The position numbers and the translations under genes are program-made. This document shows, in pieces, positions 1 to 64,000 of a DNA stretch of 64,000 nt. How positions within the stretch are numbered: the first letter of the stretch is position 1; the number at the start of each line of letters is the position of its first letter. The notes under the pieces were generated by a model that was given only the letters and a program-made list of their open reading frames with translations, searched no databases and was not told the origin of the DNA. Source of the DNA: Deltaproteobacteria bacterium. Its GTDB lineage: Bacteria; Desulfobacterota; Binatia; Binatales; Binataceae. The DNA is taken from the NCBI GenBank assembly GCA_021794015.1, contig JAJYRQ010000010.1, positions 1 through 64,000 on the forward strand, in the 5' to 3' direction.

Positions 1-126
1 GCAGCCATAACGCGCTGGCTGGCGGAATGGAACGAGAATGCCCGCCCGTTTCGCTGGACCAAATCGGCCGCGCGGATCAAACGCAGCATTCGCAACGCTG
101 CACTTATTTACGAGACGGGACACTAG
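1..126 (+). pseudogene. IS630-like transposase, C-terminal end (cut by window edge)
   Basis: Frame 1 is open from the window edge to a TAG at 124-126 and gives 41 residues with the pattern WLAEWNENARPFRWT...IYETGH. This resembles the C-terminal end of IS630-family DDE transposases (WN...PF.WT). The catalytic residues lie outside the window, so it may belong to an intact element or a remnant. Its stop overlaps the nuoN stop in the palindrome CTAG at 123-126, so the two genes converge with no spacer. Confidence 0.65.
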
Positions 127-1622
127 CGGGCGATGAGGGCGAGCGGGCCGGGCGAGGAGAGCGAAAGGGCCGAGCGCAGCGCCGCGCCCGCCGCCGCAAC
201 GTAGGGCGCCGGGAACACGCCGATGAGCACCGTGCCCAGCACCGCCGCACCGACCGCCACCAGGAGCGCAGGCCGCGCCGCAAGCGGAGCCACCGCGACG
301 CCTCCTTCCTGCATATAGACCGCAACCAGCACGCGCAAATAGTAGTAAGCAGAGACGACGCTGTTCAGCACCGCAATCACGACCAGCCAGACCAGTCCCG
401 AATCGAGCGCGGCCTTGAACAGGTAGAGCTTGCCGACAAAGCCGGCCAGCGGAGGCATCCCGGTAAGCGACAGGAGCAAAAGGGCGAGCGCGGCCGAAAG
501 CCCCGGCGCCCGCGCACCCAGCCCGCGCAAATCGGCGATCGACTCATGCTCGACGCCGCGCCGTTCCAGCGCCACCACCACCGCAAACGCTCCCAGGTTG
601 GTAAAAGCGTAGCCCAGCAAGTAGTAGAGGATCGCGCCCGCCGCTTCGTTGGAGCCGGCAGCCATCCCGACCAGCAAATAGCCCGCATGCGCAATGGCCG
701 AGTAGGCAAGCATCCGCTTGAGGCTCTGCTGCGCGAGCGCGATCAGGTTGCCGGCGGTCATCGTCAGCGCGGCGACGACCCACACAACGGCCGTCCAGGT
801 CGGCGCCAGCGCTCCCAGATGGAGGCCGAAGACCCGCAGGAAGGCGGCGAACGAGGCCAGCTTGACGCCGACCGCCATGAATCCGGCAATCGGCGTCGGC
901 GCACCCTCGTAAGCGTCGGGCGTCCACATGTGAAACGGCACCGCCGCAACCTTGAAGGCGAAACCAATCAGGACAAGTCCCACGCCGCAAAGCAGAAGCG
1001 TGCGGTGATCGGTGCCGGCCGCCAAAGCCGCCCTAAGCGGCTCCAGCTTGAGCGTGCCGGCGGCCCCATAGATGAGCGCGATCCCGTAAAGCAGAAACCC
1101 GGTCGAGAACGCGCCCAAAAGAAAATACTTGAGCGCCGCCTCGGCCGAGCGCGCCTGGCGGCGGGCAAAGCCCGCCAGCGCGTAAACCGCAAGCGACATC
1201 GTCTCAAGTCCCAGGAAAATCAGGATCAGATCGTCCGCCGCCGCCATGAGCATCATGCCCAGCGCCGCAAACAGCACCAACGCGTAGTATTCGCCCGGCG
1301 CCAGCCCCATCTCCGCCACGTAGCGCAGCGATATCAGGACCGTCATGGCCGAAGCGAAAAGAATCACCAACTCGAAGTAGACGCTGTAGGCGTCAACCGC
1401 CACTGTGCCGTCAAAGGCAAGCCTACTGCGGCCAAGCGAGGCCAGCACCGGCAGGGCGGCCGCGGCCAGCGCAGCGGCCGAAAACCATCCGAGCGCTTCT
1501 CCCTGGTCCTGACCGGCCCGGGCGCCGGCCAGCAGCACGGCAACCGCGGCCAGCGCGACGATGCCCAGCGGCAGCACCGCCAGCCAGGAGAATTGAACGG
1601 CTGCGAGCACCCCGGGACTCAT
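123..1622 (-). CDS. nuoN: NADH-quinone oxidoreductase subunit N
   Basis: A 499-residue antiporter-like membrane subunit of respiratory complex I, one of the three large proton-pumping subunits of the membrane arm. It is strongly hydrophobic throughout with about 14 predicted helices. The core has the Mrp-antiporter signature, including a PFHMWTPDAYEGAPTP stretch and the lysine-bearing QQSLKRMLAYSAIAHAGY helix typical of NuoN. It is the last gene of the nuoHJKLMN run and its ATG overlaps the nuoM stop by 4 nt. The end has no extension and stops inside the palindrome shared with the neighbouring transposase tail. Confidence 0.96.
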   Translation of the reverse strand: MSPGVLAAVQFSWLAVLPLGIVALAAVAVLLAGARAGQDQGEALGWFSAAALAAAALPVLASLGRSRLAFDGTVAVDAYSVYFELVILFASAMTVLISLRYVAEMGLAPGEYYALVLFAALGMMLMAAADDLILIFLGLETMSLAVYALAGFARRQARSAEAALKYFLLGAFSTGFLLYGIALIYGAAGTLKLEPLRAALAAGTDHRTLLLCGVGLVLIGFAFKVAAVPFHMWTPDAYEGAPTPIAGFMAVGVKLASFAAFLRVFGLHLGALAPTWTAVVWVVAALTMTAGNLIALAQQSLKRMLAYSAIAHAGYLLVGMAAGSNEAAGAILYYLLGYAFTNLGAFAVVVALERRGVEHESIADLRGLGARAPGLSAALALLLLSLTGMPPLAGFVGKLYLFKAALDSGLVWLVVIAVLNSVVSAYYYLRVLVAVYMQEGGVAVAPLAARPALLVAVGAAVLGTVLIGVFPAPYVAAAGAALRSALSLSSPGPLALIAR

Positions 1623-3181
1623 CGTACCTGTTTGCCTCGCAACGGCGCCTGCGCGGCCAGCGAAAGTTGTGGTTTAACCACCGGCTGGGCAAGCTCGAGG
1701 CGCGCCGCGCGCACCCGTCCGAGCAGGACCTCAACCGACGGCTCCATCCGGCGCAAAAACGGACCGGGATAAAGGCCCATCACGACCACCAGCACGAGCA
1801 TGGGAACCATCACCAGCAGCTCGCGCGGGCTGAGGTCGGCAAGTCCGCGGTTGGCCTCGCGGGTGATCGCGCCGAAACTCACCCGTTCGTAGGCCCAAAG
1901 CATGTAGAGCGCGCCGAGCACGACGCCCAGGACGGCCAGCACCGCGGCCACCCGCAGCTTGAAGAAGGTGCCGAGCAGGATCAGGAACTCGCCGACAAAC
2001 CCGTTTAGCCCGGGAAGGCCGATCGAGGAAAGCATGATCACCATGAAAACCGCGGCCCAGCGCGGCAGGCTCTGCCAAAGGCCGCCGAACTCCGAGATCT
2101 CGCGGGTGTGCCGGCGCAGGTAGAGCATCCCGACCAGCAGGAACAGGCTCCCCGTCGAAATCCCGTGGTTGAGCATTTGGTAAAGCGCGCCTTCGACGCC
2201 TTGCACATCGAGCGCGAAAATCCCAAGCATCACGAATCCCAGGTGACTTACCGACGAATAGGCAACCAGCCGCTTGAGGTCCGGCTGTACCATCGCCACC
2301 AGCGCGCCGTAGATGATGCCGATAACGGCCAGCGCCATAAACAGCGGCGTGGCCTCGATCGCAACCCGCGGGAAAAGTGGGATGGCAAAGCGCAGGAAGC
2401 CGTAGGTCCCCATCTTGAGCATCACGCCGGCCAGGATGACCGAACCGGCGGTGGGCGCCTCGGTGTGCGCGTCCGGCAGCCAGGTGTGGAGCGGCCAGAT
2501 CGGCACCTTGACGGCAAAGGCAACCGCGAATCCGGCAAACAGCCAGCGCGCCTGGCCCGGCGTAAGCCGCGCCCCGTAAAGCACCGGCAGCTCGAAGCTA
2601 AGCCGCCCCAGCGAGCTTTGCGCCGCGCCCACCAGGTAGAGAATCGCCACCAGCATCAGCGCGGACCCCAGCATCGTGAAAAGAATGAACTTGAAGGCGG
2701 CGTAAAGCTTGCGACCGTGACCCCAGATGCCGATAAGAAAGTACATCGGCACCAGCATCACTTCCCAAAAAATGTAAAACAGGAAAAGATCGAGCGCCAG
2801 CAGCGCGCCGAGCAACCCCGCCTCCAGCACCAGCAAGTAAAAACAGAACTCGCGCGCCCGTTGCTCGATGTCGCCCCCGGCCGAGTAAATCATCGAGAGC
2901 GCGACCAGCAGCGTGGTCAGCAGCACCAGGAAAAGGCTCAGACCGTCAACCCCGAGCTCGTAGTAAATTCCAAAGCGCGTAATCCAGGGATAGCGCTCGA
3001 CAAACTGGTAGCCCGCTTCGTGCGGCCGGAAAAGCACGAAAAGATAAATGCCCAGGCCGAGCGGCACCAAGGAAAACAACGACGCCGCACGCCACACGCC
3101 GCGCTCGTCCTCGGGCACCAGCACGAACAGCGCCCCGACCAGCGGGCTGAAGACCAGGGCGGTGAGCAGGTAGCCCTCCAT
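1619..3181 (-). CDS. nuoM: NADH-quinone oxidoreductase subunit M
   Basis: A 520-residue proton-translocating antiporter-like subunit of complex I, of normal length for NuoM. Visible family marks are the FYIFWEVMLVPMYFLIG helix with the conserved glutamate, the KVPIWPLHTWLPDAHTEAPT loop and the PDLKRLVAYSSVSHLGFVMLG helix. It overlaps nuoN by 4 nt, and its ATG abuts the nuoL stop with a 1-nt overlap at 3181, which suggests translational coupling. It acts in the inner membrane, coupling quinone reduction to proton export. Confidence 0.97.
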   Translation of the reverse strand: MEGYLLTALVFSPLVGALFVLVPEDERGVWRAASLFSLVPLGLGIYLFVLFRPHEAGYQFVERYPWITRFGIYYELGVDGLSLFLVLLTTLLVALSMIYSAGGDIEQRAREFCFYLLVLEAGLLGALLALDLFLFYIFWEVMLVPMYFLIGIWGHGRKLYAAFKFILFTMLGSALMLVAILYLVGAAQSSLGRLSFELPVLYGARLTPGQARWLFAGFAVAFAVKVPIWPLHTWLPDAHTEAPTAGSVILAGVMLKMGTYGFLRFAIPLFPRVAIEATPLFMALAVIGIIYGALVAMVQPDLKRLVAYSSVSHLGFVMLGIFALDVQGVEGALYQMLNHGISTGSLFLLVGMLYLRRHTREISEFGGLWQSLPRWAAVFMVIMLSSIGLPGLNGFVGEFLILLGTFFKLRVAAVLAVLGVVLGALYMLWAYERVSFGAITREANRGLADLSPRELLVMVPMLVLVVVMGLYPGPFLRRMEPSVEVLLGRVRAARLELAQPVVKPQLSLAAQAPLRGKQVR

Positions 3182-5106
3182 CAGCGCAGCACCAGGTAGG
3201 CGTAGTAGCCGACGATCAGCACCGCGCCGGCAAGGTAGACCAGGGCGTAATCCTGCACGTTGCCGGTCTCGCTAAGGCGCGCCAGCTCGCCGCCGGTTTC
3301 GACCGCAAGGCCGGTGCGGTCCACCAGGCCGTCAATCAGGCCGGCATCGACCACCCCGCCGAGCACGCGCTCGGCCAGCCAGAACAGCGGCCGCGAGACG
3401 ACCAGGTCGTACGCCTCGTCCACGTAGTACTTGCGCCATAAAAGTGCATGGAGCGGCGCCAGCCGCGCCGCCAGAAGCGCCGGCAGGCCGGGAAAGGCGA
3501 GGTAAAAGAGCCAGGCCCAGACCAGCCCGGTCACCATCGCAAGCGTTGGAGCAAGCTGCGCCAGCGCCCCCACTGCGGCCCCGGCAGCGGCCTCAGGCAA
3601 GGCTCCGGTGGCCGGCGCAAGGAAGCGCGCAAACGCATCGCCCCACCAAAAGCCCGGCGGCAGACCGACCCATCCCGCGCCCACCGAGAACAGCGCCAGC
3701 ACCACGAGCGCAACCGCCATCACGGGCGGCGCGTCGTGCAGATGGCGGTAGCGGTCGCCCGCCAGGCGGGTTTCGCCATGGAAAGTAAGAAATATCAGCC
3801 GGAACATGTAAAAGCTGGTCAGTCCGGCGGTCACAACGCCCAGCAGCCAGAGGGTTCCGGCGCCGGCCCCAAGCGTCTTTTCCAGAATCAGGTCCTTCGA
3901 GAAGTAGCCTGAAAAGCCGGGCACCGCGACGATCGCCAGCGTCGCCGCCAGCATCGTCCAGTAGGTGAGCGGCAGCGCCCGGCGCAGCCCCCCCATGCGG
4001 CTCATGTCCTGCTCGCCGCCGAGCGCGTGAATCACCGCGCCGGCGCAGAGAAACAGCAGCGCCTTGAAAAAGGCGTGGGTGTAGAGGTGAAAGATGCCGG
4101 CGCTAAAGGCGCCCACGCCCACGCCCAGAAACATGTAGCCGATCTGGCTTATCGTCGAGTAGGCCAGCACCCGCTTGATATCGGTCTGGACCAGGGCGAT
4201 CGTGGCGGCGAAGAAGGAAGTCAACGCGCCAACCGTTGCCACCACCAGCAGCGCGGCCGGCGAAAGCGCGTAGAGAAAATGCAGCCGCGCCACCATGTAG
4301 ACCCCGGCGGTCACCATGGTTGCCGCGTGGATAAGCGCGCTGACCGGAGTCGGGCCGACCATCGCGTCCGGCAGCCAGACGTAAAGCGGAATCTGAGCCG
4401 ATTTCCCGGTCGCCCCCAAGAACAGCAAAAGGCATACCGCGCCCGCCACCGGCTTGAGCGCCGCGCGGTGCGCCGCAAGCGCGGTGAAGTCGAAGCTCAA
4501 AACGCCCCCGCCTGCCAGCGTCCCGGCAATCAGCAGCAGGCCCAGCACGAAGCCGGCGTCGCCCACCCGGTTGACGATAAACGCCTTGCGGCCGTTGTAG
4601 GCATAGCCGGGCCTCTGGTACCAAAAGCCGATCAGCAGGTAGGAGCAAAGACCGACGCCTTCCCAGCCCACGAACATCAGGAGCAGGTTGGAGGCCGTCA
4701 CCAGCACCAGCATCGCCAGCGTGAACAGGTTCATGTAGGCAAAGTAGCGGGCGTAGTCTTCGTCCTCGTGCATGTAACCCACGGAGTAAAGATGAATGAA
4801 GGCGCCGACGCCGCTCACCACGGCCGCCATCACGGCCGACAGCGCGTCGCAGCGCAGCGCGAAGTCGACCCGGAAACCGCCGGCGGCGATCCAGTGCCAG
4901 AGCGTAAGCCTAAGCGCGGCGCCCGGCGGCAGCGTCAGCAGCCGCGCCAGCGCCCAGAGGCTCACCGCAAAGGCCGCGAAAATCACCCCCGGCCCAACCA
5001 CATTGACCGCGTGGCGGCCCAGATGCGGCCCGAAAAACAGATGGAACACCACTCCCAGGGCGGGGAAAAGCAGGAGCAGCGCCAGGGGAGCGAAGTCGAT
5101 GCTCAT
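3181..5106 (-). CDS. nuoL: NADH-quinone oxidoreductase subunit L
   Basis: A 641-residue distal antiporter-like subunit of complex I, including the long C-terminal part that forms the lateral helix. Motifs seen are the FVGWEGVGLCSYLLIGFW helix, the IPLYVWLPDAMVGPTPVSALIHAATMV region cut by many helices, and the QTDIKRVLAYSTISQIGYM helix. The first ATG at 5106 gives MSIDFAPLALLLLFPALG, a normal NuoL start. It lies 3 nt after nuoK and overlaps nuoM by 1 nt in one operon. Confidence 0.97.
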   Translation of the reverse strand: MSIDFAPLALLLLFPALGVVFHLFFGPHLGRHAVNVVGPGVIFAAFAVSLWALARLLTLPPGAALRLTLWHWIAAGGFRVDFALRCDALSAVMAAVVSGVGAFIHLYSVGYMHEDEDYARYFAYMNLFTLAMLVLVTASNLLLMFVGWEGVGLCSYLLIGFWYQRPGYAYNGRKAFIVNRVGDAGFVLGLLLIAGTLAGGGVLSFDFTALAAHRAALKPVAGAVCLLLFLGATGKSAQIPLYVWLPDAMVGPTPVSALIHAATMVTAGVYMVARLHFLYALSPAALLVVATVGALTSFFAATIALVQTDIKRVLAYSTISQIGYMFLGVGVGAFSAGIFHLYTHAFFKALLFLCAGAVIHALGGEQDMSRMGGLRRALPLTYWTMLAATLAIVAVPGFSGYFSKDLILEKTLGAGAGTLWLLGVVTAGLTSFYMFRLIFLTFHGETRLAGDRYRHLHDAPPVMAVALVVLALFSVGAGWVGLPPGFWWGDAFARFLAPATGALPEAAAGAAVGALAQLAPTLAMVTGLVWAWLFYLAFPGLPALLAARLAPLHALLWRKYYVDEAYDLVVSRPLFWLAERVLGGVVDAGLIDGLVDRTGLAVETGGELARLSETGNVQDYALVYLAGAVLIVGYYAYLVLR

Positions 5107-5109
5107 GCC

Positions 5110-5412
5110 TCACCAGCGAAGCAGGGTCAGCTCGTCGGCATTGACCGTTTCCCGGTTGCGGAAAACGGCGATCAGAATGGCCAAGCCAACCGCGGCCTCG
5201 GCCGCCGCCACGGTCAGCACGAAAAAAACAAACGCCTGCCCCTCAACCGAGCCGGCCTCGGCGCCCAGCGCCACGAAGGCCAGGTTGGCAGCGTTGAGCA
5301 TCACTTCGATTGACATGAAGATAACGATCGCGTTGCGGCGCACCAGCACGCCCACCACGCCGATTCCGAAGAGCAGCGCGCTCAGTGCAAGGTAATAGCT
5401 CGGGGCGACCAT
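5110..5412 (-). CDS. nuoK: NADH-quinone oxidoreductase subunit K
   Basis: A 100-residue, three-helix membrane subunit of complex I, exactly the family length. The second helix carries the [19 protein letters not shown] pattern with the glutamate essential for proton translocation, and the third helix carries [19 protein letters not shown] with the second conserved glutamate. It starts at ATG 5412, 6 nt after nuoJ ends, and is followed closely by nuoL. Confidence 0.97.
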
Positions 5413-5418
5413 CCGATT

Positions 5419-5976
5419 TTACCTAAGCGGCGGCTCAAGGCGGCCCGGTGTTGAGCTTTGCGGACCGGCGCCCGGGTCTTTTCGGGCAAGGGCAACCGCG
5501 CCGACCACCGCCGCCAGGAGGAGCACCGAAGTGACCTCGAAAGCCAGTAGATACTCTCCCATGAGCACTTTCGCCAGCGCGGCCATCGAGCCGTAGTTTG
5601 CGCCCTGGTGGAGGGCGCCGGCGGCGGCCGCACCGCCGGGAGCGGCGCGCCAGGCCAGCGCGGCCAGTTCCGCCGCCAGCATGGCGGCCAGCACCGCCGC
5701 CGCCAGCTTGACCAGGAGCCGGCCGCCCTCGCGCGGCTCGGTCTCCAGGTTGAGCAGCCATATGACGAACAGGAAAAGCACCATGATGGCGCCGACATAG
5801 ACGATCGCCTGCAGGAAACCCAGCGCCACAGCGCCCAGCGCGATGAACAACACCGCGATGAGCGACAGCACCAGGACCAGCGCCAAAAGACTGTGCACCG
5901 GGTTGCGCTGCAAAATCACCCCGAGCGCGCCCAGCACGGCCAGCACCGCCACAAAGGTAAACAGCCACGCCGGCAT
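5419..5976 (-). CDS. nuoJ: NADH-quinone oxidoreductase subunit J
   Basis: A 185-residue membrane subunit of complex I. I place the start at ATG 5974-5976, which overlaps the nuoH stop as TGATG. The frame stays open far upstream, but that part runs antisense-free through nuoH and is only a shadow. The protein begins MPAWLFTFVAVLAVLGALGV and has the conserved LGFLQAIVYVGAIMVLFLFV helix, the pi-bulge region involved in the open/closed states of complex I. The C-terminal tail after the last helix is short and proline-rich. Confidence 0.93.
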   Translation of the reverse strand: MPAWLFTFVAVLAVLGALGVILQRNPVHSLLALVLVLSLIAVLFIALGAVALGFLQAIVYVGAIMVLFLFVIWLLNLETEPREGGRLLVKLAAAVLAAMLAAELAALAWRAAPGGAAAAGALHQGANYGSMAALAKVLMGEYLLAFEVTSVLLLAAVVGAVALARKDPGAGPQSSTPGRLEPPLR

Positions 5977-7091
5977 CAGCCCACCCCTCCAGCCAGCACC
6001 ACCACGCAGGCCGTGGCCACGACGTTTATCAAGCCCAGCGGCAAAAGGCCCTTCCAGCCCAGCCGCATGAGCTGGTCGTAGCGCATGCGCGGCATCACCC
6101 AGCGCACCAGCAACTGGAAACAGCAGAAGACCAGCGTCTTGACGAAGAAAGCCACCACACCCAGCAGCGCTACGGCCGCCTGCGGCAGCGCCAGCAAAAA
6201 ACCGCCAGGCAGATGAAAACCATCGCTGTAGAGGTAGGGCACCTGCCATCCGCCGAAGAAAAAAAGCGTCAGCAGCACGGCCACCAGTACCACCTCGGCA
6301 AAATCGGTGAACATGAAGACCGCCTGCTTCCCGCCCGAGTACTCGGTGAAGTAGCCGGCCACCAGCTCCGACTCGCCCTCCGGCAGATCGAATGGCACCC
6401 GCTTGGACTCGGCAATCCCGGCCACCAGCAAGAGAACGAACGCCAGCGGCTGAATGAATATCCCCCAGCGCGGCAGCCAGCCCAACCAGACCCCGCCCTG
6501 GGCCCGGCACATCGCCTGCAAGTCGAGCGTGCCGTAGGTCATCACCATCGACAGGATGCCGAGTCCCATCGCAATTTCGTAGGAGAGCATCTGCGCGCTG
6601 GCCCGGATACCGCCGAGCAGGGCCCAGCGGTTGTTGGAGGCCCAGCCGCCCAGCGCCACGCCGTAGACGCCCAGCCCCAGCGTGGCAAGCAGGTAGAGCA
6701 CCGCGGCGTTGAGCGGCGCCGCCTGCAGCTCGACCGTGCGGCCGCCAAGCCGGATTACGTCGCCCAGCGGCACCACGGCAAAGGTCACCAGCACCGGGAA
6801 CAGGGCGAGAAACGGCGCCAGCGCGTGCAGGAAACGGTCGGCGCCGGCCGGCACGAAATCCTCCTTGGTGAAAAGTTTGAGCGAATCGGCGACCAGCGTA
6901 TTTACCAGCCCCAGGTTCGGCAGGCCAAGTCTTCTGCCCACGCCCAGGATTGCGGCCCGGTTCGCCCCGACCCGGTCCTGCATGAGGGCGCTCCCTTTGC
7001 GCTCGAACCACAAGAGCAGCGCCGTCAGGTTGAGCACCAGAAGCAAGACGACGATTGCCTTGACCGCGCCGATTACCAGCTCGCTGCTCAC
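5976..7091 (-). CDS. nuoH: NADH-quinone oxidoreductase subunit H
   Basis: A 371-residue membrane anchor of complex I that forms part of the quinone chamber. The conserved loops LWFERKGSALMQDRVG and RVPFDLPEGESELVAGYFTE, with their acidic residues, are intact. I prefer the GTG at 7091 (protein starting with SSELVIGAVKA), because family members start just before the first helix. An in-frame ATG at 7208 would add a 39-residue Arg-rich leader with no family support. It is the first gene of this cluster. nuoI, which normally follows nuoH, is missing, since nuoJ starts directly in the stop codon. Confidence 0.93.
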   Translation of the reverse strand: MSSELVIGAVKAIVVLLLVLNLTALLLWFERKGSALMQDRVGANRAAILGVGRRLGLPNLGLVNTLVADSLKLFTKEDFVPAGADRFLHALAPFLALFPVLVTFAVVPLGDVIRLGGRTVELQAAPLNAAVLYLLATLGLGVYGVALGGWASNNRWALLGGIRASAQMLSYEIAMGLGILSMVMTYGTLDLQAMCRAQGGVWLGWLPRWGIFIQPLAFVLLLVAGIAESKRVPFDLPEGESELVAGYFTEYSGGKQAVFMFTDFAEVVLVAVLLTLFFFGGWQVPYLYSDGFHLPGGFLLALPQAAVALLGVVAFFVKTLVFCCFQLLVRWVMPRMRYDQLMRLGWKGLLPLGLINVVATACVVVLAGGVG

Positions 7092-7499
7092 ACCGCTGTC
7101 CCGTAACCTCTCAAGCCGGCCGCTGCGCCCGGGCCAGAAATCGGCGCGTCGAGCAGCGGTCAATCCGGCCTCTTTTCGTGCCCGTAGCCGGCTCGTCGCG
7201 CCGGCCACTTTGGGTCTGCCGCGCGTCTGCTGTCTTCGGCGCGGCTGCGGGCACCATTAAGGATGGTAATCAACCCGACACCCAAAATAAATCAGACTTA
7301 AGCGCGATACACCAGCCCGATTCACCACGCCGGCGCCAATGGTGTAGCCTGATAGCCGATGGGGCCGGCAAAGGCGGCAAGCGATGCAACGGGCAGCTTC
7401 TGTCAGTCGCGCCGGTTTGCGAAGGCGCCGGCCCGGTGGCCAGCCGCGCAGCGCCGCCGGCGGCGCCCGCCCATCAGCGGCAGCGATGAGTCGTTGGCG
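7092..7499. other. Intergenic region between divergent nuoH and rsmD
   Basis: About 400 bp lie between the divergent nuoH and rsmD starts. The AT-richer stretch near 7255-7320 could hold promoters for both directions, but I see no clear -35/-10 pair, hairpin or conserved small gene. The short open frames here have no recognisable protein pattern. Confidence 0.4.
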
Positions 7500-7505
7500 A
7501 TGGCG

Positions 7506-8072
7506 ATGCGGGTGATAGCGGGCGCCGCCGGCGGACGGCGCCTCAAGGCGCCCACGGGAACTCGAACCCGGCCGGCGACGGTGCGGGTGCGCGCTTCGGT
7601 TTTCTCGCGGCTCGAGGCGCGAATGACCATGGCCGGGGTCGCGGTGCTGGACCTGTTTGCGGGCAGCGGCGCCCTGGGAATCGAGGCGCTGTCACGCGGA
7701 GCGGGGCGGGCGGTCTTCGTGGACCGGTCGGCGGCGGCGGCGATCACGATAAGGGCCAATTTGGCCGCGCTTGGCCTAAGCGGGCGCGCCGAGGTGATTT
7801 GCGCCCCGGCCGATCGCGCGCTGCAAAGGCTTCTGCCCGGCAGGGAGCGATTCGAGTTGGTTTTCGTTGACCCGCCGTATCGCGACGACGCCAGCAGTGA
7901 TATACTCTGGCGCTTGGTTGCGGCCGACTTGCTTGCGCCGGCGGCCTGGGTGGTGGTGCACCAGTACAAGAGGGCGCCCGAGGCGGGCGCGCCGGAACTG
8001 GAAGCGGTGGCTCGCACCGTAACGGGCGACCATCGAGTCGTAATTTTCCGCCGGGCCGCGAGCCCGGCCTGA
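7506..8072 (+). CDS. rsmD: 16S rRNA (guanine(966)-N(2))-methyltransferase RsmD
   Basis: A 188-residue SAM-dependent methyltransferase that modifies G966 of 16S rRNA. The start at ATG 7506 gives the family opening MRVIAGAAGGRRLKAP. An ATG two codons earlier at 7500 is equally possible. Motif I is VLDLFAGSGALGIEALSRGA near residues 45-65 and the catalytic motif is FVDPPY. It is followed 23 nt later by coaD, the rsmD-coaD pairing common in many bacteria. Upstream in-frame sequence is Arg-rich and not part of the family. Confidence 0.93.
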   Translation: MRVIAGAAGGRRLKAPTGTRTRPATVRVRASVFSRLEARMTMAGVAVLDLFAGSGALGIEALSRGAGRAVFVDRSAAAAITIRANLAALGLSGRAEVICAPADRALQRLLPGRERFELVFVDPPYRDDASSDILWRLVAADLLAPAAWVVVHQYKRAPEAGAPELEAVARTVTGDHRVVIFRRAASPA

Positions 8073-8095
8073 CGGTGCTGAGCGCTGTAGCCACG

Positions 8096-8608
8096 ATGGA
8101 AGAGCAAAACAGCCGGCCGGTCTTGCGCGCCATCTATCCGGGCAGCTTCGACCCCATCCACAACGGTCACATCGACGTCATCCGGCGCGCCGTGACGATT
8201 TTCGACGAGGTGATCGCGGCGGTCGCCTTCAACCCGCACAAAGACTCCGCCCTGTTCACGCCGGATGAACGGGTCGAGATGATCCGCGAAGCCATCGGCG
8301 ATCTCGCCCCTCAGGCCAGTGCCGGCAAGTTCAGCGGTCTTTCGGTCGACTACGCTGCCGGCATCGGCGCGCGCGTCATCATCCGCAGCTTGCGGGCGGT
8401 CACCGACTTCGATTACGAACTGCAGATGGCGCAGATGAACAAACAGATGTGCCCGACGGTCGAGACCGTCTTTCTGTTCGCCAACCCGAAGCTGTTCTTC
8501 TCGGCCTCGCGGCTCATCAAGGAGGTCGCGGCCTACGGCAAGACGCTGCCCGAGCTGGTGCCGGCCGCGGTGATGCAGAGGCTGAGGCGCAAGCTTGGGA
8601 TCGGTTGA
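8096..8608 (+). CDS. coaD: Phosphopantetheine adenylyltransferase
   Basis: A 170-residue cytoplasmic enzyme that transfers AMP from ATP to 4'-phosphopantetheine, the penultimate step of coenzyme A synthesis. It has the nucleotidyltransferase signature YPGSFDPIHNGHIDVI near residue 15 with the HxGH motif, the RSLRAVTDFDYELQMAQMN stretch, and the C-terminal FSASRLIKEVAAYG. The ATG at 8096 fits the family length of about 160 residues. A GTG at 8075 is possible but adds nothing conserved. It is co-directional with rsmD. Confidence 0.95.
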   Translation: MEEQNSRPVLRAIYPGSFDPIHNGHIDVIRRAVTIFDEVIAAVAFNPHKDSALFTPDERVEMIREAIGDLAPQASAGKFSGLSVDYAAGIGARVIIRSLRAVTDFDYELQMAQMNKQMCPTVETVFLFANPKLFFSASRLIKEVAAYGKTLPELVPAAVMQRLRRKLGIG

Positions 8609-8671
8609 AGCGTCCGGTCCTGCCCGCCGGCGCCCCGTTTGAGCCGCTAAACGCAGGCCAGGTCTCCGAAA

Positions 8672-9871
8672 ATGATCAGGTTAAACCGCAGAGTGGCATC
8701 GCTTAAGGCATCCTCCACGATGGCCGCCGAGATGCGCGCCCGCGAGCTTAAGGCAGCCGGGCAGGACGTCATCTCGCTGGCGGCCGGAGAGCCCGACTTC
8801 GACACGCCGCAGCGCATCAAGCACGCCGCCCTGCAGGCCCTGGAACGCGGCCAGACCAAGTACACCCCAAGCAGCGGGACGGTCGAACTGAAGGAAGCAA
8901 TCCGGCTTAAGCTTGCGCGCAGCGCCGGACTCGACTACCCGGTGGCGCAGATAATGGCCTCGGCCGGTGGCAAGCAGGCCGCCTGCAACGTCATCGCAAC
9001 CTTGTTCGACGAAGGCGACGAGGTCATCCTGCCCACCCCCATCTGGGTGAGCTTTGCCGCGATGGTCCAGCTTTCGGGCGCCGAGCCCAAGGCGCTGCCC
9101 ACCGAGCAGTCGGACGGTTTCCTGCTCGACCCGCAGGCGCTGGGCCGCGCGATCACGGCGCGCACCCGCGGGATCGTCATTAACTCGCCTTGCAACCCCA
9201 CGGGCGCCGTCTACCCGGCCAAGCGGCTGGCGGCGCTGGCCCGGGTCTTCCTTGAGGCCGAGTTGTGGGTGGTGTGCGACGACGCCTACGCCGACATCGT
9301 TTACGATCTGCCTGAGCCTCATCTGTTCGCCGTCGAGCCGCGGCTCGCTCAGCGCGGCGTGGTGGTTAACACCTTTTCCAAGAGCTACGCGATGACCGGA
9401 TGGCGTCTGGGTTTCGCCGCTGGTCCGCGCGAGGTCATCGCCGCCGCCGCGCGCCTGCAGGGGCAGAACAGCGGCAACCCCTGCTCGATCACCCAGGCGG
9501 CGGGAATCGAAGCGCTCACCGGGCCGCAGGACGATGTCGCCGCCATGGTGGCCGAGTTTCGGCGCCGGCGCGACCTAGTGGCGCGGCGGGTGCGGGAGTT
9601 GCCCGGCTTTCGGCTGCCCGAGGTGCCGGCAGGTGCTTTTTACGTTTTCCCCGAGGTCTCGCAACTCTTGGGCAGAACCTTCAGGGGAACGAAGATAAGT
9701 GACGGCGACGCCCTGGCGGGGCTCATCCTGGAAGAGGCGCGGGTCGCGGTGGTGGGAGGCAACGACTTCGGGGCGGCTAACCATATACGGCTTTCGTACG
9801 CGGCGCCGTTAAGCGAACTGGAAGAAGCCTTCGATCGAATCGGCCGGCTAACGGCGCAAATCCTGGGCTGA
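8672..9871 (+). CDS. Pyridoxal-phosphate aminotransferase, aspartate aminotransferase-like (class I)
   Basis: A 399-residue fold type I PLP enzyme of the aspartate/aromatic aminotransferase Ib group. It starts MIRLNRRVASLKASSTMA and carries the LAAGEPDFDTP entry motif, the NSPCNPTGAVY segment, the DDAYADIVYD aspartate region, and the PLP lysine in FSKSYAMTGWRLGF, followed by the substrate-binding arginine near the end (IRLSYA). It most likely interconverts aspartate and oxaloacetate. A prephenate or other keto acid specificity cannot be excluded from sequence alone. It lies 63 nt after coaD. Confidence 0.92.
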   Translation: MIRLNRRVASLKASSTMAAEMRARELKAAGQDVISLAAGEPDFDTPQRIKHAALQALERGQTKYTPSSGTVELKEAIRLKLARSAGLDYPVAQIMASAGGKQAACNVIATLFDEGDEVILPTPIWVSFAAMVQLSGAEPKALPTEQSDGFLLDPQALGRAITARTRGIVINSPCNPTGAVYPAKRLAALARVFLEAELWVVCDDAYADIVYDLPEPHLFAVEPRLAQRGVVVNTFSKSYAMTGWRLGFAAGPREVIAAAARLQGQNSGNPCSITQAAGIEALTGPQDDVAAMVAEFRRRRDLVARRVRELPGFRLPEVPAGAFYVFPEVSQLLGRTFRGTKISDGDALAGLILEEARVAVVGGNDFGAANHIRLSYAAPLSELEEAFDRIGRLTAQILG

Positions 9872-9899
9872 GCGGGCCCGGCGGGCTGCAGACTAAGCC

Positions 9900-10661
9900 A
9901 TGTCTGCACGTTTGTCGCCGCCGCTGCCCGAACAACCCGGCGCGGGACGGCCGCGCAGGCTCAGCCAGCCGCTTCGGCACCGCTGGCGGCTCACCCCAAA
10001 AGAGGCGGCTCGGCTCCAGGAGAAGCTTCGATCCCAACTGGTGGTGCGCGGCGGGCCGCGCCGGGTTCGGCTCGTCGCAGGGGCCGACGCTGCTTACCTT
10101 ACGGAACCGGCGCGATGCCTTGCCGTGGCCGTGGTGCTGCGCCTGCCTCAACTGGAGTTGATAGAAGAGGTGGTCGTCGAGCGCCCGGTCTCCTTTCCTT
10201 ACGTGCCGGGACTGCTCTCCTTTCGCGAGGGACCGGCGGTTCTGGCTGCCGTAAGACGGCTGCACAACGTGCCGGAGCTAATCATTTTTGACGGCCATGG
10301 CCTGGCCCATCCGCGCCGTTTCGGCCTTGCCTCGCATCTGGGTCTGCTGTTGGGCATCCCGGCGGTCGGCTGCGCCAAGTCGCTTCTGGTAGGCGAGCAC
10401 GAAGCCGTCGGCCGCCAGGCAGGGAGCTGGTCGTGGCTGGTTCATCAGGGCCGGCGACTTGGGATGGCGGTGCGAACGCAAACGGGCGTGAGGCCGGTCT
10501 ACGTCTCGCCCGGGCACCTGGTAGGTTTTCGAGCCGCATTGCGCCTGGTTCTCCAGACGGTGGGCAGGTACCGGCTTGCCGAGCCTACCCGACTCGCCGA
10601 CATCCTGGTGGCGCGGGCCAAGGCTGCGCGCAGCGCAACGCGCTCAAAGGCTTCGGGGTAA
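9900..10661 (+). CDS. nfi: Endonuclease V (deoxyinosine 3'-endonuclease)
   Basis: A 253-residue DNA repair nuclease that cleaves 3' of deaminated bases such as inosine. Family motifs occur in order: VAGADAAY (metal aspartate), FPYVPGLLSFREGP (conserved glutamate and DNA-wedge PYIP-type motif), IIFDGHGLAHPRRFGLASHLG (second aspartate and GHG..HPR), GCAKSLLVG and YVSPGHL. It has an N-terminal leader of about 30 residues rich in Pro and Arg, longer than usual, so an internal start is possible. It is convergent with the Nudix gene. Confidence 0.93.
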   Translation: MSARLSPPLPEQPGAGRPRRLSQPLRHRWRLTPKEAARLQEKLRSQLVVRGGPRRVRLVAGADAAYLTEPARCLAVAVVLRLPQLELIEEVVVERPVSFPYVPGLLSFREGPAVLAAVRRLHNVPELIIFDGHGLAHPRRFGLASHLGLLLGIPAVGCAKSLLVGEHEAVGRQAGSWSWLVHQGRRLGMAVRTQTGVRPVYVSPGHLVGFRAALRLVLQTVGRYRLAEPTRLADILVARAKAARSATRSKASG

Positions 10662-10676
10662 CCTGCCGGGCGGGCC

Positions 10677-11138
10677 TTAGGACGAGAGTGCCGCGCGCTT
10701 GCGCGCGCGGCTTGGCAGTGGCGGACCGGGGCGCTCGCCGGTGCGCAGCCAGCGCACGTAATCGGCCAGGATTTCCGCATGGTCGAAGGCCAGCGGCGCC
10801 GGCGGCGCAACCGGATCGAACAACTGCGCGGCCTTTGCGTCGTCGGCCGCCGCCGGCTCTCCCCGCGCGCGCCCAACGAAAACGACGCTCACCGTATGGC
10901 CCCGGGGGTCGCGGTCGGGACGGGAGTAGACGCCAAGCAGCGCGAACAGCTCAACCTGGAGCGAAGTCTCCTCCGCGGCCTCGCGGACGGCCGCCTCTTC
11001 CACGCTCTCGCCGATATCAACGAACCCGCCGGGCAGCGCCCAGCCTTGCGGAAAGTTGCGCCGCTCGATCAGCACGATACGAGAGCCGACCTCGATTACC
11101 ACGTCGGCGGCCAGCAGAGGACACTCGGGCCGAGCCAT
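10677..11138 (-). CDS. Nudix hydrolase, ADP-ribose pyrophosphatase/MutT-like
   Basis: A 153-residue Nudix-fold pyrophosphohydrolase. The start at ATG 11138 (MARPECPLL) fits the family, and the upstream in-frame region has no family match. The Nudix box reads [26 protein letters not shown], broken into G-x5-E, x7 and REAAEET. The usual glycine near the end of the box is serine here. The WALPGG stretch precedes it. The substrate is unknown: dinucleoside or nucleoside diphosphate sugars are typical for this subgroup. Confidence 0.88.
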
Positions 11139-11358
11139 GGCGCAACTATAACAGCGCTCCCTCAAAACCGCCAATTCACGCCGCCGCAAAGGCGTCGCTC
11201 ACCCCGCACCGGTCAGCGCGGTCGCTTCGATGCGAAGCCTACATAGCCGCGCGCGGAGGGCGCCAAGTCTCTGTCCAAGGCGAGGCAGGCACCGCGCCCG
11301 CAGCCAGAAGCGGTTTGACAAGTTGGCCGCCGACCAGCAAAGTTTCACCGCAGAGCCT

Positions 11359-12399
11359 ATGCGCGTTGCACGCCTTTACGACGTTGGGGACGTCAGGGTC
11401 GAGGAGATGGAGCGGCCGGTGCCTGGCCCCCGCGAACTGCTGGTCCGCACGCTTGCGTGCGGCATCTGCACCGGCGAAATAATGCCCTGGTATATGCGAC
11501 GCAAGGCGCCGCTGGTGCCCGGACACGAGCCGGTCGGCGTGATCGAGGAAGTCGGAGGCCGGCTCGACGGCTTTCGCCCGGGAGATCGCGTCTTCGTCCA
11601 TCACCACGCCCCGTGTCTGACCTGCCCCGCCTGCCGGCGCGGCGAACATGTCCAGTGTGCCACCTGGCGCGCCAGCCAACTGGTGCCCGGCGGACTGGCC
11701 GAATACTTCCTGGTAAAGCCGGAAAATCAACGCGATACGCTCAAGCTGCCGGATTGTGTCAGCGACCTCGACGGCGTGCTGGTCGAGCCGGCCGCCTGCG
11801 TGGTCAAATCGCTGCGCCGGGCAGCGCTCAAGCCGGGCGAATCAATCCTGGTCATCGGGCTCGGAATCATGGGCATGATGCACCTGCGGCTGGCCCGCCA
11901 CCTCGGCGCCGGCCTAATCGTAGGTGCCGATCTGCTCGAGGAACGCGCCCAAAAAGCCCAGCCGATGGGCGCCGACTATGGTCTGGCAGCCAGCGGCGAC
12001 GCCCTGCTCGAACAAATGCGCACGCTCACAGGAGGCGCCGGCGCCGACGTCGTGATCGTGGGACCCGGGACTATCGAAGCGTTAAAGCTGGGCATCGATG
12101 CCGCCGGCCGCGGCGCGACCGTCGTGCAGTTTACCGCTACAGCTCCCGGCCTGGAGCTTAGCCTCCGCCCGCACGACCTTTACTTCTCCGAAGTGCGCCT
12201 TGTCCCGAGCTACTCGGCTGGTCCGCAGGAGACTCGCGCCGCTCTGGAGTTGATCGAAGCCGGAGTTCTCAGCGCAGCTTCGCTGATCACGCATCGCTTC
12301 CCGCTGGAGCAGGTGAACGAAGCCTTCGCCATGGTGGCCAGGCCGCAAGCACTTAAGGTAGCCGTCACGTTCCCAGCGCCGGCCAGAAGCTCGGGATGA
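11359..12399 (+). CDS. Zinc-dependent medium-chain alcohol/polyol dehydrogenase
   Basis: A 346-residue MDR-family oxidoreductase. The start at ATG 11359 gives MRVARLYDVGDVRVEE. Catalytic zinc ligands appear in CGICTGE and GHEPVGVIEEVG. The structural-zinc loop has four cysteines (C..C..C.......C in CLTCPACRRGEHVQC). The NAD-binding loop is VIGLGIMGMMHLRLARHLGA. It resembles the threonine/sorbitol dehydrogenase group, but the alcohol it oxidises is not identifiable. It is divergent from the Nudix gene. Confidence 0.88.
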   Translation: MRVARLYDVGDVRVEEMERPVPGPRELLVRTLACGICTGEIMPWYMRRKAPLVPGHEPVGVIEEVGGRLDGFRPGDRVFVHHHAPCLTCPACRRGEHVQCATWRASQLVPGGLAEYFLVKPENQRDTLKLPDCVSDLDGVLVEPAACVVKSLRRAALKPGESILVIGLGIMGMMHLRLARHLGAGLIVGADLLEERAQKAQPMGADYGLAASGDALLEQMRTLTGGAGADVVIVGPGTIEALKLGIDAAGRGATVVQFTATAPGLELSLRPHDLYFSEVRLVPSYSAGPQETRAALELIEAGVLSAASLITHRFPLEQVNEAFAMVARPQALKVAVTFPAPARSSG

Positions 12400-12430
12400 G
12401 CGCCCTGGTCGGATCCCTCAAGACCGGCCC

Positions 12431-12985
12431 ATGAGAGAGTCGCCGCAAGCCCGCCGCAAGCGCCGCCAACGCCTGCAGCAACCAACAACTGCGGCTATCA
12501 AGCAGCCACGCACCGTCTACCGATTTAAGCAGGGGTTCAACTGGCAGGGCGTGCCGTCTGAGCCTTACAAGCTCAGCGCTTCCCAGCCGGGCGAGTTCAG
12601 GGGTGCCACGCGCCGGGTGTTAATCGGCGCCCGCGGCGAGCAAGTCGCTTTTCACGTTCGCTATTTCGAACTGGCGCCGGGCGGCTACACCAGCCTTGAG
12701 CGGCATCGGCACACACACGCCATCGTCGTGCTGCGCGGCCGCGGCGCAGTCCGTATTGGGAGAAAACTCCACCGACTACGGCCTTTCGACGCGGTCTACA
12801 TCGGACCCCATCGACCGCACCAACTCATCGCCTCACGCCGAGCGCCACTGGGCTTTCTGTGCGTAGTCGACGCCCAGCGCGACAGGCCACACACGCTGCC
12901 CAGCCCCGCCCGATCACGAGCCAGATATCCCCGGGCCGGCAAGCAAGCGGTCAACCGCCCGCCGTTAGCCGGCGCGACGATCTGA
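12431..12985 (+). CDS. Cupin-domain protein
   Basis: A 184-residue protein with one cupin beta-barrel. Metal-binding histidines appear in cupin motif 1 (LERHRHTHAIVVLRGRG) and motif 2 (VYIGPHRPHQL). The N-terminal 30 residues are Arg/Gln-rich and the C-terminal 40 residues are basic and look disordered. It starts 31 nt after the alcohol dehydrogenase stop on the same strand, so they may be co-transcribed. No substrate can be assigned: such proteins include sugar isomerases, dioxygenases and sensors. Confidence 0.75.
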   Translation: MRESPQARRKRRQRLQQPTTAAIKQPRTVYRFKQGFNWQGVPSEPYKLSASQPGEFRGATRRVLIGARGEQVAFHVRYFELAPGGYTSLERHRHTHAIVVLRGRGAVRIGRKLHRLRPFDAVYIGPHRPHQLIASRRAPLGFLCVVDAQRDRPHTLPSPARSRARYPRAGKQAVNRPPLAGATI

Positions 12986-13079
12986 GCCTAGTCTGGCCCG
13001 CCCGGACATGATAGGCCGGGACCCGCGCATGGCGCAGGCCCGACCCTCATCCGACCGTTGCCTATCCGTGGAACGACGG

Positions 13080-13430
13080 CTAGGACGACTTCTTGTGACG
13101 GCGCACCTTGCGGTGGTGCTTCATGATATGATGTTTGCCGGATGCGGCCGTCGTCTTGGCCGCAATCGCCTCTGCGCGATCGGCAGCCGCCTTGGCATCG
13201 TTAGCAGCCTGTTCGACGCGACTGGCTGCCGCCTGGGCCGTCGACGCGGCCTGCTGCGCGCCCTGGGCAGCCGCCTCGGCGCGGCTTGCGGCCTGGTCGG
13301 CCCGATTGGCCGCGTTAACGGCGCGCTGCGCAGCTTGAGTGCCGCCACTGCAACCCGCCACCAGGGTCAGCGCGAGCGCCGCCCCGGCCAGCGTCACCAG
13401 CTTGCCAGTTCCCGTCCTTGGTTGGTTCAT
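13080..13430 (-). CDS. Alanine-zipper (Lpp-like) lipoprotein with basic C-terminus
   Basis: A 116-residue predicted lipoprotein. The signal peptide ends in a lipobox LVAGC. The mature part is a continuous heptad coiled coil of alanine and acidic/basic residues (AANRADQAASRAEAAAQGA and similar), as in the murein lipoprotein family. The C-terminal 20 residues are His/Lys/Arg-rich, which could bind anionic cell-wall or LPS groups. ATG 13430 has a strong AGGAGGGAG ribosome site. A paralogue lies at 15848-16126 across groEL. Outer membrane or periplasm attachment is inferred. Confidence 0.82.
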   Translation of the reverse strand: MNQPRTGTGKLVTLAGAALALTLVAGCSGGTQAAQRAVNAANRADQAASRAEAAAQGAQQAASTAQAAASRVEQAANDAKAAADRAEAIAAKTTAASGKHHIMKHHRKVRRHKKSS

Positions 13431-13710
13431 TCCAGCTCTCTCCCTCCTAAACATGACTCCAGCATGTTCCAGCGTTGACTACCAGTTCCAGCCCACACTC
13501 ACGCCCGCACGGCCGAGCACGAAAACTGCCGCATCAACGGCCGAACTGCTCATTTACGCGGCTAGCGGTTCACCGTCAATTAAGCACATTCTCCACCGCC
13601 GGGCAAGACTCAAAACAACCTCTTCTTGTATGACTTACAGCGGCCGCGACCCTGCGCCTAATGGTCTTGCCCGTAACCGTGCGCTGCTCGCCTGTAACCG
13701 AATTGGCGTT

Positions 13711-15411
13711 CTAGAAGTCGCCACCGTTGAAATCGCCCATTTCGTCGCCGCCTCCCATACCACCCATGCCTCCCATACCACCCATACCACCCATGCCGCC
13801 CGGCCCCGGCCCTCCCGCAGGCACCGCTGGCGTTTCTTGCGGTTTTTCGGCTATTGCCGCTTCGGTGGTGATCACCATGGAAGCAGCGCTGGCGGCGTTT
13901 TCAACGGCACAGCGAACCACTTTCGCCGGGTCCAGGATGCCCGCTTTGACCAAGTCCTCGAACTCGCCGCTGGCGGCGTTAAAGCCCACTTCCCCCTTGC
14001 TTTCCGACACTTTGCTGAAAACGACCGCCGGTTCAAAGCCGGCGTTGGCCGCGATCTGTCTAAGGGGTTCAGCCAACGCCTGGGCCAACAGGTCGGCCCC
14101 CGCTTTTTGCCCTTGCGCAAGCCTGAGCGCGCGAACCTCTTTTATAGCGCGCACCAGCGCAACGCCACCTCCAGGTACCGTACCTTCCTCCATGGCGGCA
14201 CGCAGGGCGTGAACGGCATCCTCGACACGGGCTTTCTTTTCCTTCAGCTCGACCTCGGTAGCGGCGCCGACTTTGATAACCGCCACGCCAGCGGCCAGTT
14301 TGGCCAACCGTTCCTCGAGTTTCTCCCGGTCGTAGTCGGAGGTGGTGTCTTGTATCTGGGTACGAATTTGCTCGGCACGGCCCTGGATTTCCGCCTTCTT
14401 GCCGCCGCCCCCGATGATCGTCGTGTTGTCGCGGTCGATCAGCACCCGCCGGCAGCGCCCCAAGGTGTTAAACTGAACCGACTCAAGCTTCACCCCCGTC
14501 TCCTCGGCAACCACCCGGCCCCCGGTAAGGACTGCGATATCCTGCAGCATCTCCTTGCGCCGGTCGCCGAAACCCGGCGCCTTGACGGCCGCCGCTCTGA
14601 GCGTGCCCCGAAGCTTGTTGACCACCAGCGCGGCCAGCGCTTCGCCCTCCACCTCTTCGGCAATAACGAGCAGCGACTGGCCCGCGCGGCTTACCCGCTC
14701 GAGCAGCGAGAGAAGCTCGCGCAGCGCCGAAATTTTCTTTTCGTAGAGCAGGATGCGAACATCCTCCAGCTCGACCAGGAGCTTGTCGGGATCAGTGATG
14801 AAATAGGGGGACAGGTAGCCGCGGTCGAAGCGCATCCCCTCGATAAGCTCGAGCACCGTATCCATCCCGCGCGCCTCTTCGACCGTTATAACTCCTTCCT
14901 TGCCGACCTTGTCCATGGCGTCGGCGACGATTTTGCCGATTTCCTTGTCGCCGTTGGCCGCCACGGTGGCCACCTGCTCCATCCGGGCTCGGTCTTTAAC
15001 CGGCCGGGCCATCTCACGGATAACCTCGACCGTCTTCTCGACGGCAGCGTCGAGTCCGCGCTTAAGTTCCATTGCCGGCAAGCCCGCGGCCAGGAGCCTG
15101 ATACCTTCACGGGCGATAGCCCGCACCAGCACGCTGGCGCTAGTCGTGCCGTCGCCGGTTGCGTCGGCCGTCTTCTGCGCCACTTCGCGCACCAGCTTGG
15201 CGCCCAAGTTCTCGAAGCGATCCTCCAGCTCGATTTCCTTGACCACCGTCACACCGTCCTTGGTGACGACGGGTGCCCCGAAGCTTTTTTCGATAAGCAC
15301 GTTGCGGCCCTTGGGTCCCAGCGTTACGGCCGCCGCCTGCGCCGCCAGGTTCAAGCCCGCGATAAGCCCGCTGCGCGCCTTTTCATGGAGCTCGACGATC
15401 TTAGCCGCCAT
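13711..15411 (-). CDS. groL: Chaperonin GroEL, 60 kDa subunit
   Basis: A 566-residue chaperonin, longer than the usual 540-548. Conserved ATP-site motifs are TLGPKGRNV (residues 31-39) and [10 protein letters not shown] (about 86), with [11 protein letters not shown] in the equatorial domain and YLSPYFI in the apical domain. The C-terminus is a long Gly-Met tail encoded by about five 9-bp repeats. groES is not adjacent, and no CIRCE operator is seen. Without groES this is probably an extra or dispersed copy. It is flanked by two Lpp-like lipoproteins on the same strand. Confidence 0.95.
13752..13800. repeat. 9-bp tandem repeat coding the GGM tail of GroEL
   Basis: Five imperfect 9-bp units (CCCATACCA-type on the plus strand) code for successive Gly-Gly-Met units in the GroEL C-terminal tail. 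Units differ at third codon positions, so the tandem array may vary in length between relatives. Confidence 0.8.
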
Positions 15412-15847
15412 GGTACATTGCCTCTTTCGCTCTTAACTGGAAAACTCCGCGCCTTGAGCCCAAGCCCCCGCTCGAGGTTCTTGCGCTTCGCGCTGAAAGA
15501 TAAACACGCGGGCCGGACTTTCAACCGCTCCAGTTTCGACTGCAGCGGGATCGAATTGGGCCCGGCTTGCCCACACGACCGCTCCTCGTTGCCGGCAGCC
15601 GTAACTACAAGTCACCGGCCCTCAAGCACACCATCCCGTTGCGCCCCCAAGGGCGGCCAACCGAGCCGGCCGGAGCAGGCGCGGACGACAGCAACGGGCA
15701 GACACACACCTTCGCCTGCAGGCTTACAGGTTCCCAACAGGGCGGGGAATCCTGCCTTCCTGCCGGCGCCCGGCCTTGCCTTTTAGGGGTGAAGGCGAGA
15801 AGCCGACAACTCCACACCCAACACGGTTCTCGCTGCTTCTATAACGC
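15412..15847. other. Region between groEL and the second lipoprotein gene
   Basis: About 436 bp separate the groEL start from the end of the lipoprotein gene. Apart from the promoter candidate at 15497-15524 I see no gene, hairpin with T-run or repeat. The long plus-strand open frame across this region is only the antisense shadow of groEL extended. Confidence 0.4.
15497..15524 (-). promoter_or_regulatory. Possible promoter of groEL
   Basis: On the minus strand TTGAAA (15519-15524) is followed after 16 bp by TATCTT (15497-15502), about 85 nt before the groEL ATG. Spacing and boxes resemble a housekeeping sigma promoter. This is by eye only, and no heat-shock operator was found nearby. Confidence 0.35.
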
Positions 15848-16126
15848 CTACTTCATGACCGAGGTTGAAAAGGCAGCCTCCAGTCGCGCCACCGCGTCGT
15901 TTGCCCGCTGCAGAGAGTCTTGGGCGCCGGCCGCTTCCTGCTGCGCCTTGTTGGCCGCGTCCTGGGCCTGCTTGGCCGCGCTCTCAGCGCTCGAGGCCGC
16001 CGCCTCCGCTCGATGGGCGTCGGCTTCCGCGCGGTCTCCCGCCTGGTTGATGGTCTTCATATCGGTGCAGCTCGCCAGCAACGCGGCGGCAGCAAAAGCC
16101 CCAACCAAGGTTGCAAACTTCTTCAT
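15848..16126 (-). CDS. Alanine-zipper (Lpp-like) lipoprotein ending in lysine
   Basis: A 92-residue lipoprotein with signal peptide MKKFATLVGAFAAAALLASC, so the lipobox is LLASC. The mature chain is an Ala-rich coiled coil (DRAEADAHRAEAAASSAE and similar heptads) and ends in Met-Lys. A C-terminal lysine is how E. coli Lpp is attached to peptidoglycan, so covalent attachment is possible but inferred. ATG 16126 has an AGGAGGGAG ribosome site like its paralogue at 13430. Longer in-frame sequence upstream is not part of the gene. Confidence 0.85.
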   Translation of the reverse strand: MKKFATLVGAFAAAALLASCTDMKTINQAGDRAEADAHRAEAAASSAESAAKQAQDAANKAQQEAAGAQDSLQRANDAVARLEAAFSTSVMK

Positions 16127-16603
16127 CCTGTACTCCCTCCTGCTAATTCGAATCGAGATCAGGCGGTAGACCCGCCCCCGGGACTCTTGCCCCAACAAAC
16201 GCAACCGAACCTGCGCTGCTATGTTGGCAAATCGACCGGCGCAACGCAAGCACTGTCGCGCTTTGGGCAGCCTGGAATAGCAAGACCGCCACGCCTGCCG
16301 GCAGGCAGCCCGCCTGACCGCGAAGGCGGCAGCCGCCGCGCACGGCGCAAGCATCGTGCCGCGTTCGCTTCAACTGCGCCGCGCCCCTCCAGCGTTGGAC
16401 CCGCCAGCAGCACCCGTTTATGCTAGCCTGATGGGCTTAGGCCGCAGCGCTTGTCACCCCGGCAGCTTTCGACTTGCAGACCGAAGCGAATCGCGCCTGA
16501 CGGCCAATTGCGAGCAACGGGCTGCGAGCGGCGCGCCGGCAGTCCCGGCCCGCCGCCGCGCCGCATGGCCGGTCTTGTTCTCGCTCACCAGGAGTAAGAC
16601 GGC
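16127..16603. other. Region between divergent lipoprotein and asparaginase genes
   Basis: About 477 bp, divergent, so promoters for both genes are expected. Only an AGGAG ribosome site ahead of the asparaginase ATG is clear. No small gene, RNA or repeat was recognised. Confidence 0.4.
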
Positions 16604-17578
16604 ATGGCACAGAGAAAAATCGTGCTCATCACCACCGGCGGGACGATCTCGACCGCCGACTCGGGCCAAGGGGCGCTGCCCGCGCGAGGCGCCCGCGAGC
16701 TCTTGGGAATGCTCGGTCCGGCGGCCGCCGCGTTCGACGTTGAAGCGCTCGAGTTCGACCGCATCCCGGGCTGCGAAATGACACCTTCGCGGATGGTCGA
16801 GCTGGCCCGGACGATCGAGCGCGAGCTTGAGCGCCCCGAAGTGAAAGCCGCGGTCGTTACCCACGGGACCGACACGATCGAAGAGAGCGCCTTTTTCTGC
16901 CACCTGACGGTGGCCAGCGATAAGCCGGTGGTTTTCACCGGCTCGATGCGCCACGGGTCGGAACTGGGATGGGACGGCCCGCGAAACCTGCTCGACGCGC
17001 TGCGGGTGGCCCGCGCACCGCGCGCGCCAGGGCTGGGCACGCTTCTGGTGATGAATGACGAAATCCATTCGGCCCGGTTCGTCACCAAGACCAACGGACT
17101 TACGCTGGCCACCTTTGGCTCGCCGGCATGCGGGCCGCTGGGCCGAGTCTACGACGGCGTACCGCTCTTCCTGGTCGCTCCGGTGCTGCGGCGGCACGTG
17201 GTGAAGCCGCTTATCGAAGCATCCGTGGCATTGCTGCCGGCGCTTTCGGGCGAGACGGCGCTGGCCGAGCGCGCGCTTGGCAGCCCGCAGCTTCGCGGCT
17301 TTGTCATCGACGGCTTCGGCAGCGGCCGGGTGCCGTTTGCCTGGCTGCCGGCAATCGAGGCGGCGCTGGGGCGCGGGCTTGCCGGCGTGCTCGCCTCGCG
17401 GACCGGGAGCGGCGCCGTAGGCGACGCCTACGGCTACCAGGGCGCCCGCCACCTGCTAAGTCTTGGTCTTATCGCCGCCCACGAGCTGCCCGCCCACCAG
17501 GCGCGGCTCAAGCTGATGCTCGGGCTGGGCAATCGCCTGGGCGCGGCAGAACTCAAGGAGTTCTTCGAAGCCGAGTAA
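16604..17578 (+). CDS. L-asparaginase (type I-like, cytoplasmic)
   Basis: A 324-residue bacterial-type asparaginase that hydrolyses asparagine to aspartate and ammonia. Both threonine motifs are present: TTGGTIS near residue 10 and HGTDT at 87-91 (T89, D90), plus the lysine in RFVTKTNG and the SMRHGSELGWDG loop. There is no signal peptide, so it is cytoplasmic. A glutaminase or aspartyl-tRNA amidotransferase role is less likely. It is convergent with the metal ATPase gene. Confidence 0.92.
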   Translation: MAQRKIVLITTGGTISTADSGQGALPARGARELLGMLGPAAAAFDVEALEFDRIPGCEMTPSRMVELARTIERELERPEVKAAVVTHGTDTIEESAFFCHLTVASDKPVVFTGSMRHGSELGWDGPRNLLDALRVARAPRAPGLGTLLVMNDEIHSARFVTKTNGLTLATFGSPACGPLGRVYDGVPLFLVAPVLRRHVVKPLIEASVALLPALSGETALAERALGSPQLRGFVIDGFGSGRVPFAWLPAIEAALGRGLAGVLASRTGSGAVGDAYGYQGARHLLSLGLIAAHELPAHQARLKLMLGLGNRLGAAELKEFFEAE

Positions 17579-17617
17579 GCAGCCGACCACCGGCCCGGCG
17601 TGCGGGCATTCGGCGGC

Positions 17618-19600
17618 TCAGCGCCGGCCACTGGCGGTCGGCGCCAGCAGCCGCGTTGAGTTCAGCAGAAAGGCCAGCTCCGAGGCGACGTGAATGAACG
17701 CGGCCGCCACCGGGTGAAGCAATCGGGCGGCTGCCAGCACCAATCCGGCCGCGTCCACCGCCAGGGTTCCCACGAAGTTTTGGCGGATAATGCGCCGGCA
17801 TCGCCTGGCCAGCGCGAACATCTCGGCCACTTTCGCGAGATCGTTGCCGATTAGCACCACGTCGGCGCACTCCCGCGCCAACTCCGTACCCGAACCCATC
17901 GCGATCCCGACGTCGGCCCGGGTCAGCGCCGGGCCGTCGTTGATCCCGTCGCCGACCATCGCCACCGTTTTTCCATGCGCTTTGAGGCCATCGATCCACC
18001 TAAGCTTTTCCTCCGGCAAAAGCCTGGCCGCCACCTGCTTCACTCCCAGCCGGCGGCCGATCCAATCGCCCACCGCGGCCGAGTCGCCGGTAAGGAGCAC
18101 GGTGAGCAAGCCGGCCTGGTCGAGCGCCGCAACCATAGGGGCGGCCTGCGGGCGCAGCGCATCGCTGAGCGCAAGCGCGCCGAGCAGCACGCCGTTGCGC
18201 GCCACCAGCACCTGGGCGCACCCGACGGCCGGCTCCGGCAAGGCCGCAACGTCCACCCCCTTTGCCGCCAGAAAATCCCGGCTGCCGACCACCAGGCAAG
18301 CCTCGCCGGCCTTGGCAATAACCCCGCGGCCGGGTTCACTCTCAAAGTCGTCAGCGGCCGAAACGGCCAGCGCCATCTCTTGCGCCTTGTCCACAATGGC
18401 TCGGGCCAGCGGATGCTCGGACGGCCACTCGGCACTCGCCGCTGCCGCAACAAGCTCCTCGGGCGCCACCCCCGCAACCGCGGACACTTCAACCACCCTG
18501 GGCCGGCCAACCGTCAGCGTGCCGGTCTTGTCCAGCACAACCGTGTCGACCCGGGCAAGCAGCTCCATGTAAAGGCCGCCCTTGAAGACCACGCCCTGGC
18601 GCGCGGCCTGCCCGATCGCCCCGAGGATCGCCAGCGGCGTTCCGGCCGCGATTCCGCAGGCCCCGGCCACGATAATCGTCGATATGGTCGCGCGCGCGTC
18701 GTGCGTTGCGATAAGCGTGGCCGCCGCGCACGCCAGGGCAAAGTAAACCACGTACCCTGCCAGCCGATCGGCGGTTTTCTGGACCGGCGCCCTGGACCGC
18801 TCCGCACCTTCCACCGCCTCGATAATCCTGCCAAAGGCAGTGTCGCGTCCGACCGCCGTTGCCCGCACCTCCAGGACACCCGAGTGATTGACCGTGCCCG
18901 CGTAGACCGGCGCGCCCGCGCTCTTCTCCACCGGCATCGATTCGCCCGTAACCGACGACTCGTCCACAAACGAGTGCCCCGCAGCCACCAGGCCGTCCAC
19001 CGGCACCCGCGCGCCGGGCCGCACGACCGCCAACTCGCCGGCACAGACTTCGCCGGCCGGAACCGAGACCAAGTCGCCGCCCCGCCGCACCAGCGCCGCG
19101 TCGGGCAGAAAATCGACCAGCGCGGCGATCGCCCTGCGCCCGCGCTCAAGCGTAAGGTCCTCGAGCAGCTCCGCAACCAGCACAAACAGCGTCATCACCA
19201 GCGCCGTGAAAAACTCGCCCACGACCAGAGCCGCCGCCAGCGCGATGCTCATCGACAGTTCCATCGTCATCCGCCGCGCCGCCAGCGAGCGCGCGGCGCT
19301 TAGCCCGATCGGGTAGCCGGCCAAAAGCGTGGCGCCCAGCGCGATAAAATCGAAGCTTGCAAAGCCGCGCCACAAGCCCGCCCAACTCGCTGCAACACCG
19401 GCGCTCGCCAGCGCAATCCTCCACAGCGCCGCAGGCTTAAGCGCCCGGCCATCGCGCCTGGCCTCGGCCGGGTCGCGCGGATACTGCAGCCCGCCTGGCT
19501 GGCCGGTCTCGCCAAGACCGGCCGCGCCGGGCAGAGGCTCGACTGTCGCCCCAGCGCCGCTTTGGCCAGCGGCGAAAATGACGTTCCCAGCTTCCTCCAT
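17618..19600 (-). CDS. P1B-type metal-transporting ATPase (atypical membrane motif)
   Basis: A 660-residue P-type ATPase. Domain marks are the actuator TGES (about 218), the phosphorylation site DKTGTLT (D357), HP in SEHPLARA, TGDS and GDGIND. The helix that normally carries Cys-Pro-Cys reads GACGIAAGTP (residues 313-322), with no proline between, so the metal site differs from classical CopA/ZntA. There is no N-terminal metal-binding CxxC domain. It lies 7 nt after an RcnR-like regulator with Ni/Co-type ligands, so nickel or cobalt export is inferred, not proven. Confidence 0.85.
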   Translation of the reverse strand: MEEAGNVIFAAGQSGAGATVEPLPGAAGLGETGQPGGLQYPRDPAEARRDGRALKPAALWRIALASAGVAASWAGLWRGFASFDFIALGATLLAGYPIGLSAARSLAARRMTMELSMSIALAAALVVGEFFTALVMTLFVLVAELLEDLTLERGRRAIAALVDFLPDAALVRRGGDLVSVPAGEVCAGELAVVRPGARVPVDGLVAAGHSFVDESSVTGESMPVEKSAGAPVYAGTVNHSGVLEVRATAVGRDTAFGRIIEAVEGAERSRAPVQKTADRLAGYVVYFALACAAATLIATHDARATISTIIVAGACGIAAGTPLAILGAIGQAARQGVVFKGGLYMELLARVDTVVLDKTGTLTVGRPRVVEVSAVAGVAPEELVAAAASAEWPSEHPLARAIVDKAQEMALAVSAADDFESEPGRGVIAKAGEACLVVGSRDFLAAKGVDVAALPEPAVGCAQVLVARNGVLLGALALSDALRPQAAPMVAALDQAGLLTVLLTGDSAAVGDWIGRRLGVKQVAARLLPEEKLRWIDGLKAHGKTVAMVGDGINDGPALTRADVGIAMGSGTELARECADVVLIGNDLAKVAEMFALARRCRRIIRQNFVGTLAVDAAGLVLAAARLLHPVAAAFIHVASELAFLLNSTRLLAPTASGRR

Positions 19601-19607
19601 CGCGCGC

Positions 19608-19886
19608 CTACTTCAAAAACGCGTAGACCACATCGATAAGCTCCTGGGCGGCACGAGCCTGCTCCGACTCGGGTCTCTCATCGGGATTGAGCACGTGGAA
19701 GCGGATATGTCCCTCGATAAGCTCGGCCATCAGGCCGTTCAGCGCTCCCCGGCAGGCCGCAGCCGTGTGCAGGATGGCGAAGCAATTTCCCGCCTGCTCG
19801 ATGGCCCGCTCGATAGCGTCCACCTGGCCGCGGATGCGCCGGATACGGTTGAGCAGCTTTTGTTTGTCGCGCACGATATGGGCCAT
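19608..19886 (-). CDS. CsoR/RcnR/FrmR-family metal-sensing repressor
   Basis: A 92-residue all-helical DUF156 repressor. ATG 19886 gives the family start MAHIVRDKQKLLNRIRRIRG. The ligand pattern is His3, Cys35, His60 and His64, the set described for the E. coli Ni/Co sensor RcnR rather than for copper CsoR or formaldehyde FrmR. It precedes the metal ATPase by 7 nt in one operon and should derepress it when metal binds. The leader carries an inverted repeat at 19948-19959 that could be its operator. Confidence 0.88.
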   Translation of the reverse strand: MAHIVRDKQKLLNRIRRIRGQVDAIERAIEQAGNCFAILHTAAACRGALNGLMAELIEGHIRFHVLNPDERPESEQARAAQELIDVVYAFLK

Positions 19887-20222
19887 TTTCCAGCCTCCGG
19901 CGCCTACCCGCGCCACCTCCCGCGCGAACCGACGCGTGACCGATACCTTACCCTGGTAATTTATTTGTTGCAACCGGCCCCACGGGGCATCGCCGCCCCG
20001 GCCTCTTCCCAGCCAGGACGCTCGGGCTGCACGCTTTAAGATTGCGCTGGAAAGGGATCGACCTTGGGTCTAGACTCCGGCTTCGCCAAGCGCGCCTTGG
20101 GCGCCTGGCGGCCGGAGCGAACAGCGGGTGCCGTCGCGGCGGTTTGAGGCGCTGGTCGGCCGCTATCTTTTCCAGCCCGACTTCATCCGGCTAGGCGAAG
20201 AGGTCACGACCAGGGTGGTGGA
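19887..20222. other. Leader and intergenic DNA before the IS3 relic
   Basis: About 336 bp with the operator candidate at 19948-19959 near the left end. The remainder toward 20222 is GC-rich without a recognisable gene and probably includes decayed IS sequence. Confidence 0.35.
19948..19959 (-). promoter_or_regulatory. Inverted repeat, candidate metal-repressor operator
   Basis: The sequence TTACCAGGGTAA (minus strand) has perfect 5-bp arms around 2 bp, in a TA-rich promoter-like stretch about 60 nt before the repressor ATG. FrmR/RcnR operators contain a G-tract inside an inverted repeat. Here the tract is short, so the assignment is tentative. Confidence 0.4.
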
Positions 20223-20395
20223 GACAGCCTGGGCAAGCCCCCCTGCCTCAACCAGCACCTGTTTCTAAGCCTGGACGAAGCGCGCCAAGTCATCGCGGGC
20301 TGGCCGCACGACTGCAACCATTCCCGCCGGCGTTCGAGCCCCGGCGCGCTTACCCCAGTGCAGTTCGGCAACCGGCAAGGGAGCGGTCCGCTTGA
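20223..20395 (+). pseudogene. IS3-family transposase (orfB) C-terminal relic
   Basis: A plus-strand frame starting about 20223 reads CLNQHLFLSLDEARQVI then AGW..DCNHSRRRSSPG and ALTPVQF. This closely follows the end of IS3-family DDE transposases (CLN.H.F.SL.EAR..I..W..DYN..RPHSSLG..TP..F). The front of the gene, including the first two catalytic acids, is missing, and key positions are altered. It lies at the edge of the accessory island at 20500-29991. Confidence 0.8.
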
Positions 20396-20420
20396 GCAAG
20401 CTACGGGCTGCGCGGACCGC
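20383..20420. repeat. 9-bp inverted repeat at the end of the IS3 relic
   Basis: GCGGTCCGC at 20383-20391 is repeated in reverse complement as GCGGACCGC at 20412-20420, with a nested hairpin GCTTG/CAAGC between them (20390-20401). No T-run follows. It could be a remnant of an IS end or simply a structured junction. Confidence 0.5.
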
Positions 20421-20499
20421 CCCCTTGCTCCATCGCCCCATCCGGGGCAAACATCAGCCGACTCTGCTTATGACTGGTAGCAAGCTGGGAAGCAGGCCA

Positions 20500-23400
20500 C
20501 TATGCGGTCGCTCGCCCGGTGACTGCATTTGCCGAGATGTCGAGCAAGACTGCCGGGATGTCCGCGGGCCGGGTCACAACTCGGTACTCCCACTGGCCGT
20601 AAGCACCGTCGGCGTTCACCGCTTCGACCCAGCGTTCAGCGGCCTGCCTTTTCACTTCCTTCAACGGATCGAATCCCTTGACCTCAAGGATGAGATGGAT
20701 CGGCGGCTCGGTCTTCAGTCTCGCGATGAAGTCCGGCATGTAGTCGTGTGGCTGCCCGTTGTGGAAGTACGGAATCGCGAAGCCGAGTCCGTCGTTCTTA
20801 ACGAACGCCTCGACCATCGGATGCGTGTCGATGAAGTAGGCCGCCGACTGCTCCCACTGTGCGGTATCGGCAACGACGTAATTCAGATGGCTGCGCAACA
20901 CCTCGCGCACGCCGCGGCTGGTCCAGAAATCAACCTCAGCCGTGCTGCCCGGGCCGCGCCGCGCCTCATAAATCGGGAGCAGGGGCGCTTCGCCCTGCGA
21001 CGCGTCAGGCTTGATCGCTTCAACCAGGCGCTCGATCACCCATCCGTAGTACGGCGATAGCGCCACGTCGAGGATCTCCGCCGGCGCAACGGGCCGCACT
21101 TTCTCGCGCAGATAACGTTCGACTACTGCCCGTAGTTGGGGAAAGAGCACTTGCGCGGGAGCCTCGCACGAGGGTTGCGCGACGTAATCGCGCGTGAGCG
21201 CCGCCGCCATATCGAAGACCAGCTGCTGAAAACGAAGGCTTTTGCGGTAGGGGTTGAGATCAACCCGCTCGATTCCGCCCGGCCCCGAAAGCGTGTGCCT
21301 GCCCCTGTTGTTCGGCAGCGCCGCTTTCATCTCCGCTTCGGGTGGGATGTTCAGCGGATCAAGCGCGAGCGGCGCGATCGAATCCCAGTTTACGGTCACC
21401 CGATTGCGGATCGCCTGCCGATAGCCCTGAACCCGCGGATATTTGATCTCGAATCGGGCCCTCCCTGGAGCCGGACAAACGTGATGGCGCTTTTCAGACG
21501 GGCGCGCCACCCCTTTGCTTGCCTTGAACGGTACGACCTCGAAGGGCACGCCGAAAACCTTGGCGACCTCCTCGGTGAGCTTACCGTCGCTGCCGACCTC
21601 ATAGCTTGAGCGTCTGAGGCCGCGGCCCACGACTTGCTCGCACAATAGCTGCGACATGAAAGGCCTGAGTCCGACGATGTGGGTCACCGTGTTGCAGTCC
21701 CATCCTTCCGTCAGCATGCCGACGCTCACGATGCAGCGCACGTCGCGCCCCGGTGGATGAAGCGGCTTGTCCAGCTTTTTCGCGAGATCCTCGAAGCCTT
21801 CCGGGTAGATCGGCCGTCCCTGCCTGTCCTTGGGCCAATCGGTCTTGCCGACCACGTCGAGAGTAACCCGCATCCAGGCGGTCTCGTCACTTTTGGGCTG
21901 GCCGGTGTCGGTTTCGTGCACCACCTTGGAATCGACGCGGATCGTGTTGACGCGGCCGTTACTGTTGCGGAAGCCCTCGATTTGCGCCGCTGGAATTCCG
22001 GTGGGAGTCTTACCCTCGGCAAGCCACTCGTAAATGACCTTGGCGACCCGGGTGTTCTTGCAGACGATGATGAAAACCGGCGGACGCGGGTCTTCACGCT
22101 CTCGCTCCCATTGCCGGTGCTGTTCCTCCCACATGCCGGCGAGCATGAGGAGCGGATGCGCCGCCCATTTGACTACTGCCTCGGGCTTAGCGTCACTTCG
22201 CTTCCCACCTCGTTCAGCGGGCGTGAGCTTGGTGAGTATCCATCGCCAGATGTTGAAATAATTTGGAAGCTCTCTGCCGCTGGGATCGCGCACCACGAGC
22301 TGCGGAATTTTCGTGAGGCCGGACTCGATTGCGTCGGTAAGGCCGAAGTCGCTCACGGTCCACGGAAAGATCCGGTTCGTCTCCTGGCCGACGCGACCGA
22401 GAAAGTAGGGTGTGGCGGAAAGATCGGCGCAACAGTTGATCCCGCGAAGCTTGTGAATCTTGTCCAGCCCGTCGATCCAGACCGTCGCTTCTTTGAAGAA
22501 TTCTTCGGCCTCCTCCTCTTCGCCGAACTCCTCCCATTCCGATTCCTCGGCCTCCGGCCGCCGGATGCGATAGGCGTGATGCGCCTCATCGTTGAAGACC
22601 AGGAGATTTCCCTTACCGCGCAGATCCTCACCCAGCACGCGGTTGACCAGCGCAGTCTCACTTTCCACGTAGCGGTACGATCGTATCTGCGCGCGCTTGA
22701 GGTTTCCTTGCTTGTCACGCTCTTCAGTTACAACCTCGATCAGGCCGAGCGCCTTCTGCCGCTCGAACTCCTCGGGTGTGAGATACCGCCGGCCGCGCGC
22801 GACGGTCGTCTTCGGCCCGATCGTGATCGTCTCCCGCACTTCCACGCGCTCGCCGGCCTTGATCACCTTGGCGCTGGTGCCGCCGCCTTGCACCGCCTGC
22901 GGCTCGAAGACGTGCCAGTTGGTGATGAGAACGCGTCCTTTCGTGAGGTCCGGCATCAGATGCTCCGGTACGAGGTCCCGTGTCCGGTAGAGGCTCGCCT
23001 CGCCGCTCTCCGGGTGGAGTTCGCCCAGCCGGCTGCGGATCGTCACGTTAGGGCATACGACCAGGACCGTGTCGGAAAAACGCGCGTCGCTTTTGTCGGC
23101 GACCTTGTTGAGGATGCTCCACGCGGCAAGCATCCCCATCACGGTGGTTTTGCCCGTCCCGGTCGCCATCTTGAGTGCGTACCGGATGAACGCCTTGTAG
23201 CCGTCGTTCTGGCGCTCCTCGCCGGGCGTGTCGAGCGGAACCCTGATCCCCTGGCGGAAGTCGGCGCGCGCTTCCGTCAGGAAGACTATCGTCTCGGCGG
23301 CTTCGAGCTGGGCGAAGAAGAGCCGATGCTGGCGGCCGTCGCGTCGCCAGTACGAGAGCAGGTCGAGCGTGGTGCGCGTAACGCCCGGATAGCCGGCTTC

Positions 23401-23634
23401 GCGCCACTTCTTGACCTCAGCGCGGATTCGGTTGACCAGCTCAAGCGGCGACCATATGCCACGCGCCTCGTGCTCGCTGTCCGCCGCCGGCGCCTTGGGA
23501 TCGCGGTAGAAGTACCCAGCCTCGCGCCTGCCGGGCTTTTTCTCGGGCTCCTCGCCCTCCTCGATGTTCCAATGCCACGCCGGCTCCTCGAACGGCGAGT
23601 TGAGGATCGGCTCCGGTACCTCGTAGTCAGCCAT
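20500..23634 (-). CDS. Type III restriction-type helicase/endonuclease (Res-like)
   Basis: A 1044-residue SF2 helicase-nuclease. Motifs in order are Walker A MATGTGKTT (K162), NDEAHH with D349-H352, SATPYF, and VVGRGLRR (motif VI). Near the C-terminus PD at about 967-968 and EVK at 984-986 form a PD-(D/E)xK nuclease core. This is the Res-type partner of the Mod-like methyltransferase at 25450-28128, although five small genes lie between. Overlap with the DUF2283 gene is 8 nt at its start. ATP-dependent DNA cleavage after methylation failure is the expected role. Confidence 0.9.
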   Translation of the reverse strand: MADYEVPEPILNSPFEEPAWHWNIEEGEEPEKKPGRREAGYFYRDPKAPAADSEHEARGIWSPLELVNRIRAEVKKWREAGYPGVTRTTLDLLSYWRRDGRQHRLFFAQLEAAETIVFLTEARADFRQGIRVPLDTPGEERQNDGYKAFIRYALKMATGTGKTTVMGMLAAWSILNKVADKSDARFSDTVLVVCPNVTIRSRLGELHPESGEASLYRTRDLVPEHLMPDLTKGRVLITNWHVFEPQAVQGGGTSAKVIKAGERVEVRETITIGPKTTVARGRRYLTPEEFERQKALGLIEVVTEERDKQGNLKRAQIRSYRYVESETALVNRVLGEDLRGKGNLLVFNDEAHHAYRIRRPEAEESEWEEFGEEEEAEEFFKEATVWIDGLDKIHKLRGINCCADLSATPYFLGRVGQETNRIFPWTVSDFGLTDAIESGLTKIPQLVVRDPSGRELPNYFNIWRWILTKLTPAERGGKRSDAKPEAVVKWAAHPLLMLAGMWEEQHRQWEREREDPRPPVFIIVCKNTRVAKVIYEWLAEGKTPTGIPAAQIEGFRNSNGRVNTIRVDSKVVHETDTGQPKSDETAWMRVTLDVVGKTDWPKDRQGRPIYPEGFEDLAKKLDKPLHPPGRDVRCIVSVGMLTEGWDCNTVTHIVGLRPFMSQLLCEQVVGRGLRRSSYEVGSDGKLTEEVAKVFGVPFEVVPFKASKGVARPSEKRHHVCPAPGRARFEIKYPRVQGYRQAIRNRVTVNWDSIAPLALDPLNIPPEAEMKAALPNNRGRHTLSGPGGIERVDLNPYRKSLRFQQLVFDMAAALTRDYVAQPSCEAPAQVLFPQLRAVVERYLREKVRPVAPAEILDVALSPYYGWVIERLVEAIKPDASQGEAPLLPIYEARRGPGSTAEVDFWTSRGVREVLRSHLNYVVADTAQWEQSAAYFIDTHPMVEAFVKNDGLGFAIPYFHNGQPHDYMPDFIARLKTEPPIHLILEVKGFDPLKEVKRQAAERWVEAVNADGAYGQWEYRVVTRPADIPAVLLDISANAVTGRATA

Positions 23635-23842
23635 TATTCCTCTGGCGCCTCCTCGGTTGGAGCAGCAGCCGCGTCGAAAAAAACAGGACTTCGAGGTTTT
23701 CGATCTCGCCGCTCGTCGGATCCAGCCGCGCGATCACGTCGTCGCCAAGCTCTTCCGATTCCTGGCCGGCATACGGAGGACGCTTGTCGATATGCAAGAT
23801 GTCCGCCTCGCGGTCGTATCTGAAACTCAGCTTCGCTTCCAT
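23627..23842 (-). CDS. DUF2283 protein
   Basis: A 71-residue protein with the DUF2283 pattern: YDREADILHI then a stretch ending in VIARLDPTSGEIENLEVL, forming a small beta-sheet. Start at ATG 23842 overlaps the end of the upstream PBECR-like gene by 16 nt, and its end overlaps the Res start by 8 nt, so the three are probably translated together. DUF2283 proteins often accompany small toxin-like genes, and an antitoxin role is inferred from position. Confidence 0.85.
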   Translation of the reverse strand: MEAKLSFRYDREADILHIDKRPPYAGQESEELGDDVIARLDPTSGEIENLEVLFFSTRLLLQPRRRQRNNG

Positions 23843-24147
23843 TTGACTTCTCCTTCGGCGAGCCGGCGCGCGATGTAGGCCGCTATCACCCAATGCCGCT
23901 GCGGTGGCCCGCTAACCACCACAACAACGATATGCTTGCAGCCCCGCACTTCAGGATACCATCGTGAGAACAGCCGCGCCGCCGGCAAGCGGATGCTGCG
24001 ACGAACCTGGTCAGGGTCGGCAACCGTCTCGACAACCCGCTCTCGATGCTGGGGCAGCAGGTCCGGATGGCGCTCCGCGATATGGCGTTCCCGCCCTTCG
24101 GTCCATTCAACCCGATCCTTCAGGTACGGGCACGGGAAACGGGTCAT
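23827..24147 (-). CDS. Small putative nuclease/toxin (PBECR-like fold)
   Basis: A 106-residue protein with an alpha-beta layout: HIAERHPDLLPQHRERVVETVADPDQV, then VVVVV strand and HWVIAAYIARR. This pattern resembles the PBECR/Barnase-EndoU-ColicinE5-type nuclease domains found beside DUF2283 genes. A histidine near residue 22 with conserved basic residues could be catalytic. It overlaps the DUF2283 start by 16 nt, a typical toxin-antitoxin arrangement. The assignment is from pattern and context, not from a proven family match. Confidence 0.65.
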   Translation of the reverse strand: MTRFPCPYLKDRVEWTEGRERHIAERHPDLLPQHRERVVETVADPDQVRRSIRLPAARLFSRWYPEVRGCKHIVVVVVSGPPQRHWVIAAYIARRLAEGEVKWKRS

Positions 24148-24326
24148 AACTAAGATCCCTCGCCGCGAGCTACGTCAGCGGCACGCGTCGGATCATTTGT
24201 CCTCCGGGAATTCCGCTGGCCCCCGGCGGTCGTTTTCGTAATTCCTTCAGGCCGTTCACCCCATCAATTCATTGCCGCGATCCTGTGCCGCACCCGACCG
24301 TACCGGCTGAGGTACTTCGGAATCGC

Positions 24327-24944
24327 TCATTTCATTTGGGGCCGTGAGCTATCCGCAATTGCACGGCTCTCGCCCCATGCGATCTCCGTGGCCCGCTCTT
24401 GATCTACTCCCTCCTTTCGCAACTCAACGTACCTGCGGACGGACGGGTCGGTGAGCCTTCGCACAGCCTTTATTTTTGGGTCGGCTAAATCATGGAGCTC
24501 GGTGTCGGTCTTCAAAAACTGCTCGAGCATCTCTTTGAGATCTTCCGCCATCCTGCGTCGGCCTTCGGGCTGAAGAAAGGCCTCGGCGTTCTCACGGAAG
24601 AAATGATGCGCCAGGCGATTTCTCGCGTCGCGACTTCGGACAAGATCCTCTCGGATCTCTGTTGGAACGCTCACGCCCGACTCATCAAGGGACTTAATCA
24701 AGGCGCCCAATGTTTTTTTGAATCCGTTGCCCCAAAGGCTGTCCATGCATCTCTCGTTATCTTGGCCGCGCTTCAGACTAGCTCTTTTCCCAGACTTCCG
24801 AAGCATCGCTCCAATAGCCAAGATGTTGACGATCTCATGTTCGAGACATTGCGCACAGTACAACGCCGTCCCCGCCAGCGCGAATAGTTCGCGGTTTTCC
24901 CGTGAAATGTCATCCTGCGCATCGGTAACCCAATTTGCGACCAT
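24327..24944 (-). CDS. HEPN-like helical protein
   Basis: A 205-residue, mostly helical protein with no firm family name. Residues 105-114 read RDARNRLAHH, giving an R-x4-H pattern (R108, H113), the active site of HEPN ribonucleases. Base composition is visibly lower in GC than the chromosomal genes around the island, suggesting recent transfer. It sits downstream of the second MNT gene, so it could replace the broken HEPN partner there, but spacing is 40 nt or more and the two are not coupled. Confidence 0.6.
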   Translation of the reverse strand: MVANWVTDAQDDISRENRELFALAGTALYCAQCLEHEIVNILAIGAMLRKSGKRASLKRGQDNERCMDSLWGNGFKKTLGALIKSLDESGVSVPTEIREDLVRSRDARNRLAHHFFRENAEAFLQPEGRRRMAEDLKEMLEQFLKTDTELHDLADPKIKAVRRLTDPSVRRYVELRKEGVDQERATEIAWGESRAIADSSRPQMK

Positions 24945-24987
24945 CTTCCTTCACATCGGCTCTTTCACTTTGCCGACCTTTGCGCGG

Positions 24988-25095
24988 TTAAAGTAAGCTC
25001 CTCACCACCATCAGTTCGTTGCCGCAGTTGTCGATCGCCTTGACTGGGCGCAGCCATGCCGCTGTGTCCGCGACTCGCGCCAGGTCATGCCGCAT
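24988..25095 (-). pseudogene. HEPN gene start fused to a copy of the mod 3' end
   Basis: An open frame of 35 codons starts at ATG 25093-25095, overlapping the MNT stop by 11 nt, as HEPN partners of MNT genes often do. It begins RHDLARVADTAAWLR, which resembles N-termini of HEPN proteins. It then switches to VKAIDNCGNELMVVRSLL. That last part matches the end of the Mod protein (ALKVIDDRGNELMVV). The HEPN body is absent. This looks like a deletion junction rather than a working gene. Confidence 0.6.
25004..25041. repeat. 38-bp near-identical direct repeat, copy A
   Basis: Matches 25478-25515 at 35 of 38 positions by eye. Copy B is the true 3' end of mod, and copy A is the matching fragment fused to the HEPN start. 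The two copies bracket the MNT gene at 25085-25441. Confidence 0.85.
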
Positions 25096-25441
25096 GGAGC
25101 AGTTTCCCCGCGCGCAGGACCGTTCCGGGCAGCGATGCTTTCAGGTGGCGCCGAGCGTCGAAGTAGGACTGCGTACAGACCAAGGCGTCGACCGCGCCCG
25201 TGGCTCCGCAACGCCACAGAGTCTCGTACGCGAGCCGGCTGCGGCGCCGCTCGGCCGGAGCGTCGTCACCCACGGCCACCAGCAGGTCATAGTCGCTGTC
25301 CGGGCCGGCGTCACCGCGCGCTTTTGCGCCGAACAGGTAAATCGCAAGGGGATGGTAAGCGTCGGCCAACCGCCGCACGATCTCGGCCAGCTTCGCGTCA
25401 CGCGCGACCAGGTCGCTGTCGGCCTGCTCCGTCACGGCCAT
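25085..25441 (-). CDS. MNT-type nucleotidyltransferase (MntA-like antitoxin)
   Basis: A 118-residue minimal nucleotidyltransferase. The core is G38-A39-x10-D50-x-D52 in FGAKARGD..PDSDYDLLV. MntA antitoxins have G-S at the first two positions, so the serine is replaced by alanine here. Such proteins AMPylate the HEPN toxin encoded next to them, but here the HEPN gene is broken (24988-25095). It starts 8 nt after mod stops. Confidence 0.82.
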   Translation of the reverse strand: MAVTEQADSDLVARDAKLAEIVRRLADAYHPLAIYLFGAKARGDAGPDSDYDLLVAVGDDAPAERRRSRLAYETLWRCGATGAVDALVCTQSYFDARRHLKASLPGTVLRAGKLLHAA

Positions 25442-25449
25442 TCCCCCCC

Positions 25450-28128
25450 TTATTTTCGCAAATCCTTCAGGTCCTTAACCACCATCAGTTCGTTGCCGCG
25501 GTCGTCGATCACCTTCAGCGCGATTCGGCCATGCTCGCCCGCTTCGAACGGCGCGCTCACGGTGCCTGCTAAATGGTCCCAAACCGCGTCCTCATACACG
25601 CCGCGCAGGGCCCGCTTCAGATTCTCCCACGCGCCCGTTCGCGGAAAGAACGCCTGCGAAACATGGAAGCTGAGGCCGTTGTAGTCCGTGTCGAGCAGCC
25701 ACGCGGGCACGTCGTCGCGCCGATGTTCCGTTTCCATCGTCAGCGGATCGAATACATCGAACCCCAGCAATTGGACCTCGTACATCGAATGTCCGTTGTC
25801 GCCCTTCCCTTTGACCTTCCGCACGGCGATCTCAGGCAGGCCGCATACGCTGAAGATCTGGCTTGAGCGCATGTTCTTGAGCAGGTCGCCCATGATCAGG
25901 TCGGGCGTCGCCTGCACGTAGGTTGCGGGCACGCCGACCGCTGCCTCCGCATTGTCGATGAGGTTGCGGGCGTTGGGCTGGATCGCGAAACCAATCACGT
26001 AGAGATGGGCGTAGCCCTTGGCGTGCGCTTCGCGCGCCGCCTCGTAAACCAGCTTTTCGCTGACCGCGCCGTTCTCCGGCCCGAACACGATGGCGACGGT
26101 TTTGCCATCGCCGTTGCCGTTCACGACCTGCGCTTCGGCCGAGAGCGCGAGCGTCTTGGCGGGCGGGCGGATGTTCTTGAGATTCACCGCCCTGCCGCCG
26201 CCGACGTGGAGCACCGGCGACTTGCGCAGCACTTCGAGCATCCGCTCGGTGTACGAAGCATAATCCTCAGCCCGTGCCTCTCGCGCGACGCCGTCGCGTC
26301 CGGCCGCCTCGAAATCCATCGGCGTGGGGATGGTCGCTTCAACCACGAACGGTCCGGTCACGCGGGTGACTCCGCCCACAACTTCGGGCCGGTCAACGAG
26401 AATTTCTTCCCTGGGCGGCTGGTCTTTGGCGATCGATTCAAGCGTGATATGCGGCACGATGCCGCCTACTTCCTCGCCCTTGACGTTCTGCTTGCGCTTG
26501 TAGACGAAGCCGCCGGCCGGGCCGCGCGCCTCGTCTTTAAGCTGGTAGTATGGAAACGTCGCGGTGAGCAGGCGCTGGCGCGCGAGCGCCAGAGGCACGC
26601 GAGAAACGTCGGTTGTGATCCAGCGCCGCCCCCACTGCTCGGCGACGTAGGCCGTGGTTCCGCTGCCACAGGTTGGATCGAGCACGAGATCGCCGGGATC
26701 GGTGGTCATAAGCATGCAACGGGCAACTACTGTTGGTGACGTTTGCACAGCATATATGCGTTGCGTACCAATCTGGGTTGACTCCCATCGGTCGGTAATG
26801 GCTATGACTGGGAAGTCCTGGACGAGGCGGCGATAGCGTATTACGGAACCCATCACCTCAACTCGGTTCACATTCGCTAGTCTTTGAAGGCCCTCCAGAG
26901 TTGTCTTCCAGTGAGTGTCTGCTCGCGGAACATATCTTTTGCCTTGAAAAACAAATTCCCGCGCTTCCGACGAGGCACCTTCCGAGTAGAGCGGGGCGAG
27001 CTGGTAGCGCTTGCTGCCGTGCGGCGTGATTCCCGTTCGGCGTTCTTCCTCGGACATCCGCCTAGACGAGCCATCTGGAAGAAGGAGCATATCGTAACGG
27101 TCAAGCGATGGGTCTCCGCTCTTACGTTCTTCGTACAATTGATGATATTTGATGCGCTCCCTATCGCGTCCATACCACAATAGGTAATCAACGGTGGGAG
27201 GAAGCAAATTTCCTTCGACGCCGCCCGTCTTCTGGAAGCTGATAATCCCTGCAAAGTTCCAAGCTCCGAAGACCTCGTCCATTACCTCGCGGACGTGATG
27301 CAGATTCTCGTCGCTGATCTGCACGAAGATGCTTCCGCTGGGAGCAAGCAACTCGCGGCAGAGCAACAGCCGGTCGCGCATATAGGTCAAGTACGAATGC
27401 AGCCCCAGTTCCCAAGTGTCGCGGTAGGCCTTCACCATCTCGGGCTCGCGTGTCATGTCCTCGTCGTCGTTGTGATCGACGTCGCGCTTGCGGACGAAGG
27501 GCTGGAAGTTCGAGCCGAACTTCACGCCATAGGGCGGGTCCATGTAGATCATCTGCACCTGCCCGCCCAGCCCTTCGAAATGGAGCAGCGAATTCATGAC
27601 GACCAGCGAATCGCCGAGGATCATCCGGTTGACCCACTTGTCGCGATGCTCGTAGGCGCGGAGCACCTGGTCGGTTATCGAATGCTGCGGGTCGGCGAAC
27701 AGCTCAAGCTCCATCTGCGGGTCGCGCCGATGGCCCTTGAGCGTTTCGATTATCGCCTTGGTCGATAGCCGCTCATGGATAAAGAGCGGCAGCGTCGGCA
27801 CCTCGAACGAGAGCCGCTCGGCCTTTCCCGCCCAGTTGAGGAACGCTTTGCTTAGCGCCTTGAGCTCGCTCGCGGCCCCTTTGGCTTCCTCGATCGACTT
27901 TGCCTCGAGAATTCGCGCGATCAACGCCTCGCCGCGTTCGCGCGCCGGGTTCTGACCGTCCCACTCCAACGCCGGCGACAGCGAAGAATCGTAGCGGTAG
28001 GTGGCCGGCGGCTTCTTCTTCCGAAACTGTGCCTGCGTGCCAACGTCCGGCCTGAGCGGACTCTCGGCCTCCCGATGCCGGTAGGTTTCAGCCGGCGGCG
28101 GCCTCGTCGGCCTTTTCACTCTTGCCAC
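25450..28128 (-). CDS. Type III-like DNA adenine methyltransferase (Mod)
   Basis: An 892-residue N6-adenine/N4-cytosine methyltransferase with beta-class order: catalytic DPPY at 197-200, then the SAM site LDPTCGSGTT at 481-490. The segment in between is the likely target-recognition domain and is lower in GC. The C-terminal third (from about 560) is an extra domain, ending LKVIDDRGNELMVV. Its likely partner is the Res gene at 20500-23634. It starts 9 nt after the cyclase-like gene. Recognition sequence cannot be read from the protein. Confidence 0.9.
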   Translation of the reverse strand: MARVKRPTRPPPAETYRHREAESPLRPDVGTQAQFRKKKPPATYRYDSSLSPALEWDGQNPARERGEALIARILEAKSIEEAKGAASELKALSKAFLNWAGKAERLSFEVPTLPLFIHERLSTKAIIETLKGHRRDPQMELELFADPQHSITDQVLRAYEHRDKWVNRMILGDSLVVMNSLLHFEGLGGQVQMIYMDPPYGVKFGSNFQPFVRKRDVDHNDDEDMTREPEMVKAYRDTWELGLHSYLTYMRDRLLLCRELLAPSGSIFVQISDENLHHVREVMDEVFGAWNFAGIISFQKTGGVEGNLLPPTVDYLLWYGRDRERIKYHQLYEERKSGDPSLDRYDMLLLPDGSSRRMSEEERRTGITPHGSKRYQLAPLYSEGASSEAREFVFQGKRYVPRADTHWKTTLEGLQRLANVNRVEVMGSVIRYRRLVQDFPVIAITDRWESTQIGTQRIYAVQTSPTVVARCMLMTTDPGDLVLDPTCGSGTTAYVAEQWGRRWITTDVSRVPLALARQRLLTATFPYYQLKDEARGPAGGFVYKRKQNVKGEEVGGIVPHITLESIAKDQPPREEILVDRPEVVGGVTRVTGPFVVEATIPTPMDFEAAGRDGVAREARAEDYASYTERMLEVLRKSPVLHVGGGRAVNLKNIRPPAKTLALSAEAQVVNGNGDGKTVAIVFGPENGAVSEKLVYEAAREAHAKGYAHLYVIGFAIQPNARNLIDNAEAAVGVPATYVQATPDLIMGDLLKNMRSSQIFSVCGLPEIAVRKVKGKGDNGHSMYEVQLLGFDVFDPLTMETEHRRDDVPAWLLDTDYNGLSFHVSQAFFPRTGAWENLKRALRGVYEDAVWDHLAGTVSAPFEAGEHGRIALKVIDDRGNELMVVKDLKDLRK
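25478..25515. repeat. 38-bp near-identical direct repeat, copy B (mod 3' end)
   Basis: The second copy of the repeat at 25004-25041, differing at three positions. It lies in the last 22 codons of mod, coding for the VIDDRGNELMVV segment. Confidence 0.85.
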
Positions 28129-28137
28129 GTCTCGCCC

Positions 28138-28923
28138 TCACGCAGTCAGCATGGCATTCACGAATGCAACCGTGTTCTCGTACTTGGCGCGGTCCCTCGG
28201 ACGCAAGTTCGAAAGCGGTCCGAAGAGCTGTATAAAGCCCCGATAAAAACTTTCGGCGCATATCGGCGGTTGAACCTTGAGGTTGTTCCGGTGCGAAAGC
28301 GGCCAAGCTAAGACAGGCCGCGATGCCTTTTCGCCGGATTTCAGAGGCACCATCCATTTCACGACCAAGTCGCAGCCGTTCTGGCCCTTAAGTGCCGGTT
28401 TCAATTCCGCTGTCCTCTCAGCGACACGCTCGTCTAGCACACATCCCAGCCACTGTGCTTGCTCGCCCAATCGGTAAGCTTGGATCAACGGAGGCCCGAC
28501 GAACGCGTTTTCATCCTGGTTGAAGACGAAGAGACCGTGAGCCAGACCAATTCGAAATGGGGCACAGCGCCACAGACCTTGCGAGAACAGTTCGAGACAA
28601 GCAATGAGGATCAACCGTAGGTCCTCCGCCTCGTCGCCTTTCGTGAATAGCAAGACGGTGTCCGAAAAGGTGAAGCTCGCAACGTGATCCGCGATCTTGA
28701 TGTGACGACCGTTCACCCGGTACGAAAGAGCCATCACTCGCCGGAGCGCGATAACCGTATCGGAAACGACCGACCATGCGAGCTTTGGATCGTGGAGCGT
28801 GAGTTGGCTCATCCCGAGCATGTCCACGTGGGCGACATACCGATTCTTGGCAACGCGTTCCCATGCCCCGGCGACTTCATCCGGCGCATAAATTCCGCCT
28901 TCCGTCCTTCGCCAAGTATTCAC
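28138..28923 (-). CDS. Nucleotidyl-cyclase-like protein, orphan
   Basis: A 261-residue protein using GTG 28923. An ATG at 29001 in frame would add 26 Arg/Ser-rich residues that overlap the HepT gene end. Two segments look like class III cyclase strands: VAHVDMLGMS with D34, and FTFSDTVLLFTKGD with D88, followed by FRIGLAHG and a late FVGPPLIQAYRLGEQAQ. These match the two metal-binding aspartates and the layout of bacterial guanylate/pyrimidine cyclases (Pycsar PycC type). No neighbouring TIR or membrane effector of that kind was seen. GC is lower than the genome. Confidence 0.55.
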   Translation of the reverse strand: MNTWRRTEGGIYAPDEVAGAWERVAKNRYVAHVDMLGMSQLTLHDPKLAWSVVSDTVIALRRVMALSYRVNGRHIKIADHVASFTFSDTVLLFTKGDEAEDLRLILIACLELFSQGLWRCAPFRIGLAHGLFVFNQDENAFVGPPLIQAYRLGEQAQWLGCVLDERVAERTAELKPALKGQNGCDLVVKWMVPLKSGEKASRPVLAWPLSHRNNLKVQPPICAESFYRGFIQLFGPLSNLRPRDRAKYENTVAFVNAMLTA

Positions 28924-28942
28924 GGGTTTCCGCCGCCCTGCC

Positions 28943-29146
28943 TCACCCTCCTGCCGCCGCCACTGTGAGCACGGTCCGCTTGGGGACCGTGCCGCCGTCA
29001 AAGGCGCTCTTCCTGACGTAGATGCTCGTGATGGCCGCGTTTGGATCGGGCGAATCGAAGCGGTACGTTCCTTTCGTTTCCTTGCTCCTTTCGAGACTCA
29101 CGCTGACGGGTTTCAAAACTGTGGTCCTCCAGCCGGGTGGATGCAT
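28943..29146 (-). CDS. Small hypothetical protein
   Basis: A 67-residue frame that overlaps the 3' part of hepT out of frame. Its core [11 protein letters not shown]...[18 protein letters not shown] resembles a widespread small unnamed family (KxTKxTYRF...YVRKSAF). If real, the HepT C-terminal tail is a read-through. Its stop is 20 nt before the GTG chosen for the cyclase-like gene. Confidence 0.45.
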   Translation of the reverse strand: MHPPGWRTTVLKPVSVSLERSKETKGTYRFDSPDPNAAITSIYVRKSAFDGGTVPKRTVLTVAAAGG

Positions 29147-29498
29147 TCTCCTTGCCGTACCACGCTTTGAGCGCTTCTTCCGACGCGGTTATGAGCGGCG
29201 GCAGGTCGTCGGTTATGACCTGCCAGAGGATGTCGAAGTCAACCGAATCGTAGCCGTGAATCAGCCGGTTGCGCAGGCCGACGATCTCAGGCCACGGAAT
29301 GTCGGGGCGGAGCCTGCGTTCATCGCTGGGCAACCGCCCGGCCGCCTCACCGACGATTTCAAGCAGGCGGACAAGCGCGAGATTCAGTTGTCGATCGGTG
29401 TCGAGGCGGCCGGGCGTCCTGCCGCGCGCCATCGCAACGGCCTCCCTTGCGTGGTCGAGCATGTGGCGCAAGCGCACGTCGCTTTCATGGCGCAACAT
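28998..29498 (-). CDS. hepT: HepT-like HEPN ribonuclease toxin
   Basis: A 166-residue frame starting at ATG 29498, of which about 120 residues match the HepT (DUF86) domain. The toxin motif RX4HXY is intact: R76, H81, Y83 in [10 protein letters not shown]. In MNT-HEPN pairs the tyrosine is AMPylated by the partner to silence the RNase. The last 45-50 residues are polar and overlap the small frame at 28943-29146, suggesting the native stop was lost. It overlaps mntA by 14 nt. Confidence 0.87.
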
Positions 29499-29787
29499 AT
29501 TGGACCTCGGCCTCGGCAACGACGCGATTGCGGAAGTAAGGGCTCAAAAATCCCGGCGTGTTCAGGTCCACCTTCCGGCCCAGAATTTCTGAAAGCTGTC
29601 TTTCCAGGGCGAAGAACCTCAGGCCCGGCACGTGGCCCGCTTCGAACTCAACCAGGACGTCGATGTCACTGTCAGGCCGGAAGTCATCGCGAAGGATCGA
29701 GCCGAAGAGCGCGAGCCGGCGGATATGGTTGCGCCGGCGGAAGTCGGCAAGCCTCTCCCGGTCAATTGCGATGCGGTTCCTCTCCAC
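29485..29787 (-). CDS. mntA: MntA-type nucleotidyltransferase antitoxin
   Basis: A 100-residue minimal nucleotidyltransferase with intact catalytic pattern G29-S30-x10-D41-x-D43 ([17 protein letters not shown]). It starts at GTG 29787. It is expected to AMPylate the HepT toxin encoded immediately after it (14-nt overlap). Compare the second MNT at 25085-25441, where the serine is missing and the partner is broken. Confidence 0.88.
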
Positions 29788-29790
29788 TGT

Positions 29791-29991
29791 TCAGCCTTCT
29801 TTCCTAGAACGATGATTCCCGCCTGCGGGCACCGGTACGTCCTTAACCGCCTTCGCTACCACGCGGGCGACGAATGCCTGCATGGACACGTCTTCCAGCG
29901 CCGCCTTCACCCGGAGTTTCCGGTGAATCTCCTCGGGCAAGTCGACGTGAATCTTCCGTCGCCGGATGATTGCTTTCCTGAGAGCCCGCAT
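29791..29991 (-). CDS. Ribbon-helix-helix / HicB-like DNA-binding protein
   Basis: A 66-residue protein (ATG 29991) with a short basic strand RRKIHVDLPEEIHRKLRV then two helices (AALEDVSMQAFVARVVAKAV), the Arc/HicB ribbon-helix-helix layout. It lies 3 nt ahead of mntA and is the first gene of the island, so it may autoregulate the operon. It could also be a part antitoxin. A GTG at 30021 would add ten residues. Confidence 0.65.
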   Translation of the reverse strand: MRALRKAIIRRRKIHVDLPEEIHRKLRVKAALEDVSMQAFVARVVAKAVKDVPVPAGGNHRSRKEG

Positions 29992-30218
29992 CACACGTGG
30001 TATCTTTGTACAGAACGGCACTTAACCTCAAGAGGCTACGGGATCGCGGACCAAGTGCTGCAACCGTCGCTCGCTCATAATAGAATCAGGTGGAAGCTAG
30101 GGAGGGTCAGTGCCGCGCCGCCTCATGGCAGGAAAGGACAGAGGATTAAGGGTCGGCTGCCCCGGCGGCCCGGGCCGACTTTGCAGCCGCCAGGGCGACC
30201 GTTCGAAGCGGAGGCGTC

Positions 30219-30899
30219 ATGGAGTCGTCAATCGCCTTGATCTTCGATCTCGACGGCACGTTGGTCGATTCGGTCTACCAGCACGTGCTGGCCTGGCAGG
30301 AGGCGCTGCGCGGGGAGGCGATCGAGCTTTCGGTCTGGCGTATCCACCGTAAGATCGGCATGAGCGGCGGCCTTTTCTCCCAGGCCCTGCTGCGCGAGAC
30401 CGGGAAAAGTCTCGACCAGGAGGTGATGCTGCGCCTGCAAAAAGCGCACGCCGAGGCCTACCACCGGCGCCTGGGACAGGTGGTGCCTTTGCCCGGTGCC
30501 AGGGAGCTGCTCGGCTGCCTGAGCAATTTGCAGGTGCCGTGGGCGGTGGCAACCAGCGGCCGGCTGGAGACCGCGGCACCGGCGGCCGCGATGCTTAAGC
30601 TGCCGCCGCATGTTCCGCTGGTGACCCGCGACGACGTGCCGCATGCCAAGCCGAGCCCTGATCTTTTCCTCGAAGCGATGCGGCGGCTGGGAGTTGACCC
30701 TACGGACACCGTGGTTGTCGGCGATAGCATCTGGGACATGCTGGCGGCCCGGCGCGCGCGGGCGCTCGGCGTGGGCCTGCTTTCCGGCGGCTACGGCGAA
30801 GGCGAGCTGGAAAAGGCGGGCGCTTACCGGGTGTACGAAGACCCGGCCGGCCTGCTGCGCCATCTCGACGAGCTGGGCGTACGCGCCTTGGAATGCTGA
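30219..30899 (+). CDS. HAD-family hydrolase, phosphoglycolate phosphatase-like
   Basis: A 226-residue HAD phosphatase. Motifs are DLDGTLVDS (nucleophile D10), VATSGR (motif II), K in PHAKPSPDLFLEA (motif III) and GDSIWDM (motif IV). The cap is the helical type seen in phosphoglycolate and beta-phosphoglucomutase-like enzymes. Substrate is unknown. Confidence 0.9.
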   Translation: MESSIALIFDLDGTLVDSVYQHVLAWQEALRGEAIELSVWRIHRKIGMSGGLFSQALLRETGKSLDQEVMLRLQKAHAEAYHRRLGQVVPLPGARELLGCLSNLQVPWAVATSGRLETAAPAAAMLKLPPHVPLVTRDDVPHAKPSPDLFLEAMRRLGVDPTDTVVVGDSIWDMLAARRARALGVGLLSGGYGEGELEKAGAYRVYEDPAGLLRHLDELGVRALEC

Positions 30900-31026
30900 C
30901 CGGGCGCAGGCCCTGCGCCAGTTCGAGCCGGCGCTCCAGCACCGCCCCTCGAGGCATTCGGCTAGAACTGTTGTTGCCGGGCACCGGACAGGCAGGGTAC
31001 AGATGACGAACAAGATGGAGGGAAGA

Positions 31027-31656
31027 ATGTCCGCGCGCCAAGCAGGAGACCGGACCATCGACCAGGACCGATTGTTTCCGGCCACGGCGATGCCCGACAG
31101 CACCTGGTGGCACGCCCTATGGCCCGACCCCGACGGCGTGGTCGCGGCCCTGGGCATCGCGCCGGGAATGACCGTCATCGATCTGGGCTGCGGCGACGGC
31201 TATTTTACCGCCGCCATTGCCCGCCGGTTGGGCACGGGCCGGGTCGTCGGGGTCGACTTGGACTCCGCAATGCTCGCGCAGGCCAAGGCCGCTTGCGCGG
31301 GTATGGAAAACTGCGCTTGGCTGCTCGGCGACGCCATGGAGCTAAGCCGCCTCATTGCCGAGCCGGCGGACTATGCGCTCATCGCAAACACCTTTCACGG
31401 CGTGCCGGACAAGACGGCGTTGGCGCGCGAGGCGGGCGTGACCTTAAAGGCAGGCGGTCATTTCGCGATCGTCAATTGGCATCCGATACCGCGCGAGACG
31501 ACGACCGTGCTGGGAGAGCCGCGCGGACCGCGCACCGAATTGCGCCTGTCGCCGGAAGAGACCCGCGCCGTCGTTGAGCCCGCCGGCTTCAAGCTGGAAG
31601 CGCTGGTCGAGCTGCCGCCGTATCATTACGGAGCCGTCTTCGCCCGCGCGCAATGA
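31027..31656 (+). CDS. Class I SAM-dependent methyltransferase
   Basis: A 209-residue Rossmann-fold methyltransferase. ATG 31027 has a GGAGGGAAGA ribosome site, so I use it over earlier in-frame ATGs at 31003 and 31015. The SAM loop is VIDLGCGDGYFTAAIA and the acidic ribose-binding residue follows in VGVDLD. The pattern recalls arsenite or ubiquinone-type methyltransferases, but no substrate motif is visible. It follows the HAD gene by 127 nt on the same strand. Confidence 0.85.
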   Translation: MSARQAGDRTIDQDRLFPATAMPDSTWWHALWPDPDGVVAALGIAPGMTVIDLGCGDGYFTAAIARRLGTGRVVGVDLDSAMLAQAKAACAGMENCAWLLGDAMELSRLIAEPADYALIANTFHGVPDKTALAREAGVTLKAGGHFAIVNWHPIPRETTTVLGEPRGPRTELRLSPEETRAVVEPAGFKLEALVELPPYHYGAVFARAQ

Positions 31657-32147
31657 TCGCCGCGCCGCCGCCGGCCTCGAGCCCGGCGGCATTGCGGCGG
31701 TAGTGTCGCCCGCGTCTCACAAGCCGCCCGGCTGCGCTCGAGTTGCCGCGCAGGCCCGCCGGCGGTTGCACTCGGATCTGTCGCCGTGACGGGTCTCGAC
31801 GCCTCGGCGTGCGGCAAGCGGCAGTGCCAATCGCCCCACAGACGCCGCGCCGCCAAGCTTTGCGGCTGCCACTACCGCCTGCCGCCGTGCGGTTCTATGC
31901 TGGTGGCCACAACTTTGCGGGCAACGCGCTGCCTGTGACAATCTATGTATGGCCTTCCAGCCGAGGCTTTTTGCCCGAGGCGCCAACAAGCCCTGAACCG
32001 GGATGCAGGGCGACGACGGCCCCGACACGAGGTGCGGGCAAGGCCATGGCCGGGCCGGCGCCGACCAGCCGGCGCCGGCTGTTGGTCTCAACTACGGCCA
32101 CGGCGCGGACCGTTTGCCGGCCAGGCTGCGGAAACAGGGGACTCGGG
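31657..32147. other. Region with no recognised gene
   Basis: About 490 bp between the methyltransferase and the aldolase. Several frames are open, including one that continues into the aldolase gene, but they are Arg/Pro-rich and show no family pattern. A short AT-richer tract near 31930 is the only compositional break. Confidence 0.4.
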
Positions 32148-32933
32148 ATGCACAGAGCGGAATCCAACCTAAGAAAGAACATCATCGAGCACTGCCGCTG
32201 GATGAACGCGGTAGGAATCAACCAGGGCACCTCGGGCAACGTAAGCGTGCGCTCAGGCGACGTCATGCTTATCACGCCCTCGGGTATCGGCTACGACGTG
32301 ATGAGCCCGCGCGATATACGCCAGATGCCTATCGCGCGGACGCGCGACGACCATGGAGCGCCACCGGCGGTTTCCACCGAGTGGCGCTTTCACCGCGCGA
32401 TTCTGCATGCTCGTCCGGAAGCGGGCGCCGTGGTCCACACGCACAGCACCTACGCCACCGTGCTGGCGATTTGCCGGCGCGAGATACCCGCCTGCCATTA
32501 CATGGTCGCCGCCGCCGGCGGTCCCAACATACGGGTCGCCCGCTACGCCACCTTTGGCACTCAGGAGTTGGCCGACAACGTGCTAAGGGCGCTAAAGGGG
32601 CGTACCGCCTGCCTCCTTGCCAACCACGGCGCGGTTGCAATCGGACGCGATCTCAAGCAGGCGGTCTGGCTCGCCGTCGAAATCGAAACCCTTGCCCGGC
32701 AATACTACCTGTCACTCTGCATCGGCGGACCCCGGCTTCTGCCCGACGCCGAGATCGAGCGCGTGCGCGAGCTTTTCCAGAGCTACGGACCGAAGCCCCG
32801 GCGAACGGACTCGTCCCCGCCAAAGCGCCTCAAACGCGGCGTCTACCCCACAAGGCAGAGCCGGGGCGGCAGCGACCATCCCGATCCCTCCAGGCGAGGC
32901 TGGGAAGCTCGATGGGCAGGGCGGCCTCGTTAG
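32148..32933 (+). CDS. Class II aldolase/adducin-family protein
   Basis: A 261-residue protein; ATG 32148 gives MHRAESNLRKNIIEHC. Zinc-ligand and catalytic positions of fuculose-phosphate aldolase are visible: TSGNVSVR, TPSGIGYD, STEWRFHRAI (glutamate), VVHTHSTYA (two histidines) and LLANHGAVA (third histidine). It would cleave a small phosphorylated or free sugar. The last 45 residues are basic and not seen in family members, so the end may be extended by a lost stop. Confidence 0.85.
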   Translation: MHRAESNLRKNIIEHCRWMNAVGINQGTSGNVSVRSGDVMLITPSGIGYDVMSPRDIRQMPIARTRDDHGAPPAVSTEWRFHRAILHARPEAGAVVHTHSTYATVLAICRREIPACHYMVAAAGGPNIRVARYATFGTQELADNVLRALKGRTACLLANHGAVAIGRDLKQAVWLAVEIETLARQYYLSLCIGGPRLLPDAEIERVRELFQSYGPKPRRTDSSPPKRLKRGVYPTRQSRGGSDHPDPSRRGWEARWAGRPR

Positions 32934-33049
32934 GGGACGGCGCTGGCGGGATGGCGCCCCGGGATATCTCTGCCGGGGTTATTATGGGAAACAGCGGGTG
33001 GTCGTCAAAGAGGTAACAGGCTGGGCCGCAGGGGAGTCTGAAGGGCGAC

Positions 33050-34543
33050 GTGAAGCAAGAGTCGCTATTTGCATTATTAGCCAGAGGACTCGAAGCTACG
33101 CTCCGAGACGACAACCCCTGGTGGCGCGGCGAGAGCCTTTTTGGTCTCCCGCCGATGCGGCGCTGGACGTTTGAACCTATCCTGCGAGGTCTCAAGCACG
33201 GAGCTACGCCGGTAACCGTGCTGCGCGGACCGCGCCAGATTGGGAAGACCACCGTTCTGAATCAGGCGATCGATCTCCTGCTCCGCGAAGGCGTCAGCCC
33301 AAGACGGATTTTTCGGGCGCAATTCGACGAACTCCCGCAACTGAAAAATCTCTCGGAGCCCATACTGGAACTAAGCCGCTGGTTTGCCGACCGGATTGTG
33401 GGCAAAAGCTTCAACCAGGCCGCGCATGACGGCGAGCAGGCTTTCCTCTTCCTTGACGAGGTGCAAAATCTGGCCGACTGGGCGCCGCAACTCAAGCATC
33501 TGGTCGACATGCATCCGGTTCGGGTTGTCGTTACCGGCAGTTCGGCGTTGCGCATCGAGGCAGGCCGCGACAGTCTTGCGGGTCGGATAACGACGCTCGA
33601 TATGGGGCCGCTTCTGCTGCGTGAAATTGCCGAGCTGCGAGACTTCGGGGAAATTCCGGGGATGTTGCCGGACACCGGCCTCGCTTCGCTAAAGCGCAAG
33701 GAGTTCTGGCGTGAACTGCGCGACCTGGGCGAGCGCCACTGTGACGTTCGCAACCGGGCTTTCGAAGCCTTCTCGGAGCGAGGCGCCTATCCCGCGGCGC
33801 AGGCGCGAACCGACCTTCCCTGGAAGAGGATTGCCGAGCTGCTCAACGAAACCGTAATCAAGCGGGCAATCCAGCACGATTTGCGAATGGGCCCGCGCGG
33901 CCAAAAGCGCGATGAGCACTTGCTTGAAGAGGTGTTTCGCCTCGCCTGCAGGTACGCGGGCCAGTCTCCTTCGCAAAGCTTCTACCTCACCGAGCTGAGA
34001 CGCTCCATGAACGCCAACATCGGTTGGCAGCGGGTGCTCGCCTATCTGAAATTTCTCGACGGAACTCTGCTGCTTCGGCTCATCGAACCCTTGGAATTAC
34101 GCCTGAAACGCAAGCGCGGCGCCCATAAGCTTTGTCTTTGCGACCACGCCATCCGGGCAGCGTGGTTACAGGAGCTAATACCCCTTGACCCCGCGACACT
34201 CGAAAAGCAAAGCCATCTCTCAGATTTGGCCGGGCATCTGGCAGAGAGCGCGGCCGGTTACTTCCTGCGCTCAATCGCTGGCCTTGAAGTCGCCCATTTC
34301 CCCGAAAGAGCGGGGGAGCCGGAGGTCGATTTCATACTAACTGTCGGCGACCAGCGGATTCCCCTGGAGGTCAAGTACCGGCGGCACATCGAATACTCAG
34401 ACACGCTCGGCCTTCGCTCATTCATTGAGAAAGTCCACTACAATGCGCCGTTCGGCCTGCTCGTAACCCTGCTCGACCGGGAAGCTTCCGACGATCCGCG
34501 CATAGTCTCGATTCCGCTGTCCACCCTCCTGCTCTTGCGCTGA
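33050..34543 (+). CDS. AAA ATPase with DUF4143 C-terminus
   Basis: A 497-residue protein starting at GTG 33050 behind an AAGGG site. It has Walker A RGPRQIGKTT (K66), Walker B FLFLDEVQ, sensor TGSSALRI, and a C-terminal nuclease-like core EVDFILTVGDQRIPLEVK, which fits the PD-(D/E)xK-like DUF4143 domain. Such ATPases are common, scattered accessory genes whose role is unknown. It sits alone between metabolic genes. Confidence 0.88.
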   Translation: MKQESLFALLARGLEATLRDDNPWWRGESLFGLPPMRRWTFEPILRGLKHGATPVTVLRGPRQIGKTTVLNQAIDLLLREGVSPRRIFRAQFDELPQLKNLSEPILELSRWFADRIVGKSFNQAAHDGEQAFLFLDEVQNLADWAPQLKHLVDMHPVRVVVTGSSALRIEAGRDSLAGRITTLDMGPLLLREIAELRDFGEIPGMLPDTGLASLKRKEFWRELRDLGERHCDVRNRAFEAFSERGAYPAAQARTDLPWKRIAELLNETVIKRAIQHDLRMGPRGQKRDEHLLEEVFRLACRYAGQSPSQSFYLTELRRSMNANIGWQRVLAYLKFLDGTLLLRLIEPLELRLKRKRGAHKLCLCDHAIRAAWLQELIPLDPATLEKQSHLSDLAGHLAESAAGYFLRSIAGLEVAHFPERAGEPEVDFILTVGDQRIPLEVKYRRHIEYSDTLGLRSFIEKVHYNAPFGLLVTLLDREASDDPRIVSIPLSTLLLLR

Positions 34544-34747
34544 TGCAACAGCGGATGGCTTACTGCCCTATGGACGGACGGGCTTGGCGGCTCGCGCAGC
34601 GCCCAAACCAGGCCAAAAAAGGCTCGGTGCGATCTGCGGCGAGGCCGGCTGCACAAGCTGGCGCCATGGCCCGAGCCGCCCTTGATGAAGCCGACTCTGC
34701 TCGCAGGGAGGCAGAGCGGCCCGCAACTTTGCCCCAGGAGGTCGGAG

Positions 34748-35524
34748 ATGGGCAAGCAGGAAGCAGCTCTCACGCTTATCGGCGGTCCCACTGTTCTGAT
34801 CGAGCTTAACGGAATGCGCCTGTTGACCGATCCGACCTTCGACCCGCCGCAAAGCTACCGGTCGGGAAGCGTCACCCTTAGCAAGCTAAGCCCTCCGGCG
34901 ATCGCAGCCGATGCCGTCGGGCAGATTGACGCCGTGCTTTTGAGCCACGACCAGCATTTCGACAACCTCGACTATGGCGGGCGAAGCTTGCTCGGCAAAG
35001 TCGCGGCTATCCTTACCACTCAGTCAGGCGCCAAACGCCTAGGCGGCCAAGCCAGAGGCCTGGCCGCCTGGGAGACAACGCGGCTTGAGAGCCAAGGCAG
35101 CGCCGGCATTTTCATCACCGCGACTGCGGCGCGCCACGGTCCGCCCGGGATCGAGCCGCTCTTGGGCGAGGTAACCGGCTTCGCGCTGGGTCTGGAAGAG
35201 CCGGGCGACGCGATCTACATCACGGGCGACACGGTATGGTACGAGGGCGTGTCCGAGGTGGCCCGCCGGTTCAGTCCGCGCCTGGTGCTGATTTTTGCCG
35301 GCGCGGCCCGGCCGCGTGGTTCCTTCCACGTAACGATGGACAGCAACGACGCGATCGAGACCGCTCACGCCTTTGCGCAAGCCCGCATCGCGGCGGCGCA
35401 CACCGAGGGCTGGGGCCATTTCACCGAGAGCCAGGACGACCTCGAGCGATCGTTTGCCACCTTGGGCCTTAGCGGCCGCCTACAACGGTTGGCGGCCGGG
35501 CGGCGGGTGTCGTTCGACCTCTAA
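34748..35524 (+). CDS. MBL-fold metal-dependent hydrolase (UlaG-like)
   Basis: A 258-residue metallo-beta-lactamase-fold enzyme. ATG 34748 follows AGGAGG by 6 nt. The metal site reads LSHDQHFDNLD, so the typical HxHxDH is in the UlaG/YycJ-type H-D-x-H-x-D-N-L-D form, with a downstream ITGDTVW and an AAHTEGWGHF stretch. Substrate is unknown. Confidence 0.85.
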   Translation: MGKQEAALTLIGGPTVLIELNGMRLLTDPTFDPPQSYRSGSVTLSKLSPPAIAADAVGQIDAVLLSHDQHFDNLDYGGRSLLGKVAAILTTQSGAKRLGGQARGLAAWETTRLESQGSAGIFITATAARHGPPGIEPLLGEVTGFALGLEEPGDAIYITGDTVWYEGVSEVARRFSPRLVLIFAGAARPRGSFHVTMDSNDAIETAHAFAQARIAAAHTEGWGHFTESQDDLERSFATLGLSGRLQRLAAGRRVSFDL

Positions 35525-35686
35525 CCAGGCCGGCCTAAGCCGCCGCCTCGCAGAGCCGCCTGCCGGGCGGCATGATCTCGGCCGGCGCCGATGTTACCCT
35601 GGCGTGGCGCGCTTGGGCCCGCAAGCCGGCGCCGGCAAAGCTAGCTGCCCGGCCACGTGCTCCAGCTCAGGGGAAATTTCGCCGCC

Positions 35687-36904
35687 ATGACGCAGCCTAT
35701 TTTGCAGCCAACGTTGACGGGCGGGCCATCCGTGGCTCGAGAGACGCCAGGGATTTTGTCGGCCGGCGTCGGCCTATGGTCGCTCACCTGGCTTCACCTG
35801 CTCAACGACGGCGCGGCGAACTACTTGCCGGCGGTGCTGCCGGCGGTAGTGGACGAGCTGCACATCCCGCGGGCGCTGGTGGGCGCGGTGATGGGCGGCC
35901 TTCTGGTCGGGCAGGGGCTGCAGCCGCTGTGCGGCTGGATTGCGGACCGCCTTGGCGGCCGTTTGTTTGTCGTGCTGGGCGCAACCGGCACCACGATTGG
36001 CGCGGCGCTCATCGGGCTGATGCCGAGCTACTTCTGGCTGGTCGGGCTCTTACTCGTCATCGGCACGGCGAACGCGTTTTTTCATCCTCCGGCGTTGACG
36101 GCGGTGCGCCAGCTTGATTCGCGCCGCCATGCCGTCTTCATTTCGACCTTCCTGATAGGCGGGGAGCTGGGCCGGGGCCTGTGGCCGCTTTTGGCGGGCG
36201 CGCTGGTAACACGCTTTGGCCTGCCCTGGCTTGCGCTGCTGGCGCTGCCAACGGTACTGACGATGCCGTTTTTGGCGGGGCGCGTGCCTGCGCTGGTGGT
36301 GTCGGCGGCGCGCCGGCCGAGAGGGCCGGGGCACGGCGTTTCCGCGCTAGGACGCCTGGCGGCGGTGCTCGCATACGCCGGTCTGCGGGCCAGCGTGCTT
36401 TACAGCGTGGTCACCTTTCTGCCGCTTCTGTGGCGCCAACGAGGCGGCAGCCTGGTGGGCGGCGCCTGGATGATCACGGTATTCTTGTGCGCTGGCATTG
36501 CGGGCAACATCGGCGGCGGGCTGGCCGCCGAGCGCTTTGGCCGGCGCGCCGTGCTGGCCACCGCGCCGCTGCTTAGCGCCGCGCTGATCGCCGTCCTGGT
36601 CGGCATTCGCGGTCCGGCGCTATGGGTGGTGCTCGCCCTTCTGGGCGTAGCCTCCTGGGCGACGATCCCGCTCCAGATTCTGATTGCGCAGGACCTGCTG
36701 CCCGACAACCGTTCGCTGGGCTCGGGGCTTGCCCTGGGCTTTTCCAACGCATTGGGAGCGGCAGGCCTTGCAGTTTTGGGATGGGTCGCCGCGCGGACGT
36801 CAATACCGGTGGTGCTGTGGATCGGCGTTGCGCTTAACCTGGGCGCGGCGATGCTGCTTTCCGGGGCTTCCTGGCTGCCGGCGCAATCGCAGGTTCAAAG
36901 CTGA
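35687..36904 (+). CDS. MFS transporter (fosmidomycin-resistance/FSR-like)
   Basis: A 405-residue major facilitator with about 12 hydrophobic helices. The first helix region WLHLLNDGAANYLPAVLPAVV recalls the fosmidomycin-resistance group, and the loop 2-3 motif GWIADRLGGR is intact. ATG 35687 is preferred; a GTG at 35657 would add ten residues. Substrate is unknown. It is convergent with amtB. Confidence 0.85.
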   Translation: MTQPILQPTLTGGPSVARETPGILSAGVGLWSLTWLHLLNDGAANYLPAVLPAVVDELHIPRALVGAVMGGLLVGQGLQPLCGWIADRLGGRLFVVLGATGTTIGAALIGLMPSYFWLVGLLLVIGTANAFFHPPALTAVRQLDSRRHAVFISTFLIGGELGRGLWPLLAGALVTRFGLPWLALLALPTVLTMPFLAGRVPALVVSAARRPRGPGHGVSALGRLAAVLAYAGLRASVLYSVVTFLPLLWRQRGGSLVGGAWMITVFLCAGIAGNIGGGLAAERFGRRAVLATAPLLSAALIAVLVGIRGPALWVVLALLGVASWATIPLQILIAQDLLPDNRSLGSGLALGFSNALGAAGLAVLGWVAARTSIPVVLWIGVALNLGAAMLLSGASWLPAQSQVQS

Positions 36905-36957
36905 GCCGGGCCCGGAAAGCCGGCACCCGGGCGCGCCGGCAAGGCTCCCGGCGCCCG

Positions 36958-38679
36958 CTAGGCAAGCCCCTGGGTCGCCTCCTGCGCAAGTGCAACGCCG
37001 ACCGGTTCTTCCGGGTAGGCCGGCATGCCAAACTCGGGCACGTCAAGGCCCTCCAGCTCGACCTCTTTGGGAACCCGCAGGCTTCGCGCGGCGTTAACCG
37101 CCCGGAAAACCGCGTAGGTGAAGCCGAAGGCATAGACCGCCATCAGCGTGGCGCCGCCAAGCTGCATCAGGAACTGCCCGGGGTCGCCGTAGAGAAGGCC
37201 GGTCACGCCCTGGCTCGCCTTGCCCAGGTACGAGGCCGCGCCGACGCCGTTCCAGCCTGCGCCGTAGGTTCCGTCGGCGAAGATGCCTACGGCCACACCG
37301 CCCAGCCAGCCGCAGTAGCCGTGCACCGAGATGGCGCCGCACGGGTCGTCCACCTTGAGCACCCGCTCATTGAAGAGCACGCCCAGGTCAACCAGGACGC
37401 CGGCCATCGTCCCGATTATGACCGCCGAGTTGGCGTTTACGAACGCGCACGGAGCCGTGATCGCCACCAGGCCCGCCAGCATCCCGTTGCAGGCCATCGT
37501 GATGTCCGGCTTGCCGAAAAGCGCGTACCACAGGAGCATCGCGGCGGCCGAACCGGCGCAGGCCGCCAAGTTGGTGTTGACCGCGATCACCGAGATGCGC
37601 AAGTCCGTGGCGCCCAGCGTCGAGCCGGAATTAAAGCCCATCCAGCCAAACAGCAAAATGAAGGTCCCGGTCACCACGAAGGCCAGATTGTGCGCCGGAA
37701 AGGCGCGCGGCCTGCCGTCCGGACCGTACTTGCCCAGCCGCGGACCAAGGATGATTGCAAGCGCCATCGCCGCGAAGCCGCCCACGCCGTGCACCACGGT
37801 CGAGCCGGCGAAATCCACATAGCCGTGCGCCCAGCCCAGCGTTGCGCCCAACTGCGAAAGCCAGCCGCCGCCCCATTCCCAACAGCCGAAAATCGGGTAA
37901 AGCAGCGCCCCCATGAAAAGCTCGCAGAGCACAAAGGCCCAAAAGGTGATCCGTTCGCAGATCGCGCCCACGATGATATAGCCGGCGGTCTCCATGAAGA
38001 CCACCTCGAACAGCGTAAGACAGTTGCTGCCGGCGTCGTAGGCCGGCCCACTAAGGAAAAACCCCCTGCCGCCGAGAAATCCCCACTGCCCGCCGCCCAC
38101 AAGAAACTTGTCGAGCGTCGCCGCCCCGCCCAGCGTCGCCGGCGCGGCGTTGATCGCCACGCCGCCGTACTGAAAGGCGTACCCGCAGGCGTAGTAGGCC
38201 AGCAAGGCAAAAACGTAGGCCGCAAAGTTGAGCATCATCAGGTGTGCCGCATTCTTCCTGCGCACCAAGCCGCAGGTCAGAAGCGCAAAGCCGGCCTGCA
38301 TGAAAAGCACCAGGTAGCCGGTGAGCAGCGTCCAGGAAAAGTTGGCGGCAATCCGCAGATGCCCCACAGAATCGGCAAGCCTAAGCGCCAGCGGCTCCCG
38401 GGCCGCCTGCGCGTTGTAAAGCTGGAAGTCTTTCAGGCTCTTGGCATAGTCGGGGGCGCTCTTGTCGGTCGGCGCGGCCGCGACAAAGGGGTTGCCGGCC
38501 GCGTCAGAGACCGCGGCGCGGTCTCCGGTGGCGATTCCCGCAGGGTCGGGCTGCGGCTGCTCGCCGGCGCGCGCCAAGCCGGGCCAAGCGCCAAGCCAAC
38601 AGGCGATCAGAACTGCCACGGCCCGCGCGCGCAGCCGCTGCCGGGCCGCTCTTGTCCGCCCCGGCTCACGAGCGATCAT
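36958..38679 (-). CDS. amtB: Ammonium transporter
   Basis: A 573-residue Amt protein, longer than typical (about 430). The N-terminal 40 residues form a signal-like segment ending LARAG, followed by a roughly 70-residue polar region before the first helix. The pore-histidine motifs are FAGSTVVHGVGG and ISVHGYCGWLGG, and the conserved FMETAGYIIVGA helix is present. It follows glnB by 72 nt with an AGGAGG site and should be regulated by the PII protein docking on its cytoplasmic face. Confidence 0.95.
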   Translation of the reverse strand: MIAREPGRTRAARQRLRARAVAVLIACWLGAWPGLARAGEQPQPDPAGIATGDRAAVSDAAGNPFVAAAPTDKSAPDYAKSLKDFQLYNAQAAREPLALRLADSVGHLRIAANFSWTLLTGYLVLFMQAGFALLTCGLVRRKNAAHLMMLNFAAYVFALLAYYACGYAFQYGGVAINAAPATLGGAATLDKFLVGGGQWGFLGGRGFFLSGPAYDAGSNCLTLFEVVFMETAGYIIVGAICERITFWAFVLCELFMGALLYPIFGCWEWGGGWLSQLGATLGWAHGYVDFAGSTVVHGVGGFAAMALAIILGPRLGKYGPDGRPRAFPAHNLAFVVTGTFILLFGWMGFNSGSTLGATDLRISVIAVNTNLAACAGSAAAMLLWYALFGKPDITMACNGMLAGLVAITAPCAFVNANSAVIIGTMAGVLVDLGVLFNERVLKVDDPCGAISVHGYCGWLGGVAVGIFADGTYGAGWNGVGAASYLGKASQGVTGLLYGDPGQFLMQLGGATLMAVYAFGFTYAVFRAVNAARSLRVPKEVELEGLDVPEFGMPAYPEEPVGVALAQEATQGLA

Positions 38680-38751
38680 CGTCGGGTTTCCTCCTCTCTT
38701 CGCAACCGGCGTCAGGCGCCGCAGCCGGCGCCCGCGCTTGCGCCGGCCGGC

Positions 38752-39111
<360 letters not shown>

Positions 39112-39123
39112 TTAGGCAGAATA

Positions 39124-39139
39124 GGCAAAAGCGATACCA
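39124..39139 (-). promoter_or_regulatory. Sigma-54 promoter of glnB-amtB
   Basis: The minus strand reads TGGTATCGCTTTTGCC, fitting TGGCAC-N5-TTGC with GG at -24 and GC at -12 at the right spacing, about 34 nt ahead of the glnB ATG. A possible enhancer-binding site GCGCCC-N5-GGGTGC lies about 100 bp upstream at 39236-39252. The neighbouring NtrC-like regulator carries the GAFTGA loop needed to activate it. Confidence 0.72.
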
Positions 39140-39268
39140 AGCGCGGCGTCGGAAGAACAGGACTTTTCCGGCATCAACGCCATAAATGGCGCCTCTTTGC
39201 CGGGCATCTGCCGCAAACAAGTGCAAGCCGGCGCGGCGCCCATCCGGGGTGCGCTGCCGGCGCGGGCC

Positions 39269-39295
39269 CCGCCGGGCGCCCGAGGCGCCCGGCGG
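39269..39295 (-). terminator. Perfect 12-bp GC hairpin after ntrC-like gene
   Basis: CCGCCGGGCGCC (39269-39280), loop CGA, then GGCGCCCGGCGG (39284-39295). It lies 39 bp after the regulator stop in transcription order. No T-run follows, so it is not a classic intrinsic terminator, but it could stop or process the transcript. Confidence 0.45.
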
Positions 39296-39333
39296 CAAAC
39301 CGTGACAGGGAAGGCAAAGGCGCGCGCCGGCGC

Positions 39334-40665
39334 CTAGTCGAGGCCGTAGCGCCGGCGCTTTCGCCAAAGCGTGGTAACGTTGATGCCGAGCTTGGCAGCG
39401 GCCTCTTCCAGCGTTGCGCTATCGGCGAGAACGTGGATGATATGCTCGCGCTCGACATCCTCGAGCGTGGCCGAAGTGCCGGGATGCGGGTGCGAGGCGG
39501 CAGGCTCGCGGAAAACCGAGTCGGGCAGATCCTCCGGCGTTATCAGGTCGCTGCGGCTTAGCACCGCCGCGCGCTCAAGGGCGTTGCGCAACTCGCGCAC
39601 GTTGCCCGGCCAGTGGTAACGCAGCAGCGCCCGGCAAGCCTCCTCGGACAGCCCGAGTCCCGGCCGGCGGTTGCGCACGCCGAGCGCTTTCACCAGCCAA
39701 TGGGCCAAATCCACGATGTCCTCGCGACGTTCCCGCAGCGGCGGCATCCGCAGCATGATAACGTTGAGCCGGTAGAACAGGTCTTCGCGAAAGCGCCCGG
39801 CCAGAACCTCGGCTTCCAACTCGCGGTTCGAGGCCGCGATGATTCGGGCGTCCACCCGGATGGTGTTGCTCCCGCCTACCCGCTCAAAGCTCTGCTCTTG
39901 CAGGAAACGAAGGAACTTGGTCTGAAGAGCGCCCGGCAGGTCGGCGATCTCATCGAGGAAAACCGTGCCGCCCCCGGCCACCTCCAGCCGCCCGGGCTTG
40001 TCCTTGACCGCGCCGGTGAAGGCGCCGCGGACATGTCCGAAAAGCTCGCTTTCCAACAGTTGCTCCGAGAGCGTCGTGCAATTGACCACGATGAAGGGAG
40101 CCTCCGCCCGGCGGCTCCAGCGATGAATCTGCCGGGCCAGCACGTTCTTGCCGGTGCCGCTTTCGCCGGTGAGCAGGATAGTGGCCTCGCTGCCCGCGGC
40201 CTGGCGCGCGGTCTCAAGCAGGCGCATCATCGGCTCGCTCTGCGAGCCGAGCATCGGAATATCATCGATCGCCTGGCGCAGCGCCTGGTTCTCGGCGCGC
40301 AGCCCCGCCAACTGCACCGCCCGTTCGACGATGTGGCGAATCTGCTCGAGCGAAAACGGCTTGGTCACATAGTCGTGCGCGCCGGCCTTCATGGCGGCCA
40401 CAGCGCCCTCCACGCTGGCGTAGGCGGTCATCAGGACGACCAAGGTGTCGGCCTGGCGCGCCTTTATCCTGCGCAGCAGCTCGAGGCCGTCGGTCTCGGC
40501 CATTCGGTAGTCGGTCAGCACAACGTCAAAAGAAAACTGCGCGAGCAGTTTAAGCGCCTGCTCCGCGCTGTCGGCGGTCTGGGTCTGATGTCCGAGCGAG
40601 GCAAAGAAGATCGCCAGGCTGTGGCAGATGTTCTTCTCGTCGTCAACGATCAGCAGCCGGGCCAT
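39334..40665 (-). CDS. Sigma-54-dependent response regulator (NtrC-like)
   Basis: A 443-residue three-domain regulator: receiver with phospho-acceptor Asp in [10 protein letters not shown] and lysine YVTKPFS; AAA+ domain with Walker A GESGTGKN and the sigma-54-contacting GAFTGA loop; and a C-terminal Fis-type helix-turn-helix ([21 protein letters not shown]). Its ATG overlaps the kinase stop in the ATGA form at 40665. It is the likely activator of the sigma-54 promoter beside it. Confidence 0.94.
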
Positions 40666-42515
40666 CAGGCGTAACCTCCGGCCGGGAGCTCGACGATGAA
40701 ACGGCTGCCCGCGCCCACTGCGCTGTCGACATAAATCCGCCCGCGGTGCGCCTCGACGATCTCCTTGACAATGGCCAGCCCAAGCCCGGCCAGCCCCTGG
40801 GCGCTGCCGTCGGCCGCGTACTGAGTGAAGCGCTCGAAGATGCGCGCGCGAATCTCGGGGGCGATGCCCGGGCCGGTATCGCTCACCTCAAGCCGCACCG
40901 CCCCGTCAAGCTGGCGCAGGCCGACCACGATGCGCCCGGCCGCCGGGGTGTAGCGCAGCGCATTACCGATCAGGTTCGACAGCACCCACGAGAGCTTGAG
41001 CGGGTCGCCCTTGACCAGCGGTACCGGCCCGACCTGTTTTTCGAGCCGCACGCCCTTGGCCTGCGCTTGCAGGACAAATCGATCGGTTACCTCGCCCACT
41101 ACCCGGCAGAAATCCAAGGGCTCGCGCTGCAGCGCAATCGAGGCCAGCTCGCCTCGCGCCAGGCTGAGCAGGTTGTCGCTTAGCTGGCGCATCCGAGCGC
41201 ACTCCTCGAGAATCGAGCGGATGAGCGAGGCCGGATGCGGGTCGAGCCCGGCCGCTTCGCGCTCGAGCAGCTCGGCCGAAAGGGCCAGCGCGGTAAGCGG
41301 CGTGCGCAGCTCGTGAGAGAGCGTGGCGACCAGGTTGACCCGCGCCCGGTCCTGGTCCCGGACATGGGTCACATCCTGCAGCACCAGGAGCGTTCCCAGC
41401 AACGTTCCGTCGCGACCGCGCAGCGCGGCCGGTTTGAGCAAGTAGTAATGGTCCCGGCCGCGCACGTGAAGCTCGACCTCGACGCGCCTAAGCTGCGGGC
41501 GGGCGCGGCGAAGTTCGCGCAGCGCGTCGCGGATTTTCAGGTAATGCGGCTGGTTCGTGCTCAAGTCGTCGAACGGGCTTCCCAGCGCCTCGCCCGGCTC
41601 GAGGTTCATGATGAGCGCGGCGATCTCGTTAATATGCGTGACAACTCCGCCGGCGTCCACCAAGACCACGCCGTCTTCCAGGCTTTCGATGATCGCCTCG
41701 GTCTTGTTCTTTTCGTAGAGCAGCCGCTCGACGTTGAGTTCCTCGTACTGCTTGAGCCGCTCGGCCATCTGATTGAACTGGCGCGCCAGCGCCTGCAACT
41801 CGGCAAACCCTTGAGGGCCGACCCGGCCCCGGCCAGCGCGCGGGGCGGCGTGGCGCGGGCTTACGGCCAACTCCGTAAGCGGGCGAACAACCGCCCGCGC
41901 CAGACCCCAGGCCAGCGCCGCGCCGCCGAGCAGCAGCGCCGCTAGCGCAAGCCCCAACCCCTCGCTCAACCGGCGGGCGAGCCGTCCCGCGCGGGCCGAT
42001 TCCTCGAACATTGCCACCTGATCGCGCTTTACCAAGCGATCCAGCAGGCGGCGCAGGCCAGCAATCTCATCGCGCCTCAGGCCGCTTTGCCGTCCGCCGG
42101 TATCCGGCGCCAGAAGACGCCGGGCGCGCCGCTCGATCTCATCTCGCAGCCTAAGCTCTCCAGGGTCCCCAAATTTCTCGTTTTCTGCCTGCCGCCACTT
42201 TTCGAAAGCGGTCCGACAGCGCTCGATTCCCCGGCCGGCATCGCGCCCAGGCAGCGCATAGTCCAACTCGTCAAGCGCCTCCCTAAACCGCTCGGCACTC
42301 CGGATTCGAAGTCGGCTGCGCTGGAGGACCTGGCGGAGCGCGGCAGCCCGGCCGTAACCAAGGTGCAAGGCGAACCCGCCTCCAGCCAGAGCCAGCGCCG
42401 CCACAACAAGCGTCACGGCGCCAATGCGTCCTTTGAGCGTCGGCACTCTCAGCCGCGGGTCATGCACGCTCTTGCGACCTCGCCGAAGCCAACCACGCGT
42501 AATCGTTCGGACCAC
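40665..42515 (-). CDS. Sensor histidine kinase
   Basis: A 616-residue membrane kinase. Helix 1 (about 35-52) and helix 2 (about 190-210) bracket a periplasmic domain of about 135 residues, followed by a HAMP-like linker, a PAS domain (around 270-380), the H-box SHELRTPLTALAL, N-box NALRYTPAAG and G-boxes DTGPGIAPE and GLAGLGLAIVKEI. GTG 42515 start. It pairs with the NtrC-like regulator. The periplasmic sensor suggests an external cue rather than the classical cytoplasmic NtrB input. Confidence 0.92.
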   Translation of the reverse strand: MVRTITRGWLRRGRKSVHDPRLRVPTLKGRIGAVTLVVAALALAGGGFALHLGYGRAAALRQVLQRSRLRIRSAERFREALDELDYALPGRDAGRGIERCRTAFEKWRQAENEKFGDPGELRLRDEIERRARRLLAPDTGGRQSGLRRDEIAGLRRLLDRLVKRDQVAMFEESARAGRLARRLSEGLGLALAALLLGGAALAWGLARAVVRPLTELAVSPRHAAPRAGRGRVGPQGFAELQALARQFNQMAERLKQYEELNVERLLYEKNKTEAIIESLEDGVVLVDAGGVVTHINEIAALIMNLEPGEALGSPFDDLSTNQPHYLKIRDALRELRRARPQLRRVEVELHVRGRDHYYLLKPAALRGRDGTLLGTLLVLQDVTHVRDQDRARVNLVATLSHELRTPLTALALSAELLEREAAGLDPHPASLIRSILEECARMRQLSDNLLSLARGELASIALQREPLDFCRVVGEVTDRFVLQAQAKGVRLEKQVGPVPLVKGDPLKLSWVLSNLIGNALRYTPAAGRIVVGLRQLDGAVRLEVSDTGPGIAPEIRARIFERFTQYAADGSAQGLAGLGLAIVKEIVEAHRGRIYVDSAVGAGSRFIVELPAGGYA

Positions 42516-42841
42516 TCATCGGACTATCGCGCTCCGGCAACGCGGTGGCACTTTGCGGACCGCAAAGGGAGCCTTGGCCCCCCGCTAAGACAGCCGCCGC
42601 CGGCCGGCTGCGCGGCAGCCTTCGCCCTCACCAGCCGAGCGCCTAGACCGAGCAGAGCCCGGCAGCCTAACGAGTGTTCGCAGAGCCTCCGGCGGCGCCA
42701 AACGTGCTCAAAGCCAGCATTACCACCTCGGCCGTGAGCCGTTAAGCACCCCCCTGAACGCAGGTACGGGTCACCCGGTGCATTGGCTCTCCCGACTAGC
42801 CTCGCCTAGCGCCCGCCAGACCTGCACGGTCTCATCCGGCT
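42516..42841. other. Region between kinase and porin genes
   Basis: About 325 bp with no gene recognised. It should contain the promoter of the two-component operon. No clear sigma-54 or sigma-70 boxes were found. Confidence 0.4.
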
Positions 42842-44245
42842 TTAGAAAAGGAATCCCGTCTCGATTAGGCCCCGCACCTGCGTCGGATTCCTTCCCAGCG
42901 CGCCGAAGACGTCGCCCGAGACATAGCCCATCGCTTCGACCAGCGAAACCTCGGTCCGGGCAAAGAACTGATGGTACTGGTAGGTCGGCGTGAGCGTCAG
43001 CGACCAGGCCGAGCTGCCCGGGCCAAAAAACAGAAGATTGGCGGCGCCCGCGGCAGCGGTCCCGGTACTGGTGATATACTCGGCGCGCGCCCCAAGGAAA
43101 AAATGCTCGCTCAGGGCGTAGCTGGCCAATACCGCGCCGCCCAGCGTCGAGGTCGACTCCAACACCCCAAGCTGGGCATTGTGCGGCAGGTAGGTCCACT
43201 GAAAGTACGGCTGAATGATCCACGGCGCCGCATTGTAGGTGTAAATCAGGTTGTAGATTTCGCTGTTGTTCTGCAGAAGCGGCGCGGCAAAACTCGACGA
43301 ACGGGAAAAGCCCAGATTGCCGGCAGCCACCGCCGTAACCGTGTTGGCCGAATTCAACGCGTACGACAACAGGCCCGAAGCCCAGGTAAAACTGTTCGAA
43401 TAAAAGCCGTTGTTCCAGCTTAACGAGGCGGTCAGCGGACCCGACACATAATTGAGCTGGACCCCGGTGTTGACCGCGTTCTCCTGGTTCCACAAGAGAC
43501 CGCGCTCGATATTGACGTTCTCGAAGGTAAACGTCATCTCCGCGCCGACCAGCGTCGGCAGGTTGCCCGCCATGATAGAAAAGTTGTCGCTCGGCGCGTA
43601 CTTGAGATACGCCACCGGCAGCGGACCGTATAGATTGCTCAGCGCCTTGCCCGCCGTTACCAGCGGCAGGCCCAGAGCCGGGATGTCGTAGGCTCCCGCT
43701 TCAGCGTAGAACTGAATCGGCCCATCGGGCTTCTGCAAGATAATCTGCGCGTTGCTGAGGTCAGCCCGCAACATCCGGCTCGTGCCGACGCCGTAGTCCT
43801 GGGCAATGCCGAGGCCGCTTACCACGCCGTTTAGGTCGAACTTGCCGAGCTGCGAGATGCCCGGCAGGCCGGCCACGGCAGGAACGCCCAAGTCGAGCGC
43901 GGTGGGCGAGGCCATCTGCAAAGGCCCAGTCACCATTGGCGAGCTAAGCGGCGGCACCGGCGTACCGGCCGGCGCCGGCGGCGGCCCGTTCGCAGTAAGC
44001 GGCGATCCGTTACCTCCAGCCGGAGCAGAGCCGCCGGCAGCCGCCGGTGCGGCGCAAGCGGGCGCCGTCGGGGAAGGGGTTCCCGCGGCCGGCGCCCCAC
44101 TGCTATCGGCCCACGCCGTCTGCTGCCACAAGGCCAGCGCGAAAAGGGCCACGACAACCAGTACCAGGCTACCGTTTGCGCGGGTCGCGGGGTGTCGCTT
44201 AGCGCGCAATCTTTCTGTTCTTACCGGCAAGAAAGCCTCCTTCAT
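42842..44245 (-). CDS. Outer-membrane beta-barrel (porin-like) protein
   Basis: A 467-residue exported protein. After a signal peptide (cleaved near TAWADS) there is a Pro/Ala/Gly-rich linker of about 70 residues, then a run of amphipathic strands with alternating aromatic and polar residues, ending in phenylalanine (ETGFLF), the outer-membrane insertion signal. It resembles the porin-like BBP families (DUF1597/BBP2 type). It lies downstream of kdpC with a gap of 231 nt. Role inferred: diffusion pore of unknown substrate. Confidence 0.82.
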   Translation of the reverse strand: MKEAFLPVRTERLRAKRHPATRANGSLVLVVVALFALALWQQTAWADSSGAPAAGTPSPTAPACAAPAAAGGSAPAGGNGSPLTANGPPPAPAGTPVPPLSSPMVTGPLQMASPTALDLGVPAVAGLPGISQLGKFDLNGVVSGLGIAQDYGVGTSRMLRADLSNAQIILQKPDGPIQFYAEAGAYDIPALGLPLVTAGKALSNLYGPLPVAYLKYAPSDNFSIMAGNLPTLVGAEMTFTFENVNIERGLLWNQENAVNTGVQLNYVSGPLTASLSWNNGFYSNSFTWASGLLSYALNSANTVTAVAAGNLGFSRSSSFAAPLLQNNSEIYNLIYTYNAAPWIIQPYFQWTYLPHNAQLGVLESTSTLGGAVLASYALSEHFFLGARAEYITSTGTAAAGAANLLFFGPGSSAWSLTLTPTYQYHQFFARTEVSLVEAMGYVSGDVFGALGRNPTQVRGLIETGFLF

Positions 44246-44476
44246 ACGGCAACGGCGCCCGCTAGGCAAGCCGGCACCGCCAGCGGCGGCAGGGGCGCCC
44301 GCTGCCTGGCTTAGCGCTCAGCCTTGGCGCGCCAGAGCCGTGAAACCAAGCATCGCAATCGATCTGCTTTCACTCCCCCGAGATTTGCCGCTCCATCCTT
44401 TCGGCCGATTCCCTTTGTCTGCGCGCGCCGGCGAGCCATTACTCCCGCCGGCTGAACGCCGGTGTTGCGAACCTTT

Positions 44477-45496
44477 TCATGCCGGCGGCCGTCCGTAGCG
44501 GCGGCTGAGTTCCAGGTTGAGCTGCAGTACGTTGACGATTTTCTCGCCGAAGAGTCCGCCCATCGGCGCAAAGGCGCTACGCGTCACGAGCTGCTGGATC
44601 TCCTTGCGCACCTGGCCCGGGTCGCGCCTGGTGTCGGCCGCCCACTTTTTCGCCACGCGGTCAAGCTGATACTCGGCGTTGTCCAGCGTTATGTGCGGGT
44701 CGAGCCCCGATCCCGATGTCGTGACCATGTCGGCCGGGACGCCGGCCAGATCGACTTGCGGATGGTCGTTGCGCCACATGTCGAAGAAGGTTGCCTGAAT
44801 GTCCACGCCGGTGGCCACCGGCTCGATAATCGTCTCGGTCTTGCCGCTCGGAAGCTGCTTTGCCACGCCCGAAGGAAACCTGCCCGGATAGCGGCTGGAG
44901 AAATCCGCAAAAAAGACAACGCTCAGGTCGGCCGGCGCCGGCGCCGCGCTGCCCGGGTTGTCTTGCGCCCATTTCGCCGCCAACTCGGGATGCGCCTTGA
45001 CCCATCCGGCCACATAGGCCGCGTGGCTGGGGTCGGCGCCGACCCATGCCTGCGCCAGCTCGTTGTGCAGGTCGGCCCACTGCGCGACGATGTGCGGAGC
45101 GCCATGGTAGCGGTCGCGCTGGAACCAGGCCTCGATGTCCGGCGCAACCGGCTGTCCCGCCTTGGGGCCGCCGGCGTACCTGACGATGGGTCCCAGCGCC
45201 TGGGCTATTCGGTTGCGCAGGAGATAATTCGAGGCCGCCAGCGTCGAAGACGCCGAAGCCGAAGCGTCGTAGGAGGCGGCCGAAGGCCGCGGCCAGAAGT
45301 ACTCGTCCCGGGTAAAAGGCTCGGCGATCAAAAGCGAGCCGACCGGCTTGCCGTCGGGCCCGTTCACCAGGCTGCCATTGGCCTCAAACGGAAACCCCGT
45401 CTGCCCGATTACCCACAAAATCAGCGGGTAGACCAGACAGCAAACCACGACCGAGAGAAAGAGCAGCCAAAGACTTTTCGCGATGTTACCTGCCAT
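44477..45496 (-). CDS. kdpC: Potassium-transporting ATPase subunit C with inserted domain
   Basis: A 339-residue KdpC where about 190-200 is typical. The start has the usual membrane helix (SLWLLFLSVVVCCLVYPLILW) and the FxxEYFWPRPSA motif. The end has DPHITLDNAEYQLDRVAKKW and the closing ...VLQLNLELSRRYG. Between them, from about residue 105 to 250, is a roughly 140-residue insertion rich in Trp/Ala/Asp. Such longer KdpC forms exist in other phyla. It forms part of the KdpFABC high-affinity potassium pump. Confidence 0.9.
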   Translation of the reverse strand: MAGNIAKSLWLLFLSVVVCCLVYPLILWVIGQTGFPFEANGSLVNGPDGKPVGSLLIAEPFTRDEYFWPRPSAASYDASASASSTLAASNYLLRNRIAQALGPIVRYAGGPKAGQPVAPDIEAWFQRDRYHGAPHIVAQWADLHNELAQAWVGADPSHAAYVAGWVKAHPELAAKWAQDNPGSAAPAPADLSVVFFADFSSRYPGRFPSGVAKQLPSGKTETIIEPVATGVDIQATFFDMWRNDHPQVDLAGVPADMVTTSGSGLDPHITLDNAEYQLDRVAKKWAADTRRDPGQVRKEIQQLVTRSAFAPMGGLFGEKIVNVLQLNLELSRRYGRPPA

Positions 45497-45524
45497 CAGC
45501 CTTGTCCTCTCCGCATCCGGCGTC

Positions 45525-47690
45525 CTACGCCGTCAGATGCGTCGCAACCAGGACAAGATCAATCAGCTTGATCCCGACAAACGGCACCAGGACGCCGCCC
45601 AGACCCCAGACCAGAAGGTTGCGCCGCAACAGCGCGTCGGCGCCCAGCGGCCGGTACTTGACGCCTTTGAGTGCGATCGGGATGAGCAGCACGATAATGA
45701 CCGCGTTGAAAATGACCGCCGACAGGATCGCCGATGTGGGCGAATGAAGGCCCATGATGTTGAGCCCCGCCAGCCACGGCAGCGTGCCGGCAAACAGGGC
45801 CGGGACGATGGCAAAATACTTGGCGACATCGTTGGCCACCGAGAAAGTCGTCAGCGCGCCCCGGGTCATGAGAAGCTGCTTGCCGATTTCGACGACCTCG
45901 ATGAGCTTGGTCGGATCGGAATCCAGGTCAACCATGTTGCCCGCCTCCTTGGCGGCCTGCGTTCCCGCGTTCATCGCCAGACCGACGTCCGCCTGGGCCA
46001 GCGCCGGGGCGTCGTTGGTGCCGTCACCCATCATGGCGACCAGTTTTCCCTCGGCCTGCTCCTTGCGGATGTAGGCCAGTTTGGATTCGGGCGTCGCCTG
46101 GGCCACGAAGTCATCGACGCCCGCGCGCTCGGCGATGGTTGCTGCGGTCAACGGATTGTCGCCAGTGATCATCACGGTACGCAGGCCCATCTGCTTAAGC
46201 CGCCAAAGCCGCTCGCGCACGCCCTGCTTTAGGGTGTCTTCGAGCACCACGATGCCAGCGATGGCGCCATCCTCGGCCACCGCCAGCGGCGTCGCTCCCT
46301 GGCTGGCCACCGATTGGACCGCCTCCTGGAATCCGTCCGGGACAGAACCGCCCCGTTCTTTAACCCAGGCGACGACCGCGTCGGGAGCACCCTTGCGAAT
46401 GCGCCGGTGGTCCGGCAGGTCGACGCCGCTCATGCGTGTCTGCGCGCTGAACGGGATAAATTGCGCGGCCTTGGTTAGCGGCGGTGCGCCGCTTTCAATG
46501 CCCTGCTGCTGGGCCAGGCGCACTATGCTCTTGCCTTCCGGCGTCTGGTCGGCGGCCGAGGCCAGCGCCGCCAACTGCGCCAGGCGCGCCTCGGCGTATC
46601 CGGCCAGCGCGATCAGGCCGGCGGCCTGGCGATTGCCGACCGTGACGGTGCCGGTCTTGTCGAGCAGCACGGTGTCGATATCGCCTGCGGTCTCGACCGC
46701 CTTTCCGCTCTTGGCGATAACATTGGCTTGCAGCGCCCGGTCCATGCCGGCGATTCCGACCGCGGCCAGCAGCGCGCCGATCGTGGTCGGGATGAGGCAG
46801 ACTAGGAGGGCAACCAGCGTCGGCACATCGGTGCCCAGGCTCTGTAGCGGCTGCGACAGGCCGAGGTAGGAGGTCATGTATTCCTCGGCATTGAGCGCCA
46901 TCGGCCACAGCGGCACCACCACGATCAAGAACGCCAGCGTGAGACCGGAGAGTACCAGCGTAAGCGCAATCTCGTTGGGCGTGCGCTGGCGCACCGCGCC
47001 TTCAACCAGAGCGATCATGCGGTCAAGAAAGGCCTGGCCGGGCGGCGCCGTGATCCGCACGACGATCCGGTCCGATATGACCCGGGTGCCTCCTGTGACC
47101 CCCGAGCGATCGCCGCCGGCTTCGCGGATGACCGGGGCCGACTCGCCCGTCACCGCCGATTCGTCAACCGCCGCGATCCCCTCGATTACCTCGCCGTCGC
47201 TTGGGATGGTCTGGCCTGCGCTCACCGCCACGCGGTCGCCCGGCCGCAGCGCGCTGGAAGGGACCTCGCGCAAGCCGCCGTCGCGGTCCAGGCGGTAAGC
47301 CGCGGTTTCGCTGCGCGCGCGGCGCAGGGCTTGCGCCTGGGCGCGGCCCCGCGCCTCGGCAAGCGCGGTGGCGAAGTTGGCAAAAATGACCGTCAGGAAC
47401 AGCCAGGCGTCGAGCGCAATGAAATAGGTGAGCGGGACCTGCGTCGCAGAGCTGCCCCCCGCCCCCTGGATGACAAACAACAGCGTCAGGACCGCCCCTA
47501 ATTCCACCACGAACATCACCGGATTTCGCCACTGGATGTCCGGCCGAAGCATCACGAACGACTGCGCCAGCGCCTCGCCCACCAGCTCCGGCTCGAACAG
47601 GCGCCGGCGCCTGACCCGGCGGGAAATTCCCGGTTGTCGCGCATCCCGCGTGACAGGCTGAACCCTAGCCGCTGCTCCACTTGATCGCAT
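45525..47690 (-). CDS. kdpB: Potassium-transporting ATPase subunit B
   Basis: A 721-residue P-type ATPase, the catalytic subunit of KdpFABC. It has the phosphorylation motif [18 protein letters not shown] and GDGTND. The N-terminal 45 residues are Arg-rich before the first conserved residues ([16 protein letters not shown]), so an internal start is possible. It lies between kdpA and kdpC. Confidence 0.95.
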
Positions 47691-47789
47691 TGGACCTCAT
47701 CACCCCCCGATCGGAGGCGGCCCCGGCTGCAACCGGTCCTGCGGCTGCAGCCCGGCTCCCTCGTTGCGTCATCCCGCGCCAGACCGCCT

Positions 47790-49619
47790 CTAGCCGCCGA
47801 ACGGAATCGGCCCCAGATGCTCGGCCAGCGGACCCAGCGCCGCCACCGGCATAAACAGGAGCGCGCCGACGATCACGATGGTGCCGAACAACAGACAGCC
47901 GAAGGTAAACGTATCGTCACGCAGCGTGCCCAAGCCGGACGGCGCGGCCTTTTTCAGACCCAGGCTGGCAGCCAGCGCCATCGGCGCCAGAATCGGCAGA
48001 TACCGGCTAAACAGCATGACCAGCCCCGTGGCAAGGTCCCACGGCACCGCCTCCGGCGAAGGATTGGGATTGTCGTTAAAGCCGTAGGTAACGCCAAGCC
48101 CGTCGAAAGCCGAGCCGTTGTTCGCCGAAGCCGAAGAGAATTGGTAGACGATTTCCGAAAAACCGTGAGCGCCCGGATTGCCCTCGGCCTTCTGCCCCCA
48201 GGCCGTGGCGGCAAACAGACCGCTCGGCCCGAGAATCAAAAGCGGATGCACCAAAAGCGCAACCACGGCAAGCTTCATCTCCCGGGCGCCGATCTTTCTG
48301 CCCAGGTATTCGGGCGTACGCCCCACCATCTGGCCGGCCAGGAAAACCCCGATCACCAGGAAAAGGAGCAAGTTGATCATTCCCACGCCCTTGCCGCCGA
48401 AAATGCAGTTGAGCCACATGCCGACCATCGGCGACAGACCCGCCAGTGGATTTAGGCTGTCCTGCTCGCAGTTGATCGCGCCGCAGGTAACGTCCACCGT
48501 GACCGCGCCGAAGGTGGCTCCCGCCGAGGTCCCAAAACGCAGCTCCTTGCCTTCAAGATTGCCCAGGTGCTGATCGACCGGCAGCCCGCCCGTAGCGGGC
48601 AGCCTGACCGCCGTTGCGGCGCCCGCGCGGCCGGCGCTCGCAATCTTCAGCGCGCGTTCCTGATGCGCGGTCAGGCCGGGATTCCCCCTCAAGGTGTCGA
48701 ACCAGACGGCCCAGCCGATGGTGCCGACAAACAGCAATAGCATCACCAGGAAAATCACCCAGGAATGCCGGCGCCTGCCCAGCATCCGACCGTACATCAG
48801 CACCAGCGCAAAGGGGAACACCATCATTGCAAAGGTGACGAAGAAGTTGCTGACCGCGGTAGGATTGGCGTAGGGGTGCGCCTCGTTCATCCCGTAGAAG
48901 CCGCCGCCGTTGGTGCCGAGCATCATGATGGGCACCTCGGCCGCCACCGGGCCGACCACCAGCGTTTGCGCCTTTGCCTGCCCGTTGTCCGCCGTTCCCA
49001 TCGCATTCGGCTCGAGCGTCCCGACCTGGTACGAGCTCGCGAAGGTCATCGGCGCCCCTTGCGAAACGAAAAGCACTCCAAGCAGCAGCGCAGCGGGCAG
49101 GAACAGGTAGGCCACCGCCCGCCACATGTCGACGAAGTAGTTGCCCACCCGCGAGGCGCCGCGAAAAGCCCGAATAATTGCCGTCAAAGCGCACAGCCCC
49201 ACCGACGCCGAAACGAACTGGTTCAAAATGACAAAAAACACCTGGCTGAAGTTCGATAAATGCACCTCGCCCGAATAGTGCTGCAGGTTCGTGTTGGTCA
49301 TGAAAGAGGCGACGCTGTTGAAGATCGTGCTCGGCGCCAGCATTCCCTTGTGCTGCGGATTAAGCGGCATCCAGGGCTGCAGCGCCAGTACCGCGTAGCC
49401 GTAAACGAAGAGCAGCGTATTGAACACCAACAGCGAAACGGCGTATTGCTTCCAGTCCTGCGCCCCGCTGTCCAGGCGCGCCTCGATCCACCGCAAAAGG
49501 CGCGGTGCGCGGTACCGGCCGTCCATGATCCACGCCATGTAACGACTGAGCGGGAAGGCCACCAAAATGGTAAACAGCGTAATCGAGGCCGGCAGAAGCC
49601 AGACCTGTAGTGATCTCAT
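47790..49619 (-). CDS. kdpA: Potassium-transporting ATPase subunit A
   Basis: A 609-residue channel-like subunit that selects potassium. Motifs of the four filter repeats are visible, such as LGTNGGGFYGMNEAHPY and the QHYSGEVHLSN and AVDVTCGAINCEQDSL regions. Hydrophobic helices occur across its length. It lies 37 nt after kdpF. Confidence 0.95.
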   Translation of the reverse strand: MRSLQVWLLPASITLFTILVAFPLSRYMAWIMDGRYRAPRLLRWIEARLDSGAQDWKQYAVSLLVFNTLLFVYGYAVLALQPWMPLNPQHKGMLAPSTIFNSVASFMTNTNLQHYSGEVHLSNFSQVFFVILNQFVSASVGLCALTAIIRAFRGASRVGNYFVDMWRAVAYLFLPAALLLGVLFVSQGAPMTFASSYQVGTLEPNAMGTADNGQAKAQTLVVGPVAAEVPIMMLGTNGGGFYGMNEAHPYANPTAVSNFFVTFAMMVFPFALVLMYGRMLGRRRHSWVIFLVMLLLFVGTIGWAVWFDTLRGNPGLTAHQERALKIASAGRAGAATAVRLPATGGLPVDQHLGNLEGKELRFGTSAGATFGAVTVDVTCGAINCEQDSLNPLAGLSPMVGMWLNCIFGGKGVGMINLLLFLVIGVFLAGQMVGRTPEYLGRKIGAREMKLAVVALLVHPLLILGPSGLFAATAWGQKAEGNPGAHGFSEIVYQFSSASANNGSAFDGLGVTYGFNDNPNPSPEAVPWDLATGLVMLFSRYLPILAPMALAASLGLKKAAPSGLGTLRDDTFTFGCLLFGTIVIVGALLFMPVAALGPLAEHLGPIPFGG

Positions 49620-49656
49620 CGCCCGTGCCTATGCGCTATCGCCGCCGATCGGTTGG

Positions 49657-49737
49657 TTAAAACCACTCGGGCCGCAGCAGCGCTGCAAGCAGATAAAAAA
49701 AGACAAATCCGCTCAAGGCTGCCGTAAGGTAGATCAT
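49657..49737 (-). CDS. kdpF: Potassium-transporting ATPase small subunit F
   Basis: A 26-residue single-helix protein, MIYLTAALSGFVFFYLLAAL then LRPEWF. The ending LLRPEWF is typical of KdpF, which stabilises the Kdp complex. It is 37 nt before kdpA and 10 nt after another tiny membrane protein gene. Confidence 0.85.
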   Translation of the reverse strand: MIYLTAALSGFVFFYLLAALLRPEWF

Positions 49738-49747
49738 CGCCGTTGCC

Positions 49748-49843
49748 TCAGACCTTTTCGCAGCCAAGGAGAAAAGCGTAACAGAAGCCCATGCTGGCCA
49801 GCCCCAGCCCAAAAGTCAGTGGTATCCATAACGTCAAACTCAT
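49748..49843 (-). CDS. Tiny membrane protein ahead of kdpF
   Basis: A 31-residue single-helix protein, starting MSLTLWIPLTFGLGLASMGF and ending LLGCEKV. Small unnamed membrane proteins with a Cys-Glu-Lys end are often found directly before kdpF/kdpA, and this one shares the frame spacing. Function is unknown; an accessory role in Kdp assembly is inferred from position. Confidence 0.65.
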   Translation of the reverse strand: MSLTLWIPLTFGLGLASMGFCYAFLLGCEKV

Positions 49844-50146
49844 TGCCGCTCTCCGATCGTCTCTCCTAACTACTCGCCGTCGCGCTCTGCCGCCCGGCCG
49901 GCCGCCGGCGCAGCCGCGCTGCCGGCCGCCGGCTCAGGCGTAACGAGGTCGCGCGCCTGCGGCCGAAAATCCAGCAGAGCAATAGTCAGGCCGGGTCGGG
50001 AGCGGCCGAAAGGGCCGCAAAAATCGGCGCCGCTGCCCTCCCGGTTTTGCAAGACGCAATGCGGGCCGTGCATTGTGCAGCAAGGCGCCGGCGCGCGGCT
50101 AGGCCGGCGATGGCAGCGACCCGGGCCGCGCCGGGGCGGTTGGTGC
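49844..50146. other. Kdp leader region
   Basis: About 303 bp between the Kdp operon and the GST gene, with no recognised gene. kdpD and kdpE are not in the window. No known potassium- or c-di-AMP-responsive structure was recognised by eye. Confidence 0.4.
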
Positions 50147-50758
50147 TTAGGCCTGGGCGCTGGGGCGCGAGGAAGCCGCGGCGTGCCAGCGGGCCAGGTG
50201 CTTCTGGAGGGGCGCGATTCGCACGTCGATTCGCTCGGCGAAGTCGATCGCGCAAAGCAGCGTGATGTCGGCAATCGTGTAGCGCTCGCCGGCCACGAAC
50301 GGCCGGCCGGCAAGCTCCCGGTCAAGCCACGGCAGCCGCTGCTCAATGAGGCTGTTGCGGCAGACGGCGCCGTAGGCGGGAACCTGCGGAATCCGGGTGC
50401 TGAAGAATTCCGAGGTGTTGCGGTAAGCCAGGGCGACCTCCATCAGAACGTAGAGTTCCATCCGCCGCTGCCACATCTCGACCAGCGCGCGGTCCCGGTG
50501 ATTTACGCCCATCAACGGAGGCTCGGGCTTAAGTTCCTCGAAATAGCGGCAAATCGCCACCGTCTCGGCGAGATGCGTGCCGTCGTCGAGTTCGAGCACG
50601 GGAACCCTGCCGATCGGGTTGATCTTTAGAAACTCCGGCGTCAGGTTTTCGCGCTTGGGCAAATCGACCTGTTGATAGGGCACCTGGATGCCTTTTTCGG
50701 CCAGAAAGATACGCACCCGGCGCGGGTTGGGCGCGGCCTTCCAGTCGTAAATCTTCAT
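50147..50758 (-). CDS. Glutathione S-transferase family protein
   Basis: A 203-residue thioredoxin-fold and helical GST. ATG 50758 gives MKIYDWKAAPNPRRVRIFLA, the usual start with the catalytic loop, then the glutathione-binding PIGRVPVLELDDGT and the E-T site (LAETVAICRYFEE), and a helical C-domain. The catalytic residue at the start is likely Asn/Pro-side rather than Ser, so it may be a beta-like class. Opposite strand from the gentisate genes. Confidence 0.87.
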   Translation of the reverse strand: MKIYDWKAAPNPRRVRIFLAEKGIQVPYQQVDLPKRENLTPEFLKINPIGRVPVLELDDGTHLAETVAICRYFEELKPEPPLMGVNHRDRALVEMWQRRMELYVLMEVALAYRNTSEFFSTRIPQVPAYGAVCRNSLIEQRLPWLDRELAGRPFVAGERYTIADITLLCAIDFAERIDVRIAPLQKHLARWHAAASSRPSAQA

Positions 50759-51090
50759 CCCCTGGACCTCCCGTAGGCTTTGCTCCTGATGGTAACAGCG
50801 CAAGCGCCGCCCCAACAGCACACCACCCTACGGCCTGCGCGCGGCGGACAGACGACCCGGGGCGATGCCGTTTTTGCCGCCACCGCCGGCGACCGAGCCC
50901 AAGCTGGCGCCGGCCGACCGCCGCACGACCTGCTGCCCGGACCGGGCGGACAGGCAACCGTGCCTGGCGCGCTACAACTCCTGTGTTGTTGCTCGCGCCG
51001 TCAGTCCAGTAGTATGGGTCGCAGATCGGCCAGGATTGTCGCCCCGAACAGTAAAGAGCCGGCCCACCCCTTGGTAGTCGAGGCAGTAGC

Positions 51091-52167
51091 ATGGACGGTA
51101 TAGAAGATGCCGCTGGCCGAACAAACCCAGAAAACCAGCGGGCGCGTAAGAAGTTGTATGAGCGGATGCGCCGGCATAACCTTGCGCCGCTGTGGGAGGT
51201 GCTGCACGACATCCTGAGGCCGGCCCCGGCCAGCCCTTGCGCACCCGCACTGTGGCGCTATACGGAGATGCGCCCCTACCTGTTGGAGGCTGGCAATACG
51301 AACTCGGCGGCCGAGGCGCAGCGCCGTGTCCTGGTGCTGGAGAATCCGCAACTACCCGGCCAGTCGCGCATCACGCGCAGCCTTTACGCCGGCTTGCAGA
51401 TCGTGATGCCCGGCGAGATCGCTCCCGCCCATCGGCATGTCGCGGCGGCGCTGCGCCTAATTGTCGAAGGCGCTCCTGGCGCCTACACCGCGGTTGACGG
51501 CGAGCGGACCGCGATGGCATCCGGTGATTTCATCATCACTCCTTCGTGGACGTGGCATGACCATGGCAACGAGAGCGACCGGCCGGTGGTCTGGCTCGAC
51601 GGGCTGGACCTGCACATCGTCAACCTGTTCGAGGCCGGCTTTTACGAGCAGTGGCCCGAAGAACGGTACCCTACGACGCGACCGGCGGGCAGTTGCTTGG
51701 CGGAGATCGGGGCCGGTTTGCTGCCGGTCGACGATGGCGGCGGCGGTCACACCTCTCTGCTTCTCAGCTATCCGTACGCGCGCAGCCGCGAGGCCCTTGA
51801 CAGCCTGGCGCGCCATCAGGCCCCGGATGAGTGTCACGGTTTCAAAATGAAGTTTCTCAACCCGCTAAACGGGGGCTGGGCACTGCCGACGATCGCAACG
51901 TGCATGCAACTGTTGCCCAAGGGCTTTCACAGCGTACCCTACCGGAGCACCGCGGCAACGGTATTCGCCGTCGTCGAAGGCAGCGGCTCGACCCTGGTCG
52001 GCGCTGAGCGCCTGGATTGGCAGCGTCACGACGTGCTTGTGGTCCCGAGCTGGGTCCCACACGAACATATCGCCGCGACCGAGGCGGTGGTTTTCTCCTT
52101 TTCCGATCGCGCGGCCCAGGAACGGCTGGCAATTTACCGGGAGCAGCGCGGCCCGCGCCGAAGCTAA
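51091..52167 (+). CDS. Gentisate 1,2-dioxygenase-like bicupin
   Basis: A 358-residue protein with two cupin domains. The N-terminal iron site is IAPAHRHVAAALRLIVEG...GDFIITPSWTWHDHGN, matching gentisate and 1-hydroxy-2-naphthoate dioxygenases. The C-terminal cupin has lost most ligands (FHSVPYRSTAATVFAVVEG), as is usual. It opens the gentisate ring to maleylpyruvate. Followed 20 nt later by the isomerase that acts next. Confidence 0.9.
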   Translation: MDGIEDAAGRTNPENQRARKKLYERMRRHNLAPLWEVLHDILRPAPASPCAPALWRYTEMRPYLLEAGNTNSAAEAQRRVLVLENPQLPGQSRITRSLYAGLQIVMPGEIAPAHRHVAAALRLIVEGAPGAYTAVDGERTAMASGDFIITPSWTWHDHGNESDRPVVWLDGLDLHIVNLFEAGFYEQWPEERYPTTRPAGSCLAEIGAGLLPVDDGGGGHTSLLLSYPYARSREALDSLARHQAPDECHGFKMKFLNPLNGGWALPTIATCMQLLPKGFHSVPYRSTAATVFAVVEGSGSTLVGAERLDWQRHDVLVVPSWVPHEHIAATEAVVFSFSDRAAQERLAIYREQRGPRRS

Positions 52168-52187
52168 GCCGTGCCGCTGAGGATGCT

Positions 52188-52823
52188 ATGAAGCTTTATT
52201 CGTTCTTTCGCTCTTCCGCCAGCTACCGGGTGCGCATCGCGCTTGGCCTCAAGGGGCTAGCCTACGACTACCATCCGGTGGACCTGCGCTCGGAGCAGGA
52301 CTTGTCGGCTTACTTGAGCGTAAACCCCCAGGGCCTGGTCCCGGCACTGGAAGACCAGGGAGACATATTTATCCAGTCGCTTGCGATCATCGAGTACCTG
52401 GAAGAAACTCACCCGCAGCCGCCGCTGCTGCCGTCCACCGCGGCGCAGCGCGCGCGAGTAAGGGGCCTGGCGCAAGTTGTGGCCTGTGAGATTCACCCGC
52501 TAGACAATCTGCGGGTGTTGAACTACCTCGGCGGACCGATGAAGCAGGGCGAGGAGGTCAAGCTGGCATGGTATCGCCATTGGATCGCCGTGGGGCTCGG
52601 CTGCCTCGAGGCGCTGCTCAAGGACCATCCAGCCACCGGCAGGTTCTGCCACGGCGATTCCCCCACGCTGGCCGATATCTGCCTGGTGCCGCAGCTTTAC
52701 AACGCCCGACGCTTCCAGTGCGAGCTGTCGCCCTATCCGACCTTGCTTCGGATCGACGCGGCATGCGCTGCGCTGCCGGCCTTCCAGAACGCCTGCCCCG
52801 AGGCCCAGCCGGACGCGGGGTAG
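52188..52823 (+). CDS. maiA: Maleylacetoacetate/maleylpyruvate isomerase (zeta-class GST)
   Basis: A 211-residue zeta-class GST. ATG 52188 gives MKLYSFFRSSASYRVRIAL, with the SSxxS glutathione-activating motif, then VNPQGLVPALE and a C-domain ending. Upstream frame is a shadow of the dioxygenase end. Placed directly after gentisate dioxygenase it most likely isomerises maleylpyruvate to fumarylpyruvate. Fumarylpyruvate hydrolase is not nearby. Confidence 0.92.
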   Translation: MKLYSFFRSSASYRVRIALGLKGLAYDYHPVDLRSEQDLSAYLSVNPQGLVPALEDQGDIFIQSLAIIEYLEETHPQPPLLPSTAAQRARVRGLAQVVACEIHPLDNLRVLNYLGGPMKQGEEVKLAWYRHWIAVGLGCLEALLKDHPATGRFCHGDSPTLADICLVPQLYNARRFQCELSPYPTLLRIDAACAALPAFQNACPEAQPDAG

Positions 52824-53099
52824 CCGCGTCCATCGGCCGGCTTGCCGCCTCCATGCGCGCATCCTTCGCGCGCGGCCGTTATTCCCAGCCGCGACACGGC
52901 AGCGCCTTGGTTGCAACCCACCAGCGATTGCGTCACCCCGCATACTTTCAGCGCCGGTCGCCGTATTCAGCTCCGCCGGGTGCTTCGGGTTTGATTGACA
53001 GCGGCGGATCGATGGCATAGACGTTTTCCTTGAACCGGCTCAAAGGACGTGCGCGGCCGGTTCTCCAGACCGAGCAAGGGGCTGGCGCAAGGTGTCGTC

Positions 53100-53834
53100 A
53101 TGAGACTGGTTAACACGGTGCCGGTGCTGGACGAGGCGAAGTGCATCGGCTGTGTGATCTGCAGCTCGGTTTGTCCAACTCTGGCCTGGAGCGTGGATCG
53201 GAAAACCCGGCTGGCTGTGCTGCAGGAGGCCCTCTGTTTTGGCTGCGTAAACTGCGAGTCGCGCTGCCCGACCTATGCCATCAGGATGGTCCCACGCAAA
53301 AGCGAGCGTTGGCTATACGTCGACCCGGGGCAGGTCGACTATGCGAAGGTGGAGGCATTGTGCCGGAGTGCTCGGCTGCATCCCGAGCAGATAATCTGCT
53401 TCTGTACTTCGTCGCGTGCCGAAGAGGCGGCGGCCGCGATTCTGACCGGCTCGCGCACGCCCGAGGAGATATCCACGCGCACCGGCATCCGCAGCGGCTG
53501 CACCGTTGAGTGTTCTCAACCGTTGCTGCGTCTGCTGGAGGCGGCCGGCATCCCCTTCCAGCCTGCGTTAGACGGCAAGGGCTGGCAGATTTACGGGACC
53601 GTACCCACCGTGTGGGACATTCCCGCCGCGGTGAAACAGAAGTACGCCGGGCGCGGGTTTCATTTTGATGCGGACGCCGTCCTGATGGAGGAAGTTGCCG
53701 CCGGCCCCACGCAGACAGCCGGCATGCACGATTGCGCTTGCCGCGATCGAGCGCCGAGCGTCCGTGGCATATCCGGCGCGCCTCGGCCATGTGGGCCGCA
53801 GACAAAGGCGGGCGACGCTCGGGGTGGACTATGA
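53100..53834 (+). CDS. Iron-sulfur protein: two [4Fe-4S] ferredoxin sites plus BFD-like [2Fe-2S] site
   Basis: A 244-residue protein starting at ATG 53100. Two C-x2-C-x2-C-x3-C clusters occur at C15-C25 and C46-C56. Then a BFD-type domain has C100-x-C102 and C134-x3-C138 (CFCTSS... and GCTVECSQ). The last 80 residues have no known match. It overlaps the next gene by 4 nt (ATGA), so they are translated together. It likely passes electrons to or holds a metal cluster for the LarA-like partner. Role is inferred. Confidence 0.75.
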   Translation: MRLVNTVPVLDEAKCIGCVICSSVCPTLAWSVDRKTRLAVLQEALCFGCVNCESRCPTYAIRMVPRKSERWLYVDPGQVDYAKVEALCRSARLHPEQIICFCTSSRAEEAAAAILTGSRTPEEISTRTGIRSGCTVECSQPLLRLLEAAGIPFQPALDGKGWQIYGTVPTVWDIPAAVKQKYAGRGFHFDADAVLMEEVAAGPTQTAGMHDCACRDRAPSVRGISGAPRPCGPQTKAGDARGGL

Positions 53835-55297
53835 AAAGAGAGCCCATAGCGCCGCGGCCGGCGCGGCAGTCCGCTTACGGCATAGACCCGGTCCTGCTCA
53901 AAAAACGCGCCGCTGAGCTTGCGGGCATCTGCTCGGTGCGGGTCACCGATCTTTTTCCGGATCAGCCGGAAGTCATCTACCCGAACGAACAGGGGATTCG
54001 CGCGGTTCGGGAAGAGACCCGGCGCAGGATGGCGCGGGTTGATCTGAGCCGGATTAAGCCCGGTGATTCGGTCAACGTGCTTTGCTCGCACCATGGTTTC
54101 ACGCTGATGGGGGGCGAGCCGTACGCCGAGATGCTGCGCACCATCCGCGACCTGGTCGCCGAGCGAACCGGCTGTACCCGCATCAACCTGCGCGTGGGCC
54201 AGGGTCTTCGCTACCGGGAAGGAGAAGAATACATCCGGGCTTTTCAGCTCGACTCGTGCTTCAGCAATACCGCAGCCATTGCGCCAATCGACAAAGGCAT
54301 CCCAATCGAGACGGAAATCGGAACGCTCTACGGGATTCGCAAGGCCTACGACGCGGACTGGATCATCCACGCCCACAACTCGGACGTCCGAGAGATTCAC
54401 TTCCACCGGATGGTGGATCGGGCGGTAAAACCCTTCGGGATGTCGTACGCGCGGCTGGAGACGCGCTCCGGCTATCATCAGAATCTTGGGCCGCGCGCGG
54501 CCAACTTCATGGCCCGGGCGATCTTCGATTCAGACTTCGTCCAGTCCAAGTACCTATGCACGGCCTTCTTGATCGTGGCGCCAACCGGCGTGGTGGCCGT
54601 GGACTGCGACAACGACCTTTACGCGCTCAATGACCGGGTGGTCGTCGCGGGGATGAAATATTACGGCAAGATCGTAAGCTTGCTCGGCTCGATTGACGCC
54701 TGCGTGGCGGTTCTGGACTGCCCGGCGCCGGTTCCCTATGTCGCATCGGCAGGCCTTATCTACGGCAACTTCCTGGGTGCCCAGCACGACCTCTTCGACC
54801 TGGAGAAGCCGCTTCCGTCTTACACCTTCTACACGGAGGCCTATTACGGGCACGGCGAGCGGCCCCTCACCAGGCACGTGCCGGGCATCAACCGGGCGCT
54901 CAAGATGACGGTTCACAACTACGCGATGATCGGCTATCCGAGCGAATTCTTCGCGGCCAAGGTGCCTACCGTGGTGGTGGGGCGCGAGCAAGCTGATCTT
55001 TTCCGCCGGGACCCGCAAAGCGTGGGCTACCTGGACCACGCAGTGATTGCCGACAGCCTGGAGACGGCGGTCGCGTTTGCCCGGCGAGTGAGCGAGACAG
55101 AGAAGCTGCTTATCTTTGACGGCGCCGTGGGCGGGATCAACATGAGTGAATCCCTTGCCGAGCACTTCCTTAAGGTGGCGCCGGAAGTGAGCCGGATGGT
55201 GGAAGAAGATCGTCTTCCCCGCTGGCTGCGCCAGCGGGGGATGGACCCGTCCATCCTGGACGACTGGCCCAACCGTAGATACCCGCAGGCGGCCTGA
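53831..55297 (+). CDS. LarA-like protein (DUF2088 candidate)
   Basis: A 488-residue protein coupled by an ATGA overlap to the Fe-S protein. It has two Rossmann-like halves and several conserved-looking histidines: SHHG (87-88) and the cluster H180, H182, H190, H192 in AHNSDVREIHFH. Layout resembles the nickel-pincer lactate racemase family (LarA), but the canonical His/Arg/Lys signatures are not clear, so I keep the call tentative. If so, it would use an NPN-type cofactor to racemise or epimerise a 2-hydroxy acid. Confidence 0.5.
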   Translation: MKREPIAPRPARQSAYGIDPVLLKKRAAELAGICSVRVTDLFPDQPEVIYPNEQGIRAVREETRRRMARVDLSRIKPGDSVNVLCSHHGFTLMGGEPYAEMLRTIRDLVAERTGCTRINLRVGQGLRYREGEEYIRAFQLDSCFSNTAAIAPIDKGIPIETEIGTLYGIRKAYDADWIIHAHNSDVREIHFHRMVDRAVKPFGMSYARLETRSGYHQNLGPRAANFMARAIFDSDFVQSKYLCTAFLIVAPTGVVAVDCDNDLYALNDRVVVAGMKYYGKIVSLLGSIDACVAVLDCPAPVPYVASAGLIYGNFLGAQHDLFDLEKPLPSYTFYTEAYYGHGERPLTRHVPGINRALKMTVHNYAMIGYPSEFFAAKVPTVVVGREQADLFRRDPQSVGYLDHAVIADSLETAVAFARRVSETEKLLIFDGAVGGINMSESLAEHFLKVAPEVSRMVEEDRLPRWLRQRGMDPSILDDWPNRRYPQAA

Positions 55298-55424
55298 AAA
55301 GGCCAAACCCGTTCCCGTGATCGCTCCCGGACATTCGGCTCGGCCCCTCCCTACCGGATGTGGGCGGGCGCAGCCGCTCCGCATCCGGTCGGCGTGAGAC
55401 TGCCTCGAAGATGCCCATCCGCTC

Positions 55425-57152
55425 GTGAATAAAGCGATGCCGGGCGACATCCGCGACGAGATTTTCCACCACCTTGCCGGCCAGGCGACGACTGCCGTGG
55501 TGTCGGCTGAGGCCGACGGAGTCTTAGCCGGCATCGAGGCAGCTCGACGCCATGGCAGCGCCCTAGGCTTATCGATCACGGCACGAGTTCAGGACGGAGC
55601 GGGTCTTAGGCGAGGCGATATCGTGCTTGTGGCCCGGGGATCTGCTCAGGCGATAGCCCGAGGCGAAGAAGTGCTCATCGGAGCAATGGCGAAACCTTCG
55701 GGAATCGCCAGCGCGGCCGCCCGGGCGGGTCGCCTGGCCGGCCGGCGGGTCCGCGTCGTCTGCGGCGCCTGGAAGAAAATGCCCCCGGAAATGAAGGCGA
55801 TCGTGCGCGACGCGATCCAGGCCGGAGGCGCCAGTTTTCGAATCGCCGAGCCCCCGTTTCTCTATCTGGACAAGAATTACCTGCGGATGCTCGGCGGATT
55901 GGGCGCGGCGCTCGAGGCAACCGCACATCTGCACGGCTATGCCCAAGCGGTGCAGGTACGCGGCGAGCGGGCGGCTATTGCGGACGAGGCTGCCGAAGCA
56001 GCCGCCGCCGGTGTTGCCGTGCTGATGGTGGATACCGGCCAGCCCGAAGATATTGACCGGGTGTCACAGCGGCTGCGCAGCATGGGGCTGCGCGACAAGG
56101 TGCGCATCGCTTTTGCCGGGGGCATCAGGCTCGACCAAATCGAGGCTCTGGCGGCGCGTGACGTGGACATCCTCGACGTGGGAACTGCCATAGTAGACGC
56201 ACCGTTGCTGCCACTGCGGTTCGACGTCGTCCCGCGTTCTGCGGTCAGCGCCCCGATCGAGCTCAACCTGCTCGAAAAGACCGAGCTTTGGATTCGGCCC
56301 ATTGAGCTCCGGGAGGCCGACCTCCAGGCTATCGGACAGGCTGTCGCCGAGGTGCTGGAGCTGCCAGGCGACGAAGTGCTGGTGACCGACGTACGCGACC
56401 AGGTGATCACCCTGGACGTTCTGCGGCCTACGGTAATGGCCGAACAGATCGCGGGAAAAGAGCGGGCTTTGCTCGAACGGCTTGCGGCGCTGCCGGGCGT
56501 CACTCTGGACGAGGAGACCGCCGTGCACTCGGAAGGCGTTCTCGGCCTCATCGGCCTGAGCCAGGCGCAAACCGCAGCCGTGCTCGAGGCCGGGCGCGAT
56601 CTGAGTAGCCGCCTGCGCGCCGCGATGGCCCGGCGCGCCATGGTTTTTGCCACCGGCGAAGAGGTCCGTCGAGGCGCCATCCGGGATACCAATACCGAGC
56701 TGATTGTGGAACGGCTGCGCCGGCACGGCTTTCGGGTTGCGGTCGGACCCGTGCTTCCTGATGACGCCGAGACGATCGCGGGCGCCCTGCGTCGTGCCGC
56801 CGGGGACGGCTACGGCCTGGTGATTACTACCGGAGGATTGGGCGCCGAAGACAAGGACTGCACGGTCGAGGGCGTGCTCGGCGTGGATCCGGAAGCCGCA
56901 ACACCTTACCTTGTCCACTTTCCCAGCGGCGCCGGGCGCCATGTCAAAGACGGAGTGCGTATAGCGGTGGGCCAAGTCGAGCAATCTTTGATAGTCGCCC
57001 TGCCCGGACCCAACGAAGAAGTGCAAGTAGCCATGGAGGTTCTGCTGCAGGGCTTAGCTGCCGGCCTGGATAAGGCGGAGATGGCGCAGGCGCTGGCTGA
57101 GCGCCTGCGCCAGACACTGCGCGATAAGATGGCGCGCCGCGCTCACCGCTAA
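55425..57152 (+). CDS. Fusion of NadC-like phosphoribosyltransferase and CinA/MoCF-like domain
   Basis: A 575-residue two-part protein. Residues 1-270 look like quinolinate phosphoribosyltransferase (NadC): KPSGIAS, GGASFRI, FLYLDKNY, and the late FAGGIRLDQIEALAARDVDILDVG. Key quinolinate residues differ (WKKMPP). Residues about 275-390 are an unassigned linker domain. The C-terminal part is a CinA/MoaB-like domain: ATGEEVRRGAIRDTNTELI and TGGLGAEDKDCT. It starts at GTG 55425 (or ATG 55437). It follows the LarA-like gene by 127 nt on the same strand. Confidence 0.78.
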   Translation: MNKAMPGDIRDEIFHHLAGQATTAVVSAEADGVLAGIEAARRHGSALGLSITARVQDGAGLRRGDIVLVARGSAQAIARGEEVLIGAMAKPSGIASAAARAGRLAGRRVRVVCGAWKKMPPEMKAIVRDAIQAGGASFRIAEPPFLYLDKNYLRMLGGLGAALEATAHLHGYAQAVQVRGERAAIADEAAEAAAAGVAVLMVDTGQPEDIDRVSQRLRSMGLRDKVRIAFAGGIRLDQIEALAARDVDILDVGTAIVDAPLLPLRFDVVPRSAVSAPIELNLLEKTELWIRPIELREADLQAIGQAVAEVLELPGDEVLVTDVRDQVITLDVLRPTVMAEQIAGKERALLERLAALPGVTLDEETAVHSEGVLGLIGLSQAQTAAVLEAGRDLSSRLRAAMARRAMVFATGEEVRRGAIRDTNTELIVERLRRHGFRVAVGPVLPDDAETIAGALRRAAGDGYGLVITTGGLGAEDKDCTVEGVLGVDPEAATPYLVHFPSGAGRHVKDGVRIAVGQVEQSLIVALPGPNEEVQVAMEVLLQGLAAGLDKAEMAQALAERLRQTLRDKMARRAHR

Positions 57153-57464
57153 ATAGCCCTGAGCTCGAGCCTGCATCACTATGCGCATCGTCTCCCAACC
57201 GCACTCGAACGCTTTTCCCGCCGGGGAGCGAAGGATCACGCGCGGGCCAGCATCCGCCAGCGCACTGTCCCATTAATAAGTCGCGCGGAAGGAGCTGTCA
57301 TCCTCAGCCAAGGGAGTCTGCGAGCGCAGCCGAAGGAACGCGCGCGGCCGTTTATGGCCGTGCGACCTGCCGCGGTTTCACGGAAAGAATCCATCACAGC
57401 CGCCCAAATGGCGGCTGCGAGATTCTTCGCCAGCGCTCAGAATAACAACCTGTGCTTGGTGCAT
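57153..57464. other. Intergenic region holding the inverted-repeat element
   Basis: 312 bp between the fusion gene and the convergent Apea-like gene. It holds the repeat at 57296-57447. Nothing else was recognised. Confidence 0.5.
57296..57447. repeat. MITE-like inverted-repeat element
   Basis: A 152-bp element bounded by TGTCATCC at the left (57296) and a complementary ...GAATAACA at the right (57447). The left end CTCAGC.AAGG and right end GATTCTTCGC.GCGCTCAGAAT repeat the common pattern of TGTCATyCTGAGCG...AAGAATCT elements spread through many bacterial genomes. It sits between two convergent genes. Confidence 0.5.
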
Positions 57465-58559
57465 CTACTTGCGGGACGCTACACTAGCGCACAAAAAGCC
57501 GTGCAAGCAGATGCGCCGGCGCAACCTTACGCCAATCACGTCGGCGGCGGGTTCGACCCCGGCAAGGCGGAACTGTGCTCCCCATTCTTTCCGGACCGCA
57601 CGATCATCCTGCCAGAAACGACTGATGGGGTCAGAATCATGGTAAACGTCCATGAAGGCGCTACTCTCTGTAAATAGCCGGCGGTAGAGCTCCAGGCAGA
57701 GAACCTCGGCCTGCCACGCGCGCAGCCACGCCGTCTCTTCGGGAACCGAACCGGTGAGCCTTGCGTCCTCAAAATGCTCGTGATGCTCGGCCTTGCTGCG
57801 CAGCCGGTACATTTCCTCAAGGGCCTTGCGCGTCTGCTCGTCCGACCCGCAGAGGACCGACAACTCATTGGCGAATTGGTCTTTCCCCCAGACCTTTGGC
57901 GGCAGAAACGATTCGACGGCACGAACGTACTGGTGAATGCGAACGTGAAAGGAAGGGGAACGGCAGGCTTCAAGAAACGCTACCACGCCGGAGTTCACGC
58001 GCCAGTAGCGAGGCGGCTTCCGGCCTCGTTCGCGGTCGCTCTCGTGGCAATCGATGATCTGCTTCAGACGCTCGGCGAATTTAACGGCCGACGCGATCCT
58101 GTCATCCAGCGACCACTGGCCCGTCTCGCGCGTGCTTGATACGACGCGATCAGGTTTTCGACGGCTCTGCTCCGCCAGGCCCCTGGAGTGCGAACAGAGC
58201 AGGCTGGCGCTTCCCTCGGACCGCCGTTCCGGGACACCGTAGCACATAGACGCGCGAGTGTTGTCCCCTCTGCCGATGAAGAGGAGGCCTTCTTCAAACT
58301 GCGGAATTCCGAGCCAGGTGGCAAGGCCGTGGAGGAAATAGCGTACGCGCCGCCGATCTTGCTCGCCCTCTTGAAAAGGGTGCCAGAGCTGTGGTGCGCA
58401 GCGCTTCGCCGTTATCATGACATTACACCCAGTCTGCTCTTCCCGGGTCAGCTTCTTGGCCACGAACCCTCCAACCTGCTGCTTCACCGCCGCATCAACG
58501 TCGAACGGTGGCTCCTTCGACAGCCAATAATTGTAATGGTCGGCCCTTTCTGTGAGCAT
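57465..58559 (-). CDS. Apea/HEPN-like protein
   Basis: A 364-residue protein; ATG 58559 is the natural start (MLTERADHYNYWLSK). A HEPN-type motif occurs in YRLRSKAEHHEHF (R-x4-H), as in Apea-like HEPN domains, and the front part is mixed alpha-beta with no name. Upstream in-frame sequence is dropped. Function unknown; RNA cleavage in defence is an inference from the motif. Confidence 0.6.
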   Translation of the reverse strand: MLTERADHYNYWLSKEPPFDVDAAVKQQVGGFVAKKLTREEQTGCNVMITAKRCAPQLWHPFQEGEQDRRRVRYFLHGLATWLGIPQFEEGLLFIGRGDNTRASMCYGVPERRSEGSASLLCSHSRGLAEQSRRKPDRVVSSTRETGQWSLDDRIASAVKFAERLKQIIDCHESDRERGRKPPRYWRVNSGVVAFLEACRSPSFHVRIHQYVRAVESFLPPKVWGKDQFANELSVLCGSDEQTRKALEEMYRLRSKAEHHEHFEDARLTGSVPEETAWLRAWQAEVLCLELYRRLFTESSAFMDVYHDSDPISRFWQDDRAVRKEWGAQFRLAGVEPAADVIGVRLRRRICLHGFLCASVASRK

Positions 58560-58703
58560 GCCATAACTTTCCGTTGGTGCGGATGGCCGCCGATGGCCCG
58601 GGCGAGCCTTCGGCCGGGCGGTAATCGCAAAGGGCCACACCTCAGAGCTCGATGGTCGGCGGCAATTTGCGAGCGCTGCTCCCAAGCGGTAGGCTTATGG
58701 GCG

Positions 58704-59042
58704 ATGCCCATTCACGAGTACGAATGCCTGCGCTGCGCCGGGGTAAGCGCCCACCTCGTGATGAAGCGTTCGGACCGCTCCGCTCTTAGCTGCCCGCGCT
58801 GCGGCGGGCGCCGGCTAAAGCGCGTGCTGTCCGCCTTCGCCGTGATCGAAAGCGAAGCCTCCCGGCTGCGCAATTTCGACCCTGCTCGCCCGCGCGACGA
58901 GAGCTTTTACCGCGACCCCCGCAACATCGGGCTGACGGCCAAGAGCCGCGCCCGCCGCCTGGGCGCGGACCTCGGAGAAAAGTTCGAAACCACGCTTGAA
59001 CGCGCCCGCAGTGGCCAGCTCATAAAGGAAATGTTTCAATAG
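58704..59042 (+). CDS. FmdB-family zinc-ribbon protein
   Basis: A 112-residue protein with two CxxC knuckles (YECLRCAG and CPRCGG) near the N-terminus, the FmdB regulatory-protein pattern, then a charged helical tail. ATG 58704. Function is unknown. It is followed 49 nt later by another zinc-ribbon gene. Confidence 0.87.
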   Translation: MPIHEYECLRCAGVSAHLVMKRSDRSALSCPRCGGRRLKRVLSAFAVIESEASRLRNFDPARPRDESFYRDPRNIGLTAKSRARRLGADLGEKFETTLERARSGQLIKEMFQ

Positions 59043-59091
59043 ACTAGCGCAGCGTCCCTCCCCGCCGTGAGGGACTGCGAGGAGAGCGCTT

Positions 59092-59358
59092 ATGCCGGCC
59101 GGCGACGAAAAAGACCGCCTGGGCGACAAGCTGCGCCAGGCAGAAAAGGCGCGCGAAGACCAGTGGGCGCGCGATCGCGACCAGGAGCTGCTCGAAAAGA
59201 TGCGCGCCAAGCTGGTCGAGCCGCTTAACTGCCCGCACTGCCACAAGCCGCTGGAGCCTCACGTGCTGTCCGGCGCTCAATTCTTCCAGTGCCCTGCCCA
59301 TGACGGCCTGTGGCTGGAGCGCGAAAGCGCCGAGAAGTTCCTCGCCCAAGTGCGCTAA
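59092..59358 (+). CDS. Small TFIIB-type zinc-ribbon protein
   Basis: An 88-residue protein: a charged coiled helix (residues 1-42), then a zinc ribbon LNCPHCHKPLE...CPAHDGLWLE of the zf-TFIIB type found in stand-alone regulators. ATG 59092 with GGAGAG upstream. Function unknown. Confidence 0.75.
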   Translation: MPAGDEKDRLGDKLRQAEKAREDQWARDRDQELLEKMRAKLVEPLNCPHCHKPLEPHVLSGAQFFQCPAHDGLWLERESAEKFLAQVR

Positions 59359-59463
59359 GCCTTGTTGACCGCGCGCCCGCGGCGTCCGCCCCGGCCCCCG
59401 CGGTAGCGCTTTTTGCCGCCCGCGCGGGTTGTGAACCCGACAAGTTTGCGTCAGAATGACGCT

Positions 59464-60465
59464 ATGGCGCTCGACAAGTTCGTGCTGGCCCTGGCGCAGA
59501 TCGACCCGCGCCTGGGCGACGTGGAGGCAAACCGGGAACAGGTGGCGCGGCGGCTGGGCGAGGCGCGCGCCCAAGGCGCCGACCTGGTGATTTTTCCCGA
59601 GTTGGCCCTTACCGGCTACTTTCTCAAGGACCAGGTCCCCGAGGTTGCGCTGCGGGCCGACGGTCCGCAGCTTGCCTGGCTGCGCGAGCTCAGCAAGGAG
59701 ATCGCCGTGGTGATCGGCCTGGTCGAGGAAAGCCGGGCCTTCATCTACTACAATGCGGCGCTCTACCTGGAACGGGGCGAACTGGTCCACGTTCACCGCA
59801 AGTGTTACCTGCCGACCTACGGACTCTTCGACGAGTTGCGCTACTTCGGCCGGGGCCGCCGGCTGGGCGGCTTTGACTCGCGCTTCGGCCGCATGGCACT
59901 GCTTATCTGCGAGGACATGTGGCATCCCTCGGCGGTTTACCTGGCGGCCGCCGACTATGCGGCTACGATGGTGACTATCTCGGCGAGTCCCGTATGGGGC
60001 GTGGGCAAGGGAGAGCTGCCGGAGAACGCGGCGCACTGGCGCAAGCTGGTGCGCTTCAGCGCCGAGACCTGGGGCCTGTTCGTTGCCTACTGCAACCGGG
60101 TCGGGTTCGAGGATGGCGTTGGCTTCTGGGGCGGTTCGGAGCTGGTCGATCCGTTTGGTCAGACCGTGGCTGCCGCGCCCTGTTACGAGGAGGGGCTCGT
60201 TTTGGGCGAGGTGGACCTGCGCAAGACGCGGCGCAAGCGGCTGCTTTCGACGACGCTGCGCGACGAGGACCTGCAACTCACCCTAAGCGAGTTGGCGCGC
60301 ATCGCGCGGCGCACGGCGCGCGCCGCCGAGACGGCAGAGCTTGGCGCCGCAGACGGCCGGCGCGCGGCCCAGGACAACGGCGCGCCGCCGGCCTCGCGCG
60401 ACGAGGTGGCGGCGCCCAGGAAAACCGCGGCCGGCAAGGGGACCTCCCGGCGCGGCCCAGGCTGA
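59464..60465 (+). CDS. Nitrilase-superfamily amidase, likely glutaminase partner of NadE
   Basis: A 333-residue carbon-nitrogen hydrolase with the Glu-Lys-Cys triad: IFPELALTG (E46), [10 protein letters not shown] (K) and [10 protein letters not shown] (C). In many bacteria this domain is fused to NAD synthetase. Here it is a separate gene ending 8 nt before nadE, so it probably supplies ammonia from glutamine in trans. The C-terminal 50 residues are basic and disordered. ATG 59464. Confidence 0.87.
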
Positions 60466-60472
60466 ACCTGCC

Positions 60473-61324
60473 ATGAAGCAGCGCGACGGCGGCAACGGCA
60501 CAGCTTGGCAACTCGCGCTTAACCTTGAAGTGGCCCGGCGGCTTATTGTCGCCTTCATCCGCAACGAGTTTCTTAAAGTGGGGGTCAGGCGCGCGGTAGT
60601 GGGCTTGTCGGGCGGCGTGGACTCAAGCCTGAGCGCGGCGCTGGCCGCTGAGGCCCTTGGCCCGCAAAACGTCCTCGGGCTTATCATGCCCTATCGCCTC
60701 TCCAGCGCCTCGAGCCGCGCCGACGCGCAATTGGTCGTGAGCAAGACCGGGATTCGCAGCCTGGTGGTTGATATCACGCCGCAGATCGACGCCTACTTCG
60801 AGCGCTTTCCCGAGGCCGACCAGCGGCGCCGGGGCAACAAGATGGCCCGCGAGCGCATGACCATCCTTTACGACCATTCGGTGGCCTTCGAGGCCCTGGT
60901 CCTGGGCACCTCGAACAAGACCGAATTGCTGCTCGGCTACGGCACGGTCTACGGCGACATGGCCTCGGCAGTGAATCCGCTCGGCGATCTTTACAAGACC
61001 CAGGTATGGGCCCTGGCGCACGCCCTGGGCCTGCCCCAGGAGATCGTTCAGAAGCAGCCGTCGGCCGACCTGTGGGTGGGGCAGACCGACGAAGGCGAGT
61101 TGGGGTTCACTTACCGGCAAGTCGACGAGCTGTTGTTCCTGATGGTTGACCGGCGCTACTCGCGCGAGGAGCTGGTCGGCCTGGGCCTTGCCGGGCACTT
61201 CGTTGACCGGGTGGCCGCAATGGTGCGCCAATCGCAGTTCAAGCGCCGGCTGCCGGTCATCGCCAAGCTCTCCGAGCGGACGATCGACCGCGACTTCCGC
61301 TACGCCCGCGACTGGGGCAGGTGA
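60473..61324 (+). CDS. nadE: NAD+ synthetase
   Basis: A 283-residue ATP-pyrophosphatase-type NAD synthetase. The P-loop is SGGVDSS, and [32 protein letters not shown] is the NaAD-binding segment. ATG 60473. It makes NAD from deamido-NAD. The stop overlaps the rsmI GTG by 4 nt (GTGA). Confidence 0.93.
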
Positions 61325-62286
61325 ACAGGCGCGCCCAACTGCGCCCGGCCGAACGCTCAAAGCGGCCTGCAGCGCCGGCCCGTCCAGCAGCGAGCGCAAA
61401 GCAGCCTGCCCGCGCCGGGGTGCTCTACGTCGTCGCGATGCCGATCGGCAACCCCGCAGACTTAAGTCCCCGGGCGCTCGAGGTGCTCCGCTCGGTCGAT
61501 CTGATCGCGTGCGAGGACACGCGCCGGCTACGACCGCTGCTGGCCGCCCGGCAGATCGCTGCGCCGGCCGTCAGCTACTTCGAGCACAACGAAAGCCGGC
61601 GCGCGAGAGCGCTCGCCGCCCGGCTTGCGGCCGGCGCCTCGATCGCGCTGGTGAGCGACGCCGGAACCCCGGCCGTCGCGGACCCCGGCTTGCGCCTGGT
61701 AGAGGCGGCGCACGAGGCCGGATGTACCGTGACGGCGGTGCCCGGGCCCTCGGCAGTGATCGCGGCGCTTTCGATTGCCGGAATCGCCACCGACCGCTTT
61801 ACCTTTGAAGGCTTCCTTCCCGCCCAGCCGCCGGCGCGCCGGCGCTTGCTGGAATCGCTGGCCGGCGAGCCCCGCACGATGGTCTTTTTCGAAGCGGCGC
61901 GCCGGGCGGCCGAAAGCGTGGCCGAGATGGCACGCGCCTTCGGCGCCGAGCGGCTGGCGGCGCTGGTGCGCGAGATGACCAAGACCTTCGAAAGCGTGCT
62001 GCGCGGATCGCTTGCGGAAATCGCCGCCCAAATCGCGGCCGAACCTTTGCGAGGCGAAATAACCCTGGTAGTGGCCGGCCGACCAAAGAACCGCTTAGCG
62101 GTCAGCGCCGAGCCAACCGGCCAAGGCGCACCGCTGCCGGACCCCATGGCCGCGGTCAACGCCCTGTGCCAGGCCGGCCTGAGCCTCAAGCAGGCTTCGG
62201 CTTCCGTAGCCAAGCTGACCGGCCTTAGGCGACGAGACCTCTACCAGGCAGCACTGAGCGCCAGACAACGCCAAAGCCCGGCTTAA
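61321..62286 (+). CDS. rsmI: 16S rRNA (cytidine(1402)-2'-O)-methyltransferase
   Basis: A 321-residue enzyme of the tetrapyrrole methylase fold that modifies C1402 of 16S rRNA. Motifs are [32 protein letters not shown] and [12 protein letters not shown]. It starts at GTG 61321, overlapping nadE, with a 34-residue Arg/Ala leader before the conserved core. Co-transcription with nadE is likely. Confidence 0.94.
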
Positions 62287-62430
62287 AGAACACGCGCAGA
62301 CTTCCGGCGGCTTACGGCCGCGCTTGAAACCGCCGCGGCGGTGATGTTCAATGCCCGATGAAAGGCGTCTTGCCGATGAGGCGCCGATCGGCGCATCCCA
62401 GGCCAGACCCGGCCGGCGCAGGACCCCGCC

Positions 62431-62883
62431 ATGGCGAAAGTGTTGGTAATTCACGGACCGAATCTCAACCTCCTGGGGGAACGCGAACCTGCGATCTACG
62501 GCCGAACGAGGCTGGCCGAAATCGACGCCGAGCTGGCCGAGCTGGCCCGCGAGCTGGGGATTTCGCTGGAAACTTTTCAGTCGAACAGCGAGGGCGCCAT
62601 CGTCGACCGGATTCAACAGGCGCGGGGCAGCGTGGATGCCTTGATAATCAATCCGGCGGCGTATACCCACACGAGCGTGGCCATTCGCGACGCGCTCGTT
62701 GCGGCGGCAATTCCGACGGTCGAAGTTCACCTATCCAACGTCTACCGGCGTGAACCCTTGCGCCACGTCTCGGTGATCGCGGACGTCGTCGAAGGGCGTA
62801 TCATGGGATTGGGAGCCGAAGGCTATCTGCTCGCGCTGCGTGCGGCAAAGTCGCTCATCGAGCGCGCTCCGCGCAAAACTTAA
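62431..62883 (+). CDS. aroQ: 3-dehydroquinate dehydratase, type II
   Basis: A 150-residue enzyme of the shikimate pathway. The start [21 protein letters not shown] carries the catalytic Tyr, with [16 protein letters not shown] and EVHLSN also present, giving the full type II active site. It is followed by accB, an aroQ-accB-accC order common in bacteria. Confidence 0.96.
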
Positions 62884-62917
62884 CGGGCGGCGGCTTTGGC
62901 CCCAAAGGCTTACAGCT

Positions 62918-63451
62918 ATGGCTAAGTCACCGGCCTCGGCGCGGCCACTGTCAACGCTCCCGGCGGCGGACGTCGCCGAGGTCCGGGCGCTGTCGGAATT
63001 GATGCGCGAGTACGGCCTGGCGGAACTCGAGCTGGAAGACGGCCGCCGCCGCCTGCGACTGGTGCGTGCCCAGATCCGCGCGGCGGCAGCCGAGACAACC
63101 GAGGCCGGCACCTCGGCTGCGCCTGCGGCCAAAGGCCAAGAGCCGCCGGCTGCAGAGCGGCAAGCCCCAACTGCGGCGCCGGACGGGTCTGCCCCGGCGT
63201 TAGGCCCCAACCAGTACCTCTTGCCCTCGCCGATGGTGGGCACCTTTTACCGGGCTTCGGCACCCGACGCACCACCCCTGGTCGAGGAAGGCGACACCGT
63301 GCGCCGCGGACAACCCTTGTGCATCATCGAGGCGATGAAAATGATGAACGAAATCGAGGCCGAAGCGATTGCGCGGGTCGTCAAAATCCTGTGCGAAAAC
63401 GGCGGACGGGTCGAGTACGGGCAGCCCCTGATGGTGCTGGAGAAACCCTAG
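62918..63451 (+). CDS. accB: Biotin carboxyl carrier protein of acetyl-CoA carboxylase
   Basis: A 177-residue BCCP. The C-terminal biotinyl domain has EAMKMMNEIEAE with the biotinylated lysine, and the thumb SPMVGTFYRAS. The N-terminal region (1-45) contacts AccC, followed by an Ala/Pro-rich linker. ATG 62918. It feeds malonyl-CoA for fatty acid synthesis together with accC downstream. Confidence 0.95.
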   Translation: MAKSPASARPLSTLPAADVAEVRALSELMREYGLAELELEDGRRRLRLVRAQIRAAAAETTEAGTSAAPAAKGQEPPAAERQAPTAAPDGSAPALGPNQYLLPSPMVGTFYRASAPDAPPLVEEGDTVRRGQPLCIIEAMKMMNEIEAEAIARVVKILCENGGRVEYGQPLMVLEKP

Positions 63452-63636
63452 TGCCGGCGCTTTGGGGCCAGAGCGCAAGCGGGCGCCCGGGCGGCCTCCT
63501 CGCAGACGCAAGGTGCGCCGCTGCGCTCGACGTTAAGCGCGTGCGTATCCGCAGCCCCAGGCGCGCGGTTGGCAAGGCCCGCCCTTGCCGCCCTGAGAAC
63601 CCCGAGGCGAGGTCGGGCCGCTAGGACCGCAACGCC

Positions 63637-64000
63637 ATGTTCAAAAAGCTGATGGTGGCCAACCGCGGAACGATCGCCGTACGGATCATCCGGGCATGCC
63701 GGGAACTTGGGCTTAAGACACTTGCCATCTACTCGACGGCTGACAAGGAGGCCTTGCACGTGCGCCTGGCTGACGAGGCGGTATGCATCGGACCCGAGGC
63801 CGCCGAAGACAGCTACCTTAAGATTCCGGCGGTGATCAGCGCAGCGCTGACCTACGGCGCCGACGCGGTGCATCCGGGCTACGGCTTTCTCTCGGAAAAC
63901 GGCGATTTTGCCGAGGCCTGCCGCCGCAGCGGCCTGCACTTCGTCGGGCCGCGGGCGCGCCATATTCGGCTGATGGGCGACAAGCCGCGGGCGCGCCGGA
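63637..64000 (+). CDS. accC: Acetyl-CoA carboxylase, biotin carboxylase subunit (partial, cut by window end)
   Basis: The first 121 codons of biotin carboxylase, running off the window. It starts [20 protein letters not shown] and has [14 protein letters not shown]. The usual ANRGEIA is ANRGTIA here. It lies 185 nt after accB, with no gene in between. Confidence 0.95.

Follow-up and report, generated by a model that had tools for sequence, protein, structure and literature searches.

Fused res and mod remnants mark a probable composite origin of a Type III-like restriction-modification operon

What left the first 16 codons of a HEPN toxin gene fused in frame to a copy of the end of a DNA methyltransferase gene, next to an intact MNT antitoxin gene, inside a restriction-modification operon? 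This fusion lies in a 64,000-nucleotide stretch of DNA that we analysed as a whole (the window), and all of the genes discussed are on its minus strand (Table 1). By profile match, the mod and res genes of this operon are predicted to be intact members of a Type III-like restriction-modification system, in which a BPTD_3080-type res is paired with an N6/N4 methyltransferase mod. A sequence-only reading of the locus had described a 38-bp direct repeat, an MNT gene between its two copies and an in-frame fusion of one copy to the start of HEPN, and all three are borne out by our analysis. The repeat copies at 25004-25041 and 25478-25515 are 92% identical, the MNT reading frame (25085-25441) is open, and translation of the 35-codon ORF (25095-24988) yields MRHDLARVADTAAWLR joined to PVKAIDNCGNELMVVRSLL and a stop codon, or MRHDLARVADTAAWLRPVKAIDNCGNELMVVRSLL when read without a break. 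Residues 1-16 of this ORF differ at three positions from a complete HEPN protein of the same genome (PF05168, E 4.7e-23), and the repeats derive from the 3' end of mod. When up to 3 mismatches are allowed, the window contains three occurrences of a 20-base core of the repeat, where 0.02 are expected, which rules out chance similarity between the copies. The third occurrence had been missed by the sequence-only reading, and it is preceded by a stretch that resembles the start of res (24330-24301).

Table 1. Genes and gene remnants of the operon in the window
Feature	Position	Strand	Evidence
mod: Type III-like DNA methyltransferase, 892 aa, intact	25450..28128	-	Pfam N6_N4_Mtase (PF01555) E 1.4e-29; PADLOC MTase_III E 9.6e-149
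mod codons 858-892, segment recurring in scars of relatives	25453..25557	-	tblastn of mod, scar matches begin at codon 858 in L009, L029, L030 and L033; nucleotide alignment
MNT-type nucleotidyltransferase, 118 aa, intact frame, toxin-less putative antitoxin	25085..25441	-	Pfam NTP_transf_2 E 1.7e-7
35-codon fusion ORF: HEPN codons 1-16 (25048-25095) and mod-tail remnant	24988..25095	-	translation; alignment to complete HEPN genes
mod-tail copy 2, probable remainder of first res::mod scar after HEPN deletion	25004..25041	-	35/38 identity; same position as post-HEPN scar in L033, L009, L029 and L031
205-aa cargo gene, family unassigned	24327..24944	-	no family match above cut-off; homologue in L033, 53% identical
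Putative res-start relic MSDSEVPQPV, 5' half of second scar	24301..24330	-	ATGA overlap with stop of 205-aa gene; 20/30 nt match to res start behind homologous gene in L033
mod-tail copy 3 (from DRGNELM), 3' half of second scar	24231..24285	-	repeat search; pattern match with 3 mismatches
106-aa cargo gene	23827..24147	-	G015 homologue 83% identical with same neighbour; no family match
DUF2283 cargo gene	23627..23893	-	Pfam PF10049 E 8.9e-7
res: restriction subunit, 1044 aa, intact, BPTD_3080 family	20500..23634	-	NCBIfam NF046055 1053 bits, cut-off 800

The loss of the HEPN body by deletion, as proposed from the sequence alone, is supported by comparison of this junction with relatives that carry MNT followed by HEPN. 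These are G027, G028, G009 and G003, in which HEPN is complete except in G028, where it is frameshifted. The same genome also contains a second locus (C18:74528-75491), which lies on the window's contig at a distance of 49 kb, with the order mod-tail relic, MNT (81% identical), complete HEPN, mod-tail copy, GIY-YIG, DUF2283 relic and res fragment. A mod-tail copy lies 3' of HEPN at the second locus and in G027, G028 and G009, and G003 is without one. When aligned, the window follows its relatives up to approximately HEPN codon 16 and then jumps ~450 bp on into the downstream mod-tail copy. As the window resumes in the mod-tail part of the copy that lies 3' of HEPN, we infer that the HEPN body was deleted into pre-existing sequence, with the deletion ending inside a scar that was already present. 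The 35-codon fusion itself was found in no relative. The genome also lacks the second complete mod gene for which the sequence-only reading had suggested a search, and only mod-tail relics were found there.

The antitoxin left behind shows signs of relaxation, in line with the earlier description of it as a relic. Its catalytic motif is GAKARGDAGPDSDYD, which has the form GAX10DXD in place of the GSX10DXD that is retained, with GS, in all five relatives. In characterised class I pairs, a GS to AT change in GSX10DXD abolishes toxin modification (PMC7641770). The window MNT has accumulated 8 nonsynonymous and 12 synonymous private changes, including the Ser to Ala change in the catalytic motif, compared to 5 and 24 in three relatives that have HEPN; this nonsynonymous excess is suggestive but not significant (Fisher p 0.10). 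These features suggest that the window MNT is probably a decaying antitoxin. A genome search recovered no HEPN of the second-locus type besides the one at the second locus, and because that protein is the sole other member of its type in the genome, the window MNT may act on it in trans. The second locus (L009) and the relatives contain the toxin-antitoxin pair of class II HEPN/MNT systems (PF05168/PF01909), the former having a PF05168 match (E 4.7e-23) and an MNT with the GSX10DXD antitoxin motif (PMC7641770), whereas the window copy falls outside this class, with a toxin of 16 codons and GA instead of GS in its motif. Upstream of mod, the window contains another, complete HepT (PF01934)-MntA pair together with a ribbon-helix-helix antitoxin (28998-30021).

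The mod-tail copies of the relatives are parts of longer scars. In the form found 3' of HEPN, codons 1 to ~13 of res are joined to ~35 codons from the end of mod. The scar of G009, located after HEPN, reads EYEVPQPTLNA followed by TPLQAAVHGQIGVKVIDDRGDELTVVK, and decayed versions of this type are present in G027, G028 and the second locus of the window's own genome. In G015 the scar follows DUF2283 and reads MADYEVPEPTLNA joined to APFEAGEHGQIAVKVIDDRGNELMVVKGLSEAK (also given as MADYEVPEPTLNA joined to APFEAGEHGQIAVKVIDDRGNELMVVK); it is identical to the genome's own res start at 38 of 42 nt and to its own mod tail at 97.5% over 81 nt. The G015 and G009 scars have a common extra codon at the junction, so both may go back to a single old event. 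The third mod-tail copy of the window is part of a second scar, which comprises res codons 1-9 and the mod tail and lies behind the 205-aa gene; its halves are separated by ~15 nt that the two source genes do not account for. In G009, the 205-aa homologue directly precedes res and overlaps the true res start (MSDDEIPEPM) by ATGA, as it does the relic in the window, and the order of this locus (L033) is MNT-HEPN-scar-205-aa homologue-res. From these sequences, each scar appears to combine, in its 5' half, the start of a res gene that once stood behind the upstream cargo with, in its 3' half, the end of a mod gene that once stood ahead of the downstream cargo. A search of 148 genomes of the class recovered no scars outside the window's family.

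We propose, with a probability of about 75%, that this Type III-like restriction-modification operon is a composite in which mod-cargo-res operons were joined, each join leaving a scar of res start and mod end. Under this proposal, operons that differed in cargo would have been joined serially, with one mod and one res kept and the cargo stacked between them. The parents would have been A (mod-MNT-HEPN-res), B (mod-205aa-res) and C (mod-106aa-DUF2283-res), and the joined product mod-MNT-HEPN-[resA::modB]-205aa-[resB::modC]-106aa-DUF2283-res. A later deletion that began at HEPN codon 17, removed ~450 bp and ended within the first scar would then have produced the fusion of HEPN start and mod tail. 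Recombination at short homologies may have made the joins, with tandem or incoming operon copies as substrates, either by collapse of a tandem pair or by homologous recombination on the res side with an illegitimate join on the other (upstream) side, and both routes fit the data. Such successive joining would explain what the scars contain, how they are oriented and in which order they lie. We directly observed the scar sequences, their order and relatives at single steps, and the history of the window is a reconstruction from these. The arrangement in G009 matches steps A and B of this reconstruction, and the relic second locus, which combines the mod tail, MNT-HEPN, a scar, GIY-YIG, a DUF2283 relic and a res fragment, also counts for a composite origin. 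We found no intact tandem pair of such operons, the nearest being a relic unit in L050, and no simple parent operon of type A, B or C, only stacked forms. A further weak point is the 5' half of the second window scar, which matches the L033 res start at only 20 of 30 nt; that score is reached by only 3 of the 1293 ATG 30-mers in the window. Metagenome-assembled genomes could hide assembly errors, although the same scars are present in several genomes. The res part of scars between modules always ends within approximately codons 9-17, a length that random collapse would not predict and that neither route accounts for on its own. It could reflect the elimination by selection of long truncated Res fragments, or breakage at a preferred site.

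The gap between mod and res is a variable cargo slot with unrelated genes across phyla. A scan based on mod alignment yielded 61 loci from many phyla, 40 of which have the mod end and the res start on one contig; the gap holds 0.5-4.8 kb in 33 of these 40 and is <100 bp in the other 7. The most common cargo is an AAA_21 ATPase, and other slots contain AAA_14/DUF4143, AAA_21 with DUF4276, ParE, PIN, UPF0175/DUF3368, Phd, XisH, GIY-YIG, Bro-N, ORF6N, 23S rRNA IVP, MNT and DUF4145 proteins. Relics of the res start are found between cargo modules in five cyanobacterial genomes (G149, G397, which has two, G457, G418 and G436), and in all of them res homology stops at nt 49-52 (codons 16-17) despite different following genes; in the G015 scar it stops at nt 42. 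A mod-tail relic lies between modules in a gammaproteobacterium (L090). The general use of the gap for cargo and the recurrence of such relics both favour a composite origin. Members of this restriction operon family also occur on plasmids, some of them conjugative, and plasmids offer a route for the repeated arrival of related operons.

Several loci in this survey contain further unusual structures. In L050 (4820-5700), an isolated unit of mod tail, cargo and res start (36 codons), possibly a cassette or a relic operon, lies upstream of a complete operon, and its cargo is a four-helix protein that resembles 23S rRNA intervening-sequence proteins. A Brocadiaceae contig (L097:380-900 and 2380-2700) has two decayed mod genes with internal deletions that both end at the mod-tail motif DRGNEL, as in L009 and L031. 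The order in L091 (7538-9691) is mod 5' relic, MNT, HEPN and mod, so that cargo is bracketed by 5' rather than 3' ends of mod. In L079 (9465-10607) and L157 (G090:C1:309000-325000), mod has an in-frame, intein-like insert between DPT and CGSG with a DUF559 nuclease domain, and similar splits at the same codon are present in L078, L081, L137 and L138. An Anabaena res (L063:13300-14500) has an in-frame insert at EGWDC that is intein-like by its ends and gave no match in a Pfam search. We considered the inserts of L063, L079 and L157 as further duplications and rejected this because of their intein-like character.

The boundaries described above could also have arisen by cassette exchange, with modules bounded by the res leader and the mod tail as fixed crossover sites (for a recombinase, or for RecA acting at these short repeats) and cargo repeatedly gained and lost, in a manner loosely comparable to integrons. 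In its broad form, this would turn ~50 nt at the start of res and ~100 nt at the end of mod into fixed exchange points that shuffle defence and toxin-antitoxin modules among restriction operons across phyla with no dedicated integrase, which we regard as unlikely, as we do cassette exchange at this locus. Such exchange fits the recurrence of boundaries in res (nt 49-52 in Cyanobacteria, nt 42 in G015) and in mod (from approximately codon 858 in several scars), the presence of same-form scars ahead of different downstream modules in the window's family, and the isolated unit in L050. However, common descent of the scars could account for their matching boundaries, and the annotated slots contain no recombinase: no site-specific integrase was found among the ten genes profiled at 20500-30021 or among the cargo genes profiled. 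Nor do mod tail and res start generally resemble each other, since the sequence common to both is 14 bp in G015, 10 bp in the window and 5-8 bp, which is background, in most loci. These per-locus values likewise led us to reject a general long direct repeat linking the end of mod to the start of res.

The sequence-only reading had instead attributed loss of the HEPN body directly to recombination with an outside, mod-like sequence. HEPN codon 16 is indeed fused to a mod-tail copy, as that proposal requires, but in L033, L029 and L009 the mod-tail copy already lies 3' of HEPN and so predates the deletion, which makes this origin very improbable. We give equally little credence to the idea that the short fusions are true small genes, which might for instance encode peptide mimics of the Mod C-terminus. 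G015 and G009 have an open scar ORF, but frameshifts or stop codons interrupt it in G027, G028 and the second locus, the window has a truncated version, and the boundaries differ in Cyanobacteria. A conserved small gene was rejected on the basis of this decay in several relatives.

Stacked cargo with fused core-gene remnants sets this operon apart from known systems that it resembles. In integron cassette arrays, a short recurring sequence lies between cargo modules that are unrelated to one another. The window likewise has unrelated cargo modules and recurring short separators, but here the separators are pieces of the flanking genes, and the slots examined contain no integrase. Classical Type III operons have the order mod-res, and in some Type III systems an extra ATPase gene is known 5' of mod (PMC8259958); the window differs in having varied genes between mod and res and scars of former operons. 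PrrC is an accessory gene within the Type IC locus ecoprrI (PMC12707154). This likewise places an accessory gene inside a restriction operon, although PrrC is a single fixed partner, whereas the window has stacked modules parted by fused remnants of the core genes. Cargo inside or beside restriction operons is thus already known. In open-licence PubMed Central we found no literature on BPTD_3080 or on mod-res cargo, and within that collection the scar-marked stacking of modules in a Type III-like operon appears undescribed.

Scars of this kind let the history of a defence operon be read stepwise, with relatives supplying the intermediate states. Toxin-antitoxin and defence modules can build up within a restriction operon that keeps mod and res intact, and the recurrent boundary near res codons 9-17 makes the way in which such operons exchange defence cargo a question that can be tested.

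Follow-up and report, generated by a model that had tools for sequence, protein, structure and literature searches.

The nickel-pincer nucleotide (NPN) is a cofactor of recent discovery, and the enzymes described for it racemise or epimerise hydroxy acids. The cofactor motif of LarA, the nickel-dependent lactate racemase, comprises a catalytic histidine, an NPN-tethering lysine and a nickel-ligand histidine. Furfural and furoate are plentiful products of plant biomass treatment, and to our knowledge no enzyme has been assigned to O2-independent opening of the 2-furoate ring. A 1983 study (Brune et al., cited in PMC6604932) already described strict anaerobes that grow on furfural, yet the 2018 review citing it still calls for an oxygen-independent furan route (PMC6604932). 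No paper linking LarA-like proteins or NPN to furans was found in the open-access library searched, outside which most subscription papers and preprints lie.

The window analysed here, a stretch of 64,000 nucleotides, contains three adjacent genes on one strand, encoding an Fe-S protein, a protein referred to as LarX and a fusion of QPRT-like and MoCF domains ( Table 1 ). We assign a probability of about 0.52 to the reading that this trio is the core of an NPN enzyme system, fed with electrons by the Fe-S protein, that reductively opens 2-furoate to 2-oxopent-4-enoate. An earlier note on this DNA had described translational coupling of the first two genes, and they do overlap in an ATGA (53831-53834). 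Gentisate genes adjoining the trio are not repeated at other larX loci and were dropped from the system, and a search of plasmid records gave no match.

Table 1. Positions in the window of the three genes and their predicted domains, sites and motifs.
Feature	Position	Strand	Remarks
Fe-S protein gene	53100..53834	+	ATG at 53100, stop at 53832-53834
Two [4Fe-4S] ferredoxin sites	Cys codons about 53142-53267	+	
BFD-like [2Fe-2S] site	about 53397-53513	+	
LarX gene	53831..55297	+	488 residues; AlphaFold2 model has LarA fold
Candidate cofactor motif H190-x9-K200-x15-H216 of LarX	54398..54478	+	spacing match to LarA
QPRT-like, unnamed and MoCF fusion gene	55425..57152	+	model pLDDT 92.7
QPRT (NadC-fold) domain	55443..56237	+	PF02749, PF01729; residues 18-263
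Unnamed domain	56256..56624	+	residues about 278-400; confident model, no family match
MoCF domain, MogA/CinA N-terminal type	56634..57062	+	PF00994; residues 407-542

The description of the first protein as carrying two ferredoxin sites and a BFD site also holds, coordinates included. The two 4Fe-4S sites score above the Pfam cut-off (PF14697, 37 bits; PF00037 is matched as well) and the BFD-like site (PF04324) falls just below it, at 25.1 versus 26. In an alignment with 11 relatives all 12 site cysteines are aligned, and C17, C23, C27, C48, C51, C54, C58, C102, C104, C136 and C140 are invariant, the four cysteines of the BFD site included. A homologue accompanies larX in every one of the 80 bacterial and archaeal loci sampled, and wherever both genes were called (60 loci) they lie on the same strand, with a median gap of -1 base. 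The Fe-S protein is proposed as the electron donor of LarX.

Modelling of the middle protein, which had been called LarA-like, gave a predicted LarA fold (AlphaFold2, pLDDT 91.5, pTM 0.91), which suggests remote kinship with the nickel-dependent racemase of lactate. In the PDB fold search the 12 LarA-family entries listed all came on top, with Z of 16.4-19.3 over 310-349 residues, and the next row, unrelated to the LarA family, had a Z of 6.4. The window protein and 65 members of its family gave no Pfam match and no Lar_N (PF09861) or NCBIfam LarAH match; the single NCBIfam match of LarX was at chance level (E 0.11), PDB sequence searches with LarX and with its profile returned none, and hhalign comparison with LarA homologues was not significant. 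The relationship is therefore supported by structure alone, and the candidate cofactor residues of LarX were picked out by their spacing rather than by superposing the model on a LarA structure. As judged from sequence, LarX represents a widespread family that matches no described one. Two distant matches (L013 and L014) overlie frames resembling DnaN and DedA proteins and were rejected as chance.

The candidate motif of LarX has the H-x9-K-x15-H spacing of H173/K183/H199 in LarA_Ip (PMC11623692), so that by spacing H190 would fit H173. The same spacing occurs in 16 LarA homologues of relatives and arises in 0.9% of shuffles. Among 78 LarX members, K200 and H216 are present in all and H190 in 70. 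No histidine occurs in residues 121-130, the region expected for LarA_Ip H107, and LarX has an invariant set of its own (H180/H182/H192/R187/R193).

The earlier note had linked the trio to NPN and called for a search for larB, larC and larE elsewhere in the genome and for co-occurrence of the three genes in relatives. All three Lar genes are encoded outside the window (LarB at C4:10301, LarC at C38:38652, LarE at C51:44713), together with one LarA homologue of the LarAH14/15/16 type (C47:55538), and the trio genes are neighbours in relatives too. The link to NPN gains support because LarB, LarC and LarE share larX clusters in many relatives: at 13 of the 32 fully sampled loci at least one of them, as a curated equivalog, lies within 10 kb of larX. 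Genome-wide co-occurrence of larX and LarC was dropped as evidence, since 343 of the 395 genomes in the phylum encode LarC anyway, and was replaced by gene adjacency and a search for larX genomes without LarA. LarB scores above the cut-off in 43 of the 47 larX genomes tested; the other four, two of which have no LarB match at all, count against the NPN reading.

LarX could also share no more than its fold with LarA, having lost NPN binding, with the neighbouring LarB/C/E serving another enzyme. The lack of sequence relation to LarA and the presence of Lar_N proteins in 16 of the 19 larX genomes tested are consistent with this explanation, which we nevertheless regard as quite unlikely. Moorella thermoacetica, Alicyclobacillus mali and an Archaeoglobus encode larX and LarB and no Lar_N protein, so that LarX is the sole visible NPN client there; also, K200 and H216 are invariant, and lineages with no close relation to one another, bacterial as well as archaeal, repeatedly have Lar genes beside larX. 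The proposed dependence of LarX on the nickel cofactor is, in all, well supported.

The third gene had been read as a NadC-like/CinA fusion. QPRT and MoCF domains are indeed present, but no CinA C-terminal deamidase domain was matched in the fusion protein, and "MoCF domain" is therefore the better wording for the CinA part. Its QRPTase_N and QRPTase_C Pfam domains are accompanied by a Z of about 25 and 20-27% identity to QPRT structures, in a fold search whose matches were dominated by this domain and hardly covered the middle one. The NCBIfam nadC equivalog scores 105 bits versus a cut-off of 198. PF00994 is matched at 78.6 bits (cut-off 26.6), with the motifs TGEEV...DTN and TTGGxG...D, whose residues are invariant in the alignment of relatives, and the CinA_nterm subfamily reaches 26.6 bits versus 243. 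In most relatives the QPRT-like and MoCF parts are two separate genes, the unnamed domain preceding the MoCF domain in the unfused proteins as well. Both are found at 29 of the 32 fully sampled loci.

In M. tuberculosis QPRT, the quinolinate-binding and catalytic residues R105, R139, K140, H161, R162, K172, E201 and D222 correspond in the window protein to E82, K117, K118, F138, R139, D149, R179 and D203, respectively. Across the family R105 is acidic or Asn, H161 is mostly non-His, K172 is Asp and E201 is mostly Arg or Lys, several of these positions being reversed in charge. This bears on the suggestion, going back to the same note, that a QPRT-like domain could offer LarX another way to a pyridinium nucleotide, here read as a QPRT/MoCF route in place of LarB/C/E. 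The QPRT fold, its constant larX neighbourhood and the four genomes without LarB above the cut-off are in its favour. However, the equivalents of R105, H161, K172 and E201 are replaced, LarB/C/E are encoded in this genome, so that the QPRT domain need not substitute for them, and in relatives' clusters they occur together with the QPRT gene. Such a replacement is highly improbable.

The catabolic genes near larX (MhpD/E/F, BenE, HmfF-like UbiD) lay outside the earlier reader's view. MhpD occurs at 29, MhpE at 25 and MhpF at 24 of the 32 fully sampled loci; the cluster set matches TIGR03217 (543 bits) and TIGR03215 (453 bits), both above the cut-off, and its MhpD is closest to a 2-oxopent-4-enoate hydratase. 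Of all 80 loci, 37 contain a BenE-type (benzoate-type) transporter and about 11 an HmfF-like UbiD. The one cluster UbiD tested is by far closest to PtHmfF, a furandicarboxylate decarboxylase (6H6V/6H6X; 548 bits versus 192 for the next); this UbiD and those sharing at least 55% identity with it make up 7 of the 10 found. The catabolic neighbours indicate the likely substrate, which would be furoate. Some loci also carry an aldehyde ferredoxin oxidoreductase and an Fe-alcohol dehydrogenase, which would suit furfural and furfuryl alcohol, and 32 of 80 an M24 peptidase, for which release of furoate from furoylglycine was considered as an idea.

Another substrate is possible, if somewhat doubtful: LarX may be an NPN enzyme acting on pyrrole-2-carboxylate, a substituted furoate, a furan dicarboxylate or another five-membered heteroaromatic or enol acid, the window copy being a variant of its own. 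This genome has no MhpE above the cut-off and no MhpF at all, which, like the few loci with an HmfF-like UbiD, speaks against furoate; of its close relatives, the L034 genome is without MhpE and the L035 genome has it. Some cluster UbiDs are 33-44% identical to the HmfF-like one, and a second larX clade adjoins MaoC-type, acyl-CoA ligase and ABC-transporter genes, suggesting that the module is reused for other substrates. Against this, the tested UbiD clearly matches HmfF best, the MhpD/E/F set dominates at larX loci, and the window larX falls inside the MhpD/E/F-linked clade, its product being about 60-65% identical to members there.

Under the furoate reading, LarX would bind NPN supplied by LarB, LarE and LarC, and electrons would pass from the Fe-S protein to LarX, allowing the cofactor to act as a hydride donor and not just in a hidden-redox cycle as in lactate racemase. 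In the window clade, 2-furoate (C5H4O3) would take up 2 e- and 2 H+ to give 2-hydroxypenta-2,4-dienoate (2-oxopent-4-enoate, C5H6O3), which in most relatives MhpD, MhpE and MhpF would convert to pyruvate and acetyl-CoA. By formula, exactly two electrons separate furoate from the MhpD substrate, which would explain the Fe-S partner. The QPRT-like and MoCF proteins would be core members whose probable task is to modify the cofactor, adenylylate it or load it. A bolder reading, less likely than not, is that LarX is the first NPN enzyme other than a racemase or epimerase, a ferredoxin-fed heteroaromatic ring-opening reductase using an NPN variant made by QPRT/MoCF (e.g. an adenylylated dinucleotide). 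It would then supply the absent first step by which bacteria and archaea degrade furans without oxygen. An older proposal for Desulfovibrio furfuralis, via 5-oxo-4,5-dihydrofuran-2-carboxylate (as related in PMC11384913), counts against the furoate opening.

LarX might instead be a hidden-redox hydroxy acid racemase or epimerase of the same pathway, the Fe-S protein protecting, activating or assembling its cofactor rather than reducing the substrate. The characterised LarA relatives are all 2-hydroxy acid racemases or epimerases (PMC7583248, PMC11770544), and LarA homologues exist in which a single catalytic histidine suffices (PMC12611868). We consider this unlikely, given that LarX is isolated in sequence from every LarA subfamily, that no racemase is known to depend on a ferredoxin partner and that the anaerobic making of the MhpD substrate from a BenE-imported acid would be left unexplained.

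A family with a conserved Fe-S partner in a catabolic pathway would widen NPN chemistry from racemases and epimerases to net reduction. The gene set is testable in culturable strains such as Moorella thermoacetica, Desulfofundulus thermobenzoicus, Clostridium magnum and Alicyclobacillus mali.

Compared with known systems, LarX resembles LarA in predicted fold (Z 16-19), in H-x9-K-x15-H spacing and in its genomic link to LarB/C/E, but differs in having no detectable sequence relation or Lar_N match, its own invariant H/R set, an obligate partner Fe-S protein, further partners of QPRT and MoCF type and an MhpD/E/F catabolic setting. The QPRT-like domain shares with NadC and ModD the two-domain QPRT fold and the conserved Asp203 and Lys118, whereas substrate-binding and catalytic residues are replaced and KK, DKNY and DTG are new invariants. 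With MogA and the CinA N-terminal MoCF domain the fusion protein has PF00994 and the TGEEV...DTN and TTGGxG motifs in common, yet it has an N-terminal domain of its own, no CinA deamidase domain and no NCBIfam equivalog. The aerobic furoate pathway (Trudgill, hmfABCDE/FGH) shares an HmfF-type UbiD and, as proposed here, the 2-furoate intermediate; in the larX clusters, however, no furoyl-CoA synthetase route was identified, and the aerobic pathway leads to 2-oxoglutarate whereas these clusters would lead to MhpD/E/F. Finally, the meta-cleavage lower pathway has the identical MhpD/MhpE/MhpF set found in most larX clusters, but there it is fed by an extradiol dioxygenase, a role that in the larX anaerobes would fall to LarX.

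The three genes that the earlier note had placed side by side were all found on the sequence, including the ATGA overlap coupling the first to the second. The Fe-S protein carries two 4Fe-4S sites by Pfam, with a BFD-like site slightly below cut-off, and the third protein (P0003) matches QRPTase_N/C and MoCF_biosynth. The middle protein, LarX (P0002, 488 residues), has no Pfam match, nor has any of the 65 aligned LarX members, for which NCBIfam returned single matches only, at chance level. The dioxygenase (482 bits, over cut-off) and isomerase genes directly upstream of the trio do not recur at other larX loci. Close to the trio, two overlapping frames apparently encode an amidase and an NAD synthetase, as judged by their translations, as if a glutamine-dependent NadE had been split into two genes.

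Features of the larX region in the window
Feature	Position	Remark
Gentisate 1,2-dioxygenase gene	51091-52167	
MaiA-type maleylacetoacetate/maleylpyruvate isomerase gene	52182-52823	
Fe-S protein gene	53100-53834	ATG at 53100; stop overlaps next start as ATGA at 53831
larX	53831-55297	middle gene
QPRT/MoCF fusion gene	55425-57152	encodes P0003
Domain without family match	56256-56624	P0003 residues about 278-400; precedes MoCF domain
Nitrilase-type amidase and NAD synthetase frames	59413-61324	overlapping

The proposal that the middle protein is LarA-like is borne out, at the level of fold, by an AlphaFold2 model built on the 65-sequence alignment (pLDDT 91.5, pTM 0.91). Foldseek placed two malate racemases on top, and VIA-align recovered 12 LarA-family entries (including 5huq, 6c1w, 9eia and 9q3k) at Z 16.4-19.3, with 310-349 residues aligned at 9-14% identity, the next row being unrelated, at Z 6.4. 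Profile comparison of LarX with LarA by sequence was not significant, so that the predicted relation is one of fold.

In LarA_Ip, Lys183 tethers the nickel-pincer nucleotide (NPN), His199 binds nickel, and His107 and His173 are catalytic (PMC11623692). His173, Lys183 and His199 form an H-x9-K-x15-H pattern, with the same spacing in 16 LarA homologues of relatives. The pattern occurs once in P0002 (H190/K200/H216) and in 0.9% of its shuffled sequences. K200 and H216 are present in all 78 LarX members and H190 in 70, the remaining eight having Tyr or Asp at this position.

LarB, LarC or LarE was encoded inside the flanks of 24 of the best 80 of 129 confirmed larX loci, and near larX in 13 of the 32 loci with complete 10-kb flanks, where we estimate a chance of about 1-2% per locus (one to few copies per 2-6 Mb genome). 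Representatives of the three score as curated equivalogs, and LarB is over cut-off in 43 of 47 larX genomes; the suspected link to the NPN system is thus upheld. Three of 19 larX genomes searched, those of Moorella thermoacetica (L064), Alicyclobacillus mali (L090) and an Archaeoglobus (L105), have no Lar_N protein and yet encode LarB over cut-off, leaving LarX as their only visible NPN client. We consider it likely (roughly 85%) that LarX is an NPN enzyme.

Apart from the window's own, 10 of 395 genomes of the phylum encode real LarX homologues, in every case with the Fe-S gene adjoining; two further weak matches were attributed to chance. A search across 84,980 species genomes, from which the 80 best loci were kept, extended the range to Bacillota, Thermodesulfobacteriota, Myxococcota, Acidobacteriota, Chloroflexota, Archaeoglobus and other archaea. 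The trio is conserved in relatives, a point that the earlier note had proposed to check: the Fe-S gene accompanies larX (tblastn) at all of these 80 best of 129 loci, on the same strand in the 60 cases with both genes called (median gap -1 base), and QPRT and MoCF are each near larX at 29 of the 32 fully flanked loci. The same 32 loci include MhpD (29), MhpE (25), MhpF (24) and a BenE-type transporter (15). The Fe-S, LarX and QPRT/MoCF genes also occur without adjacent MhpD/E/F, both at the Alicyclobacillus copies and in the nearest relatives of the window, so that they make up the core module, to which MhpD/E/F are an add-on.

Other catabolic genes lie beside larX in a second, divergent clade (100/100 support), which makes reuse of the module for other substrates probable. 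Members of this clade (L026-L032; 41-48% identity) have Fe-S and QPRT partners and MaoC-type, acyl-CoA ligase, UbiD, tungsten aldehyde oxidoreductase and ABC-transporter neighbours; L028 has larX three times, at 2590, 7219 and 15058. Other recurrent neighbours are an M24 protein (Xaa-Pro dipeptidase/ectoine-hydrolase-like, K9 family; 32 of the best 80 of 129 loci, L098 and L103 among them), which might release the acid where it is bound as an amide conjugate; molybdenum hydroxylase genes of xanthine dehydrogenase/4-hydroxybenzoyl-CoA reductase type, inside the clusters of four genomes (L069, L092, L093, L110); and, at seven loci (L057, L070, L075, L078, L101, L110, L112), a distinct type of LarA-superfamily protein, whose best NCBIfam match, to LarAH6, scores 187 bits where the cut-off is 500.

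Most relatives encode QPRT and MoCF in two genes, the fusion being present in the window, L034, L035, L038, L089 and L097; the domain preceding MoCF is shared by fused and unfused forms. The P0003 QPRT domain has the QPRT fold (Z about 25), and PDB alignments and relatives indicate that the catalytic/binding site is not kept. Against the M. tuberculosis enzyme, whose site we take to be R105, R139, K140, H161, R162, K172, E201 and D222, it has Glu at R105 (Asp, Glu or Asn in relatives), Lys at R139 and K140, Phe at H161, Arg at R162, an invariant Asp at K172, Arg at E201 (mostly Arg or Lys in relatives) and Asp at D222. It is not to be classed as NadC, the fold being kept but not the site. Nor did the suggestion hold that this domain stands in for LarB/C/E, as the window genome encodes all three, with one LarAH14/15/16 protein. 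The MoCF domain retains its nucleotide-site motifs. Cofactor handling by QPRT and MoCF is more likely than a downstream-pathway role, because both accompany larX even at loci without MhpD/E/F.

In aerobes, MhpD, MhpE and MhpF act after extradiol ring cleavage, whereas those of larX clusters belong to anaerobes. The cluster MhpE (4-hydroxy-2-oxovalerate aldolase, 543 bits) and MhpF (acylating acetaldehyde dehydrogenase, 453 bits) are equivalogs over cut-off; MhpD is nearest to 2-oxopent-4-enoate hydratase, below the equivalog cut-off. The UbiD of locus L084 matches the furandicarboxylate decarboxylase PtHmfF (6H6V/6H6X) at 548 bits, the next solved UbiD scoring 192, and seven of the 10 cluster UbiDs found are this protein or share 55% or more identity with it. 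The clusters also include genes for aldehyde ferredoxin oxidoreductase, iron-type alcohol dehydrogenase and TRAP or BenE-type carriers.

P0002 is 80% identical to its L034 and L035 counterparts and about 60-65% to MhpD/E/F-linked members, inside whose clade it groups. The L035 genome encodes MhpE away from larX and the L034 genome lacks it. In the window genome (about 95% complete) MhpE was not over cut-off and MhpF was not found.

Conversion of 2-furoate (C5H4O3) to the MhpD substrate (C5H6O3) would require one two-electron reduction with C5-O bond cleavage, which would suit a cofactor that transfers hydride and a partner of ferredoxin type, and may be the chemistry of the LarX system. That the clade holding the window copy reduces 2-furoate seems to us an evenly balanced proposition. 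Anaerobes degrading furan aldehydes are on record, and undiscovered oxygen-independent routes are expected (PMC6604932). The older proposal for Desulfovibrio furfuralis, as far as it is told in PMC11384913, differs from the LarX route.
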